The notes under the pieces were generated by a model. That model was not told where the DNA came from. It made no database searches and worked only from the letters and a program-made list of their open reading frames with translations. From Acidimicrobiia bacterium (GTDB lineage Bacteria; Actinomycetota; Acidimicrobiia; Spongiisociales; UBA5794), in contig JAOZRW010000009.1 in NCBI GenBank assembly GCA_029939995.1, positions 698 to 63,352 of the forward strand: DNA of 62,655 nucleotides, read 5' to 3'. Positions 1 through 62,655 of this stretch are shown here, one piece after another (positions within the stretch are counted from its first letter, which is position 1; each line of letters starts with the position of its first letter). Position numbers and translations under genes: made by a program.

Positions 1-66
1 CCCCCCGGGGTGGGGGGGGGGGCGACTCTACGGAGGGTGAAACCTCCGGGTGGTTGGACGTCCGGT

Positions 67-1119
67 CTACGCAGCAGCCTTCTCTTCTTCGTCCTCCTCG
101 GGCTTGTATACCCAGACGTAGTAGATGCCACCGATGATCCCAATGGCTCCCACCAAGATGAGGAGCAGCGGGATGTAGGTGCCGAACATGTTGAGCTGGC
201 TGATCGCGTCGTTCGCCTCATTGATCGCGTCCGTCACGGAAGCAGGCGACGTCACGTACTCGAGATGCTGAACCTCGGTCAACGGGACCGGGCCCGGCGC
301 GCCGGGGACCGTGAGAGCAGCCGCACGGGACTCCATCACGTGGATATCGATCAGCATGCCGGTCGTCGGCTCGACCCAGTAGGTCTTGTCGAACTGGAAC
401 GTGTAGGTCAACGGAACCGGATCCGGCATCGCTTCGAGGACCGGTCCGAGTTGCGCCATCGTCTCATCCGGAAGGCCGAGCGACGCGGCGAGCTGTCCCA
501 GCAGTTCCTTCGGCAGGGCCGGAGGGAACTGAGCGAGGAGCTCGGGATCGACGATGACGTCGGGACCCGAAGCCCCGTGGTACCTGTACGTGTTGATCCC
601 GGCGTGCTCTTCCTCTCCCTCGTAGGCGAGGACGACCGTCTGCTGTGTGTCGCCGTTCCATCCGATGTAGTCCCGTCCCTCGGATCCGATCGGCCATCCG
701 ATGACGATCCCTTCACGCGGCGTGATGCGGACGTCGCCCGAGAAATCCTCGATCGAATCCATCGTCGTACGGTCGATCGCATAGATACTCAGAGACTCGG
801 CCAGCGGTCCCTGCGGAGAGCTCATCACCGCGTGGTCCGAGACGATGGCCCCGTTGTTCCCGCCGACCTCGAGGGTCTTGACCGTACGCTCGATCGTGAC
901 CGGGATGTTCTTCAGGAACAGGTTCCCCAGATCACCGGTCTCGAGCGCGGCCGCGTTCATCATCACGGCGAGTTCGCCTTCGTAGTTCCGGGTGCTGTCG
1001 ACGTCGGCGGGGAACTTTGCCTGGCCGGGAAGAACCACGTACTTGACTCCGAGACCTGCAAGCAGCAGGACCACTCCGAGCACCAGAATCGTGATGCCTA
1101 TACCTTTGTTTTTGCCCAT
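67..1119 (-). CDS. DUF3068 / PorA-family-like membrane protein
   Basis: Translation MGKNKGIGITILVLGVVLLLAGLGVKYVVLPGQAKFPADVDSTRNYEG... has an N-terminal TM, a large extracytoplasmic region and a C-terminal TM (LLLILVGAIGIIGGIYYVWVYKPEEDEEE), the DUF3068 layout. Start taken at the ATG preceded by ggaagtggag. Confidence 0.75.
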   Translation of the reverse strand: MGKNKGIGITILVLGVVLLLAGLGVKYVVLPGQAKFPADVDSTRNYEGELAVMMNAAALETGDLGNLFLKNIPVTIERTVKTLEVGGNNGAIVSDHAVMSSPQGPLAESLSIYAIDRTTMDSIEDFSGDVRITPREGIVIGWPIGSEGRDYIGWNGDTQQTVVLAYEGEEEHAGINTYRYHGASGPDVIVDPELLAQFPPALPKELLGQLAASLGLPDETMAQLGPVLEAMPDPVPLTYTFQFDKTYWVEPTTGMLIDIHVMESRAAALTVPGAPGPVPLTEVQHLEYVTSPASVTDAINEANDAISQLNMFGTYIPLLLILVGAIGIIGGIYYVWVYKPEEDEEEKAAA

Positions 1120-1322
1120 GTGTACTCCACTTCCGTCGCTTATCCGTCTCGGTATTGTCTCTACGCTCACTGACGTTAGTCCGTCGGAGAGGAGGCTTCG
1201 CTGATGGGATCTCGCAGTGACGCACATGCCCCCGGCACGAGCCTGTTCGTCGGCGGAGCTATCCGACGGGCTGTATCGGTCAGACCCTGCGACAATGACG
1301 GCTCCACAACGAAAGAGCCTTG

Positions 1323-2342
1323 ATGTCCGGGAACAGCATGTTCAGCCTCACCGACGTTGCGATCGTGTCGATCGCGCACGTCACCGCACCGGAGGTCATC
1401 CCCTCATCTCGGTTCGATGAGATCCTGTCCAAGATGTACAGCCGGACCGGGGCCCAGCCGGGTCTGCTCGAGAGCCTCGCGGGAATCGAGGAACGTCGCT
1501 GGTGGCCGGAGGGGTATCTCTTCACCGATGCGGCTGCAGCGGCGGGAGCGAAAGCCCTCGAGGACAGCGGCGTCCGGACCGACCAGATCGGCCTCCTCAT
1601 CGATACGTCGGTCTGCCGGGACCGGCTCGAACCGTCGTCCGCGGTGACCGTCCATCACGCCCTCGACCTTCCCAGTTGGTGCACGAGCTTCGACCTATCG
1701 AACGCGTGCCTCGGCTTCGTCAGCGCCATGCAGGTTGCCGGCAACATGATCGACGGCGGTCAGATCGACTACGCGCTGATCGTGGACGGCGAAGGCAGCC
1801 GGCAGCTTCAGGAGGCGACACTCGAACGGCTCGCCGGTGAAGACTCGACACTGGCGGATCTGTTCGCCGAGTTCGCTTCGCTGACGGTCGGATCCGGCGG
1901 CGCCGCCGCCGTGGTCGGACGGCACTCTGAGAATCCGGGCAGCCACAAGATCGTCGGCGGGATCTCGCGGGCCGACACCAGCCACCATGCCCTGTGCGTG
2001 GGAGACCTGGATCGGATGCGGACCGACACGAAGTCACTGCTCGACGCCGGCCTGCAGCTCTCGAAGGTCGCGTGGATCGACGCCGAGGAGCTCGGGTGGC
2101 TCGACGCAGATCGCTACATCATCCACCAGGTGTCCCAGGTGCACACCCGCATGCTCTGCGAGTATCTGGGCATCGATCAGACGAAAGTACCGCTCACGTT
2201 CCCGACACTCGGAAACGTCGGCCCGGCATCGATCCCCATCACCCTGTCGATGGAGGCCGAGTCACTGAAGGCGGGCGACAAGGTCCTGCTCCTCGGCATC
2301 GGCTCCGGACTCAACACATCGGCCGTCGAACTGACCTGGTGA
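1323..2342 (+). CDS. oleA: OleA-like thiolase / 3-oxoacyl-ACP synthase III family protein (head-to-head acyl-CoA condensation)
   Basis: KAS III-like fold with active-site Cys context SNACLGFVSAMQ and C-terminal GIGSGLNTSAVELTW. Immediately followed by OleB-OleC and OleD homologues. Confidence 0.85.
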   Translation: MSGNSMFSLTDVAIVSIAHVTAPEVIPSSRFDEILSKMYSRTGAQPGLLESLAGIEERRWWPEGYLFTDAAAAAGAKALEDSGVRTDQIGLLIDTSVCRDRLEPSSAVTVHHALDLPSWCTSFDLSNACLGFVSAMQVAGNMIDGGQIDYALIVDGEGSRQLQEATLERLAGEDSTLADLFAEFASLTVGSGGAAAVVGRHSENPGSHKIVGGISRADTSHHALCVGDLDRMRTDTKSLLDAGLQLSKVAWIDAEELGWLDADRYIIHQVSQVHTRMLCEYLGIDQTKVPLTFPTLGNVGPASIPITLSMEAESLKAGDKVLLLGIGSGLNTSAVELTW

Positions 2343-4909
2343 AGCCCGGAGCTGCCGCGCCCGCGGAACTGCCGCCGCCAGGCCTCGACGGCCTCGAACC
2401 TCGTTGGTCCCGGCTGGTCACGACGCCGACGCTCGACGGTGTCGGCCGGACCTGGCACGTGCTCGACAACCGGACGGACGACCCGATCGTCACGTTGCTT
2501 TGCGTGCACGGCAACCCGACATGGTCCTATCTGTGGCGAGATCTGCTTGCCCGGGCACCCTCGAACGTGCGCGTCGTCGCCGTCGATCAGCTCGACATGG
2601 GATTCTCGGAGCGGACCGGCACGGTTCGCCGACTCGCCCAGCGCATCGACGACCTCGAGGCGCTCACCGACGAACTGGGCCTCACAGGCCCGGTCGTCAC
2701 CGTGGCCCACGACTGGGGCGGGCCGATAGCGCTCGGGTGGGCCGAGCGGCACGTCGATCAAGTGACCGGCGTCGTGCTCATGAACACCGCCGTTCACCAA
2801 CCGGAGGAGTCGCACGCTCCCGGGATCATCCGCCTGGTCAGGGCCCCCGGCGTGCTGCGCAGGGTATGTGAGACGACGCCGATCTTCGTGCGGGGAACGA
2901 TGGCGCTCACCCACCCGCGAGTTCCCCGCCCGGTACGGGAGGCATACGAAGCACCGTACCGGAGCGCCGATCGACGCGCCGCGATCACCGCCTTCGTCGA
3001 AGACATCCCTCTCGACGACCGACATCCCAGCCAGTGGGTTCTCGACCGGGTAGCGGCGGACCTCGATCTGCTCGCCGACATCCCCGTTCTACTGCTTTGG
3101 GGCCCCGCAGACCCGGTGTTCTCCGACCTGTATCTCAGGGATCTCGCCGAACGGCTCCCACAGGCAGAGATCCATCGGTTCATCGGCGCCGGGCACCTGA
3201 CGCCGGAGGACGCAGACGTGGCGTCCGCCGTGTTCGCATGGATCGGCCGCAGCGACGAGTCTGCCCCCCCTCCGACACCGGAAGAGAAACGCGTCCCGAT
3301 GTGGGCCAAGATCGATCGCCGGGCCGACGAAGAGGGCGTCGCGATCGTCGAGATGGGGAAGGACGGGCAGCAGACATCCAGGACGTTCAGCGAGTTCGCC
3401 GTCGACGTCCATCGCGTCGCCGCCGGCCTGTCCCTCTTCGGTGTGGAGAAGGGCGACCGGGTGGCGTTGCTCGTGCCACCGGGTATCGACCTCGCCGTCT
3501 GCCTGTATGCCTGTTGGAGGATGGGGGCGGTCGTGGTAGTCGCCGATGCCGGGCTCGGGGCTCGCGGCATGAGCAAAGCGATGGCGAGCGCCAACCCTGC
3601 CTATCTGATCGGAAACACCCGGGCGCTGGCGGCCGCCCGGGCCATGCGATGGCCCGGCATCAAGATCTCGACCGAACCGGTCGGCAACGGCCGCAGGAGA
3701 CTGCTCCACGCGGAGACGACCCTCGACGACCTGAGGGCGTCCGGCGAGGACGCGCCGGAACCCACGGCCCCGGGGTCGGGGGACGTCGGTGCGGTGGGGT
3801 TCACGTCGGGGGCCACCGGCCCGGCGAAAGGCGTCGTCTACCGGCATCACCAGCTCGAAGCGCAGCGCGACGCGCTGATCGATCTCTACGGCATCGGTCC
3901 CGACGACAGCTTCGTCGCGGCATTCGGCCCGTTCGCCCTTCTCGGGCCGGCCCTCGGCATCCCGTCCGTCGTACCGGAGATGAAGGTCACGGAACCGGGG
4001 AGCCTGAGCGCCACAGCCCTTGCGGAGGCGGCGCGCTCGGTCGACGCGACCCTCGTGTTCGCCTCACCCGCCGCGCTGACGAACGTCGTTCGAACCGCCG
4101 GGAAGATGTCGGCGGATCAGATAGCGGTGCTCCGAAGGGCCAGGCTCCTGATGTCTGCGGGTGCTCCGGTGCGGGCTTCGGTGCTCCGATCCATGACCGG
4201 GATCATGCCCGACGCCGAGATGCACACGCCGTACGGGATGACGGAGGTACTGCCGGTCGCCGACATCAGCCTGACCGAGATCGAGCACCTGCCCGGGGGC
4301 GAGGGAGTCTGCGTCGGCCATCCGGTCCCCGGCGTCGACGTGGCGATCAGCAGTCTCGACGAACGAGGCGTCGCCGCCGGCGAACTCAGCGACGAACCCT
4401 TCGTCGTCGGCGAAGTGTGCATCCGGGCGCCGCACATGCGAGACGGCTACGACAACCTCTGGGTGACGGAGAACGACGCATCGCGGCCGGAAGGCTGGCA
4501 CCGAAGCGGCGACGTCGGCCACCTCGACGCCGACGGGAGGCTCTGGATCGAGGGGCGTATCGGACACGTCGTGACGACGCCTTCGGGCCCGGTCACGCCG
4601 GTGGGGATCGAGCATGCGGTCGCCGACCTTCCCGAGGTCGCCCTCGCGGCCGTCGTCGGCGTCGGACCTCCCGGTACCCAGCGGGTCATCGTCGTGCTGG
4701 AACCCGTCGACCGGGTGCCCCGTTCGCGTCTCGCCGATGAGGGTCTGTCCGACCGTGTCAGAGCCTGCGCCGACTCGGTGGACGTCTCCGCCGTTCTCGT
4801 GGTTCCGGAGATTCCCGTGGACAAGCGTCACAATTCCAAGATCGACCGAACGCGGATCGCTCGCTGGGCCGAACGCGTGCTCGGGGGCGGTCGGATGGGC
4901 CCGATATGA
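2339..4909 (+). CDS. oleBC: OleBC fusion: alpha/beta-hydrolase (beta-lactone decarboxylase) plus AMP-ligase-like beta-lactone synthetase
   Basis: GTG start overlaps the oleA stop by 4 bp. N-terminal haloalkane-dehalogenase-like domain (CVHGNPTWSYLWRDLL, nucleophile AHDWGG, GAGHLTPEDA). C-terminal ANL-family domain (GFTSGATGPAKGV, YGMTEVLP, HRSGDVGHLDADGRLWIEGR). Confidence 0.85.
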   Translation: MKPGAAAPAELPPPGLDGLEPRWSRLVTTPTLDGVGRTWHVLDNRTDDPIVTLLCVHGNPTWSYLWRDLLARAPSNVRVVAVDQLDMGFSERTGTVRRLAQRIDDLEALTDELGLTGPVVTVAHDWGGPIALGWAERHVDQVTGVVLMNTAVHQPEESHAPGIIRLVRAPGVLRRVCETTPIFVRGTMALTHPRVPRPVREAYEAPYRSADRRAAITAFVEDIPLDDRHPSQWVLDRVAADLDLLADIPVLLLWGPADPVFSDLYLRDLAERLPQAEIHRFIGAGHLTPEDADVASAVFAWIGRSDESAPPPTPEEKRVPMWAKIDRRADEEGVAIVEMGKDGQQTSRTFSEFAVDVHRVAAGLSLFGVEKGDRVALLVPPGIDLAVCLYACWRMGAVVVVADAGLGARGMSKAMASANPAYLIGNTRALAAARAMRWPGIKISTEPVGNGRRRLLHAETTLDDLRASGEDAPEPTAPGSGDVGAVGFTSGATGPAKGVVYRHHQLEAQRDALIDLYGIGPDDSFVAAFGPFALLGPALGIPSVVPEMKVTEPGSLSATALAEAARSVDATLVFASPAALTNVVRTAGKMSADQIAVLRRARLLMSAGAPVRASVLRSMTGIMPDAEMHTPYGMTEVLPVADISLTEIEHLPGGEGVCVGHPVPGVDVAISSLDERGVAAGELSDEPFVVGEVCIRAPHMRDGYDNLWVTENDASRPEGWHRSGDVGHLDADGRLWIEGRIGHVVTTPSGPVTPVGIEHAVADLPEVALAAVVGVGPPGTQRVIVVLEPVDRVPRSRLADEGLSDRVRACADSVDVSAVLVVPEIPVDKRHNSKIDRTRIARWAERVLGGGRMGPI

Positions 4910-5877
4910 GGGTCCTCGTCACCGGCTCGACGAGCTTGATCGGTCGACACGTCGTCCGCCGCCTCCTCGAGCGCGGCGATACCGTGTGGACGCTCCAGCG
5001 AAGGCCGGGCGATGAACCCGGCGTCGTCGAGCATCTCGGTGACGTCACCGATCGGTCCACGGTGGAACGTGCCGTGGAAAGGGCCGAAGCCGTCATCCAC
5101 CTCGCAGCGCACGTGGCGGCGACCGGCCCATGGTCCCGATTCGCGACGACGAATATCGAAGGGACGCGCAACGTCACCGAGGCCGCGGCGAGCGCCGGCG
5201 TCGGCCGGTTCATCCACGTCTCGTCACCCTCCGTCGCACACGGCGGCGCATCCCTCGTCGGCGCGGCGGCCGAACCGGCCGATCCCGGGAACGCCCACGG
5301 GCCGTACGCGAGGAGCAAGGCCATGGCCGAGATCGTCGCGCTCGATGCCGGGTCGTCGGTGATGCCGGTCGTCGCCGTCCGCCCCCACCTCGTGTGGGGC
5401 CCCGGCGACACACAGCTCATCGGACGGATCGTGGACCGTGCCCGCTCCGGAAGGTTGGCGATCGTGGGAACGGGTGCTGCGCTGATCGACACCACGTACA
5501 TCGACAACGCCGCCGATGCGCTCGTCGCGGCGCTCGATCACGCCCCGTCGATCGGAACCAGGGCACTCGTCGTGACGAACGGCCAGCCGCGGCCGGTTCG
5601 CGAGATCATCGATCGGATCGTCGCAGCGGCCGGACTCGAGCCGCCGCGGATCACGGTCCCGTACCGGGTTGCACACGCCGGCGGTCGGATCGTCGAGCAG
5701 ATCTGGGACCGACGCGGCCGTGACGACGATCCGCCGATGACGTCGTTCCTGGCGGAGCAACTGGGCACGGCCCACTGGTTCGATCAGCGTGAGACCCGTC
5801 GAGTGCTCCAGTGGGAGCCCGAGGTGAGCCTCAACGAGGGATTCCGGCGCCTTCGCACCTGGTTCGAATCGACCTAG
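4906..5877 (+). CDS. oleD: OleD-like NAD(P)-dependent epimerase/dehydratase (extended SDR; beta-keto acid reductase)
   Basis: Rossmann start MRVLVTGSTSLIGRHVVRRLL; extended SDR; start overlaps the oleBC stop by 4 bp. Confidence 0.82.
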   Translation: MRVLVTGSTSLIGRHVVRRLLERGDTVWTLQRRPGDEPGVVEHLGDVTDRSTVERAVERAEAVIHLAAHVAATGPWSRFATTNIEGTRNVTEAAASAGVGRFIHVSSPSVAHGGASLVGAAAEPADPGNAHGPYARSKAMAEIVALDAGSSVMPVVAVRPHLVWGPGDTQLIGRIVDRARSGRLAIVGTGAALIDTTYIDNAADALVAALDHAPSIGTRALVVTNGQPRPVREIIDRIVAAAGLEPPRITVPYRVAHAGGRIVEQIWDRRGRDDDPPMTSFLAEQLGTAHWFDQRETRRVLQWEPEVSLNEGFRRLRTWFEST

Positions 5878-5885
5878 CCGCCCGA

Positions 5886-7868
5886 TCAACCGCCGTCGGA
5901 CCCGCCGGCAGCCGTCGTCGTCGTTGTGCTCGCCGGGGGCTCCGTTGTCGTCGTGGTTGTGGTGGTTGTTGTCGTCGTCGTTGTAGACGTCGTGCTCGTG
6001 GGGGCTTCCGTTGTCGTCGTGGTTTCCTCGGGCACCGTCGTCGTGGTGGTCGTCGGCGGGACCGTTGTCGTCACGGTCGTCGGGGGAGCGGTGCACCGGG
6101 CCGAGCCGGAGACCGTCTTGCACGACGCAACCTGGATCTTCTTCGCACTGCCCCGGTATCGCCACGTGAACGGCTCGCGAACGACCGTGCCGTCCGGGTA
6201 GGTGATGACCCGGGTCACAGTCACCGTCCATCCCTGCGATCCGCGGCTCACGACCTTCTCGGTCCCTGGGCTGAGGGCCGGGTTCTCTTCGTAGATGACC
6301 CTCGGCTCGGTGAAGTTGCGACGCTCCGATCGCTCCGACGTGACCTTCAGGCCGCCGTTGTTCCCGAAGAACTTCACGGTGATCGTCGACGATGTGTGCG
6401 CCGTCTTGATGATGACGGGGGCGTTCGAGTTGTTCCGGAACACGACGTCTGGCTTGGGATACCCGAGCGTCGCCTCACGACCTTCCGGGTACTTCGAGAA
6501 GTAGATGCTGTGCGGCTGGTGCTCGACGTCCTCGTACCCGCCGAAGAACACGGCGTTGAAGAACGTCGTGCCGAACTGGCTGACCCCGCCGCCGACGTTC
6601 GTGGGGCTGTCGCAGCAGTAGACCTCGCCGTTGATGATGGCTCCGTCGCGCAGATACCCCTTCGCTTCTGTGCGTCTCCCGACGGCCTGGTTGATCGAGA
6701 ACGTCTCTCCCGGCCACACGATCATCCCGTCGACGGTGTCGGCCATGCGTTGGATGTTCTTCACCCGGTTCCTTCCCGGTGTCCGCGTGGTGAACTCCGA
6801 GACGAGAGTGAGCGGGCCCCAGGCTTCGACGTCCTCGGCGGTGATCCTCGGTTCGACGTCGTCCACGATCGGGAGGTCGCCGCGGCCGCCGTCGGCTGCG
6901 GCTTCCTGAATCGCGGAGGCCAGCGATTCGACGTCGACCCGCGTCCCGTTCTTCGGGGGAGTGATGGTGACGCGATTCGTCGCGACGCTCGCGTCGAGTT
7001 TCACCTCGACCGGGGGCTGTTCGAAGTCGGCCAGGCGGGACTCGAGAGATGCGGTGAGAACCTCCGGGTTCAACCCGACGTCGATCCGGGGCGTGCCGTC
7101 CGTGATGAAGTCGATCGTCACGGCGGAGGCCAGCTCATCGCGCGCTACCACGAGCGTGTAGTCGTAGTCGGCGTTGGTGAGGATGACGGGTTTGTCGATC
7201 AGTGATTCGATGGAGGTTGCAGCCGCGTCCAGGTCGGCCGCGGAGAACGCCGGGGGTCGGTCGATGAGAGGGAGGTCGGTCTGATCGCGCCGGTCGGACA
7301 CGAGCGTCGTCTGGACGATCTCGCGAGCAGCCTCCCGGTCGATACGCAGCCCGGGCCTCGGATAGTCGACGCGGACGCTTCCGTCGACGATCGAGATGTC
7401 GCCGTCGAAGGCCGGCTCGGCGATCGCCGCACGTTCCCACTGATCGAGATAGGCGTCGATCGCTTCGCCGTTGATCGTCACCGCGACCGGGATGTCGAGT
7501 GTCGTCGAGAAGCTCCGCATCCACGGGATGAGGCCTGAGACCACGCCGTGATCGGCTTCGGCAACGGCGACGGACAAGGCCGAATCGACGTCGGTGTCCA
7601 ACCCGACGTCGGCCGGGTCGAGTTGGAACTCTCTTCCGTTGACCACGAAGACGGCCGGGTCGGCGTAGCGCTCGTTCTCGTAGGAACGGATGACGGTCAG
7701 GGCCTCGTCGGGAGGTAGGCCGGCGACGTCGACTCCCGCGATCGATACGTTGCGGGGGAGCGTGCCGTCGTGGACCGAATGGTCGACCAGGTACACGGCC
7801 ATCGGGAGCATGAGGATGACGAGGGGCGCGAGGATCATCAGAACGATTCGTCCGGCTTTCGATGACAT
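5886..7868 (-). CDS. VanW family protein with YoaR-like putative peptidoglycan-binding domains and a Thr-rich C-terminal tail
   Basis: N-terminal TM, repeated SVRVDYPRPGLRIDREAA-type segments, VanW core (FSINQAVGRRTEAKGYLRDGAIINGEVYCCDSPTNVGGGVSQFGTTFFNAVFFGG), tail ...TSTTTTTTTTTTTTTTEPPASTTTTTAAGGSDGG. Confidence 0.85.
   Translation of the reverse strand: MSSKAGRIVLMILAPLVILMLPMAVYLVDHSVHDGTLPRNVSIAGVDVAGLPPDEALTVIRSYENERYADPAVFVVNGREFQLDPADVGLDTDVDSALSVAVAEADHGVVSGLIPWMRSFSTTLDIPVAVTINGEAIDAYLDQWERAAIAEPAFDGDISIVDGSVRVDYPRPGLRIDREAAREIVQTTLVSDRRDQTDLPLIDRPPAFSAADLDAAATSIESLIDKPVILTNADYDYTLVVARDELASAVTIDFITDGTPRIDVGLNPEVLTASLESRLADFEQPPVEVKLDASVATNRVTITPPKNGTRVDVESLASAIQEAAADGGRGDLPIVDDVEPRITAEDVEAWGPLTLVSEFTTRTPGRNRVKNIQRMADTVDGMIVWPGETFSINQAVGRRTEAKGYLRDGAIINGEVYCCDSPTNVGGGVSQFGTTFFNAVFFGGYEDVEHQPHSIYFSKYPEGREATLGYPKPDVVFRNNSNAPVIIKTAHTSSTITVKFFGNNGGLKVTSERSERRNFTEPRVIYEENPALSPGTEKVVSRGSQGWTVTVTRVITYPDGTVVREPFTWRYRGSAKKIQVASCKTVSGSARCTAPPTTVTTTVPPTTTTTTVPEETTTTTEAPTSTTSTTTTTTTTTTTTTTEPPASTTTTTAAGGSDGG
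5905..6085 (-). repeat. Low-complexity trinucleotide tract encoding the Thr-rich tail of the VanW protein
   Basis: Long run of GTNGTN/CGTCGT on the + strand (gtcgtcgtggttgtggtggttgttgtcgtcgtcgtt...). Confidence 0.85.
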
Positions 7869-7935
7869 CGTGCTCCTTTCCCTCTCTGGCAACGACCCGA
7901 AGGTGAGAGATGGAGAATATCCGCCGGAGCGGGTA

Positions 7936-7957
7936 ACGATCCGGCCGTCCGGATCGT
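7936..7957 (-). terminator. Putative terminator hairpin downstream of the FTR1 permease gene (no U-tract)
   Basis: Perfect 9-bp stem ACGATCCGG-ccgt-CCGGATCGT just past the stop codon at 7960. Confidence 0.45.
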
Positions 7958-7959
7958 CG

Positions 7960-8796
7960 TCAGACGGTGGCGTCTTCGCTCCGCGGGGATGGGGCGACGG
8001 GGGCGGTCATCTTCAAGAACAGGACCAGAACGGGCACGAGATACGCCAGGTAGGCGACGGCCATCAGGAGCGATGGGGCGGGCGTCCACCCGAAGAGGCT
8101 CTTCAGGAATCGCCCGACGGCGTCCGTGGACGGATCGAGAATCCCGAGATCCCACACGTGCTCGCTCAGCGTCGGTATCACCCCGAGCTCCTGGAACTCG
8201 TGCACGCCTTTCGAGACGAGACCGGCGGCGAACACGATGATCAGGGCTCCCGTGAAACGGAAGAACGAGCGGAGATCGATGCGGGTGCTGCCGGCGTAGA
8301 AGAGGGCTCCGATGGCGATCGCTGCGAGCAGGCCGGCGATTCCCCCGATGAGCTGTGTTCCGGACGATCCGTCCCCGACGGTCGTGGAGATGAGGAAGAG
8401 CGACGATTCGATCCCTTCCCGAACCACCGCCACGAATGCGAGCGTCGCGAGAGCTGTGGCGCCTCCCGCCGCCAGTGCCGTGTCCACCTGCGAATGGAGG
8501 CGACCCTTGATCGAACGGGCCTGCCGGGCCATCCAGAAGATCATCCACGTGAGCAACCCTGCAGCGGACCACGCGATGACTCCCTCGGTGAACTGCTCGG
8601 CGGAGCCTTCGAGGCCGCCGAGGGTTGTCCACAACACGATCCCCACGGCGATGGAAACGAGGATCGCCGCGATCGCTCCCGCCCACACCCAGCGCGCCTC
8701 GCTCCGACGGTCGAGGCGATTGAGGTACCCGAGAAGGATCGCGACGATGATCGCCGCCTCGACGCCTTCACGAAGCATCACGAGGAACGCGGACAC
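7960..8796 (-). CDS. FTR1 family high-affinity iron permease
   Basis: Seven-TM pattern with two REGxE motifs (MLREGVEAAIIVA and VVREGIESSLFLI), typical of FTR1/EfeU. Confidence 0.85.
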   Translation of the reverse strand: MSAFLVMLREGVEAAIIVAILLGYLNRLDRRSEARWVWAGAIAAILVSIAVGIVLWTTLGGLEGSAEQFTEGVIAWSAAGLLTWMIFWMARQARSIKGRLHSQVDTALAAGGATALATLAFVAVVREGIESSLFLISTTVGDGSSGTQLIGGIAGLLAAIAIGALFYAGSTRIDLRSFFRFTGALIIVFAAGLVSKGVHEFQELGVIPTLSEHVWDLGILDPSTDAVGRFLKSLFGWTPAPSLLMAVAYLAYLVPVLVLFLKMTAPVAPSPRSEDATV

Positions 8797-8823
8797 GGTT
8801 GGAGGTCTTTCGGTCGCCTACCT

Positions 8824-8851
8824 GATTACCACTACGACGCTAGTGGTAATC
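8824..8851. promoter_or_regulatory. Perfect 11-bp inverted repeat, candidate operator or intergenic hairpin upstream of the FTR1 gene
   Basis: GATTACCACTA-cgacgc-TAGTGGTAATC, about 28 bp upstream of the FTR1 start (8796) and 7 bp past the stop of the preceding gene (8858). Confidence 0.55.
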
Positions 8852-8857
8852 GTCGGT

Positions 8858-11188
8858 CTATGTGGCGAGAGCGACGAGGGCGGCGTTCACGATCTGGTCG
8901 GGGAGGAATCCCATCGCCCCGTACAGGTCCCGGATGGTGCCGGATTCGCCGAACCGGTCGACACCGATCGGGATGACACGCTGTCCGAAGATCGATCCCA
9001 GCCACGCCATCGAATGAGGCGACGCATCGTGGACGGTGACGATCGGCGCACGGCGTTCCTCCGGCCGGATGATCTCAGCGACGTGCCCGGGGTCGCCCGG
9101 GCGGCTGGCGGTTCGGGCGGCTTCGCTGAGGGATCGGCGCCACGCGTGAAAGAGCCGGTCCTGGCTCGTGACGTCGAGAACCGTTGCGCCGACGCCTTCC
9201 TCTTCGAGGATCTCCGCAGCAGCGAGCACCTCCGGCATGACGGGCCCGGCGGCCGCCAGGATCACCCGTTCGCCCGGGGCCGGTTCGCGGAGCCGGTATC
9301 CGCCGGCGATGACGCTCTGCCGCAGGGTTTCCTCACCCAGGCGCTCGACGGCCGAGGCGAACGGCGATTGATCGAGAGGCCTGGTGGACAGCCGGAGGTA
9401 CCGGCTCTTCCCGCCGGGGGCGCCCAGATCCCGGAGCGCGTCGGTGAGGAGCCAGTCGACGGCCCCTGCGTAGGCGGGCTCGACCGCAACGATGCCGGGG
9501 AGTTCGAGACCGACCGACGGCGTGATGGACGACTGGTGCGCTCCACCTTCGGGTGCGAGCGTCACACCCGACGGCGTCCCGGCCACGATGAACCTGCTGT
9601 CGTTGTACAGCGAGTAGATGAGCGCGTCGAGGCCACGCAACACGAACGGGTCGTAGACGGTCCCGATGGGCAGCAACATCTGGCCGTCGTGCTCGTGCGA
9701 GAGGCCGAGCTGGCCGAGGAGGAGGAAGAGGTTCATCTCGGAGATCCCGAGTTCGATGTGCCTTCCGTCCGGACCCGGATTCCACTTCAGGAGCCGGTCG
9801 GCGGCGGAGTAGTCGACGGTCTCCGTCGGAGAGAAGACCCCCTGTGCGTTGATCCAGCCGCCGAGGTTCGTCGAGACGGCGACGTCGGGTGACACCGTCA
9901 CCATGCGGGCGGCGAGCTCGGGATCGCGGCCGAGTTGAACGAGAACGCGTCCGAACGCCTCCTGTGATGACGTGACGGGCTTCTGGCGTGCGCCGCTCGA
10001 CTCGGGTGCGGGCACGAGCGGTCGCGGTGGCACCGGTTCGTTGTTGATGCCGGCTCCGACCGCTTCGCAGACCTTCCCGGCGGCGCTCTCCGGATCGAAC
10101 CGGTCCCATTCCGACTCCTCGGTGAGCCCGACGGATGTCCGAAGGTCGGCGATCTGGGCGCCCGAGAGGAGCGCCGAGTGGTTCATCGGGTCGCCGGCGA
10201 TCGGCAGGCCCCATCCCTTGATGGTGTAGGCGAAGATCACGCTCGGGCGATCCGTCACGGCATCGGCTCGCCGGTAGGCCCGAATCAGCTCCCCGAGGTC
10301 GTGGCCGCCGAGGTTGCGGATCAACGAGCCGAGGTCTGCGTCGGGCACGGACTCGAGGAACGCCCCCACGTCCGGGTCGGCCCCTTCGAGGAAGCGGGAG
10401 CGGAGCTCCGCACCCTCAACGGCGAAGAGGCTCTGATATCGCTCGTTCGGCATCTCGTCGATCTGTCTCCGGAGCGACTCACCGCCCTCTCGCGCGAACG
10501 CCGCCTGGAGCTCCGCCCCGTACTTGACCTCGATCACGTGCCAGCCGGCTTCGGCGAAGAAGCGAGTGAGCCGGCGTGTCTGGATGCCGGGTACGACACG
10601 GTCGAGGCTTTGACGGTTCAGGTCGATGACCAGCGTCACGTTTCCGAGATTCTGCAGGGCCGGATCGGCGATCGCCTCCCACACGTTGCCCTCGTCGAGT
10701 TCGGCGTCGCCGACCGTCGCGATGAACCGTGCGGGAGGGCGCGGTCCGTGGTGCGCGTCGACGTAGCGACGTGCCGCGGCGGCGAAAAGCGGCGCCACGG
10801 CTCCGAGACCGACCGACCCGGTCGAGAAGTCGAAGACATCCGGGTCCTTGGTGCGGGACGGATAGGACTGGAGCCCGCCGAACTCGCGGAGCCTCGTGAG
10901 ATAGGAGCGGTCCAGTTCTCCGGTGAGGTACTTGATGGCGTGGTAGACGGGCGAGGCGTGCGGCTTGATCGCGACCTTGTCCTCTCCGCCGATGTGGGCG
11001 AACCAGAGCGCCGTCATGATCGACACCATCGAGGCCGAGGATGCCTGGTGCCCCCCGACTTTGATCTCGGTTTCGCCACGGCTGTTGGCGGCGTCGATCA
11101 TCCGGACGGCGAGCCAGAGAACACGCTGCTCGATGGCTCGTAGCGTCGCGATGTCCGGAGATGTCGTCGGCGTGTCCGGGAAAGTCAT
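8858..11188 (-). CDS. Pyruvate dehydrogenase E1 / transketolase-like TPP-dependent enzyme
   Basis: TPP-binding segment GDAELDEGNVWEAIADPALQNLGNVTLVIDLNRQSLDRVVPG; AceE-like C-terminal half (EHDGQMLLPIGTVYDPFVLRGLDALIYSLYNDSRFIVAGTPSGVTLAPEGGAHQSS). Start at MTFPDTPTT (or ATG at 11206). Confidence 0.75.
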   Translation of the reverse strand: MTFPDTPTTSPDIATLRAIEQRVLWLAVRMIDAANSRGETEIKVGGHQASSASMVSIMTALWFAHIGGEDKVAIKPHASPVYHAIKYLTGELDRSYLTRLREFGGLQSYPSRTKDPDVFDFSTGSVGLGAVAPLFAAAARRYVDAHHGPRPPARFIATVGDAELDEGNVWEAIADPALQNLGNVTLVIDLNRQSLDRVVPGIQTRRLTRFFAEAGWHVIEVKYGAELQAAFAREGGESLRRQIDEMPNERYQSLFAVEGAELRSRFLEGADPDVGAFLESVPDADLGSLIRNLGGHDLGELIRAYRRADAVTDRPSVIFAYTIKGWGLPIAGDPMNHSALLSGAQIADLRTSVGLTEESEWDRFDPESAAGKVCEAVGAGINNEPVPPRPLVPAPESSGARQKPVTSSQEAFGRVLVQLGRDPELAARMVTVSPDVAVSTNLGGWINAQGVFSPTETVDYSAADRLLKWNPGPDGRHIELGISEMNLFLLLGQLGLSHEHDGQMLLPIGTVYDPFVLRGLDALIYSLYNDSRFIVAGTPSGVTLAPEGGAHQSSITPSVGLELPGIVAVEPAYAGAVDWLLTDALRDLGAPGGKSRYLRLSTRPLDQSPFASAVERLGEETLRQSVIAGGYRLREPAPGERVILAAAGPVMPEVLAAAEILEEEGVGATVLDVTSQDRLFHAWRRSLSEAARTASRPGDPGHVAEIIRPEERRAPIVTVHDASPHSMAWLGSIFGQRVIPIGVDRFGESGTIRDLYGAMGFLPDQIVNAALVALAT

Positions 11189-11299
11189 ATCGTCCTCGGA
11201 TGGCATGATGGTCGCCGCACGATACCGTCCGGTGGAGCGGCTCGAGCGGCATCGGAGCCCGGTCGGCGCGATACGATGACCCGAGCGAGCGTAGGAAGG

Positions 11300-11986
11300 A
11301 TGCCGATGCACATACCGGATGGTGTCATCGGCCCCGGGGTGAGCGCTGCGGCGGGTGCGGCAGCGGCCGGCGGCTTCGGTGTGGCCGTCTCGCGTGCTCG
11401 GCGGTACCTCACCGATCGCCTCGTTCCCATGGCCGCGCTGGTGACGGCGTTCGTGTTCGCCGCCCAGATGATCAACTTCCCCGTCTTGCCGGGCATGTCC
11501 GGACATCTCCTCGGAGGCGTCCTCGCGTCCGTTCTCGTCGGCCCGTGGGTCGGTTTCCTCGTCGTCTCGATCGTTCTCATCATCCAGGCGCTGCTGTTCG
11601 CAGACGGCGGGCTGACCGCTCTCGGGCTCAACATCATCAACATGGCGCTGATCGGCGCCGTCGGTGGCTACGCCGTGTACCGGGTCGCCTTCCGCGTCGC
11701 CGGGCTTCGCGTCGAGCGAGTAGCCGTCACGGCGGCTATCGCAGCGTTCGTCTCCGTGCCGATGGCCGCCATGGGCTTCGTCGTCGAATTCGCTCTCGGA
11801 GGAACGATCGAGAGCCTGTCCGTCGGCGCCATCCTGATCGCGATGGTCACGACGCACGCGCTGATCGGAATCGGTGAGGGAGTCATCACGTTCTTCGTCA
11901 TCGGGGCCGTGGTGAAGGCGAGACCGGATCTCGTCTACGGTGCGCCGACGTTCGCGGGAACCCGCACCGAGGAGCTGGCATCATGA
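11300..11986 (+). CDS. cbiM: Energy-coupling factor ABC transporter permease CbiM (Co/Ni)
   Basis: MHIPDGVIGP start (typical CbiM/NikM N-terminus), multi-TM, GMSGHLLGGVLA motif; start at 11300 (MPMHIPDG) or 11306. Confidence 0.9.
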   Translation: MPMHIPDGVIGPGVSAAAGAAAAGGFGVAVSRARRYLTDRLVPMAALVTAFVFAAQMINFPVLPGMSGHLLGGVLASVLVGPWVGFLVVSIVLIIQALLFADGGLTALGLNIINMALIGAVGGYAVYRVAFRVAGLRVERVAVTAAIAAFVSVPMAAMGFVVEFALGGTIESLSVGAILIAMVTTHALIGIGEGVITFFVIGAVVKARPDLVYGAPTFAGTRTEELAS

Positions 11987-12303
11987 CGAGGAGAGGCCTC
12001 GTGTGGTTCGTCGGAGCGTTGCTCGTCACGGTGCTCATCGCCGTCGTGGGGTCCCGGTATGCGTCGAGCGAACCCGACGGTCTCGAGTACGTCGCCGAAC
12101 GGGAGGGGTTCGCCGATCAAGCGCAGGATCACGCCCTCGCGCAAACCCCGCTGGCCGATTACGGAGACAACCTGGGGACGGACCGCGCGCTCTCGACCGG
12201 GATCGCCGGACTGATCGGCGTCATCGTTGCGATCGCCCTCGGGTTCGGGCTGTTCTGGCTGATCCGGGCGCCGGGGGGCGGGTCGCCTGATTCGACACCA
12301 TGA
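11983..12303 (+). CDS. PDGLE domain protein (CbiN-like small subunit of the Co/Ni ECF transporter)
   Basis: Contains SSEPDGLEYVAEREGF; two TM segments; located between cbiM and cbiQ with 4-bp overlaps. Confidence 0.85.
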   Translation: MTRRGLVWFVGALLVTVLIAVVGSRYASSEPDGLEYVAEREGFADQAQDHALAQTPLADYGDNLGTDRALSTGIAGLIGVIVAIALGFGLFWLIRAPGGGSPDSTP

Positions 12304-13064
12304 GCGGAAGCCACACGCACGCCCTCTACCGGCACGGCCATTCCCCGCTCCACGGTGTGGCTCCGCAAGTGAAGATCGTCGGCGCGTTCGGGTTCGTCAT
12401 CGCCGTCGTGCTGACGCCGCGCACCGCCTTCTGGGCGTTCGCCGTCTACGGCGTCGTCGCTCTGGGTCTCGTGGCGTTGGCCCACATTCCCCCCGCGTAC
12501 GTCGCTCGCAGGGCCGTCGTGCTCGCACCGTTCCTGCTGGTGGCGCTGCTGTTCCCACTCGTCGGCTCCGGTGAACGGATCGACGTGCTCGGAGTGTCGT
12601 TGTCGGTCGACGGCCTCCGGGATCTGTGGAACGTGGCGGCGAAAGCAGGCCTCGGGTTCACGATCGCCGTCGTCCTGGCTTCGACGACGGAGATCACGGA
12701 CCTCCTGCGGGGGCTCGAAGCGCTCCACATGCCGCGCATCGTCACCGCGATCATCGGATTCGCCGTTCGCTACATCGACATCGTGGCGGCGGACTTCACA
12801 CGGATGCGGATCGCTCTGGCTTCGAGGGGCTATCACGCCCGATCCGTTCGCGCGTGGGCCATGTACGCCAGAACCATCGGGACGATGTTCATGCGCACGT
12901 ACGAACGGGGGGAACGCGTGTACCTGGCGATGCTCTCACGCGTCTACACCGGAACGATGCCCGCTCTCACCGGCGTTCCCGTGTCCGGGACGCAATGGGC
13001 TGCGGCGGTCGCACTCGTGGGATCGGCGATGGCCGTGATGGCCGTTTCGAGGACCATCGCATGA
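12300..13064 (+). CDS. cbiQ: ECF transporter transmembrane protein CbiQ
   Basis: CbiQ/EcfT family: VAPQVKIVGAF..., AMYARTIGTMFMRTYERGERVYLAMLSRVYTG. Confidence 0.88.
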   Translation: MSGSHTHALYRHGHSPLHGVAPQVKIVGAFGFVIAVVLTPRTAFWAFAVYGVVALGLVALAHIPPAYVARRAVVLAPFLLVALLFPLVGSGERIDVLGVSLSVDGLRDLWNVAAKAGLGFTIAVVLASTTEITDLLRGLEALHMPRIVTAIIGFAVRYIDIVAADFTRMRIALASRGYHARSVRAWAMYARTIGTMFMRTYERGERVYLAMLSRVYTGTMPALTGVPVSGTQWAAAVALVGSAMAVMAVSRTIA

Positions 13065-13810
13065 GTACGCCCGTCATCGACATCCAGGGTCTCGGATTCC
13101 GGTACCCGGACGGGACGACCGCTCTCGTCGACGTCGACATGCACATCCATCGCGGCGAGCGCGTTGCGCTCCTCGGACCGAACGGTGCAGGGAAGACGAC
13201 GCTGATCCTCCACATGAACGGCATCCACCTGCCGCAGAGCGGAACCGTGACCGTGTCCGGCCTCCCGGTCGCCCCGGACAGCCTCCTCGACATTCGACGC
13301 AGGGTCGGCATCGTGTTCCAGGATCCGGACGACCAGCTGTTCATGCCGACGGTGCGGGAGGATGTTGCCTTCGGTCCCGCCAACCTGGGGCTCGAAGGAC
13401 GGGATCTCGACGAGCGAGTCGACCGGGCGCTCGCCATGGTGGAAGTCGCGGACCTGGCGGACCGTCCCCCGAACCACCTGTCCTTCGGACAGAAGCGAAG
13501 GGTTGCGATCGCCGGCGTCATGGCGATGCGACCGGAGATCCTGATCCTCGACGAACCGACCTCGAACCTCGACCCGGCCAGCCGTGTCGATCTGACGGAG
13601 ATCCTGAACGAACTCGCCGTGACACAGATGATCGTCACCCACGACCTTCTGTACGCGCTCGAAACCTGCGATCGCTCGATCATCCTCGAAGCGGGGCGGA
13701 TCGTCGCAGACGGGCCGACGTGGGACATCCTCGGCGACGAGGAACTGCTCGCGGCTCACCGGCTCGGCCTCCCGGGGGGTCTCAAGGTCGAGAACCTGAA
13801 GCGCCGCTGA
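13061..13810 (+). CDS. cbiO: ECF transporter ATP-binding protein CbiO
   Basis: Walker A GPNGAGKTTL, signature LSFGQKRRVAIAGVMA, Walker B ILILDEPTSNLD; ATG at 13061 overlaps the cbiQ stop. Confidence 0.92.
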   Translation: MSTPVIDIQGLGFRYPDGTTALVDVDMHIHRGERVALLGPNGAGKTTLILHMNGIHLPQSGTVTVSGLPVAPDSLLDIRRRVGIVFQDPDDQLFMPTVREDVAFGPANLGLEGRDLDERVDRALAMVEVADLADRPPNHLSFGQKRRVAIAGVMAMRPEILILDEPTSNLDPASRVDLTEILNELAVTQMIVTHDLLYALETCDRSIILEAGRIVADGPTWDILGDEELLAAHRLGLPGGLKVENLKRR

Positions 13811-13848
13811 CCGCGATCACGATCGGCGCCGTCGCCTACGCTGGCACC

Positions 13849-14835
13849 ATGGATGGATACCTCTGGGAGCTCTCGATCCCGCTCCGGCGACCGTTCGCGT
13901 CCGCCGCTGCGGCGATCACGGAACGTCGTGTCGTCATCGTGACCGTGACGGACGGGTCCGTCTCGGGGTGGGGAGAGGCGGCACCGTATCCCGGGGTCAC
14001 ACCGGACACGGTCGACGATGCCCGGCGGACGCTCGTTCGGGGGAGCGTGTTGTCGCCGACGGCGGCTGCGGCCATCGATGAGGCCACGGCCGATCTGGAA
14101 GCACGGCGAGCCGGGCTGTCGCTCGCCGCATCCATCGGAGCTTCGCCATCGCGCATCGTGCCGACGTCTATCGCGGTCGGTCTCGACGAGGACCCGGCCG
14201 AGCGGCTCGAATCCACCGGGGCGTCGGCGGTGAAGCTCAAGATCAGGCCCGGTGACGACTTCAGTCGAGTCGCGGCGCTGCGGGAGACTCATCCGGATGT
14301 CGCCGTCGGCGTCGACGCCAACGGCTCGTACGACTGGGAAACGCGGGAGCCGCTGCTCGGATTGGACCGGCTCGGGGTCGCCTACATTGAGCAACCGTTC
14401 CCGAGAGACGACCTCGAAGCGCACGCCCGGCTCCGGGACGAAATCGTCGCGCCCGTGGCGCTCGACGAGCCGATCGATTCGGTCAACGCGGCGATACGGG
14501 TCATCGAAGCGGGGGCGTGCGACATGATCGTGGTGAAACCCGCACGGATCGGCATCGGCGCCGCCCGGACCGTTCACGACCTCGCCCTGGCGGCCGGGCA
14601 GAGGATCAAAGCGTCCGGCCTGGTCGAGACCGACATCGGACGGGCCTTCACCCGCGCGGTCGCTTCGCTGCCCGGGGCGCACCACTCGGACGTCGCCGAG
14701 GCATCGTGGTATCTGGCCGGGGGCGTTGGACGGAGCAGATCGCGTGAGGTCGGAATCGGGTTCGATCCGGATCCCGAAGTGTTCGCTCCCTACGTCGTGG
14801 CGGAGTCGCCCCTCGGCTCGAGGATCTGGGACTGA
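13849..14835 (+). CDS. menC: Enolase-superfamily protein, probable o-succinylbenzoate synthase
   Basis: AVKLKIRPGDD, VDANGSYDW, YIEQPF, ALDEPID, MIVVKPARIGIG and KASGLVETDIGRA are the catalytic blocks of OSBS / mandelate-racemase-like enolases. Confidence 0.7.
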   Translation: MDGYLWELSIPLRRPFASAAAAITERRVVIVTVTDGSVSGWGEAAPYPGVTPDTVDDARRTLVRGSVLSPTAAAAIDEATADLEARRAGLSLAASIGASPSRIVPTSIAVGLDEDPAERLESTGASAVKLKIRPGDDFSRVAALRETHPDVAVGVDANGSYDWETREPLLGLDRLGVAYIEQPFPRDDLEAHARLRDEIVAPVALDEPIDSVNAAIRVIEAGACDMIVVKPARIGIGAARTVHDLALAAGQRIKASGLVETDIGRAFTRAVASLPGAHHSDVAEASWYLAGGVGRSRSREVGIGFDPDPEVFAPYVVAESPLGSRIWD

Positions 14836-15605
14836 CCGACCCGACCGGCCGGGCCGGACTCGTCGAAGAGCTCCGAGTCGGCGAACCCGATGCCGGTGCG
14901 ATGTTGATGAGCGACGGAGCGCATCCCGAGCCATTCGCCCTCCGGACAGCGGTGAAGCGAGAGGTTCAGATCGGGATTCACGTACAGCCACTCCCGGCCG
15001 TCGAGTGCCATCGAGTTCCCGTTCGCGACGTCGGACAGCGTGGCCGTCCTGGCGAACGGAGTCGTGGTCTCCCCTTCGACGAGCGGGACGGTGAGTCGCA
15101 CCCAGGACAGGCCCGCGCCGGGTGTGAGAAAGGAATCGTTGATCGTGCGGATCTCGATCGCATGACTGTGGAATCGCTCGTGCTCGGTTCGTGTGAAGCC
15201 GAAGCGCCCGAGCGTGACCGGCTCGGCCTCGGCCGGCCCCGGAGGTGGGCTCCAGGCGGGGTTGACGGACGGGATCGCCACGTCCGTCTTCCGGATCTTG
15301 AGTCCCGAGGCACGGGCAACGGTCCGGCCGGCGGCGACGAGTTCGGCGTCGACGACCTGGATCCGACGTCCTTCTCGCACGACATTCGTGCGAACGTCGA
15401 GCGGCATGCCGACGGGGACTTCCCGGAAGAGATCGACGGTGAGCCGAACGACCTGCATCGGGATGACGCTCGGCACCATCTCGACCGCACGGCCGAGGAG
15501 GCCGACGGGCGGGCCGCCGTGTTGAGCTTCGTCGGACCAGAAGCTCCTCGTGAGGCCCGTTGGACGGAAGGAATCTCCCTCCTTGATGAAGAGTGCATCG
15601 GACAT
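14790..15605 (-). CDS. Acyl-CoA thioesterase family protein (double hotdog, TesB-like)
   Basis: DEAQHGGPPVGLLGRAVE and LDGREWLYVNPDLNLSLHRCPEGEWLGMRS; 272-codon ORF from MSDALFIKEG. Confidence 0.7.
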   Translation of the reverse strand: MSDALFIKEGDSFRPTGLTRSFWSDEAQHGGPPVGLLGRAVEMVPSVIPMQVVRLTVDLFREVPVGMPLDVRTNVVREGRRIQVVDAELVAAGRTVARASGLKIRKTDVAIPSVNPAWSPPPGPAEAEPVTLGRFGFTRTEHERFHSHAIEIRTINDSFLTPGAGLSWVRLTVPLVEGETTTPFARTATLSDVANGNSMALDGREWLYVNPDLNLSLHRCPEGEWLGMRSVAHQHRTGIGFADSELFDESGPAGRVGQSQILEPRGDSATT

Positions 15606-15690
15606 GGACGGGACGGTAGTAGGCCGGGACCGGGCCGTCACCGTCGGAGAACTCACACTCATGTAATTCGCACTGGTATGCTTTTTCACC

Positions 15691-18600
15691 GTGCTCCTGA
15701 AGAAGCTCACGCTCGTCGGCTTCAAGTCGTTCGCCGACCGGACCCGGCTCGAATTCGACGCCGGGGTGAACGTCGTGGTCGGGCCGAACGGCTCGGGAAA
15801 GTCCAACATCCTCGACGCCATCGCATGGGTGATGGGGACGCAGGCGACGAGCGCGTTGCGTACCGAGAAGATGGAGGACGTCGTATTCGCAGGAACGGCC
15901 ACGCGACCCGCCGTGTCCCGCGCCGAAGTGTCCCTCACATTCGACAACAGCGACGGATTCCTTCCACTCGATCTCGCCGAGATCACGATCACACGCCGGC
16001 TGTACCGGGACGGCACTTCCGAGTACGAGATGAACCGGACGGCCTGTCGTCTGCTCGACATCCAGGAACTGCTCTCCGACGGGGGCGTCGGCCGGAGCCA
16101 GCACGTTCTCGTCTCTCAGGGTCAGATCGGCGCCGTGCTCACGGCACGCCCGGACGAGCACCGATCGGTCATCGAAGAGGCCGCCGGGATCACGAAACAT
16201 CGTGGACGTCGCGATCGGGCGATCCGCCGCCTCGACGCCACCGAGCAGGACGTCGATCGGTTGAACGACATCCTCTCCGAGAAGCGGCGCGCGCTCCGGC
16301 CTCTCAAGCGACAGGCCAACGCCGCGGCCAGACACGGCTCGGTGAAGGCCGAAGCGAAAGCGCTGCGGCTGTGGCTCGGCGGCGAAGCCGTACGAGCGCT
16401 TCGTGAGCGCGAAGCGAACGCAACCGCCGAGAAGATTGCTCTCACACGATCCCTGACGGCCGACGAGACCGCCCTCCGTCTGACTCACACCGAGCTCGTA
16501 GAGCTCCGTGCCTCGGCCGGCGAAGCCGGAGCGGCCCTCGAACGGGACACCGCCGCCGCGGCGAGACTCGAGACGGTGGTTGAGCGGCTCCGACGATACG
16601 GGCTCGTCGCACGGGAACGGAGGGTCGCCATCGAGGGACGCATCGAAGGAGCCGGTGAGCGGCGCAACGACCTCCTGATCGAGGAGCGGGAGCTCGTCGG
16701 GGGCATCGAGGATGCCGAAGACGCGGAATACCGACTCGCGGCCGAGGCCGAACGCCGGACCACCGCCCTCCAGGCGCTCGAGGAAGAGGAGCGTGCTCTC
16801 GCCGAGCAGGTCCAGCTCCCCGCCGAAGGCCTCGTGGCCAACCTGCGGGGCGACCTTCGCGCACTCGAGAACGCTTCGCAACGCGACCGCCGTGAGCTCG
16901 AAGCGATCACGTCACGCCGCAGCGTGGTCGCCGAACGCCTGGAACGCGAGGCGGTCGAGAGCGTCGAGCTGAATCGGTCCATACAACAGGCCGACGCGGC
17001 CGTCACCGCTTCGCAACGAACCTACGAAGAAGCGCGAGCTCACCGCGTCGCCGCCGAGGAACTGTGGGAACGTGTCGACCGCGAGCACACCGATGTGCTC
17101 CTCGCCGTGGCGGCGGCCGAAGCGCGTGTCGAGGCTCACGAAGCAGCGATCGCCGGAATCGGCGATCCGGAGGCCCGTTCGACGGCTCAGGACCACGGCG
17201 GCGTCGTCGGAGTCGTGGCCGCGGCCCTCGACGCACCGGCCGACGTCGCGATCGCCGTGGACCGGGCGCTCGGTGCATGGGCCGACGCGTTCCTCACCAC
17301 CGATCGCGACGCCATCCACGATGTCGCCGCGCTGCTGAAGTCCGACGGCCTCGGGGGAGTCTCGCTCGTCAATCCGGCTACGAGCGGCGACGCACCTGCC
17401 AGAGCGGCCGCTTCGGAACTCGGATTGGAAGCGCTCGTCGATCTCCTGGGCCCGGACGCCGATCGTACGGTGGCCGAGTCGCTGCTCGGTGACGTCGTTT
17501 ACGCCGAAGGGTGGGAAGCGGCGTGGCGGGTCGTTCAACGCTACCCGGATCTCCGCGCCGTGACGCCCGAGGGAGATGTGATCGCCGCCTCCGGGATGCA
17601 CGTCGCTCAGCCGGACGGAACCGGGTTCGCCGCACTCGAAGCGGCCCGGGTCCAACTCGAGGTTGCGGAGCGGGAACGGTCGCGGACGGCGAGCCGCCGG
17701 ACGATGGTGGAACGGGATCTCGCAGCGGCACGACGCGTGGAGCGGACCGCTCTCGACGATCTCGAAGCGCTCGAAGCCAGAATCGCCGGCCATACGGAAG
17801 CGCTCGACCTGATCGGCCGGGCGATCGCCGAAGGAGAGGCCGAACGGGAGCGTCTCGACGCCCGTGCAGCGGCGATCGGCGAAGCCGAAGCCGCCCGGGA
17901 GGAGCGGATCGCCGAACTCCGGGGCCGCGTCGCGGACCTCGAAGGTGAAGAGGCGGCCCGCCAGGCAGCATGGGAAGCCCTGAATCGCCGACGGGAGGAA
18001 GTCGCAGCGAAGACGGACGAAGCGCGACGGCTCCGTGAGGAGTCGGCGGCCGAGCTCGCGGGAGTGGTCGAGCGCAAGGCGATGTTGCGGCGGCGGCTCG
18101 AACGGGTTCGCTCGGATCTGGGTCAGCTCGCACTCCTCCCGGAGGACGATCCACGGATCGATCGGCTCGCCGAGATCGAGACGCGTTCCGGCCGGGTCAT
18201 GGCGGTGGCTCAACGACACATCTCCGAACTGCGCGAACGCCAGCGTGCCTTGCGCACCGAGGTCGGGGACGTCGCAGGCGCCCTCGAGAGCGCCGAGCAG
18301 CGTAGGGACGAGCTCGAGCGCAAGGTCTCGTTCGCCAAGGAGCGCCTCTCCGAGCTCGCGATCGAGTTGGCGGAGACCCGCGTCAGGAGCGAATCGACGG
18401 CGGAAGCCCTCCGCCGTGACGCCGACGCCACCGTGGAAGAAGCGCTGGCCGCACCCCGGCCGGAGCTCGAAGTGGACGTGGATCCGAACGAACGACTCGC
18501 AAGCCTCGAAGCCGACCTTCGTCGGATGGGGCCCATCAACCCGCTCGCCGCCGCCGAGTACGACGAACTCGCAGGAGAGGTCGCGCTTCTCGAGGAGCAG

Positions 18601-19131
18601 ATCGCCGATCTCGACGAGTCGAGAAGCGAACTCCGCAAGGTCATCTCCGCCCTCGATGAAGAGATGGCGGCGCTGTTCATGGAGGCGTTCGCCGAGATCT
18701 CGGAGCTGTATCAGGAGAACTTCACTCAGGTGTTCCCCGGCGGCCGGGGTCGTCTGCGTCTCGTCGATCCCGATCACCCGCTCGAGTCGGGCGTGGAAGT
18801 GGAAGCACAGCCGCACGGCAAGAAGGTCGGCCGGCTCGCGCTCCTGTCGGGTGGTGAACGCAGTCTGGCGGCGCTCGCCTTCCTGTTCGCCGTGTTCCGC
18901 GCCCGCCCGAGCCCCTTCTACGTCCTGGACGAGGTCGAGGCGGCGCTCGACGACGCGAACCTGCATCGCTTCCTGCGTCTCGTGGACACGCTGCGGGCAT
19001 CGGCCCAGCTCGTGATCATCACGCATCAGCAACAGACGATGGAAGCTGCCGATATGCTGTACGGCGTCACGATGGAACCGGGCGAGTCGTCGAAGGTGCT
19101 CGCACGCCGCATGGCAAAGGTCGACGCCTAG
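15691..19131 (+). CDS. smc: Chromosome segregation protein SMC
   Basis: Walker A GPNGSGKSNILDAIAWVMG, long coiled coils, central hinge, LLSGGERSLAALAFLFA, Walker B FYVLDEVEAALDDAN. Confidence 0.97.
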   Translation: MLLKKLTLVGFKSFADRTRLEFDAGVNVVVGPNGSGKSNILDAIAWVMGTQATSALRTEKMEDVVFAGTATRPAVSRAEVSLTFDNSDGFLPLDLAEITITRRLYRDGTSEYEMNRTACRLLDIQELLSDGGVGRSQHVLVSQGQIGAVLTARPDEHRSVIEEAAGITKHRGRRDRAIRRLDATEQDVDRLNDILSEKRRALRPLKRQANAAARHGSVKAEAKALRLWLGGEAVRALREREANATAEKIALTRSLTADETALRLTHTELVELRASAGEAGAALERDTAAAARLETVVERLRRYGLVARERRVAIEGRIEGAGERRNDLLIEERELVGGIEDAEDAEYRLAAEAERRTTALQALEEEERALAEQVQLPAEGLVANLRGDLRALENASQRDRRELEAITSRRSVVAERLEREAVESVELNRSIQQADAAVTASQRTYEEARAHRVAAEELWERVDREHTDVLLAVAAAEARVEAHEAAIAGIGDPEARSTAQDHGGVVGVVAAALDAPADVAIAVDRALGAWADAFLTTDRDAIHDVAALLKSDGLGGVSLVNPATSGDAPARAAASELGLEALVDLLGPDADRTVAESLLGDVVYAEGWEAAWRVVQRYPDLRAVTPEGDVIAASGMHVAQPDGTGFAALEAARVQLEVAERERSRTASRRTMVERDLAAARRVERTALDDLEALEARIAGHTEALDLIGRAIAEGEAERERLDARAAAIGEAEAAREERIAELRGRVADLEGEEAARQAAWEALNRRREEVAAKTDEARRLREESAAELAGVVERKAMLRRRLERVRSDLGQLALLPEDDPRIDRLAEIETRSGRVMAVAQRHISELRERQRALRTEVGDVAGALESAEQRRDELERKVSFAKERLSELAIELAETRVRSESTAEALRRDADATVEEALAAPRPELEVDVDPNERLASLEADLRRMGPINPLAAAEYDELAGEVALLEEQIADLDESRSELRKVISALDEEMAALFMEAFAEISELYQENFTQVFPGGRGRLRLVDPDHPLESGVEVEAQPHGKKVGRLALLSGGERSLAALAFLFAVFRARPSPFYVLDEVEAALDDANLHRFLRLVDTLRASAQLVIITHQQQTMEAADMLYGVTMEPGESSKVLARRMAKVDA

Positions 19132-19158
19132 TCCGGTTCCCGGGCACAAGGAGATCCG

Positions 19159-20172
19159 GTGGATACCAACTTGCTGATTCTGCTCGTCGTAGCGATCGTC
19201 ACCGTTGCGGTGGTCGTTGTCGTCGCGGTCATGCGCTCACGGCGGACGAAACCGCCGGCGGCGGCAGCCCCGGCGGTGACGGCCCCGGAGGAGGGGCTCC
19301 GCTCCCGGCTCGCCCGAACCCGTACGGCCCTCGGAGATCGGCTCGGCGGTCTGCTGCGGAGGGGATCGCTCGACGATGCGTTCTGGGACGAGCTCGAAGA
19401 GGTGCTGATCGCCGCCGACGTCGGCGTGGCGACTTCGTCGAAGGTCGTCGAGGCGGTGCGCAAGCAGAAGCCGGAGAGCGGTGACGAAGCCAGGCGGATG
19501 CTCGAGGAAGCCTTGATCGCCCAGATGTCGGGGCGCGACCGATCGATCCATCTCGAGGGCAAGCCGGCGATCGTTCTCGTGGTGGGCGTGAACGGCACGG
19601 GGAAGACCACATCGGTGGCCAAGATCGCCGGGCTGCTCGGTGAGAGCGGATCGACCACGGTTCTCGCTGCAGCCGACACGTTCCGAGCGGCCGCCGACGA
19701 GCAACTCCGCACATGGGCCGACCGGGTCGGCGTGGAAGTCGTGTCCGGGGCCCCGGGATCGGACCCCGCTTCGGTCGCCTTCGATGCCTACCGGCGTGCC
19801 GATGAGGTCGGTGCCGACGTGGTGATGGTCGACACGGCCGGACGCCTTCACTCCAAGTCGAACCTGATGGACGAGCTGGGCAAGGTGGCCAGGGTCCTCC
19901 GGCGTGAGGCGGGGGCGATCGGCGAGGTCCTCCTCGTACTCGACGGAACGACGGGTCAGAACGGGATCGGTCAGGCCAGGAGCTTCACCGACGCCGTCGG
20001 CGTCACCGGGATCGTGCTCACCAAGCTCGACGGCACGGCCAGGGGAGGCGTGGCCATCGCGGTCGAACAGGAACTCGACGTGCCCGTCAAGTACATCGGC
20101 GTCGGCGAAGGGCTTCACGATCTCGTACCATTCGAGCCGCGGGCGTTCGTCGAGGCCCTGCTGGAACCATGA
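19159..20172 (+). CDS. ftsY: Signal recognition particle receptor FtsY with N-terminal TM helix
   Basis: SRP GTPase motifs GVNGTGKTTSVAKIA, DTFRAAADEQL, DTAGRLH, TKLDGTARGG; N-terminus LLILLVVAIVTVAVVVVVAV. Confidence 0.97.
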   Translation: MDTNLLILLVVAIVTVAVVVVVAVMRSRRTKPPAAAAPAVTAPEEGLRSRLARTRTALGDRLGGLLRRGSLDDAFWDELEEVLIAADVGVATSSKVVEAVRKQKPESGDEARRMLEEALIAQMSGRDRSIHLEGKPAIVLVVGVNGTGKTTSVAKIAGLLGESGSTTVLAAADTFRAAADEQLRTWADRVGVEVVSGAPGSDPASVAFDAYRRADEVGADVVMVDTAGRLHSKSNLMDELGKVARVLRREAGAIGEVLLVLDGTTGQNGIGQARSFTDAVGVTGIVLTKLDGTARGGVAIAVEQELDVPVKYIGVGEGLHDLVPFEPRAFVEALLEP

Positions 20173-20567
20173 ACGAAGCACACAGGCTGATCCGGGAAGC
20201 TCGATCGGTGGCGGCGAACTCCTACTCGCCGTACAGCCGGTTCCGCGTCGGCGCAGCCGTCGTCGCTGCGGACGGCACGGAGTACACCGGATGCAACGTC
20301 GAGAACGCGGCATACGGGTCGTCGATCTGCGCCGAGGCGAACGCCATCACGACGGCGGCCGCCGACGGTGTTCGGAAGATCGACACGCTCGCCGTCGTGT
20401 GCCTCGACGGTGAGGGATGCACGCCGTGCGGGAACTGCCGGCAACTGATGCGCGAGTTCGGCGTCGACACCGTCGTCCTCACCGACGAGCACGGCGAACC
20501 GGTGCAGTTCCGCCTCGATGAGCTGTTGCCGCACTCGTTCGGGCCGGAGTCTCTTCCTCGGTCCTAA
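20169..20567 (+). CDS. cdd: Cytidine deaminase
   Basis: [17 protein letters not shown] and [12 protein letters not shown] zinc-binding motifs; 4-bp overlap with ftsY. Confidence 0.95.
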
Positions 20568-21514
20568 CGGGCCTGCAACGCCTCCGTCACCTTCGGCACC
20601 ACCTGATGCAAGTCTCCGATGATGCCGAGGTCGGCAACGCTGAAGATCGGAGCATCCGGATCCTTGTTGATCGCGATGATCGTGCCGGAGTCCTTCATGC
20701 CGACGAGATGCTGCATGGCACCCGACACGCCGGCGGCGATGTAGACATCCGGCTTGATGGTCTTACCGGTCTGCCCCACCTGGAGCCGGGCCGGCACCCA
20801 TCCGGCGTCGATGACGGCACGGGTCGCACCGACCGCGGCACCGAGCTGTGACGCCAGATCTTCGATGACGCTCCACTTGTCCTGACTGCCGACTCCGCGT
20901 CCGCCCGACACGACGATCGAGGCGGCTTCGAGATCGGGGCCTTCGCTCGCCTCGACGTGTGACTCGACGATGACGGCCGAGCCGGACCGCCCGACGTCGG
21001 GCATCGACACCTCGGAGACCGGGGGAGTGGCCCCACCGGACGGCTCCGCCGGGAACGCCTTCGGACGGACGATCACCAGAGCAGGGGCCGGTCCGGTCGT
21101 CTCGGTGACGACCGCCTCGACACCACCGAGGATCTCGCTGGTGACGCTCACGCTCCCGTCGATCGAGATCTCCACGGCGTTGGCGAGAACCGGTCGGCCG
21201 ATCCGTGCGGAGAGGCGCCCCGCGACGTCTCGGTCCGTGTTGCCCATGCCGAACAGGACGATCTCGCCGCCGTGCTCGTCGAGGAGCGACGCCAGCGCCG
21301 CGGCCGCAGCGGCCGCCGGGAGATGATCGTCGATCGAGAGATGGAAGATCTGCGCGGCGCCGTGCTCACCGAGTTCGGCGAAGGCCTCGCCGGAGCCCGC
21401 GCCGATGTGGAACACCGCCGCGTCGCCGAAGGTCCGGGCCTTCGTCAGCAACTCGAGAGCGGATGCCGGAGCATGCCCGTCGGACTCTTCGCTGAATACC
21501 CAAGTTGTCGTCAT
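20564..21514 (-). CDS. etfA: Electron transfer flavoprotein subunit alpha
   Basis: C-terminal FAD domain: [44 protein letters not shown]. Confidence 0.95.
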
Positions 21515-22291
21515 CTAGATCACCTTCACCTGTTCGAGCAGTGCGACGATCTTGAGGTAGCCCTCGCCGTCGTCTTCCACGATCTCACCGGCTTCTCTGG
21601 CGGGGATGGGCTCGACCGATGTGATGGTCTGACCGGCTGCCGCTTCTCCGACCTGATCGGCGCTGAAGCCGAGGTCTTCGGCCGTCAGCGTGTCGATCGG
21701 TTTCTTCTTGGCCTGCATGATCCCCTTGAAGGTCGGATAGCGGGGCTCCACGACCCCGGAGGTCACCGAGAGCAAGGCCGGGAGCGGCGCCTCGACGACG
21801 TCGTAGCCTCCCGCCGTCTGCTGCTCGATGCGGATGCCGCCGTCGGTCACTTCGACCTTGCGTGCGAACGTCAGCGACGGCACGTCGACCAGTTCGGCGA
21901 TCTGCTGCGGAACGACGCCGGTGTATCCGTCCGTCGACTCGGTGCCGGCGATGACGAGATCGAAGCCCTCGCGTTCGATCGCCGCGGCCAGCACTCTCGA
22001 GGTCGTCAGAGCGTCGGAGCCGGCGAGGTTCTCATCGTCGATGATGACGGCCTTGTCCGCGCCCATCGCCAGCGCCTGTCGGATTCCCTGGAGCGACCCG
22101 GAGGGAGACATCGAGAACAACGTGACCGTTCCCTCGCTCGCTTCGGCGAGCTGGAGCCCGACCTCGACACCGAACCGGTCGGTGTCGTCGAGGACCTGGT
22201 CGTTGGGACGCACGACCCGGTGCGTGACGGGATCCAGGTCGTAGGGCGTCGCCGGATCTGGGATCTGTTTCACACAGACCGCGATTCTCAT
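21515..22291 (-). CDS. etfB: Electron transfer flavoprotein subunit beta
   Basis: MRIAVCVKQIPDPATPYDLDP..., VIAGTESTDGYTGVVPQQIAELVDVP, FKGIMQAKKKPI. Confidence 0.95.
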   Translation of the reverse strand: MRIAVCVKQIPDPATPYDLDPVTHRVVRPNDQVLDDTDRFGVEVGLQLAEASEGTVTLFSMSPSGSLQGIRQALAMGADKAVIIDDENLAGSDALTTSRVLAAAIEREGFDLVIAGTESTDGYTGVVPQQIAELVDVPSLTFARKVEVTDGGIRIEQQTAGGYDVVEAPLPALLSVTSGVVEPRYPTFKGIMQAKKKPIDTLTAEDLGFSADQVGEAAAGQTITSVEPIPAREAGEIVEDDGEGYLKIVALLEQVKVI

Positions 22292-22335
22292 AACGCTTTC
22301 GCTCCTTGCATCGGTTGCGGAGATGATACCCCAAC

Positions 22336-22353
22336 TTTGAGCGACGGCTCAAA
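22336..22353. promoter_or_regulatory. Inverted repeat upstream of etfB (candidate operator)
   Basis: TTTGAGC-gacg-GCTCAAA, 45 bp upstream of the etfB start. Confidence 0.4.
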
Positions 22354-22361
22354 AACCGACG

Positions 22362-23189
22362 TCAGGGGCCTACGAGGAGCGGGAGGAGGGCATCGAGAAC
22401 GGCGGTGAAACGGCCGCGGGCTTCGGTGGCGGTCTCCGTCACTTCCTCATGGGACAACGGCGCGTCGGTGATGCCCGCTGCGTAGTTCGTCACGAGAGAG
22501 ATCCCCGCGACGTCGACGCCCATGTGGTTGAGGGCGATCGCCTCCGGAACCGTCGACATGCCGACGAGGTCGCCGCCGGCCCGCCGGACCATCTCGATCT
22601 CTGCCGGAGTCTCGTAGCTCGGCCCGAGGAACCAGGCGTACACGCCTTCGCGATAGGTGACCCCCGCCGTCTCGAACGCTCGCCGGATGAGACCGCGCAC
22701 CCGCTGCGAGTAGACCTCGCTCATGTCGGGGAACCGCGGACCGAGACGATCGTCGTTGTCGCCGACGAGAGGATTCCGTGCCGTGTAGTTGAGGTGGTCC
22801 CGGATCGCCACGAGGTCACCTGGCGAGAGGCCTTCTCCGAGCCCTCCCGCGGCGTTCGTCAGCAGGACGGTGGAGGCCCCGGCCAGGGCGGCCGTCCGGA
22901 CGCCGAAGACGACATCGGAGAGATCCCAGCCTTCGTAGGTGTGGACGCGTCCGGCGAAGAGGAGGACGGCGCCGTCGCCGACCGAAGCGGAGAAGAGGCT
23001 GCCACCGTGACCGACGATGCGCGGTTCGGGGAAGTGAGGGATGTCGGCGTAGGGGACCTCGACGGCGTCGTCGAGGGATGCCGCGTATCCGCTCAGCCCG
23101 GATCCGAGCACGACGGCCGCCTGATGCCGTTCGCGTCCCGTCCGCTGCGCGATGACGGCTGCGGCTTCCTGCAAGTGTTCGTACGTCAT
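22362..23189 (-). CDS. punA: Purine-nucleoside phosphorylase
   Basis: VVLGSGLSGYA, FAGRVHTYEGWD, LTNAAGGLGEGLSPGDLVAIRDHLN, GPSYETPAEIEM, VGMSTVPEAI. Confidence 0.93.
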   Translation of the reverse strand: MTYEHLQEAAAVIAQRTGRERHQAAVVLGSGLSGYAASLDDAVEVPYADIPHFPEPRIVGHGGSLFSASVGDGAVLLFAGRVHTYEGWDLSDVVFGVRTAALAGASTVLLTNAAGGLGEGLSPGDLVAIRDHLNYTARNPLVGDNDDRLGPRFPDMSEVYSQRVRGLIRRAFETAGVTYREGVYAWFLGPSYETPAEIEMVRRAGGDLVGMSTVPEAIALNHMGVDVAGISLVTNYAAGITDAPLSHEEVTETATEARGRFTAVLDALLPLLVGP

Positions 23190-24496
23190 CTCACCTCTCC
23201 AAGGATCAGCGGGCGTGTCTCTTGTGGTTCGTCGGTCAGGGTCCATGCCGTGTCGAGGACATCGAGGCAGGAGGCCAGTTGATCATCGGTGTTGTAGCGG
23301 ACCGTGGCGAGCGGCATCTCGGCCTCGACGGCATCGCCGACCTTGGCGTGAACGGTGATGCCGACCCCCGGGTCGATGTCGTCCTCTTTGGCCTGGCGTC
23401 CGGCCCCCAGGCGTACCGCGGCCCGTCCGACCGAGAGGGCGTCGCATCGTTCGACGAAGCCGGTCCGGTCGGCGACGACCGTGTGGACGCTCCCGGCGAT
23501 CGGGAGGAGCGACGGATCGTCGAGCACGCGGGGATCCCCGCCCTGCGCCTCGATGACCCGGGCGAAGACCTCGAGGCCTGCTCCGGACGAGACCGCCGCC
23601 TCGAGCCGGGCTCTGGCGTCGGCGGCGTCCCCGGAGACACCGCCGAGGATGAGCATCTCCTCGCCGAGCCGCATCGTGAGCTCCGTCACGTCCGCGGGCC
23701 CTTCTCCGCGAAGCGTGGCGATCGACTCCACCATCTCGTTGGCGTTCCCGACCTCACGGCCGAGCGGCTGATCCATGTCGGTGAGGATGCCGACGACGGG
23801 GGTGTCGTGGGATGCCCCGATCCCGACCATCGTGCGGGCGAGCTCCGTCCCGGAGGCGACGTCCTTCATGAACGCCCCGGACCCGATCTTCACGTCGAGC
23901 ACGAGACCGTCGAGGTCCTCGGCGAGCTTCTTGGACATGATCGACGACGAGATAAGCGGGATCGACGGAACCGTCCCCGAGGCGTCGCGCAGCGCGTAGA
24001 TGCGGCGATCCGCCGGAACGAGGGTCTCAGATTGCCCTCCGAGGACGAGACCGATCGCATCGAGTTGCCTGGCGAACTCGTCCGGATCGAGGCGGGTCCG
24101 AAATCCGGGGATCGTCTCGAGCTTGTCCAGCGTGCCCCCCGTGTGCCCGAGGCCGCGGCCGGACATCATCGGCACGGCGACGCCGCAGGCGACCACCAGC
24201 GGGGCGAGCGGGATACTGATCTTGTCGCCGACACCGCCGGTCGAGTGCTTGTCGATCTTCGGCAGGTTCGTGGAGGACAGGTCGAGCACGTCGCCGGAGT
24301 GCAGCATGGCATCCGTCCACGCGGCGAGCTCGTTCCCCGACATGCCGCGGAACATCACCGCCATCAGGAACGCCGAGAGCTGATAGTCGGGGATGCGGTC
24401 CGCCGTGTACTCGGCGATCATCCACTCGAGCTCGTCTGCCGTGAGCTCGCCGCCGTCACGCTTCGTCCTGATCAACTCCGGCATGCTGTAACTCAT
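23186..24496 (-). CDS. deoA: Thymidine / pyrimidine-nucleoside phosphorylase
   Basis: KIDKHSTGGVGDKISIPLAPLVVACGVAVPMMSGRGLGHTGGTLDKLE, DVKIGSGAFMKD. Confidence 0.93.
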   Translation of the reverse strand: MSYSMPELIRTKRDGGELTADELEWMIAEYTADRIPDYQLSAFLMAVMFRGMSGNELAAWTDAMLHSGDVLDLSSTNLPKIDKHSTGGVGDKISIPLAPLVVACGVAVPMMSGRGLGHTGGTLDKLETIPGFRTRLDPDEFARQLDAIGLVLGGQSETLVPADRRIYALRDASGTVPSIPLISSSIMSKKLAEDLDGLVLDVKIGSGAFMKDVASGTELARTMVGIGASHDTPVVGILTDMDQPLGREVGNANEMVESIATLRGEGPADVTELTMRLGEEMLILGGVSGDAADARARLEAAVSSGAGLEVFARVIEAQGGDPRVLDDPSLLPIAGSVHTVVADRTGFVERCDALSVGRAAVRLGAGRQAKEDDIDPGVGITVHAKVGDAVEAEMPLATVRYNTDDQLASCLDVLDTAWTLTDEPQETRPLILGEVR

Positions 24497-24789
24497 CGTG
24501 GCTCCATATCGGGGCTGGCATTGTCGCGCATCACCACCCGTCCGTCGACAACGGTGACACCCTCGCTCCGAAGCAGCTCCGCCTGGCGTGACTCATGCCC
24601 GGGGGCGAGGCGACCATTTCTCGCCACCACCCGCCACCACGGAAGATCGGGAGTCAACCGGACGAGGTTGCCCACCGCCCGTGCAGCACCGGGGAAGCCC
24701 GCCTCTTCTGCCACCTCGCCGTACGAGGCCACTTCTCCAGGATCGAGCAGGAGGATCACCTTGATCACTTCCTCGGTGAAATCCTTCAC
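24493..24789 (-). CDS. Alkyltransferase-like (ATL) DNA-binding protein, MGMT family without the acceptor Cys
   Basis: VASYGEVAEEAGFPGAARAVGNLVRLTPDLPWWRVVARNGRLA: Trp replaces Cys at the PCHRV position. GTG start at 24789 overlaps the upstream gene by 4 bp. Confidence 0.82.
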   Translation of the reverse strand: MKDFTEEVIKVILLLDPGEVASYGEVAEEAGFPGAARAVGNLVRLTPDLPWWRVVARNGRLAPGHESRQAELLRSEGVTVVDGRVVMRDNASPDMEPR

Positions 24790-25436
24790 GGCTTGCGCAC
24801 CGTTACGAGTTGATAGTGCATGTCGACCGGATCGTCGGGGCGATCGGTCGTGGTCACGAAGCGTTCGATGGTGAATACCGCGCCGACCGCTTCCGTGACT
24901 TCCTCGTCGTCGCGCAGGGCGAAGAACCGCGGCGGCGTGTAGTCGTCGCCCTCCCATACCCCGGAGGTACCGCGCCCGGCATTGCGGCCGCCCCACAGGC
25001 CGATCATGGCGATTCCCCCGGGCACGAGCACACGAGCCATCTCTTCGAGGACACCGTTGAGATCAGCGTCGGGAACGTGCATGAGACAGCTCATTGCCCA
25101 AGCGGCGTCGAATGAGTCATCGGGGAAGTCGAGGTCGTAGAAGTCTCCGACCACGGCGTCGACGCCCTTCGCCCGGCACCGTGCCACGTTCTCGGGAGAG
25201 AGGTCGGTTGCCACGATGGCGAACCCCTCGGTCTGGAAGAACACGGCGCTGTGGCCTGACCCTGCACCGATCTCGAGTATCCGCGATTTGCCCTCAGAGC
25301 GCAGCATCTCAGCGAATGCCCGTTGATGAGCCGCTCTCCATTCGGCTTCCCCGCGTTCGTCGCGGGCATCGGCCGCGGCGTCGTACGCGCGAATGAGGTC
25401 TCTCCTGATGGCCTGCGAATCGGCCGGTTCGATCAA
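24786..25436 (-). CDS. Class I SAM-dependent methyltransferase
   Basis: ILEIGAGSGHSAVFFQTEGFAIVATDLSPENVARCRAKGVDAVVGDFYDLDFPDDSFDAAWAMSCLMHV. Confidence 0.88.
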   Translation of the reverse strand: MIEPADSQAIRRDLIRAYDAAADARDERGEAEWRAAHQRAFAEMLRSEGKSRILEIGAGSGHSAVFFQTEGFAIVATDLSPENVARCRAKGVDAVVGDFYDLDFPDDSFDAAWAMSCLMHVPDADLNGVLEEMARVLVPGGIAMIGLWGGRNAGRGTSGVWEGDDYTPPRFFALRDDEEVTEAVGAVFTIERFVTTTDRPDDPVDMHYQLVTVRKP

Positions 25437-26050
25437 AGCGTTCCGAACAGCCGATCGCCCATGTCGCCGAGGCCGGGCACGATGTACGCGGTGTCGTTCA
25501 ACTCGCGGTCGTGGGCCGCCGCGACGATGTGAACGTCGGGATGATCGTCGTACATCTTCCGGACCCCGTCGGGTGCGGTCACGACGCAGAGCGCGGTGAT
25601 GTCCTTCGCTCCCGACGACTTGACCTTGTCGACGGCCCAGGAGAGGGACCCGCCGGTTGCGAGCATCGGCTCGAGGATGAACACCGACGCGTTCGACAGG
25701 TCGGGGAGACGTGCGTAGTACTCCTGGGGGAGAGCCGTTTCCTCGTCTCGCTGCACGCCGGCGAATCCGACTTTGCAGTTGGGGATCATCGAGAGAACGG
25801 CGTCGAGCATCCCCAATCCCGCTCGCAGCACCGCCACGGCGACGACGTCGTGGACCTCGTAGCCGGTCGTCTTCTCCATCGGGGTCTCGACCTCGACTTC
25901 GGTGAGTGGAAGCCGCTTCGTCGCCTCCAGGATGAGGCTGTACGTGAGTCCCCGAGCGGCAGCTCTGAACGCTTCGGGTTCCGTGTTCGTGTCACGGAGG
26001 ACGGTGAGATAGTGCCGGGCGAGCGGGTGGTCGATCACGGTGAGATTCAT
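25433..26050 (-). CDS. upp: Uracil phosphoribosyltransferase
   Basis: MNLTVIDHPLARHYLTVLRDTNTEPEAFRAAARGLTYSL..., EPMLATGGSLSWAVDKVK PRPP loop, YIVPGLGDMGDRLFGT C-terminus. Confidence 0.95.
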   Translation of the reverse strand: MNLTVIDHPLARHYLTVLRDTNTEPEAFRAAARGLTYSLILEATKRLPLTEVEVETPMEKTTGYEVHDVVAVAVLRAGLGMLDAVLSMIPNCKVGFAGVQRDEETALPQEYYARLPDLSNASVFILEPMLATGGSLSWAVDKVKSSGAKDITALCVVTAPDGVRKMYDDHPDVHIVAAAHDRELNDTAYIVPGLGDMGDRLFGTL

Positions 26051-26103
26051 GAGGTGATTGTCGCACGTCGTGTGTCTCGCTGCCACCCGTAGAATGAGCC
26101 CGC

Positions 26104-27444
26104 ATGTTCGACTCCCTCTCCGATCGGCTGAACGACACCTTCTCGCGGTTGCGCGGGAAAGGGCGTCTCTCCGAATCCGACGTCAACGACGCGCTGCGCG
26201 AGGTTCGCATCGCCCTCCTCGAAGCCGACGTCAACGTGTCGGTCGTCAAGTCCATGCTCGGCCGGGTGAAGGAACGCGCCGTCGGGAGCGAGGTCACGAA
26301 GAGCCTCACACCGGGACAACAGGTCATCAAGATCGTGCACGAAGAGCTGATCACGACGCTCGGCGCCGAGGAGGCTCCGCTCGTCCGACCGGCCGCGCCG
26401 CCGCTCGTCATCCTCATGGTCGGTTTGCAGGGATCGGGGAAGACGACCACCGCGGCGAAGCTCGCGAAACACTTGAAGGGCAAGGGTCGGCGCCCGATGC
26501 TCGTCGCGGCCGACCTCCAGCGGCCGGCCGCCATCGACCAGTTGGAGTCGCTCGGGAAGCGCATCGACGTGCCGGTCTTCGTCGACCGGAAGGCGAAGGC
26601 ACCGAAACTCGTGAAAGCGGCGATGAAGCAGGCGCGGAGCGACGGCGCGAACGTCGTCATCATCGACACGGCCGGACGCCTCCAGGTGGATCAGGCGCTG
26701 ATGAAGGAACTCGCGGCGATGCGCAAGGTGGCGAACCCCGACGAGGTCCTTCTCGTGCTCGACGCCATGACCGGCCAGGAAGCGGTCAACGTCGCGAACG
26801 GCTTCCTCGAGTACACCGACCTGACCGGCCTCGTCCTGACCAAACTCGACGGCGATGCCCGCGGCGGTGCCGCCATCTCCGCACGCGAGGTCACCGGCCG
26901 GCCGATCAAGTTCGTCGGCGTCGGCGAGGGCATCGACGAACTCGATGTCTTCTATCCGGACCGGATGGCGTCCCGGATCCTCGGGATGGGCGACGTGCTG
27001 TCGCTGATCGAAAAGGCCGAGACCATCTACGACGAGAAGGAGGCGGAGAAGGCGGCGGCGAAGATGCTCGACGCCACGTTCAACCTCGAGGACTTCCTCG
27101 AGCAGTTCCAGCAGATCAAGAAGATGGGACCATTGCAACAGCTGGTTGGTATGCTCCCAGGCGCCGGATCGGCGCTGCGCGACGTTGAGATCGACGATCG
27201 TCAGCTCGGTCGTGTGGAAGCCATCATCCGGTCGATGACCCCAGCGGAGCGCCGGGATCCCAAGCTCATCAATGGGAGCCGCAAACGTCGCATCGCGAAG
27301 GGTTCGGGGACGCGACCGCAGGACGTCAACGTGCTGCTCAAGCAATTCTCCGAGACACAGAAGATGATGAAGGCATTCGCCGGCGGTAAGAGCCCCATCC
27401 CCGGGCTCAACATGCCGGGGATGGGCCGCAAGAAGAAGAGGTAG
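26104..27444 (+). CDS. ffh: Signal recognition particle protein Ffh
   Basis: [53 protein letters not shown]-terminal Met-rich M-domain. Confidence 0.97.
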
Positions 27445-27446
27445 AC

Positions 27447-27845
27447 ATGCCGGTGAAGATCCGCCTGACACGGTTGGGTAAGAAGAAGCAGCCCTCCTAT
27501 CGCGTCGTGGTGATGGACTCACGCAAACCGCGCGATGGGAAGTACATCGAGCAGATCGGCCGGTACGACGCCCGCCAGGAGCCGTCGCTCATCGAGATCG
27601 ACAACGCGAAGGCCGTCAAGTGGCTCCAGAACGGGGCCCAGCCGACCGACCGCGTGAAGAAGCTCCTCGAGATCAGCGGTGCCTGGACCGAGTTCAAGGT
27701 CGCACGCGGCGACGTGCTCGTCGTCGGGGACACCCCGGAGCCGAAGACCGAACCGGCCCCCGTGATCCTCGATGAGATCGTCGAAGAGGCCGCAGTCGAA
27801 GAAGAGACCGCCGAGGCAGCGACCGAAGGAACGGAAGAAGCATGA
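27447..27845 (+). CDS. rpsP: 30S ribosomal protein S16
   Basis: [41 protein letters not shown] with an acidic C-terminal extension. Confidence 0.97.
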
Positions 27846-28093
27846 AACAGGGCGAGATCGTCGAAAAGGTCGTTACTTACGTCGTGACGCAGATCGTCGA
27901 CGACCCGGACTCGGTCGCCGTCGAGATCGTCGCGGACGGCGACGACGCGATCGTCGCCGAGGTGCGGACCGCCAAGTCGGACATGGGTCGTGTCATCGGG
28001 CGCCGCGGACGCGTCGCTCGCGCGATCAGGTCCGTCGCTTCGGTGGCCGGGGACGAAGAAGGCGTGTCCGTCGAGGTCGACTTCCTCGACTGA
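27842..28093 (+). CDS. khpA: KH domain RNA-binding protein
   Basis: [17 protein letters not shown] (GxxG loop); downstream of rpsP with 4-bp overlap. Confidence 0.92.
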
Positions 28094-28094
28094 C

Positions 28095-28604
28095 GTGGAC
28101 CGGATCCTCGTCGGATACGTTCGCAGAGCGCACGGCATCAAGGGTGCCGTGATCGTGCGTCCTCTCACCGACGATCCCGAGCAGCGGTGGGCCGTCGGCT
28201 CGGTCGTCACGAGCGATGCCGAACCACCCGTCGACTACACGGTCGTGGCCTCATCCGAACATCCGGCCGGCGTCCTCGTACGGTTCTCCACGGTCGACGA
28301 CCGGAACACGGCCGAAGCCCTGCAGGGAACCTCGTTCACCATCCCTCCCGATGAGCGGAGGGATCTCGGTGACGACGAATACTGGCCGGATGACCTCGTG
28401 GGCTGCTCGGTCGTCGACCGGGACGGGAATCTGCTGGGAGTCGTCGAATCCGTCGTCTTCGGCGCCGCGCAGGACCGCCTCGCCGTGCGCACCGAGAGAG
28501 GCATCGTCGAGGTCCCGATGGTGGAAGCCATCACCCCGACGATCGACGTCGACGGCCGCACGATCGTCGCCACCCCACCGCCGGGTCTCTTCGACCCCGA
28601 GTGA
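28095..28604 (+). CDS. rimM: Ribosome maturation factor RimM
   Basis: VDRILVGYVRRAHGIKGAVIVRPLTDDPE; DDEYWPDDLVGCSVVD; C-terminal PRC-barrel-like VPMVEAITPTIDVDGRTIVATPPPGLFD. GTG start. Confidence 0.93.
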   Translation: MDRILVGYVRRAHGIKGAVIVRPLTDDPEQRWAVGSVVTSDAEPPVDYTVVASSEHPAGVLVRFSTVDDRNTAEALQGTSFTIPPDERRDLGDDEYWPDDLVGCSVVDRDGNLLGVVESVVFGAAQDRLAVRTERGIVEVPMVEAITPTIDVDGRTIVATPPPGLFDPE

Positions 28605-28643
28605 TGGACCGTCAGGCCGTTCGCACGGCGTATCCTGGGAGCC

Positions 28644-31600
28644 GTGCCGTACCAACCGCGTAACCACGTTCGCATCGTCACCGCCACATCGCTGTTCGAC
28701 GGGCACGACGCTGCCATCAACATCATGCGGCGCCTCCTCCAAGCGACCGGAGCAGAGGTCATCCACCTCGGTCACGACCGATCCGCCGCGGAGATCGCCA
28801 CGGCGGCCGTCGAGGAGGATGCCCAGGCGGTTGCGATCACGTCCTATCAGGGCGGCCACATGGAGTTCTTCCGATACGTCAGGAGCCTGCTCGACGAGGC
28901 AGGCGCCGGTCGTGTGAAGATCTTCGGCGGGGGAGGGGGGACGATCCTGCCGGAAGAGGCCGCCGAGCTCGAGCGTTCCGGCGTCGAGCGGATCTACACA
29001 CCCGACGACGGCCGCGAACTGGGTCTTCAAGGGATGATCGACGACCTGATCGAGCGAGCAGACTTCCCCGTCGTGGATGAATCCTCGTTCGACCTCGACC
29101 GGCTTTCCACAGCGACGCCGGCGCTGCTCGGCCGGGCCATCTCGATCGTGGAACAGTCACCCGACGGAGATCTCGCATCGGAGGCTCGCCTCATCGCAGC
29201 GGCGAGAACGGCTCCGGTGGTCGGCATCACCGGTACCGGCGGCGCGGGGAAGTCGTCCCTCATCGACGAGATCGTCGTCCGCTACCTCGCAGACTTCCCC
29301 GACCACACGCTCGGCATCGTCTCGGTCGACCCGTCGCGGAGACGCTCGGGCGGGGCGCTGCTGGGTGATCGCATCCGCATGAACGCCGTTACCCATCCGC
29401 GAGTCTTCATGCGCTCCCTCGCGACCCGTCAGGCGAACCTGGCGCTCTCACCCCACGTGTCGTCCGCCGTCGATCTCATCAAGGCGGCCGGCTACGACCT
29501 CGTCATCCTCGAAACGTCGGGCATCGGGCAGGCGGACACGGAGATCGTCGACCACGCCGACCTGGCTCTCTACGTCATGACGCCCGAGTACGGAGCGGCG
29601 AGCCAGCTCGAGAAAGTCGACATGCTCGACTATGCCGATCTCGTGGTCGTCAACAAGGCGGATCGCCGCGGGGCGGAGGACGCCGTCAGAGACGTGCGGA
29701 AGCAGTACCGGCGCAACCACGCCATCTTCGACACACCCGACGAAGATCTTCCCGTCTATCCGACGGTCGCGTCGCATTTCAACGACGCCGGCACGAACCG
29801 CTTCTACCGATCGCTCATGCGAGCTCTCGATGAGAGAAGCGGCGGCGGGTTCGCGTCGACGATGGAACTCCCCATCGATCACGGCGGGGAGCAGCCGGTC
29901 ATTCCGAAGGACCGGGTCCGGTACCTCTCCGAGATCGCCGACGCGATCCGCACCTACAACGAGCGCGTCGAGGCGCAGGCGGCGCTGGCCGTCGAAGCGC
30001 AGGCACTCGACGTGGTGGCGAAGAGAACCGGGGACGAAGCGTTGATGGCCGCCGGACGCGACGCTGCAGCATCACTCGATCCGGCCGCACGCGAGGTCCT
30101 GGGGACGTGGGACGAGACGGGTGAGAAGTACGACGCGGAGACCGTTTCGTATGAGGTGCGGGGCGAGGAGATCATCGTCGACGCCGTGACGACCACCCTG
30201 TCGGGGACCCGCGTCCCGAGGGTCGTGTTCCCCCGCCTCAGCGGCTGGGGCGACCGGGTTCGATGGGGGCTCCAGGAGAACCTCCCCGGGCGCTTCCCGT
30301 TCACCGCCGGCGTGTATCCGTTCAAGCGGGCCGCCGAGGACCCCACGCGGATGTTCGCCGGGGAGGGTGGCCCCGAGCAGACGAACCGGCGCTTCCACTA
30401 CGTGTCGCAGGGGATGCCCGCGGTGCGTCTATCGACCGCGTTCGACTCCGTCACGCTCTACGGTGAGGATCCGGACGAACGCCCCGACATCTACGGCAAG
30501 GTCGGCAACTCCGGCGTGTCCGTCGCCACGCTCGACGACGCCAAGAAGCTCTACTCGGGATTCGACCTCGTGGATCCCGCGACATCGGTGTCGATGACGA
30601 TCAACGGCCCGGCGCCGATGATGCTGGCGTTCTTCCTCAACGCAGCGGTCGACCAGCAGTGCGAGCGCTACATCGTCGAGCACGGACTCGAAGCCGCCGT
30701 CGAGGCGGCTCTCGTTGAACGCTTCGACGATCGGGGCCTCGTGCGGCCGCGTTACCACGGCGACCTGCCGCCCGGCAACGACGGGCTCGGGCTGATGCTG
30801 CTGGGTCTCACCGGGGACGAGGTGCTGCCGGCGGACGTCTACGAGCGGATCAAGGCCGAGACACTGTCCCTGGTGCGGGGAACGATCCAGGCCGACATCC
30901 TCAAGGAGGATCAGGCGCAGAACACCTGCATCTTCTCCACCGAGTTCGCTCTGCGCATGCAGGGCGACATCCAGGAGTACTTCATCGACCAGGACGTGCG
31001 GAACTTCTACTCGGTGTCGATCTCCGGCTATCACATGGCCGAGGCGGGAGCGAACCCGATCACCCAACTGGCGTTCACGCTGGCCAACGGGTTCACGTTC
31101 GTCGAGTACTTCCTGTCTCGCGGCATGGCGATCGACACGTTCGCCCCGAATCTCTCGTTCTTCTTCTCGAACGGCGTCGACGCCGAGTACGCCGTGATCG
31201 GCCGAGTCGCCCGCAAGATCTGGGCGAAGGCGATGCGCGACCGCTACGGCGCATCCGAACGGTCCCAGAAGCTGAAGTACCACATCCAGACATCCGGCCG
31301 GTCGCTCCACGCCCAGGAGATCTCGTTCAACGACATCCGCACCACGCTGCAGGCGCTGTACGCGATCTACGACAACTGCAACTCGCTGCACACCAACGCG
31401 TACGACGAGGCGATCACGACGCCGACCGAGGAATCGGTGCGCAGAGCCCTGGCCATCCAGCTGATCATCAACCGGGAGCTCGGCCTCGCAAGGAACGAGA
31501 ACCCGCTGCAGGGCTCGTTCATCATCGAGGAACTCACCGATCTCGTCGAGGAGGCCGTGCTGGCCGAATTCGACCGGCTCACCGACCGCGGGGGCGTCCT

Positions 31601-31976
31601 CGGGGCGATGGAACTCATGTACCAGCGCTCCAAGATCCAGGAGGAGTCGCTGCGCTACGAGCGCATGAAGTCGACGGGAGAGCTCCCGATCATCGGCGTC
31701 AACACGTTCCTGTCGTCCGAGGGCTCACCGTTCGTCGTTCCCGACACGGTCGTTCGCTCGACCGACGAGGACAAGCACCGCCAGATCGACGCCGCCCGTG
31801 CGGTGCGGGAACGCAACCCGGAAACCGCCGATGCGGCGTTGAAGCACCTCCAGACCGTGGCGATCGACGGCGGGAACACCTTCGATGCCCTCATGGACGC
31901 CGCCAAAGCCTGCACGATCGGCCAGATGTCGAACGCGCTCTACGCGGTCGGTGGCCGGTACCGCCGGAGCATGTAG
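28644..31976 (+). CDS. icmF: Fused isobutyryl-CoA mutase IcmF (B12 domain, G-protein chaperone, mutase large subunit)
   Basis: B12 domain [31 protein letters not shown]-loop [27 protein letters not shown]; mutase region [51 protein letters not shown]. Confidence 0.93.
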
Positions 31977-31985
31977 CAGACAGAT

Positions 31986-32417
31986 CTATCCGAGCGCCGC
32001 GGACACCCGTTCGGCCGTCGCAGCGAGTTCCTCACGCGTGGGCGGGTCGTACCGGCTGATGCTGAGGCGGAAGCCGTCGCCGCGACGCCGGGGGATCACG
32101 TGGATGTGGGCATGGGCCACCTCCTGACCCGCTACGGGCCCGTCCGCCAGATAGAGGTTGATGCCCTCGATCGTCGGATCTTGAACACGATGCGCGGCGG
32201 CGATCCGTCGGGCCACGTTCATCATATGTGCAGCGATCTCGTCATCCAGATCGACGAGGTCGGGAAGATGTCGGCGTGGCAGGACGAGGAGATGACCCGG
32301 TGTCACCGGGTTGATGTCCATGATCGAGACGACGTCGTCGTCCTCGTAGACGAAGTTGGCCGGCAGTTCGCCATCGAGGATGGCGCAGAAGACGCAGAAG
32401 TCGGTTGATTCGCTCAT
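31986..32417 (-). CDS. HIT family protein
   Basis: DFCVFCAILDGELPANFVYEDD...HLLVLPRRHLPDL...VAHAHIHVIPRR (HxHxH-type triad). Confidence 0.93.
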   Translation of the reverse strand: MSESTDFCVFCAILDGELPANFVYEDDDVVSIMDINPVTPGHLLVLPRRHLPDLVDLDDEIAAHMMNVARRIAAAHRVQDPTIEGINLYLADGPVAGQEVAHAHIHVIPRRRGDGFRLSISRYDPPTREELAATAERVSAALG

Positions 32418-32454
32418 GGGCCGAGAATACCGGGTCGGCGATGCCCCGTGCGAG

Positions 32455-33561
32455 CTACGGCGGGTCGGGGCCGATCGGAGCGCGGGTGAGACGCCGGCGC
32501 AACGGTGGCGATCCCGCGTCGATGCGCATCCCCATCTCGTGGATCGCGACGTGGTGATGGAACCAGCAGAGGGTCGTGAGGTTCTCCGGATCGTGGGTCC
32601 CGCCTTCGCAGCGGGGCACGATGTGGTGAGGTCCGAGCCGGTACCGCGACGTACATCCGGCGATCGTGCAACCCCCGTCGCGGTGAGCGACGAAGCTTCG
32701 GACGGCCGGGGGAATGATGCGGGCCGCGTCGGAGGTGACGACGGGTCTGCCGCCGGAGAGGCCGACGATCTGCACCGCGCCCGTGCAGAGCAGTTCTTCG
32801 AGGACGGTGGGACCGACTCTCGGTCCGTACCGGACCCGGCATCCCTCTTCGCCCCCGGTTCCGTTCGCCTCGTCGAGGTCGACGAGGACGGTCACCCGCC
32901 CGCCGGGGGAACCTGCCGCATCACTACCGCCGTCGAGAGAGTCCCGTGCGATCGACGCGAGGGCATCGGCCTGTCGCTGGCCTCGCGTCGCCAGGTCGCC
33001 ATCGGGGAGCATCCGCATCCGGTCGGCTCGTTCTGAGAGGGCCGCTTCGACGATGCGGCCGTCTACGGCCCCGAGTAGGCCGCTCAAGCGCCACGCCGAC
33101 CCGTCGAGGTTGGGCTGAACCGACACGAACCGTTCGGCTGCGACCTCACGTTCGTCGCGGCGTGTCACACGTCGCTGTTGCGCTGTCACACGGCCGAGGG
33201 TCGCCAGGTCCAGTGACTCTGCATGCTCCATCGTGGACGGGTCGGCTCCGGCATCGGCGAGACGCAGCAACCCGACGGCGCGATCGAACGTGATGCGACC
33301 TTCGGCGAGGCGGAAGTTGATCGGTCGGTTCTTCGGCAGATGCCTTCCCGCGAACACCAACTCCGTTGCAGAGGCTCGCGACACATCCAACTCGGCGGAG
33401 AGCCATTCGTTGATCGACCGATGCCCGTCTCGCCCTGCGACGTTGATCTTGTCCAACTCGTTGATCAGCACCGCCTGCTCGCACCGCAGGTCAGAGATCT
33501 CCGCCTCGACTTGTCGGAGCCGCTCGACCATATCGTCGGCGCTGCGGGTCATGAACAACAT
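32455..33561 (-). CDS. DUF222 / HNH endonuclease signature protein (13E12-type)
   Basis: N-terminal DUF222-like helical region; HNH motif HRDGGCTIAGCTSRYRLGPHHIVPRCEGGTHDPENLTTLCWFHHHVAIHE. Start at ATG 33561. Confidence 0.85.
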   Translation of the reverse strand: MLFMTRSADDMVERLRQVEAEISDLRCEQAVLINELDKINVAGRDGHRSINEWLSAELDVSRASATELVFAGRHLPKNRPINFRLAEGRITFDRAVGLLRLADAGADPSTMEHAESLDLATLGRVTAQQRRVTRRDEREVAAERFVSVQPNLDGSAWRLSGLLGAVDGRIVEAALSERADRMRMLPDGDLATRGQRQADALASIARDSLDGGSDAAGSPGGRVTVLVDLDEANGTGGEEGCRVRYGPRVGPTVLEELLCTGAVQIVGLSGGRPVVTSDAARIIPPAVRSFVAHRDGGCTIAGCTSRYRLGPHHIVPRCEGGTHDPENLTTLCWFHHHVAIHEMGMRIDAGSPPLRRRLTRAPIGPDPP

Positions 33562-33653
33562 GCCGACAACGTACCTGCCGGGTGTGACGGAAACGCGTGA
33601 AGAACTGTTGATCTTCAAGGAGATCTCGGGATTCTCTTCTGTAGGCTCGACGC

Positions 33654-35030
33654 ATGGATCTGGACTCCCTGAAAGCTGAGATCGCTGCCTTCCACCGTGA
33701 CAAGAAGTGGATCATCCTGCCGGACGCCGCCGCGGGAGCGACGTCGATCGTCGAGCAGCTCAGGGAGTGGGGAGCGGGGAGCATCATGGTCGTCGCCGCG
33801 GTCGAAGGAGTCGGCGACCTGCCCGTCGCCGACCGGTTCTTCTACACGCGGACGAGGGGCGACACCGTGATGCAGGGCATCCGCGCCTACCTCGCCGCGG
33901 TGGAGCACCCGTCGGACCAGCTGCTCTCGGCCGTCGGCCGGTTCGATCCGGGTCACGAGGCGATGGTGCTCGGCGGCGGTTTCAGCCGTTCCGGAGTACT
34001 CGCCGGGCGTCCGGTGTACGGAGCGAGACCGGCCGGGTGGGGACGGCTCGAGGACAAGACCATCGTGGATCGACTCTGGGACGCCGCGGACGTTCGAAGA
34101 GCGCCATCGGCAGTGGTCCCGGTGGGCGAAGCAGCGGGTGCGGCGGTGAGTCTCGCCTCCGAACTCGGAACCGTGTGGGTCGCCGACAACCGGGAGGGGT
34201 GGCACGGGGGCGGGGAGTACGCCCGCTGGGTTCGCACCGAAGCGGATACCGAGCCGGCCGTCACATGGTTCGCACAGCACGCGGACAGGGTTCGCGTCAT
34301 GCCGTTCCTCGACGGCATCCCCTCGTCTATCCACGGATTCGTGACCGACGACGGAGTTGCCGTGTTCCTGCCCGTGGAGATGATCATCCTTCGCAACACG
34401 GAGCGACCGGAGTTCATCTACGCCCAGGCGGCGAACTTCTGGAATCCGCCCGATGGCGTACGTGACGAGATGCGCGAGAACGCCCGCCGGGTAGGGACGC
34501 TGCTCGCCGACAGGTACGGCTATCTCGGCGGTTTCGGGATCGACGGTGTCTGCACGGCCGACGGATTCCTCCCGACGGAACTCAACCCACGGCTCTCGGT
34601 CGGCCACGGTCTCCAATCCCGGGCCGCCGATGTTCCGCTGGGAAGCATCGAACGGATGCTGGTCGCAGGGGACATCTCCGTCGGTTCGGCCGATCTGGAG
34701 CAGACGGTCGTCGAGGCGGCCGACTCCGACAGACGGGGAGGCATGTTGCTCCCCATGACCGCCTCTCACGACGCGGGGAGGACGGGAATCCTGTTCGGAG
34801 AGGGCGCCGCCACACCGACCGATCCGGACGGCGAGAACGACGCCGTCCTGGAGATCGGGCCGGCGGCGATGGGGTCCATCATCATCCTCCGTCTCGATCC
34901 CGAACGCACCCCGATCGGGCCGTCCACGGCGCCGAGGGCCGTTCAGGCGATCGACCTCGCCCGGGATCTGTGGAACGTCGAGATCCCCCCGGTGGCACCG
35001 GCGCCCGACGTATGTGCCCCGCCCGGATAG
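33654..35030 (+). CDS. Uncharacterised ATP-grasp domain protein
   Basis: FGIDGVCTADGFLPTELNPRLSVGHG resembles the ATP-grasp Mg-binding/E-x-N block; N-terminal PreATP-grasp-like KKWIILPDAAAGATSIVEQLREWGA. Confidence 0.65.
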   Translation: MDLDSLKAEIAAFHRDKKWIILPDAAAGATSIVEQLREWGAGSIMVVAAVEGVGDLPVADRFFYTRTRGDTVMQGIRAYLAAVEHPSDQLLSAVGRFDPGHEAMVLGGGFSRSGVLAGRPVYGARPAGWGRLEDKTIVDRLWDAADVRRAPSAVVPVGEAAGAAVSLASELGTVWVADNREGWHGGGEYARWVRTEADTEPAVTWFAQHADRVRVMPFLDGIPSSIHGFVTDDGVAVFLPVEMIILRNTERPEFIYAQAANFWNPPDGVRDEMRENARRVGTLLADRYGYLGGFGIDGVCTADGFLPTELNPRLSVGHGLQSRAADVPLGSIERMLVAGDISVGSADLEQTVVEAADSDRRGGMLLPMTASHDAGRTGILFGEGAATPTDPDGENDAVLEIGPAAMGSIIILRLDPERTPIGPSTAPRAVQAIDLARDLWNVEIPPVAPAPDVCAPPG

Positions 35031-35048
35031 CCGGCATCGAAGCCGGGA

Positions 35049-35909
35049 TCAGGGGAGATCGAGCGGGACGGTGATCCCATCGATCGGTTCGTCGTTCTCG
35101 TCGACGGTTCCCACGAAGAGATCGACCGCTCCGGACGGCCCGTCATCGAGCGTGAGACGAAACGCATGCCAGACGAAGGCCGGAGACAGGGTGGAGATCG
35201 ACCGATCGATCGCCACTCCCAACTGGTCCGTCAGCCGGATGCGGACCGCGTCGACGTCCGGGGCGGCATACCCGGTGATCTGGAGCGGGTAGAGGCCGAC
35301 TCCTCGGCGAGGGCTCAGGAGGACGATCCCGCCGCTCTCGACCGCGCCCGTGATCGGCCGGTCATCCCCGGCGGGGACGAGGTCGATCACGACCCGGCCG
35401 GGGGATGTCGTCGAGAACGCCCGGGCAGCGACCCGCTCTCCGAGATGGAGATCCACGACGAGTCCGTCGCCGATCCCGTCGACGACGAACCAGCGGTCGA
35501 CCAGGCCGCCGTTCAGCTTCGTGTCCGCAACCGCCGAGTCGACGATGTCCTCCGAGAGCGTGATCCTGACGATGCCTGCGTCCGGCATGATCGCGACGGC
35601 GACGGGGCCGATGCTCGAAGCCGGCGACCCGGCTTCGGACAGGAAAGTCAACTCGATCCGCTCGCAGTCGTCTGAGGGCAACCAACGGAGATCTCCGATC
35701 GCCCGGGCGTCGCGCCCCTGGCTGTCGAGGACGGCGACGACCCCGTCTTCGACGAACGGCAGCTCACCGGTCCGGCATTCCGATCCTGCGATCGTCGTGG
35801 TCGTCGTCGTCGACGAGGTGGTCGTCGACGAGTCGTGCGTCACATCGCCGGTTCCGGTGCATGCGGACGCAACGAGGACGAATCCGGTGATGACGATGGC
35901 GAACCGCAT
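35049..35909 (-). CDS. AMIN-like domain lipoprotein
   Basis: Lipobox LVASAC, Thr/Ser linker (SSTTTSSTTTTTTIAGS), beta-rich AMIN-like repeats (RIRLTDQLGVAI...). Confidence 0.65.
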   Translation of the reverse strand: MRFAIVITGFVLVASACTGTGDVTHDSSTTTSSTTTTTTIAGSECRTGELPFVEDGVVAVLDSQGRDARAIGDLRWLPSDDCERIELTFLSEAGSPASSIGPVAVAIMPDAGIVRITLSEDIVDSAVADTKLNGGLVDRWFVVDGIGDGLVVDLHLGERVAARAFSTTSPGRVVIDLVPAGDDRPITGAVESGGIVLLSPRRGVGLYPLQITGYAAPDVDAVRIRLTDQLGVAIDRSISTLSPAFVWHAFRLTLDDGPSGAVDLFVGTVDENDEPIDGITVPLDLP

Positions 35910-36015
35910 CCCCGGAGGTTACCGGTCCGATCGGTTGGCGCCCGCTTGGCTTATGGTCGACGGGCACAGGCAATGCGGAAGATATCGACAACCGAGCGCA
36001 CGGGATCGTCCAGCG

Positions 36016-37359
36016 ATGGACCAGGCACAGACACCGGGTATGAAGACGTTCTTGATCGTCTGGGGCGGGCAGCTCGTCTCGCTCGTCGGTACCAGTCTGA
36101 CGGCGTTCGCCCTCAGCATCTTCGTGTTCCAACAGACCGGCTCGGTCACCCAGTTGGCGACGGTGCTCCTCGCGTCGCATCTACCCGCGCTGCTCATCAC
36201 GCCGTTCGCCGGAACGATCGTCGATCGTTGGGATCGCAGGAAGGCGATGATCCTCGCGGACGCAGGTGCCGCCATCGGCACGGCCGTTCTCGTGGGTTTC
36301 TACCTCGCCGGTTCTCTCTCCGTCTGGAACATCGCGCTCGCCGTGGGGATCTCGGGGTTGTTCCAGGCCTTCCAATGGCCCGCGTACTCGGCGGCGATGG
36401 CCGTGCTGGTGCCCAAAGAACAGTTCGGCAGGGCCTCCGGACTCGTGCAACTGGCCGAAGCGCTCGGAGAGTTGGGCGGTCCGATCCTCGCCGGTTTCGT
36501 TCTCGCGTTCTCGGGGATCGGCCTCGTGTTCGCCGTCGACGTGGCGACGTTCTTCTTCGCCATCGGAACGTTGCTGATCACCCGGTTCCCGACACCGATC
36601 GAGACCGAGGCGGGAGCCGCAGGCACCGGGAGCTTCTGGCACGAGACCGTGTACGGGTTCCGCTATCTCTTCACCCGGCGCGGCCTCTTCGCGTTGCTGC
36701 TCGTGTTCGCCGTCGTCAATTTCGCTTTCGGATTCATGGGTCCGCTGTTCATCCCGCTCGGACTGTCGCTCACCTCGGAGGCCGGCCTCGGCACGGCGTT
36801 CTCCGTCGCGGCCTCCGGCATGTTGATCGGATCGGTCGTGGCGAGCGCATGGGGAGGCCCGAAGAAACGCGTGCGCGGCCTCGTCGTCGGGGGAGCGCTT
36901 CTCGGTCTCGCTTTCGCCGCCATCGGGCTCTCGCCGTCGATCTACTGGGTCACCGTCGTCATGTTCCTGGGGATGTTCCTCACGCCGACCATCAATGCCA
37001 CGAGCCAGGCGCTCTGGCTGGCGAAGGTGGAGGCGGATCTTCAGGGCCGTGTCGCCGCGGTGCGGCGGTTCATCGCCCAGGCGGCCATTCCCCTCGCCTA
37101 CGTGCTCGTCGGACCGCTCTCGGACCGGGTCTTCGAGCCGCTCATGGCCGACGGCGGGAGGTGGGCCGATTCGATCGGGAGGATCATCGGCTCGGGCGCG
37201 GGGCGCGGCTACGCACTCTTCTTCGTCGTGATCGGCGTCACGGTGATCGCCGTCGTGCTCGGATCGTGGATGTACCCGCCGCTGCGCAACCTGGAGCGAG
37301 ACATCCCCGACGCCGTGCAGGAGCCCGAGCCGACGGCCGCCGAAGGACCCGCCGTGTGA
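36016..37359 (+). CDS. MFS transporter (efflux type)
   Basis: Twelve-TM pattern, MFS loop FAGTIVDRWDRRKAMILADAG; MefA/EntS-like. Confidence 0.9.
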   Translation: MDQAQTPGMKTFLIVWGGQLVSLVGTSLTAFALSIFVFQQTGSVTQLATVLLASHLPALLITPFAGTIVDRWDRRKAMILADAGAAIGTAVLVGFYLAGSLSVWNIALAVGISGLFQAFQWPAYSAAMAVLVPKEQFGRASGLVQLAEALGELGGPILAGFVLAFSGIGLVFAVDVATFFFAIGTLLITRFPTPIETEAGAAGTGSFWHETVYGFRYLFTRRGLFALLLVFAVVNFAFGFMGPLFIPLGLSLTSEAGLGTAFSVAASGMLIGSVVASAWGGPKKRVRGLVVGGALLGLAFAAIGLSPSIYWVTVVMFLGMFLTPTINATSQALWLAKVEADLQGRVAAVRRFIAQAAIPLAYVLVGPLSDRVFEPLMADGGRWADSIGRIIGSGAGRGYALFFVVIGVTVIAVVLGSWMYPPLRNLERDIPDAVQEPEPTAAEGPAV

Positions 37360-37371
37360 TAGGTTCGCTCG

Positions 37372-38508
37372 ATGCCCTTTCCGGCGCCCGACCCAGAACT
37401 CGCGGTTCGCTTCCTCGATGGTGATGCCGACACGGCGCCGCTCTTCGCCGAAGCGCGCCGCCTGCGAGACGGAGGGAAAGGGAGGGTCGTCACATACAGC
37501 AGGAAGGTGTTCGTGCCCGTCACCACCATGTGCCGGGATCGGTGCAGCTACTGCACCTTCGCGAAACCCCCCGGCGCCGGAGGAGCCTATCTGACGGACG
37601 ACGAGGTGATGACGGTCGTCCGGGCGGGGGAGGCCGGGGGATGCACCGAAGCCCTCTTCACCCTCGGTGACCGGCCGGAGGACCGATGGCCGGCAGCGAG
37701 AGCCTTCCTCGACCGGGTGGGCCACGACACGACCTTGTCGTACGTCCGCCATCTCACCGAGCGGGTCTTCGCTGAGACCGGCGTGTTCCCGCACGCCAAC
37801 CCGGGCCTGATGGACGAGGAAACCCAACGAGGCCTTCGTCGATCGAACCCCAGCCTCGGATTGATGCTCGAGAACATCTCTCAGCGCCTCATGGAACCGG
37901 GCATGCCGCATCACGACTGCCCCGACAAGGAACCGTCCGCGCGAATGGAGACTATCGAGACGGCCGGTCGTCTCCGCATCCCGTTCACGACCGGCGTGCT
38001 CGTGGGAATCGGAGAGACCGGGGCAGAGATCGTCGACAGCCTCTTCGCACTCGAAGCCGTTCACCGGCGGTGGGGTCACCTGCAAGAGATCATCGTGCAG
38101 AACTTCCGGCCGAAGGCGGACACGCGCATGCGCCACGCATCTCCCCCGACCGTCCGATGGTTCGCCACGGTCGTGGCGCTGACGCGATGGATCTTCGGAC
38201 CGGAGATGAACGTCCAGGTCCCGCCGAACCTCACGGCCGACTTCGCGATGTACCTCGATGCCGGAATCAACGACTGGGGCGGTGTCTCGCCGCTCACGAT
38301 CGACTGGGTGAACCCCGAAGCGCCCTGGCCGCATCTCGATCGTCTCAGGTCCGTGACGGAACACGCCGGTTTCGACCTGCGGCAGCGGATGCCCGTGTAT
38401 CCGGAGTTCATCGCGCCCGAATGGATCGACCCGGCGGTTCTCGCGCGGCTCGTCTCCGTGACGGACGACCGGGGGTACGCTCTCGTCGAGGAGATAGAGC
38501 CGACATGA
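37372..38508 (+). CDS. cofG: 7,8-didemethyl-8-hydroxy-5-deazariboflavin synthase subunit CofG
   Basis: Radical SAM CRDRCSYCTFAKPPG; EALFTLGDRPEDRW; PHANPGLMDEET; HLQEIIVQNFRPKADTRM. Confidence 0.95.
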   Translation: MPFPAPDPELAVRFLDGDADTAPLFAEARRLRDGGKGRVVTYSRKVFVPVTTMCRDRCSYCTFAKPPGAGGAYLTDDEVMTVVRAGEAGGCTEALFTLGDRPEDRWPAARAFLDRVGHDTTLSYVRHLTERVFAETGVFPHANPGLMDEETQRGLRRSNPSLGLMLENISQRLMEPGMPHHDCPDKEPSARMETIETAGRLRIPFTTGVLVGIGETGAEIVDSLFALEAVHRRWGHLQEIIVQNFRPKADTRMRHASPPTVRWFATVVALTRWIFGPEMNVQVPPNLTADFAMYLDAGINDWGGVSPLTIDWVNPEAPWPHLDRLRSVTEHAGFDLRQRMPVYPEFIAPEWIDPAVLARLVSVTDDRGYALVEEIEPT

Positions 38509-40388
38509 ACGAGATCACATTCGTCCGCATGCGTCCGGCGGAAGCCGTCACTGAGGAGTGGGCGAACGCCAGGCATCGGGAGGGCTCCACCGCGGTCGAG
38601 GTCCAAGCTCCGACGCGAGAAGACACAGATGCCGCCCACGGCGCCGGCCTCCTGTGCGTCTCCGGGAGCCCCGATGACGTCGGTGCCGTCGCTTTTGCCG
38701 TCGACCCGGCGACGGCGCTCGCTCTCGGCGAGGGGGATGTGCCCGGATGGCGGCTGACGATCGTCGACGACGTCGATCGCGCCGCGACGATCGACGGGCT
38801 TGCACGCACGCAGGCGGCATTCCTGCGCGTACGGCGAAGCAGGGTCGCTTCCGGTGCCCGGTTGGCCGAGCTACCCGGCATCGACCCGCGGGTATCGACG
38901 TTCGTCGACACGGTCGAAGAGGCCCTCGTCGCCATCGAGGACGGAGCGACGGACCTGCTGCTGCGGGGATGGGACAGCGGGACGCTCGGTCAACTTCGAG
39001 ACGTCTGCCCCTACCCGCTCGTGGAGCGAACGGCGCTGCCGACCGGCCTTCCGGTCGATGCGGTGCGCGAGCACCTGCAGCCGGAGCAACTCAAGGTCTA
39101 TCTCGACCTCGTCGACGCGTCCGGGGCCGCGCGGCCGCGTACCGGGTGGGCGATCGGGCGAGATCTCCCCGCTCCGCATCCGCCCGGCCGCATCTCGGCC
39201 CAATGGAACGACGACGCGTGGGCGAGGGACCCGCACCTCGGAGGCGGGGACGCCATCGGCACGGAACTGCGCGGCATCCTCGACCGGTCGCTCGAAGGGA
39301 CCCGCCCGAACCGCGACGAGGTCGAGCGCCTGTTCGAGTCCAGGGGGACGGAGGTCGACGCGATCGCGTCGGTCGCCGACATCCTCAGGCAACGGGTCAA
39401 CGGCGACACCGTTTCGTTCGTCGTCAACCGCAACATCAACTACACGAACCAGTGCAGCTACCGCTGCGGGTTCTGCGCATTCTCGAAAGGGCCCCGGTCG
39501 CTGAACCTGCGGGAGGATCCCTACCTGCTCAGCATCCCCCACATCGTTGAGCGGGCGGTCGATGCCTGGAACCGCGGGGCGACGGAGGTCTGCCTCCAGG
39601 GGGGGATCCACCCGGACTTCACCGGAGAGTTCTACCTGACGGTCGTCGAAGCGATCAAGGACGCCGTCCCGGGCATGCACATCCACGGCTTCACGCCGCT
39701 CGAGGTGTGGCAGGGCGCCACCACACTGGGGATCCCCGTTCGCGAGTTTCTCACGATGCTGCGCGATGCCGGTCTCGGGACCCTGCCGGGTACCGCAGCC
39801 GAGATCCTGGACGACCGGATCCGCGAGCACCTGTGCCCCGACAAGATCCGGACGGCACAGTGGGCGGAGGTGATGCTCGTTGCCCACGATCTCGGGTTGC
39901 GATCGACCGCCACCATGATGTTCGGCCACATCGACGACACGGCTTCGTGGGCGAACCACATCGAAGTTCTCCGCGGCATCCAGCAGCGGACGGGCGGTTT
40001 CACGGAATTCGTGCCGCTTCCGTTCGTCCACATGGGGGCGCCGATCTACGTGCGCGGTCGCGCACGCCCCGGCCCCACCTGGGATGAGGTCGTCCTCGTT
40101 CACGCCGTCTCCCGGATCGCGTTCGACGGGTTGATCGAGAACATCCAGGCGTCGTGGGTGAAGATCGGGCTCGAGTCCGGGTTGACGCTCCTCAACGCCG
40201 GAGCGAACGACCTCGGGGGCACCTTGATGGACGAGTACATCTCCGCCGCGGCCGGAGCCTCCCACGGGACCATGATGGACGCCGGGAGCTTCGTCGCCGC
40301 CATCGAATCGATCGGACGAACACCACAGCAGCGCACCACGCTCTACCGTTCCGCTCCGACGATCCGACTCGTTGGAGAGAGCCCGTGA
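38505..40388 (+). CDS. cofH: FO synthase subunit CofH with about 248-aa N-terminal extension
   Basis: Radical SAM core VVNRNINYTNQCSYRCGFCAFSKGPR, EVCLQGGIHPDFTGEFY, FVPLPFVHMGAPIY. The first ~248 aa precede the normal CofH N-terminus. Confidence 0.92.
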   Translation: MNEITFVRMRPAEAVTEEWANARHREGSTAVEVQAPTREDTDAAHGAGLLCVSGSPDDVGAVAFAVDPATALALGEGDVPGWRLTIVDDVDRAATIDGLARTQAAFLRVRRSRVASGARLAELPGIDPRVSTFVDTVEEALVAIEDGATDLLLRGWDSGTLGQLRDVCPYPLVERTALPTGLPVDAVREHLQPEQLKVYLDLVDASGAARPRTGWAIGRDLPAPHPPGRISAQWNDDAWARDPHLGGGDAIGTELRGILDRSLEGTRPNRDEVERLFESRGTEVDAIASVADILRQRVNGDTVSFVVNRNINYTNQCSYRCGFCAFSKGPRSLNLREDPYLLSIPHIVERAVDAWNRGATEVCLQGGIHPDFTGEFYLTVVEAIKDAVPGMHIHGFTPLEVWQGATTLGIPVREFLTMLRDAGLGTLPGTAAEILDDRIREHLCPDKIRTAQWAEVMLVAHDLGLRSTATMMFGHIDDTASWANHIEVLRGIQQRTGGFTEFVPLPFVHMGAPIYVRGRARPGPTWDEVVLVHAVSRIAFDGLIENIQASWVKIGLESGLTLLNAGANDLGGTLMDEYISAAAGASHGTMMDAGSFVAAIESIGRTPQQRTTLYRSAPTIRLVGESP

Positions 40389-40966
40389 CCCATCGCGCCG
40401 ACGCGACCAAGGACCAGCTGTTCGACGCGGCCGTGCGACTGTTCCGCGAACTGGGATACGAAGAGACATCGCATGCGGACATCTCCGCGGAGGCGGACAT
40501 CGGCCGCACGACGTTCTACGAGCACTTCGCCTCCAAGGAGGATCTCCTCGTCCAACTCGTGCAACGCGATCTTCCCGCCCTCATCGATGAGATGCTCGAC
40601 GAAGTCGATCGCGAGCTCCCCGCATCCGAACGGCTCCGTTCTCTGACCGTGAGGTTCGTCGAATTCGTCGGAACCGATCATCTCGGCTTGATCCTGCACA
40701 CGGAGGTGCCACGGCTCTCCGACGAGGCCCAGTCGGCGATCGCCGAATCGCATCGCGCCCTCTCGAGCGAGGTGATGGACATCTACCGCTCCGGGGTCAT
40801 GTCGGGGGAATTCGCCGAGATGCCGGGACCGGTCGTCGGGAGACTGATCCAGGAGACGATGATGGTCGGCGGTCGCGTCGTGATGGACCTTCCCGAACCG
40901 AAGGCGCAGATCCACGACGTCGCCAACGCAACGGCGGATTTCCTCGTCAACGGCCTCCGACGCTGA
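40385..40966 (+). CDS. TetR family transcriptional regulator
   Basis: HTH DATKDQLFDAAVRLFRELGYEETSHADISAEADIGRTTFYEHFASKEDLL; GTG start overlaps the cofH stop (4 bp). Confidence 0.93.
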   Translation: MTHRADATKDQLFDAAVRLFRELGYEETSHADISAEADIGRTTFYEHFASKEDLLVQLVQRDLPALIDEMLDEVDRELPASERLRSLTVRFVEFVGTDHLGLILHTEVPRLSDEAQSAIAESHRALSSEVMDIYRSGVMSGEFAEMPGPVVGRLIQETMMVGGRVVMDLPEPKAQIHDVANATADFLVNGLRR

Positions 40967-41031
40967 TCCTGCGATCGAAAGAGCGCGGCAGTCGTTCCAC
41001 GCGCACCGATCTCCGGTAGCCTTCGCCCCGC

Positions 41032-41105
41032 GGGCCCGTAGCTCAGTTGGTCAGAGCAGGCGACTCATAATCGCTCGGTCGCAGGTTCGAGTCCTGCCGG
41101 GCCCA
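41032..41105 (+). tRNA. ileX-like: tRNA-Ile2 (CAU anticodon, lysidine-requiring)
   Basis: Cloverleaf: acceptor GGGCCCG/CGGGCCC, D-arm GCTC..GAGC, anticodon arm GGCGA-CTCATAA-TCGCT, T-arm GCAGG-TTCGAGT-CCTGC. The anticodon region GAGCAGGCGACTCATAATCGCTnGGTCGC matches tRNA-Ile2 as I remember it from E. coli. 3' CCA not encoded (ACCG). Confidence 0.93.
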
Positions 41106-41193
41106 CCGACACCCTGAGGCGCTTCCGGCCGCCCGCCGGATTCGCGCGGCTCCCGTTCTCGTAGGATGGTGTCAGCCGTTGACAAGGAGCGCC

Positions 41194-42813
41194 ATGTCTG
41201 AGTTCCAGTACGAGCCGATGTTCCAGTTGGGTGCCGACGAGACGGAGTACCGCCGGCTCGACATCGAGGGTTTGGTCGACAAGACGAAGGTGGGGGATCG
41301 GGAGATCCTGACGATCGATCCGGAGGCGCTGCGGCTGCTGGCAGCGGAGGCCGTCCACGACGTCTCTCACCTCTTCCGCCCGGCCCATCTGGCCCAGTTG
41401 CGCAAGATCCTCGACGATCCCGAGGCCTCCGACAACGACCGGTTCGTGGCGCTCGAGATGCTGAAGAACGCCGTCGTCGCTTCGGAGATGGTGCTGCCGT
41501 CGTGTCAGGACACGGGGACGGCCATCGTGCACGGTCACAAGGGCGAGAGCGTGTTCACCGGCGCCGACGACGCCGAGTGGCTCTCCCACGGTATCCACGA
41601 CACGTACACCGGCACGAACCTGCGCTACTCGCAGATGGCTCCGATCTCCATGTTCGAGGAGCGCAACACCGGGAACAACCTGCCCGCGCAGATCGAGATC
41701 GAATCCGTACCCGGGGATGAGTACGAGTTCGAGTTCGTCACCAAGGGCGGCGGATCGGCGAACAAGACCTTCCTGTATCAGAAGACGAAGGCGGTCCTCA
41801 ACCCCGAATCGCTGACGGCCTTCGTGGACGAAGCGATCCGGTCGCTCGGTACGGCGGCATGCCCTCCCTATCACCTGGCCATCGTGGTCGGCGGAACGTC
41901 CGCCGAGTTGAATCTCAAGACGGTGAAGCTTGCAAGCACGAAGTACCTCGACGCGCTGCCGACGACCGGAAACGAGTACGGCCGGGCGTTCCGGGATCTC
42001 GAATGGGAGCAGCGGATCCTCCAGATGACCCGTGAAGTCGGCATCGGGGCCCAGTTCGGCGGCAAGTACTTCTGTCACGACGTTCGGGTGATCCGACTCC
42101 CGCGCCACGGTGCCTCGTGTCCGGTCGGCGTGGGCGTCTCGTGCTCGGCCGATCGACAGGTCAAGGCCAGGATCAGCGGCGAGGGGGTCTTCCTGGAGGC
42201 GCTCGAGCGCGATCCGGCACGCTTCCTCCCCGAACCCGACGCAATCGCCGAGCCGGCGGAGGCGGTCGCCATCGACCTCGAGCGTCCCATGAGCGAGATC
42301 CGGGCCGAACTGTCGAAGTACCCGGTCGGGACCCGGCTCGCGTTGACCGGAACGATCGTTGTCGGACGCGACATCGCCCACGCCAAGATCGCGGAGCGCC
42401 TCGACGCCGGCGAGGAGATGCCCCAGTACCTGAAGGATCACATCATCTACTACGCCGGGCCGGCCAAGACTCCGGAAGGCTACGCGTCGGGCTCGTTCGG
42501 GCCGACCACGGCCGGTCGGATGGATCCGTACGTCGATCGCTTCCAGGCCGCGGGTGGCAGCCTCGTGATGCTCGCAAAGGGCAACCGGTCGAAACAGGTC
42601 ACCGACGCCTGTGAGAAGTACGGCGGCTTCTACCTCGGTTCGATCGGCGGGCCGGCGGCGATCCTCGCCAAAGACCGCATCCGCGCCGTCGAGGTTCTCG
42701 AGTACCCGGAACTGGGCATGGAGGCCGTCTGGAAGATCGAGGTCGAGGACTTCCCGGCGTTCATCATCGTCGACGACAAGGGCAACGACTTCTACGCACA
42801 GTTCATGCCGTAG
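41194..42813 (+). CDS. fumA: Class I (iron-sulfur) fumarate hydratase
   Basis: [101 protein letters not shown]. Confidence 0.95.
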
Positions 42814-42954
42814 CAGACCGCCGGCTTCGAAGGCATTCCGGAGAAACTCCGGCCCCGTAGGCGCGAGGTGCCCGCGTATGATGAAGGGAGGGCGTCCGAC
42901 CGAGATGTCGACGATCGACCGTTGACGCCGCGATAACTCCCCAACGGAAGGACG

Positions 42955-43392
42955 ATGCAGATGAAGAGCACGGCAACAGCGAACTGGAAGGGCGACCTCT
43001 TCGGTGGCTCGGGCACGGTCGATTTCAAGAGCGGAGCGGCCGGCCCGCTGCCCGTCAGCTGGGCCAGCAGGACCGAAGAAGCGGCAGGGAAGACGAGCCC
43101 GGAAGAGATGATCGCGGCGGCTCACGCCGCGTGCTTCTCGATGGCGTTCTCCAACGAGCTGGCCGGAGCGGGATTCCCCCCGGAGAACCTCGACACGAAA
43201 GCGGTCGCGACCTTCACGAAGGGCGACGACGGATTCCGGATCCGCTCGATGGCGCTGTCCGTCGAAGCGACCATACCGGGCATCGACGCCGACACCTTCG
43301 CGGAGAAGGCCGAGGCGGCCAAGAACGGATGCCCTGTGAGCAATGCTCTCAAAGGGAACGTGGAGATCACTCTGGACGCCAAGCTCGTCTGA
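42955..43392 (+). CDS. OsmC family peroxiredoxin
   Basis: TSPEEMIAAAHAACFSMAFSNELAGAGF...KNGCPVSNALKGNVEITLDAKLV with the two Cys of OsmC. Confidence 0.93.
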   Translation: MQMKSTATANWKGDLFGGSGTVDFKSGAAGPLPVSWASRTEEAAGKTSPEEMIAAAHAACFSMAFSNELAGAGFPPENLDTKAVATFTKGDDGFRIRSMALSVEATIPGIDADTFAEKAEAAKNGCPVSNALKGNVEITLDAKLV

Positions 43393-43416
43393 CCCGGCGA
43401 ATCTCCCATGAACTGA

Positions 43417-43442
43417 GAGCGGAGGGCTTCGGCCCTCCGCTC
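43417..43442 (+). terminator. Hairpin terminator candidate after osmC
   Basis: Perfect 11-bp stem GAGCGGAGGGC-TTCG-GCCCTCCGCTC; no U-tract. Confidence 0.65.
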
Positions 43443-43537
43443 CGTCAATGGGACCTCTGGATCTGGGCACCGCCCGCCATATCTAGCATTGTTGTGCGCA
43501 GCAGCAACACGGGCATCACGCTCGAGGAGAGAGAGTC

Positions 43538-45946
43538 ATGACCATACGGATCAAGCGGGTGGCAGTTCTCGGGGCCGGGGTGATGGGGCAAGGGATCGCA
43601 GCCCACCTCGCCAACGCCGGTATTCCTTCCTATCTGTTCGACATCGCACCGGGAGAGCTCACGGACGCCGAGGCGGCTGCCGGGCTCACCCTCGAAGACC
43701 GGAAGGTCAAGAACCGCATCGCTGAGGCCGGCATCGCTTCGATGAAGCGGGCGAAGCCGGCGCTGCTCTACCGGCCGGACTTCGCCGACATGGTCACTCC
43801 CTGCAACTACGAGGACGATCTCGACAAGCTCGGCGAGTGCGACTGGATCGTCGAAGTCGTCGTCGAGCGCATGGACATCAAGCAGCGGGTCTTCACGATG
43901 GTCGACGAGAACCGCAAACCCGGGAGCGTCGTTTCTTCGAACACGAGCGGGTTGTCGGCCGCGGAGATGGCTGAGGGGCGCAGCGAGGACTTCCGGCGCC
44001 ACTTCATGGTGACCCACTTCTTCAACCCCGTGCGCTACATGCGGCTCCTGGAGGTCGTGCCGATCGCCGACACCGACCCCGACGTGTTCGCGGCGATGGC
44101 CGACTTCGGCGAGCACGTGCTCGGCAAGGGAATCGTGTACTGCAAGGACACGCCGAACTTCATCGCCAACCGCATCGGGACGTTCGGCATGGCATCGGTT
44201 TTCCACTGGATGATGGAGTTCGGCATCGGAGTCGCCGAGACGGACGCCCTCTTCGGGACGGCGATGGGCCGCGCCAAGTCGGCCATCTTCCGGACCGCGG
44301 ACGTCGTCGGGCTCGACACGATGGCCCACGTTCTCAACACGATCGCCGAGGGATGCCCCGACGACCCCTGGCGTGAGCGGTTCGTCCCTCCGGAGGCGAT
44401 CCAGAAACTGGTTGCCGACGGCCGGCTCGGCAGCAAGACCGGTGCAGGCTTCTACAAGAAGGTCAGGGGAGAGAGCGGGAGCGTGATCCTCAGCCTCGAC
44501 CTGGAGACCCTCGAGTACTTCGACGCCGGCAAGGTGCGTCTCGACGTGGTCGGAGCGGCCCGCAAGAAGGAGACCGCCGCCGAGAAGGTCGCGGCGATCG
44601 TCTGGTTCGACGACGACTACGGCCGGTTCGCCTGGAAGGTGACGGCCGAAACCGCGATCTACTCGCTCGAACGGCTCGGCGAGATCGCCGACGACATCGT
44701 CAACATCGATCGGGGGATGCGCTGGGGCTTCGGCTACGAACTCGGACCGTTCGAGACATGGGACGCCATCGGCGTCGCACGCTCGGTCGAGCGCATGCGG
44801 AGCGAAGGCATGACGGTGCCCGACGCCGTCGACGTGCTGCTCGAAAAGGGTGAGGGCACCTGGTACGTGAAGCGCGACGGCGTCGAGTACTACTGGGATG
44901 TGGCCTCCGAGACGTATCTGCCGGTCCCGGTCCCCGAGGACGCGATCTTCCTCACGGCGCTCGCCGATGCGGGGAAGGTCCTCGCCGAGAACGTGGGTGC
45001 GACCCTGTACGACATGGGTGACGGTGTCGGATGTGTTGCGTTCCACACGAAGATGAACGCCATCGACGCGAGCATCGTCGAGATGATCAACACCGGCTGC
45101 GACATGGTCGAGAGCGGCGAGCTCGTAGGTCTCGTCGTCGGTAACGAAGAGACGAACTTCTCGGTCGGCGCCAACATCGGTCTCGTCGGGATGCTCGCCA
45201 TGTCGAAGGAATGGGACCAGATCGACGCCATGTCGAAGGAGCTCCAGGACGCTCTGATGCGCATGAAGTACTGCGACGGCCCGGTCGTGACCGCGCCGCG
45301 GGGCATGGCGCTCGGCGGCGGCTGCGAGATCGTGATGCACGGTGATGCGGTGAGGGCTGCGGCCGAGTCCTACGTGGGGCTCGTCGAAGTCGGTGTCGGC
45401 CTCATCCCGGCCGGCGGTGGAACGAAGGAGATGGCCTTCCGCTTCTACGGTTCGATCCCGGACGGTGTGAACGCCGACCTGTTCCCGTTCGTGCAGCAAG
45501 CATTCCTGAAGATCGGACAGGCGACCGTGTCTACGAGCGCGGAAGAAGCCAAGACGCACGGCTACCTCCGCCGCACCGACAAGGTCACCATCAACCCGGA
45601 CGCCGTCCTCGCAGATGCGAAGGCCGACGTCCTCGCGATGGTGCAGACCGGATACAAGCCGCCGCGACCCAGGAAGGTCCCCGTTCCCGGACGGGACGGG
45701 ATCGCGATGCTCGAAGCCGTCGTGCACGGGATGCACCAGGGCGGCTACGTCACCGAGTACGACGAGCACGTTGCGGGCGTTCTCGCGACGGTCCTGTGCG
45801 GTGGAGACGTGCCGGCCGGGACGCTGCTCAGCGAGCAGGACTTCCTCGATCTCGAACGGGAGGCGTTCGTAGGCCTGTGCAAAGAGCAGAAGACGATGGA
45901 CCGGATCATGCACATGCTCGAGACCGGCAAAGCGCTGCGGAACTGA
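43538..45946 (+). CDS. fadB: 3-hydroxyacyl-CoA dehydrogenase / enoyl-CoA hydratase fusion (FadB/FadJ type)
   Basis: N-terminal NAD domain AVLGAGVMGQGIAAHLANAG, SNTSGLSAAEMA, HFFNPVRYMRLLEVVP; C-terminal crotonase-like GLVVGNEETNFSVGANIG and GMALGGGCEIVMHGDAVRAAAESYVGLVEVGVGLIPAGGGTKEM. Confidence 0.94.
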   Translation: MTIRIKRVAVLGAGVMGQGIAAHLANAGIPSYLFDIAPGELTDAEAAAGLTLEDRKVKNRIAEAGIASMKRAKPALLYRPDFADMVTPCNYEDDLDKLGECDWIVEVVVERMDIKQRVFTMVDENRKPGSVVSSNTSGLSAAEMAEGRSEDFRRHFMVTHFFNPVRYMRLLEVVPIADTDPDVFAAMADFGEHVLGKGIVYCKDTPNFIANRIGTFGMASVFHWMMEFGIGVAETDALFGTAMGRAKSAIFRTADVVGLDTMAHVLNTIAEGCPDDPWRERFVPPEAIQKLVADGRLGSKTGAGFYKKVRGESGSVILSLDLETLEYFDAGKVRLDVVGAARKKETAAEKVAAIVWFDDDYGRFAWKVTAETAIYSLERLGEIADDIVNIDRGMRWGFGYELGPFETWDAIGVARSVERMRSEGMTVPDAVDVLLEKGEGTWYVKRDGVEYYWDVASETYLPVPVPEDAIFLTALADAGKVLAENVGATLYDMGDGVGCVAFHTKMNAIDASIVEMINTGCDMVESGELVGLVVGNEETNFSVGANIGLVGMLAMSKEWDQIDAMSKELQDALMRMKYCDGPVVTAPRGMALGGGCEIVMHGDAVRAAAESYVGLVEVGVGLIPAGGGTKEMAFRFYGSIPDGVNADLFPFVQQAFLKIGQATVSTSAEEAKTHGYLRRTDKVTINPDAVLADAKADVLAMVQTGYKPPRPRKVPVPGRDGIAMLEAVVHGMHQGGYVTEYDEHVAGVLATVLCGGDVPAGTLLSEQDFLDLEREAFVGLCKEQKTMDRIMHMLETGKALRN

Positions 45947-45966
45947 TGGGGAGAAGGAGCACACAC

Positions 45967-47121
45967 ATGAGTACAGGAGTCGTCGTCACCCACGCCCACC
46001 GCACCGCGGTCGGCAAGTCCGGCAAGGGCACGTTGCGCGAGACCAGGCCCGACGAACTGCTCGGCCGACTCATCGAGGAGTTCATGAAGCGAGTCCCGGA
46101 GGTGGATCCGGTCGAAGTCGACGATGTCATCATCGGTTGCGCCTTCCCCGAAGGCGTCCAGGGCATGAACGTGGCTCGAGTCGCAGCGCTGAGGGCCGGA
46201 TTCCCGGTCTCGGTGCCGGGTATGACGGTCAATCGCTTCTGCAGCAGCGGCCTTCAGACGCTCGCCACCGGGGCGGCACAGATCGCCGCCGGGTGGTCCG
46301 ACGTGGTTCTCACCGGTGGTGTCGAGTCGATGTCGATGGTGCCGATGGGCGGACAGAAGTTCGCTCCGAACCCGACGCTCTTCGAGACGTTCCCGGCCGC
46401 CTACGACGGGATGGGGATCACGAGCGAGACGGTCGCGGAGCGTTACGACGTGAGTCGCGAGGATCAGGACGCGTTCGCGCTGCAGTCGAACGATCGTGCG
46501 CTCGCGGCGATCGCGGAAGGCAGGTTCGCCGACGAGATCATCCCGATCGAGGTGAGCGTTGCCGGCAAGACCGTGGTGTTCGACACCGACGACGGGCCGC
46601 GCAAGAGCACCCTCGAGGGACTCGCGAGGCTTCGGCCGGCGTTCAAGGTGAACGGTCGCTCCACAGCGGGGAACTCGTCGCAGACATCCGACGGGGCAGC
46701 CCTCGAGCTGATCATGAGCCGGGAGGCCGCCGACCGGTACGGGTTCGAGCCCCTGGGGGAGCTCGTCACGTTCCAGGTCGGTGGCGTGCACCCCGACGAG
46801 ATGGGGATCGGGCCGACCGTGGCCATCCCGAAGGCGCTCGAGGCCGCAGGCATGTCGCTCGACGACATCGGCCTCATCGAGCTGAACGAGGCGTTCGCCA
46901 GCCAGGCGCTCTACTCGATGCGCACGCTCGGTCTGGATCCGGCGATCGTCAACGTCAACGGCGGGGCGATCGCTCTGGGGCATCCGCTCGGCTGCACCGG
47001 GGCGAAGCTCACGGCGACGCTGCTCCACGAGATGAAGCGCCGCAACGTCGAGTACGGCATCGTGAGCATGTGCATCGGTGGCGGCATGGGAGCCGCCGCC
47101 ATCTTCAAACGCGATATCTGA
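45967..47121 (+). CDS. fadA: Acetyl-CoA C-acyltransferase (thiolase)
   Basis: Active-site [50 protein letters not shown]. Confidence 0.94.
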
Positions 47122-47228
47122 CGCGAGCGGGCGCGCATCTACGGGAACCATCTAGAGTTCTCACGACACTCGCGTGCGCTCAATCGAGCGTCGACGGGTG
47201 CCGGAGACCAACATCGAAGGGAGAGCCG

Positions 47229-48350
47229 ATGGCTCGAAACAAATGGAGACTGCTGATACTGCTCGCAGTTGTGGCGATGCTCGCTGCAGCGTGCAGCAGC
47301 AGTAGTGACGAAGAGACGACGACGACCGCGGCGAGCGGCGATACGTCGGCTACGACGGAGGCACCGGCCGGTGAGCCGTTCAAGGTCGCTTTCGTCTACG
47401 TCGGACCGACCGAGGACAAGGGATGGTCGTGGGCTCACAACGAGGGCTCCAAGTACCTCGAGGCCAACATGCCCGGCGTCGTGATCACGAGACTCGAGAG
47501 CATCCCCGAGGGCCCGGACTCGCAGCGCGTGTTCGAGGATCTCGCGGCAGACGGCAATCAATTGATCTTCGGTACCTCGTTCGGGTACATGGATCCGATG
47601 CTTGCCGCCGCCGAGAACTACCCGGATACCGTGTTCATGCACGCGACCGGATACAAGAACTCGGCCAACATGAGCAACTACTTCGGCGCTGCCGAAGAGG
47701 GACGCTACCTCTCCGGCATGGCCGCCGGGGCACGAACCGAGTCGAACCTGATCGGGTACGTCGCGGCGTTCCCGATCCCCGAGGTGCTGCGCGGCATCAA
47801 CGCGTTCACGCTCGGCGTTCGTGAAGTGAATCCCGATGCCGAGGTGCAGGTCGTCTGGACCTCGACGTGGTTCGATCCGCCCAAGGAGGGCGACGCCGCA
47901 CAGGCGCTGCTCGACAACGGTGCGGACGTCATCGCCATGCACCAGGACTCGTCCGCTCCCGGCCAGGCGGCCGAGGCGGCCGGTGCCGGCTGGGTCGGCT
48001 ACAACACCGACATGTCCGAGTTCGCTCCCAACAGCTGGCTCACAGCAGCCATCTGGGATTGGGGCCCCTACTACCTCGCGACGGCCGAGGCTGTCAAGGC
48101 GGGGACGTGGACCAACGAGCCCTTCTACGGGCACATGTCGGACGGAACGGTCGATCTCGCCCCGTTCGGGCCTTCGGTCAGCGATGACACGAAGGCGTTG
48201 ATCGAGACGCGGAAGCAGGAGATCATCGACGGAACCTTCCAGGTTCTGCCCGATCCGATCGTGAACCAGGACGGTGTCGAGCAGCCACTCGGCGACATCT
48301 TCAGCATGGACTACTTCGTTGAAGGCGTCATCGGCAACGCCAGCGGCTGA
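47229..48350 (+). CDS. BMP family ABC transporter substrate-binding lipoprotein
   Basis: Lipobox MLAAACSSSS; Thr-rich linker; FVYVGPTEDKGWSWAHNEG, FGTSFGYMDP. Confidence 0.92.
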   Translation: MARNKWRLLILLAVVAMLAAACSSSSDEETTTTAASGDTSATTEAPAGEPFKVAFVYVGPTEDKGWSWAHNEGSKYLEANMPGVVITRLESIPEGPDSQRVFEDLAADGNQLIFGTSFGYMDPMLAAAENYPDTVFMHATGYKNSANMSNYFGAAEEGRYLSGMAAGARTESNLIGYVAAFPIPEVLRGINAFTLGVREVNPDAEVQVVWTSTWFDPPKEGDAAQALLDNGADVIAMHQDSSAPGQAAEAAGAGWVGYNTDMSEFAPNSWLTAAIWDWGPYYLATAEAVKAGTWTNEPFYGHMSDGTVDLAPFGPSVSDDTKALIETRKQEIIDGTFQVLPDPIVNQDGVEQPLGDIFSMDYFVEGVIGNASG

Positions 48351-48373
48351 TCGATCGACGCGAAGAATGACGT

Positions 48374-48403
48374 CAGGGAACCCCGCTTCGGCGGGGTTCC
48401 CTG
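48374..48403 (+). terminator. Intra-operon hairpin between the BMP lipoprotein and ABC ATPase genes
   Basis: Perfect 13-bp stem CAGGGAACCCCGC-TTCG-GCGGGGTTCCCTG; poor U-tract. Confidence 0.75.
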
Positions 48404-48442
48404 CGTTCTGACGGCTCGGGAATTTCCCGCTAGTGTGTCGTC

Positions 48443-49984
48443 ATGCCCGACACAGATCAAAGGAACGACACGCCGGCGATCGAGCTTCGGAACATCGACA
48501 AGTCCTTCTACGGCGTGTTCGCCAATGCCGATGTGAATTTCAGTCTCGCCAAGGGCGAGGTGCATACGCTCCTCGGTGAGAACGGTGCGGGCAAGTCGAC
48601 GCTGTGCTCGGTGATGGCCGGCCTGTATCGACCCGACTCGGGGGAGATGCTGTTCGACGGGAAGCCGACGGTGTTCAAGTCTCCGAAGGATGCCCTCGCC
48701 GCCGGTGTCGGCATGGTCTATCAGCACTTTCGTCTCGTTGCGAACCTGACGGTTGCCGAGAACCTCGCGCTCGGGAACCCGGAGGTCGGACTGCGGCTCT
48801 CCCAGAGCGAACTCGAGGCGGAGGCGAAGGAGCTCGGTGAACGGTACGACTTCCCCGTCGACCCCTCCGCCCGCATCTGGCAACTCTCGGTCGGCCAGCA
48901 GCAGCGTGTCGAGATCCTCAAGCTGCTCTATCGCGACGCCAAGATCCTCATCCTCGACGAGCCGACGGCGGTGCTCACGCCGCAAGAGGGCGAATCCCTG
49001 TTCCGGGCGATGCGCATGCTCGCCGACGAAGGCCGTTCCCTGATCTTCGTGTCGCACAAACTTCACGAGGTCAAAGCGGTGTCGGACCGGGTGACGGTAC
49101 TCCGGGAAGGCCGCGTCGTCGGCGCGGTGGACACGGTCGACGCCGAGCCGCGGGACCTCGCGAGGATGATGGTCGGCAAAGACCTCGTCCTCCCGACGCG
49201 CAAGCCCAACGAGTCCGTCGGAGACGAAGTGCTCGTGATCAAGGACCTCGTGGTCGAAGACGACCGCGGGCTCGACGCCGTGGACGGACTGTCGATCACC
49301 GTGAACGCAGGCGAGGTGGTCGGCATCGCCGGCGTGTCGGGCAACGGCCAGAGGGAACTCGCCCAGGGCATCGTCGGCCTCATGAAAGTGAAATCCGGTT
49401 CCGTGTATCTCGACGGGACCGACGTGACGAAGATGAGCGTTCTGGCCAAGATCAAGCGCGGCATCGCGTACGTTCCGCAGAGCCGTCTCGGCATGGGTCT
49501 CGCCCCGGGTCTGACGACCGAGGACAATCTGGCGCTCAAGCAGTACCGCGAACCCCCGTACTCCAAGGGACCTCTCCTCTCCGCGGCGGCGTTCAAGCAG
49601 AAGGGTGCCGAACTCATCGAGCAGTTCGACGTGCGGGGCGTCCGCCCCGGGCTCCCCATCCGCCTGCTCTCGGGGGGGAACCTCCAGAAGGCGCTCATCG
49701 CCCGGGAAGTGGTTCAGGACCACTCTCTGCTCATCGCCCGATCTCCGACCCGCGGTCTGGACGTCGGGGCGACGGCCACCGTCCGCGATCACATCCTCGC
49801 CGAGCGCGACCGGGGCATCGCCGTGCTGCTGATCTCGGAAGATCTCGACGAGCTGCTGGCGCTCTCCGACCGGCTCGTCGTGATCTACGAGGGCAGGATC
49901 GTCGGTGAGATGCTGGCATCGGAGGCGACGGCCGAGCGTCTCGGACTGCTCATGTCCGGACACCAGGAGGATCAGCCAGCATGA
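48443..49984 (+). CDS. ABC transporter ATP-binding protein, two NBDs (BMP/simple-sugar/nucleoside type)
   Basis: GENGAGKSTLCSVMAGLY, LSVGQQQRVEILKLLYRDAKILILDEPTAVLTPQE; second half VSGNGQRELAQG, LSGGNLQKALIAREV. Confidence 0.95.
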   Translation: MPDTDQRNDTPAIELRNIDKSFYGVFANADVNFSLAKGEVHTLLGENGAGKSTLCSVMAGLYRPDSGEMLFDGKPTVFKSPKDALAAGVGMVYQHFRLVANLTVAENLALGNPEVGLRLSQSELEAEAKELGERYDFPVDPSARIWQLSVGQQQRVEILKLLYRDAKILILDEPTAVLTPQEGESLFRAMRMLADEGRSLIFVSHKLHEVKAVSDRVTVLREGRVVGAVDTVDAEPRDLARMMVGKDLVLPTRKPNESVGDEVLVIKDLVVEDDRGLDAVDGLSITVNAGEVVGIAGVSGNGQRELAQGIVGLMKVKSGSVYLDGTDVTKMSVLAKIKRGIAYVPQSRLGMGLAPGLTTEDNLALKQYREPPYSKGPLLSAAAFKQKGAELIEQFDVRGVRPGLPIRLLSGGNLQKALIAREVVQDHSLLIARSPTRGLDVGATATVRDHILAERDRGIAVLLISEDLDELLALSDRLVVIYEGRIVGEMLASEATAERLGLLMSGHQEDQPA

Positions 49985-51102
49985 GCCGCCGCATCATCAT
50001 CGTCGAACCCCGCGGTCTCGCTCCCTGGTGGCTCAAGCTGCTGATCCCGATCGCATCCGTCGTCGCCGCCCTCGCGCTCGGAGCCCTGTTCCTGATGTTG
50101 ACGGGGAACGACTGGATCGAGGTCTACGCGAAGATGACCGACGCGGCCTTCGGGTCGGGACGGGGATTCGCGGAAACGCTCGTTTCGGCGACGCCGCTCA
50201 TTCTCACCGGTGTCGCGGCAGCGATCGCCTTCAAGATGCTGGTCTGGAACATCGGCGGTGAGGGGCAGCTGATGGTCGGAGCGATCGCCGCTGCAGGGGT
50301 GGGGATCTGGCTCGGCGGCGGCACGCCGCCGATCATCGCCATCACGGCCGTCGTGCTCGCCGGTGCGATCGGCGGGGCGTTCTGGGCATCCCTCTCCGCC
50401 GTGCCGAAGGTCTACCTCGGAACCAACGAGATCATCACGACGCTGATGCTCAACTTCATCGCGCTCAACCTGATGCAGTACCTGGTTCTCGGGAGCTTCA
50501 GCCCGTGGCGGGATCCGGAGGCGACCCAGTTCCCGCAGGGGCGGCCGATCATCGACTCGGCACGCATCCCCGAGTTCTTCCACCGACTGGATTGGGGTCT
50601 CTTCATAGCGGTCTTCGTCGCCATCCTCGCCTGGTTCGTGATCAGCAAGACGAGAACCGGCTTCGAGTACCGCATCGTCGGCGACTCCTTCAACACCGCG
50701 CGGTACGCGGGGATCCGGGTCCCGAAGAAGGTGCTCGGAACATTCCTCCTGTCCGGGGCGTCCGCAGGACTCGCCGGCTCGATCCTGGTCGCAGGGATCC
50801 TCGGCAAGATGGATCCGAGATCGCTCGATCTCGGACTCGGATTCACCGGCATCATCGTGGCGGCACTCGCACGGCTCAACCCGATCGCCATCATCCCCGT
50901 AGCGATCCTGATGGGGGCGCTCAACAACGCCGGTCCGGCGCTCCAGTCGATCGGGGTCCCGACGGCCACCGTCAAGATCCTGCAGGGTGCGATCCTGATT
51001 TTCGCCGTGGCCGGCGAGTTCCTGATCGGGAACCGATTCCGACGGCCGCGTGAATCCGTCGACGAAACGCCGGAACCGGCCAAGGAGGCGAGCGCAGCAT
51101 GA
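49981..51102 (+). CDS. ABC transporter permease (BMP/nucleoside type)
   Basis: Multi-TM; FKMLVWNIGGEGQLMVGAI, LGTNEIITTLMLNFIALNL, NTARYAGI. Confidence 0.93.
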   Translation: MSRRIIIVEPRGLAPWWLKLLIPIASVVAALALGALFLMLTGNDWIEVYAKMTDAAFGSGRGFAETLVSATPLILTGVAAAIAFKMLVWNIGGEGQLMVGAIAAAGVGIWLGGGTPPIIAITAVVLAGAIGGAFWASLSAVPKVYLGTNEIITTLMLNFIALNLMQYLVLGSFSPWRDPEATQFPQGRPIIDSARIPEFFHRLDWGLFIAVFVAILAWFVISKTRTGFEYRIVGDSFNTARYAGIRVPKKVLGTFLLSGASAGLAGSILVAGILGKMDPRSLDLGLGFTGIIVAALARLNPIAIIPVAILMGALNNAGPALQSIGVPTATVKILQGAILIFAVAGEFLIGNRFRRPRESVDETPEPAKEASAA

Positions 51103-52043
51103 ACGACTCTGTTCTGATGCTCACGGTCATGGCGGCCATCGGCCTCGGCACGCCGATCGTCTTCGCCACGGTGGGTGAGATCCTCGCCGAGCGTTCGGGC
51201 ATCCTCAACCTGGGTGTGCAGGGCATGATGCTCTTCGGAGCCGTCATGGGATTCTGGGCGACGTTCCAGACGGGGAGCCTCTGGCTCGGTGTGCTCCTCG
51301 CGGTGATCGCCGGTGCCGCCATCTCGGTGATCCATGCCTTCAACTCGGTGACGTTGCGCGTCAGCCAGATCGTCTCGGGATTGGCCCTGACGATCTTCGG
51401 AACAGGCGTGGCGATCTTCATCGGACGAGCAGGTTCCAGTCCGCTGGTCGGTCGCCCGTCGCGCGAGATCTTCGAACCGATCTTCCCCCAGTCGTTCGCC
51501 GACATCCCGCTGGTCGGGCCGTTGATCTTCGGGCACGACGCTCTGGTCTACCTCTCCTGGGTCATCGTCGCCATCGCGAGTTACTACCTGTTCCACACTC
51601 GCCCCGGTCTGACCGTGCGAGCCGTGGGAGAGGACCCGGCGAGCGCCGAGGCTGCTGGGATCAACGTGTCGCGGGTGCGGTACATCCACGTGATGCTCGG
51701 CGGAGCGCTCGCGGGGCTCGGCGGAGCGTACTTCTCCCTCGCCCTGGTTCCGTCGTGGCAGGACAATCCGATCGGATCGGCGGGGTGGATCGCGATCGCC
51801 CTCGTGATCCTCGCATCGTGGAGACCCTGGCGGGCCCTGTGGGTCGCGTATCTGTTCGGTGCGGCCGGGCGTGTGAATTTCACGTTCCAGACGCTCGAGA
51901 TCAACATCCCCTCGAACCTCCTCGCGATGCTTCCGTTCCTCCTCGCGATCATCGCCATGCTCATCCTCGCAAGTGGGAAGCGTGCGCGGCTCCTCGGATC
52001 ACCGGAGGCTCTGGGAGTCCCGTATTACAGGGAAGAGCGCTGA
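51099..52043 (+). CDS. ABC transporter permease (BMP/nucleoside type)
   Basis: ILAERSGILNLGVQGMMLFGAVMGF; multi-TM; AVGEDPASAEAAGINVSRVRY. Confidence 0.93.
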   Translation: MNDSVLMLTVMAAIGLGTPIVFATVGEILAERSGILNLGVQGMMLFGAVMGFWATFQTGSLWLGVLLAVIAGAAISVIHAFNSVTLRVSQIVSGLALTIFGTGVAIFIGRAGSSPLVGRPSREIFEPIFPQSFADIPLVGPLIFGHDALVYLSWVIVAIASYYLFHTRPGLTVRAVGEDPASAEAAGINVSRVRYIHVMLGGALAGLGGAYFSLALVPSWQDNPIGSAGWIAIALVILASWRPWRALWVAYLFGAAGRVNFTFQTLEINIPSNLLAMLPFLLAIIAMLILASGKRARLLGSPEALGVPYYREER

Positions 52044-52050
52044 CCCGCTC

Positions 52051-52842
52051 GTGTCCTGGACGCTGCTGACCAACGACGACGGCATCGACAGCCCTGCGCT
52101 GGCCCCGTTCTCCGACGAGCTCTCGGCGCTCGGAAGCGTCCGTGCGGTCGTCCCCGACCGGGAACGGTCCTGGATCGGCAAGGCCATCACGCGGTTCGAC
52201 CCGATCACGGTCGAGAGCGTCGACCTGGACGGGGGATCCGCGTGGACCTGCACCGGGTTCCCGGCGGACGCCGTACAGGTGGGCATCCACGGGATCTTCG
52301 ACGAGCCCCCCGCACTCGTCGTCTCCGGGATCAACATCGGATACAACCACGGTACGGCCTTCTTGATGTCTTCCGGCACGATCGGCGCCGCGGTCGAGGG
52401 GTGGGTCTCCGGCGTTCCCTCGATCGCCATCTCGACGGGGACGGTCGGCGATTGGATGGCCTGGAAGGGCAGGGTGATGGACCCGTCCGCCGCAGCGGAC
52501 TGGCGACGGATCGCCGCCGTCGGCGCCGTCGTCATCGCGGACGTCGAAGCATCCGGGATCCTGGAGATCGCAGACGTCGTCTCGATCAACCTGCCGTTCG
52601 AAGCAACGGTCGAGACGCCGAGACGGATCACGACCGTCGCACGGGTCGGATACGACCGCCTGTTCGACCACACCGGGGGCGGCGTGTACACGCACGACTT
52701 CGGGGGGAGTTTCGTCGAATTCGGTGCGATCGGGGGAACCGACATCGGCGCGGCCCGCGACGGTGCCATCTCGATCACGCCGTTGCTCATGCCCGCCGCC
52801 GCACCGGTGCCCGACGACGTGCGAGCCCGGCTCGAGTACTGA
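52051..52842 (+). CDS. surE: 5'/3'-nucleotidase SurE
   Basis: LLTNDDGIDSPAL, VPDRERSWIGKAIT, VSGINIGYNHGTAFLMSSGTIGAAVEG; GTG start. Confidence 0.9.
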   Translation: MSWTLLTNDDGIDSPALAPFSDELSALGSVRAVVPDRERSWIGKAITRFDPITVESVDLDGGSAWTCTGFPADAVQVGIHGIFDEPPALVVSGINIGYNHGTAFLMSSGTIGAAVEGWVSGVPSIAISTGTVGDWMAWKGRVMDPSAAADWRRIAAVGAVVIADVEASGILEIADVVSINLPFEATVETPRRITTVARVGYDRLFDHTGGGVYTHDFGGSFVEFGAIGGTDIGAARDGAISITPLLMPAAAPVPDDVRARLEY

Positions 52843-52899
52843 CGCCGTGTCTGCTGTACGAGCAGCGAATCGACGCCGCCGGCCATAGTCTGACGGTCC

Positions 52900-56634
<3,735 letters not shown>

Positions 56635-56766
56635 CCGCTCTCCCCGACCCGTGGGTTCCCAGCGCGCCTATGTCCGCCTACGAGCCCTGGGTTCGCAAGG
56701 GTGGGGGAATGCAGGGACCGGATTGTGCATTGAACCGGGACAGAACCACCGATCGGAGCCCGCACC

Positions 56767-57585
56767 ATGACCGCGTTTCCCACGCTTCCCGAAGACCGAC
56801 AAGCCACGCTCGACACGATGCACGCGTATGCGCTCGCCGTAGCGACGCTGCCCCGGATCCACGCGGTACCGCATCCGCGGTGGTGGCACATCTCCCTGAA
56901 GGTCCGGCCCGACGGCCTGGTCACCGAAGCGATGCCGCTGGCAGACGGCGGCGCGGCGTTCATCCGCATCGACCCCAGGCGGCACGAGGTCGTCCTCGAG
57001 ACGTCGAGCGGCGAGCGGCGGGCGTTCCCGATGAACGCCGGGCTCACCGCTTCGGAGATGGGGGAGGCCCTCATCGCCGCGGGAGCCGAGTTCGGACTCG
57101 ACGGGGCCTACGACCGGTCGAAGTTCCAGAACGACGAGCAGCGAGCATACGACGAAGGGCATGCATCGAGGATCTTCGAGGCGTTCGTCACCGCAGACGG
57201 TGCGATCGCGGCGCACCGGAACCGCATCGACGGCCTCGTCGGGCCGATCCAGCTGTGGCCCCACGGCTTCGATCTCGCGTTCGAGTGGTTCGGGACACGC
57301 ACCGAACCCTTCGAAGAGGACGGGGTGACGACGGAACTCCCCTCACAGATCAATCTCGGGTTCTACCCGGCCGGAGACGCCTACTTCTACTCGAACCCGT
57401 GGCCCTTCGACGCCGACGATCTCCTCACCGTTCAACTCCCGTCGGGAGCGCGTTGGAACACCGAGGGATGGCAGGGCTCGATGCTCGCATACGACGACGT
57501 CGCGGGGTCATCCGACGGTGTCGAGCGCTTCCTCGCATACGCGGGGGCCGTCTTCGACGCCGCCTCGCCGCTCCTCACGCGTTGA
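56767..57585 (+). CDS. DUF5996 family protein
   Basis: PHPRWWHISLKVRPDGLVTEAMPL...VGPIQLWPHGFDLAFEWFGTRTEP...INLGFYPAGDAYFYSNPWPF. Confidence 0.75.
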   Translation: MTAFPTLPEDRQATLDTMHAYALAVATLPRIHAVPHPRWWHISLKVRPDGLVTEAMPLADGGAAFIRIDPRRHEVVLETSSGERRAFPMNAGLTASEMGEALIAAGAEFGLDGAYDRSKFQNDEQRAYDEGHASRIFEAFVTADGAIAAHRNRIDGLVGPIQLWPHGFDLAFEWFGTRTEPFEEDGVTTELPSQINLGFYPAGDAYFYSNPWPFDADDLLTVQLPSGARWNTEGWQGSMLAYDDVAGSSDGVERFLAYAGAVFDAASPLLTR

Positions 57586-57611
57586 GGGAGGGCCCCATCG
57601 GGCCCTCCCTC
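57584..57611. terminator. Bidirectional hairpin between convergent genes
   Basis: Perfect 12-bp stem GAGGGAGGGCCC-CATC-GGGCCCTCCCTC; starts inside the stop codon of the + gene and precedes the end of the - gene (57629). Confidence 0.75.
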
Positions 57612-57628
57612 GGACGAGCGTACCGGCG

Positions 57629-57898
57629 TCAGCTGGTCGACTGCTCGGAAGCTCGCTGCCGGAGCCAGTCGAGTTGGGAAGCGACGTCGGCGGTCATCTC
57701 CTCGAGGTCCCGCTGGACCTCCTCGAGATATTCGATCCGCTCCCGGGTCGAGGGACGTCCGAAGGCGCCGCCGCCGTACCCGAAGTGGTGAAGGCCGAGG
57801 CCGGCTCCGCGGAAGCCGCGTCGCGGACCGTCGAAGTCGTCGAAATCGTTCCAGCCGCGGCCCATTCCGTACCCGCGTCTGCGTCCGTGGTGTCTCAT
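57629..57898 (-). CDS. Small Gly/Arg/His-rich protein with C-terminal predicted coiled coil, co-transcribed with padR
   Basis: MRHHGRRRGYGMGRGWNDFDDFDGPRRGFRGAGLGLHHFGYGGGAFGRPSTRERIEYLEEVQRDLEEMTADVASQLDWLRQRASEQSTS; 4-bp overlap with padR. Confidence 0.75.
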   Translation of the reverse strand: MRHHGRRRGYGMGRGWNDFDDFDGPRRGFRGAGLGLHHFGYGGGAFGRPSTRERIEYLEEVQRDLEEMTADVASQLDWLRQRASEQSTS

Positions 57899-58320
57899 GT
57901 TTCTCCTTTCGATGTGTCGCCGTACTCGTCGAGGAACGCGGCGATCGTGCTCTCAGCGGACCGAAGCGAGGTGAGCCAGGCGTCGAGGAGCTGTGCTCCG
58001 TCGTCGGTCAGCTCGTACATGCGCTTCGCCCGGCCCGGCTCGTTCTCCGTCCAGTTCGACCGGACGATGCCGTCATCTTCCATGGAACGGAGCATCCGGT
58101 ACAGGTTCCCCAGGTCGATCCGCTCTTCGGGTATCCAGGAGCGGAGGAACTCGGCGAGGTCGTAGCCGTGGGCCGGCCCGTCGCGAAGGGCTGCGAGGAC
58201 GACGGGCTCGCTGAACCGCTCGAGGCGTGCCCCGACCGTCCAGGTCCCCTCGCCGCTGCGCCGGCGCGTCCGTGCGGCGCCCCGTCTGCGGCCGTGATGA
58301 TGTGGTCCGTGTGGTCCCAT
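57895..58320 (-). CDS. PadR family transcriptional regulator
   Basis: Winged helix: RFSEPVVLAALRDGPAHGYDLAEFLRSWIPEERIDLGNLYRMLRSMEDDGIVRSNWTENEPGRAKRMYELTDDGAQLLDAW. Confidence 0.93.
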   Translation of the reverse strand: MGPHGPHHHGRRRGAARTRRRSGEGTWTVGARLERFSEPVVLAALRDGPAHGYDLAEFLRSWIPEERIDLGNLYRMLRSMEDDGIVRSNWTENEPGRAKRMYELTDDGAQLLDAWLTSLRSAESTIAAFLDEYGDTSKGET

Positions 58321-58326
58321 ACCGAC

Positions 58327-58355
58327 AGTATATGTATGTCACATAGTAATGTCAA
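58327..58355 (-). promoter_or_regulatory. Consensus sigma-A promoter of padR, apparently leaderless
   Basis: On the minus strand TTGACA-N17-TATACT, then 6 nt (gtcggt) and the ATG at 58320. Confidence 0.75.
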
Positions 58356-58362
58356 TAACATA
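58331..58362. promoter_or_regulatory. Two tandem ATGT-N5-ACAT operator-like sites over the padR promoter
   Basis: TATGTATGTCACATA (58331-58345) and AATGTCAATAACATA (58348-58362), centres 17 bp apart, overlapping the -10 to -35 region. Confidence 0.7.
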
Positions 58363-58434
58363 TAGATGTAGGAAACACTGCGGCCTTCGGGACGATCACC
58401 GTTCCCGCTACCCTCCGGATGAGGAGGAAGATTC

Positions 58435-59046
58435 ATGGCATTTCCCGAACCGTTCTACCGCTGGCGGCCACACCCGTGGCACGGACTCGAGACGGGCCCC
58501 GATGCACCCGGTGTGGTCACCGCCTTCATCGAGATCTCCCCGTTCGACTTCGTGAAGTACGAGGTCGAGAAGCGAACCGGATTCCTGAAGGTCGACCGGC
58601 CGCAACGGGGGAGCAGTTCCCCTCCCACGCTCTACGGCCTCATCCCGAGGACGTACTGCGCGGAACGCGTGGCCGCGATGTCACCCGAGGTGGCCGTCGC
58701 AGACGGGGATCCCCTCGACATCTGTGTGATCTCCGAGCGCGCCATCGATCGATCCGAGATCATGCTCAGCGCGAGGGTCGTGGGGGGTCTGCGGATGCTC
58801 GACCACGGTGAGGCGGACGACAAGATCGTCGCCGTGCTGCTCGACGACGCCGTGTTCGGCGAGGCGATCGACATCTCCGACATCCCGAAGCCGCTCATCG
58901 ACCGACTCGAGCACTACTTCCTCACCTACAAGACCATGCCCGGCGAGGAACATCTGGTCCAGATCCCCGAGATCTACGGACGGGAGCATGCCGTCGGCGT
59001 CGTAGCCGCCGCCATGCACGACTACGAAGACCACTACGGGGGATAG
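58435..59046 (+). CDS. ppa: Inorganic pyrophosphatase
   Basis: IEISPFDFVKYEVEKRTGFLKVDRP, TLYGLIPRTYCAERVA, DGDPLDICVISERAI, EADDKIVAVLLDDAV. Confidence 0.88.
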   Translation: MAFPEPFYRWRPHPWHGLETGPDAPGVVTAFIEISPFDFVKYEVEKRTGFLKVDRPQRGSSSPPTLYGLIPRTYCAERVAAMSPEVAVADGDPLDICVISERAIDRSEIMLSARVVGGLRMLDHGEADDKIVAVLLDDAVFGEAIDISDIPKPLIDRLEHYFLTYKTMPGEEHLVQIPEIYGREHAVGVVAAAMHDYEDHYGG

Positions 59047-59073
59047 ATCGACATCGGCGAAGGATCGAAGCAG

Positions 59074-61434
59074 ATGGCACCGGTCGGGCTGACGTCCGCC
59101 GAAGTGCAAGAACGCGTTGCCGCGGGCAAGGTCAACGTGGTCGAGTCACGCGGGTCCCGCTCCGTCGCCGACATCCTTCGTACGAATCTCCTGACCAGGT
59201 TCAACGCCATCATGTCCGTGATGCTCGCGATCGTGCTGGTGTTCGGGCATCTTCCCGACGCGCTGTTCGGTCTCGTCATGATCGCCAACGCCGTCATCGG
59301 CATCGTCCAGGAGCTCCGGGCGAAGTACACGCTCGACAAGCTCCGGGTACTCGTCATCCCGAACGTGACGGTGATACGCGACGGGGCCGAGCGAGAGATC
59401 CCGATGGACGAGATCGTGCTCGACGACGTGGTTGAGGTATCCACCGGCGATCAGATCCCCGCCGACGGCATCGTCATCGACACCCGCGGGGTTCAGGTCG
59501 ACGAGTCGCTGCTGACCGGCGAGGCCGACCCCGTCCACAAGGACGTCGGGGATCAGATCCTCTCCGGGTCGTTCGTGGTCGCCGGCTCGGCGATGGCGAG
59601 AATCACCGCCGTCGGTGACGACTCATACGCTCAACACCTCGCGGCCGAAGCGAGAGAGTTCACGCTCACGAAGAGCGCGCTCCGTGAAGGCATCGACAGC
59701 ATTCTCAGGGTGGTCACCTGGATTCTCGTGCCGATCGCGGCCCTTCTCCTATGGAGCCAGTTCCGTGCGGGGCATTCGATCGGTGATGCGCTGGTGTCGA
59801 CGGTGGCCGGCGTCGTGGGCATGGTGCCGCAGGGACTGGTCCTCCTCGTGTCGATGGCCCTCGCCGTTGCCGTCATCCGGCTCGGGCAACGGAGGGCGCT
59901 CGTGCAGGAACTCCCGGCCGTCGAGACGCTCGCCAGGGTCGACGTGGTCTGCGCCGACAAGACCGGGACGCTCACCACCGGATCGATTCGTCACCGCGAC
60001 ACGGTTCCGATCGGAGACCACGACGCCGACGATCTCGCTGAGGCTCTCGCCGCCATGGCCGCGGCCGATCCCCACCCGAATCCGACGATGCAGGGAATCG
60101 CCGACGTGTATCAGGAGCCGCCGGAGTGGGGCGTTGAAGCGTTCCGACCGTTCTCGTCGGCGACGAAGTTCTCCGCGGTGCGTTTCGACGACGGGAGGAC
60201 GTGGGTCATCGGAGCTCCCGAGATCGTGCTCGGCCGATCTCACCCAGACGTGCTCGAGCACCTGAGGAGCGTGGCCTCGAGCGGTGACCGGGTTCTCGTC
60301 GTAGCGGTGACCGGGGAGCCGATTCCCGAGGACGAGCACGTTCTTCCCGCCAACCTGGAGCCGTTCGGGTACGTGACGTTCGCCGAGGAGATCCGCGACG
60401 ACGCCCCGGAGACGATCGGGTACTTCGTCGACCAGCACGTGACGCTGAAGGTGATCTCCGGAGACTCCGACGCGACGGTGGGAGCCATCGCAACCGGAGT
60501 CGGCGTACCGAACGCGGATCGGAGCATCGACGCCCGGACGCTTCCCCCCGAGGGATCCGCCGGGTTCACCGCAGCAGTCAACGACGACGCCGTCTTCGGC
60601 CGTGTCACCCCGGATCAGAAGAGGTCGATGGTCGTCGCGCTCCAGGACGAGGGGCACACGGTCGCAATGACGGGCGACGGCGTGAACGACGTGCTCGCCC
60701 TCAAGAAGGCGGACATCGGGATCGCGATGGGGTCGGGCGCCCCGGCTACGAGAGCCGTCGCTCAGATCGTCCTGCTCGACAACCGGTTCGCATCACTCCC
60801 ATACGTCGTGGCCGAGGGCCGTCGGGTGATCGCCAACATGGAGAGGGTCGCTTCGCTGTTCGTCTCCAAGACCGTGTACGCGGCCATCCTCGCCGTCGCC
60901 ATCGGTTTCGCCGGCTGGTCGTTTCCGCTGCTGCCACGCCATCTCACGCTGATCGGGTCGCTCACGATCGGGATTCCCGCATTCTTCCTCTCCTTCGAAT
61001 CCACCGACGAGCCGGTCCGGGAAGGTGCCTTCAGACGGGTCATGCGGTTCGCGATACCGTCCGGCGTCATCGCCGCCACGGCGGCGTACGGCGTCTACGC
61101 CGCCGCGGGCGCGCTCGCACGAGATCCGATCGTCGACCGCAGCGCGACGACGATCACGATGGTGCTCGTCGGCCTCTGGATCCTCATCGAACTCATCAGC
61201 CCGTTGACGCCCAAGCGGGCGGCCCTCGTCGGTTCGATGTTCGCGCTGTTCACCGTCGTGCTGGTCGTACCCTTCGGACGGGAGTTCTTCCACCTCGTGA
61301 TCCCGCCGATCGAGATCATCGGCGTGATCCTGGGAGCGGCGCTGGCAGCCGGTTTCGCGTTGCACCATGCGCTACGTTTGATGGACCATCACGGCGGCGA
61401 CTGGGTGCCGTGGCTCAAGGAGACCGGGGAGTAG
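59074..61434 (+). CDS. Cation-translocating P-type ATPase (CtpE-like)
   Basis: Phosphorylation motif VCADKTGTLTTG, TGEADPV, GDGVNDVLALKKADIGIAMGSG, multi-TM. Confidence 0.93.
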   Translation: MAPVGLTSAEVQERVAAGKVNVVESRGSRSVADILRTNLLTRFNAIMSVMLAIVLVFGHLPDALFGLVMIANAVIGIVQELRAKYTLDKLRVLVIPNVTVIRDGAEREIPMDEIVLDDVVEVSTGDQIPADGIVIDTRGVQVDESLLTGEADPVHKDVGDQILSGSFVVAGSAMARITAVGDDSYAQHLAAEAREFTLTKSALREGIDSILRVVTWILVPIAALLLWSQFRAGHSIGDALVSTVAGVVGMVPQGLVLLVSMALAVAVIRLGQRRALVQELPAVETLARVDVVCADKTGTLTTGSIRHRDTVPIGDHDADDLAEALAAMAAADPHPNPTMQGIADVYQEPPEWGVEAFRPFSSATKFSAVRFDDGRTWVIGAPEIVLGRSHPDVLEHLRSVASSGDRVLVVAVTGEPIPEDEHVLPANLEPFGYVTFAEEIRDDAPETIGYFVDQHVTLKVISGDSDATVGAIATGVGVPNADRSIDARTLPPEGSAGFTAAVNDDAVFGRVTPDQKRSMVVALQDEGHTVAMTGDGVNDVLALKKADIGIAMGSGAPATRAVAQIVLLDNRFASLPYVVAEGRRVIANMERVASLFVSKTVYAAILAVAIGFAGWSFPLLPRHLTLIGSLTIGIPAFFLSFESTDEPVREGAFRRVMRFAIPSGVIAATAAYGVYAAAGALARDPIVDRSATTITMVLVGLWILIELISPLTPKRAALVGSMFALFTVVLVVPFGREFFHLVIPPIEIIGVILGAALAAGFALHHALRLMDHHGGDWVPWLKETGE

Positions 61435-62655
61435 ATGGCGAAGACGGATGATCGCCCAACGCTTCTGAGCCGCCGGGAGCGCATCCTGAAGAACATCGCG
61501 GGTCTTGCGATCCGTTTGATCTACCGGAGCGTCGAGGTGCGCGGGCGGCCGGGTGCCACCGCGTCGGGGCCGCAACTCACCGTGTCGAACCACTTCGGCG
61601 GATTCGCCGATGCCCTCATCCAGGCGTACGCGCTCGACCGGGTTCCCAGATTCATCGCTCGCGACGTGATCTGGCGCATCCCGGTAGCGAAGCAGATCAT
61701 GAAGTTCGTGCGGGCGATCCCGACCCACAAGCCGGAGGACGAGGGCCCGGCCGGAAACGACCAGATGTTCCGGTCGACGTACGATGCGCTCGCCGAAGGT
61801 GACCTGGTGATGATCTTCCCCGAGGGCGTCACCGTCGACGACCCTGCGATCGCACGGGTCAAGACGGGAGCTGCCAGGATCGCGTTGGGGGCGAGGGCCT
61901 CCGGCGTCGAGGGGATCGAGATCATCCCGTCCGGAATCCACTACGACGACAAGGGGTCGCTCCGTTCCAAAGTCTGGGTCAACGTGGGAAGGCCTCTGGA
62001 TCTCGATCGGGAGATCGACCGGTACTCCCCTCGCGGGACTCCCCAGGACGCGTCGAATCGGGAGGCGGTTCGCCGGCTGACGGCGGATATCGAGGAGATG
62101 CTGCGGAGATCGGCCCCCGACTACGCCGATTGGGAGGAGGAGCGGGCGCTCACGGAGGCCGCGTCGATCGCCCTCCGGACGGTGCCGGGCGCTCCCGTGG
62201 AAATCGACTACGGCACCGAGTCGGAACTCGCGAACGTGCTCTCGCAGCGATCGGCGGAGGCCAAGGCCCGGATCAAGGAGGCGCTGGATCGCTACACGAC
62301 GGATCTCGACGCTGCGGGGATCAACGATCGGCAGATGATCGGGTCGTTCGGCGAGCGCCGTTCGTTCCTGAAGCGGATCGGCTGGAACGTGCTGGTCGGG
62401 ATCGTCCTCCTGCCGTTCGCGCTCTTGGGACTGCTGATCAACATCGTGCCGCTCGCACTCCTCTGGCTGATCGGCCGTTTCAAACTCGATCCGGCCGTCG
62501 CGGCGACCGTGAAGCCCGGGGCGGCGATCCTGCTGTTCTCCATCACATGGGGGATCGCGGGATGGTCGGGCTGGACCTGGTCGGGGGTCTCGGGTCTCGT
62601 GGCGACGCTGCTCGTCATGCCGCTCTACATGTACGCACTGTTCGCCCTGTACGAG
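61435..62655 (+). CDS. Lysophospholipid acyltransferase family protein (PlsC-like), truncated by window end
   Basis: Reading frame from ATG 61435 (1 bp after the ATPase stop): MAKTDDRPTLLSRRERILKNIAGLAIRLIYRSVEVRGRP...TVSNHFGGFADALI...MIFPEGVTVDDP...; stays open to the window end with C-terminal TM segments. Confidence 0.8.
   Translation, partial: MAKTDDRPTLLSRRERILKNIAGLAIRLIYRSVEVRGRPGATASGPQLTVSNHFGGFADALIQAYALDRVPRFIARDVIWRIPVAKQIMKFVRAIPTHKPEDEGPAGNDQMFRSTYDALAEGDLVMIFPEGVTVDDPAIARVKTGAARIALGARASGVEGIEIIPSGIHYDDKGSLRSKVWVNVGRPLDLDREIDRYSPRGTPQDASNREAVRRLTADIEEMLRRSAPDYADWEEERALTEAASIALRTVPGAPVEIDYGTESELANVLSQRSAEAKARIKEALDRYTTDLDAAGINDRQMIGSFGERRSFLKRIGWNVLVGIVLLPFALLGLLINIVPLALLWLIGRFKLDPAVAATVKPGAAILLFSITWGIAGWSGWTWSGVSGLVATLLVMPLYMYALFALYE

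Follow-up and report, generated by a model that had tools for sequence, protein, structure and literature searches.

The window, meaning the whole 62,655-nucleotide stretch of DNA that was analyzed, is a piece of a 2.55-Mb genome assembly in 208 contigs from a member of the class Acidimicrobiia. It carries three adjacent genes on the plus strand: oleA (1323..2342; 339 aa, ATG at 1323), oleBC, a fusion of OleB and OleC (2339..4909; 856 aa, GTG at 2339), and oleD (4906..5877; 323 aa, ATG at 4906). An in-frame TTG at 1320 lies just ahead of the oleA ATG. Neighboring genes overlap by 4 bp at each junction, GTGA at 2339-2342 between oleA and oleBC and ATGA at 4906-4909 between oleBC and oleD, and on re-reading the window we found that the first-pass annotation had the coordinates, the common strand and the count of these features right. 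The overlap between oleA and oleBC is partly a by-product, because the final codon of OleA is Trp (TGG) and is followed by TGA. Among Acidimicrobiia loci, overlap-compatible junctions were observed at 39 of 48 oleA/oleBC and 43 of 47 oleBC/oleD boundaries, and the order oleA-oleBC-oleD is kept in Acidimicrobiia, Micrococcales and Granulosicoccus. The OleB- and OleC-like domains do lie in one 856-aa polypeptide, as first annotated, in a single uninterrupted frame with OleB first. That the fusion is an artifact of assembly was ruled out, since ~30 genomes of the order, independent of one another, have the uninterrupted frame. An inner stop flagged by the search in one locus (L130) was dismissed, as an ORF of 1116 codons spans both domains. 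Judged by sequence, the three adjacent genes encode what is apparently a complete, intact pathway.

OleA, of which the genome has a single gene alongside FabH, is predicted to be a thiolase-fold (KAS III-like) enzyme with a putative role in the non-decarboxylative condensation of two acyl-CoAs. It passes the NCBIfam model PRK09258 (428 bits against a cut-off of 285), and its top matches among solved structures are 3row and PDB entries akin to it (E 3e-82), a group that we take to be Xanthomonas campestris OleA. OleA was aligned to the 3row chain; the catalytic Glu/Cys pair, on which the first-pass annotation had staked the assignment, is present as E103 and C129, together with H268 and N298. 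All 40 of the 40 OleA sequences compared match the pattern published for OleA, EPxx[AS]x(14,18)DxxNACL, which in the window protein reads EPSSA...DLSNACL. In the OleA tree, the window protein and 39 other OleA sequences form one clade (support 100/100) apart from FabH and other KAS III enzymes.

The OleB domain of the fused protein (2441..3253, plus strand; residues ~35-305) is an alpha/beta hydrolase of the haloalkane-dehalogenase type with an Abhydrolase_1 match, and its matches among solved structures are HLD-like chains, with up to 114 bits. Residues N59, D125 (nucleophile), W126, D258 and H286, whose roles we assume by analogy to haloalkane dehalogenases, are all invariant in 39 fused homologs. 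A Pro-rich linker containing SAPPPTPEEKR (3254..3304, plus strand; residues ~306-322) leads to the OleC domain (3305..4906, plus strand; residues ~323-856), a predicted ANL-superfamily beta-lactone synthetase. Its motifs, a P-loop FTSGATGPAKG (488-498), D725, R740 and RHNSKIDR with K834, are likewise invariant in the 39 homologs. AlphaFold2, run on the whole 856-aa chain with a 39-sequence alignment, returned a confident two-domain model (mean pLDDT 90.8, pTM 0.89) in which the linker is poorly modeled (pLDDT 66-74 around residues 301-320, with a weak spot near residue 310). Foldseek comparison of the OleC half with the PDB yielded ANL enzymes, with amide bond synthetases and MenE at the top.

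The best models for the OleC half were the broad PRK09274 family and two OleC models of NCBIfam, OlefBLtnSynXan (290 bits against a curated cut-off of 900) and OlefBLtnSynShew (230 against 850), narrow lineage-specific equivalogs in which we do not claim membership; the OleC and OleD equivalog models of NCBIfam center on Xanthomonas and Shewanella. Among ordinary FadD models, the top score was only 172 bits. OleD is an extended SDR with a TGSTSLIG motif and YxxxK as Y134/K138. Its best NCBIfam model is OleD (2-alkyl-3-oxoalkanoate reductase) at 300 bits, below the curated cut-off of 580, and we regard it as a putative NAD(P)H-dependent 2-alkyl-3-oxoalkanoate reductase. Taken by Pfam alone, all of these proteins have only generic domains, and they could be read as ordinary lipid enzymes (a FabH, an alpha/beta hydrolase plus acyl-CoA ligase and an SDR) that are Ole-like by superfamily only. 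This is very improbable, as the four functions are contiguous in a conserved order, and OleC, like OleA with respect to the genome's FabH, falls in its own Ole clade: 19 OleC sequences, including that of the window, were united with support of 100/100, to the exclusion of 10 other ANL ligases encoded in the window's genome. The first-pass annotation had named a grouping of the ANL domain with ordinary acyl-CoA ligases as a refuting outcome; the OleC clade rules out such a misassignment. Overall, families, residues and the OleA and OleC clades all agree with its reading of an olefin/beta-lactone pathway.

We propose, with a probability of roughly 90%, that the locus encodes the standard head-to-head long-chain olefin pathway ending in a cis-alkene. 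In this pathway, oleA, oleBC and oleD would form a translationally coupled operon. From two fatty acyl-CoAs, OleA would make a 2-alkyl-3-oxo acid by condensation, and OleD would reduce this to its 2-alkyl-3-hydroxy counterpart. In the fused protein, the OleC half would then adenylate the hydroxy acid and close it to a cis-beta-lactone, and the OleB half, tethered by the short linker, would decarboxylate this lactone, giving a cis internal alkene, which probably remains in the membrane. Each reaction and product is modeled on characterized homologs (PMC7158056, PMC7064751); the order of the genes, their intact frames, the catalytic residues, the assignment to families and the conservation within the class were read directly. 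Olefins are produced by Micrococcales having the oleA-oleBC-oleD arrangement (PMC7158056). The pathway is not essential, because many genomes of the order are without the cluster.

The first-pass annotation had left the choice between an alkene and a retained beta-lactone, and our data favor the former. OleACD clusters without oleB do yield beta-lactones (PMC7064751), and the cluster could in principle make and keep a product of the lipstatin or nocardiolactone kind if its OleB domain were inactive or slow. However, OleB is present here, and fused, with catalytic residues that do not vary across the 39 homologs, and no P450, glycosyltransferase or NRPS tailoring genes lie beside the operon within the window. 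We consider retention of the lactone unlikely, and the alkene the likelier product because OleB is there with its residues intact.

Upstream of oleA and divergent from it lies a gene of the PorA/PgfA family (PF11271; 67-1227, minus strand), and downstream of oleD are a VanW-domain protein and an FTR1/EfeU iron permease. Among 14 control genomes, the PF11271 family was observed in Corynebacterium glutamicum only. The PorA/PgfA-like gene sits beside oleA in five genomes of the window's genus, its own and four others, and not beyond. This adjacency could suggest that OleA and OleD supply a mycolate-like 2-alkyl-3-hydroxy acid to the envelope in connection with the PorA/PgfA-like protein, with OleBC removing the excess. 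We consider this highly unlikely. The neighbor scores 118, under the PgfA cut-off of 160, and across the 138 genomes of the order the PorA family is present in 16, ole in ~38 and both in 5 (~4 expected by chance), all five in the genus of the window. A meaningful link between ole and PorA/PgfA was rejected because the adjacency is limited to one genus and co-occurrence in the order is not in excess.

Of 296 sampled genomes of the class Acidimicrobiia, 48 have a fused OleBC or a fragment of one, as do 33 of the 138 genomes of the window's order; among named relatives, a MAG of Acidimicrobiia comes nearest, with 85% OleBC identity. One family of the same order (f2) has split oleA, oleB, oleC and oleD genes in five genomes (L031-L035; G002-G006), in the order A-B-C-D wherever the contig is long enough, so this single order contains both the fused and the split type. 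Sampling across the phylum added further families, f26 and f27 with fused forms, f49 and f56 with split ones. A 2020 survey named Micrococcales as the sole Gram-positive order with ole clusters (PMC7158056); the predicted genes in the genome collection as it now stands contradict this. The fusion itself is a published form, as the first-pass annotation had said, described in Micrococcales and, for the first time outside Actinobacteria, in Granulosicoccus (PMC7064751). What is new here is the distribution of the fused OleBC and its apparent single origin, the pathway and the fused form being already known. In the open-access papers searched, we found nothing that connected Acidimicrobiia with olefin biosynthesis, and we know of no chemistry on it for any member of the class.

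Several genomes in these samples call for comment. The MAG labels of four loci (L087, L070, L046 and L052; Bifidobacterium breve and Acidobacteria) clash with the ole trees or with kinship. L046 and L052 correspond to genomes of the window's order (G128 and G056) and so appear to be mislabeled; L070, which groups with Arthrobacter, may reflect contamination or transfer. Two genomes of family f76 (G623 and G627) had OleC-like matches of 34-35% and, at the cut-off applied, no match to OleB; from these matches they are possible beta-lactone producers. In families f80 and f83, oleBC-oleD is present in genomes that are without an OleA orthologue (L204/G661, L205/G669 and L206/G725). In 3 of the 3 genomes examined, genes for another KAS III (sharing ~30% identity with OleA) and for a protein resembling fatty-acyl-AMP ligases were found on the opposite strand within ~10 kb, and two of these KAS III sequences, when placed in the OleA tree, fell outside the OleA clade. 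These loci could represent a variant of the pathway in which a different enzyme performs the condensation.

Trees of OleB plus OleC placed all fused sequences on one side of a fully supported branch (100/100) and all split sequences on the other, and the split OleB/OleC from the window's own order were also outside the fused clade. A tree of the OleC domain alone, rooted on ANL ligases, agreed (fused branch 100/99). The window OleBC belongs to one clade with the Micrococcales and Granulosicoccus fusions, in which the deepest branches are Acidimicrobiia, with moderate support. Four Granulosicoccus-type sequences nest in an Acidimicrobiia clade, both by OleBC (96/97) and by OleA (100/99). Two alternative groupings were rejected, Granulosicoccus and Micrococcales OleBC as one clade (AU p = 1.7e-5) and the Acidimicrobiia fused sequences forced together alone (AU p = 2e-4), with p-values that are optimistic because the first tree had in part prompted the groupings tested. 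We hypothesize that the fusion of OleB and OleC arose once, plausibly in Acidimicrobiia or a close ancestor, that the Micrococcales fusions are a derived offshoot, and that Granulosicoccus received its whole cluster from Acidimicrobiia; long-chain olefins would thus be an unrecognized trait of many uncultured Acidimicrobiia. To this history as a whole we give an even chance.

If the enzymes act like their homologs, head-to-head olefin synthesis would be more widespread among Gram-positives than the published survey says, and common among uncultured Acidimicrobiia. The origin of the fused enzyme, apparently a single one, can now be assigned a position among named lineages. Because Micrococcus luteus accepts swapped ole operons, the question lends itself to a simple direct test.

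Among known systems, the cluster of Micrococcales (Micrococcus, Arthrobacter and Kytococcus; OleBC is KEGG K25044) is similar to that of the window in gene order, in the B-then-C fusion and in catalytic residues. The OleBC proteins share ~48-52% identity, but the window is from another class and a separate clade, and its OleBC, at 856 aa, is shorter than most in Micrococcales (up to ~904). The OleA-OleBC-OleD architecture of Granulosicoccus (Gammaproteobacteria) is also alike, with OleBC identity of 48-53%, although that copy is apparently horizontally acquired, belongs to another phylum and in some members has ~100 bp between oleBC and oleD. The split type of Xanthomonas and Shewanella, which includes that of family f2, shares the four functions and the A-B-C-D order with the window; in contrast, its OleB and OleC are separate genes with ~32-42% identity to the corresponding halves, and they lie outside the fused clade.
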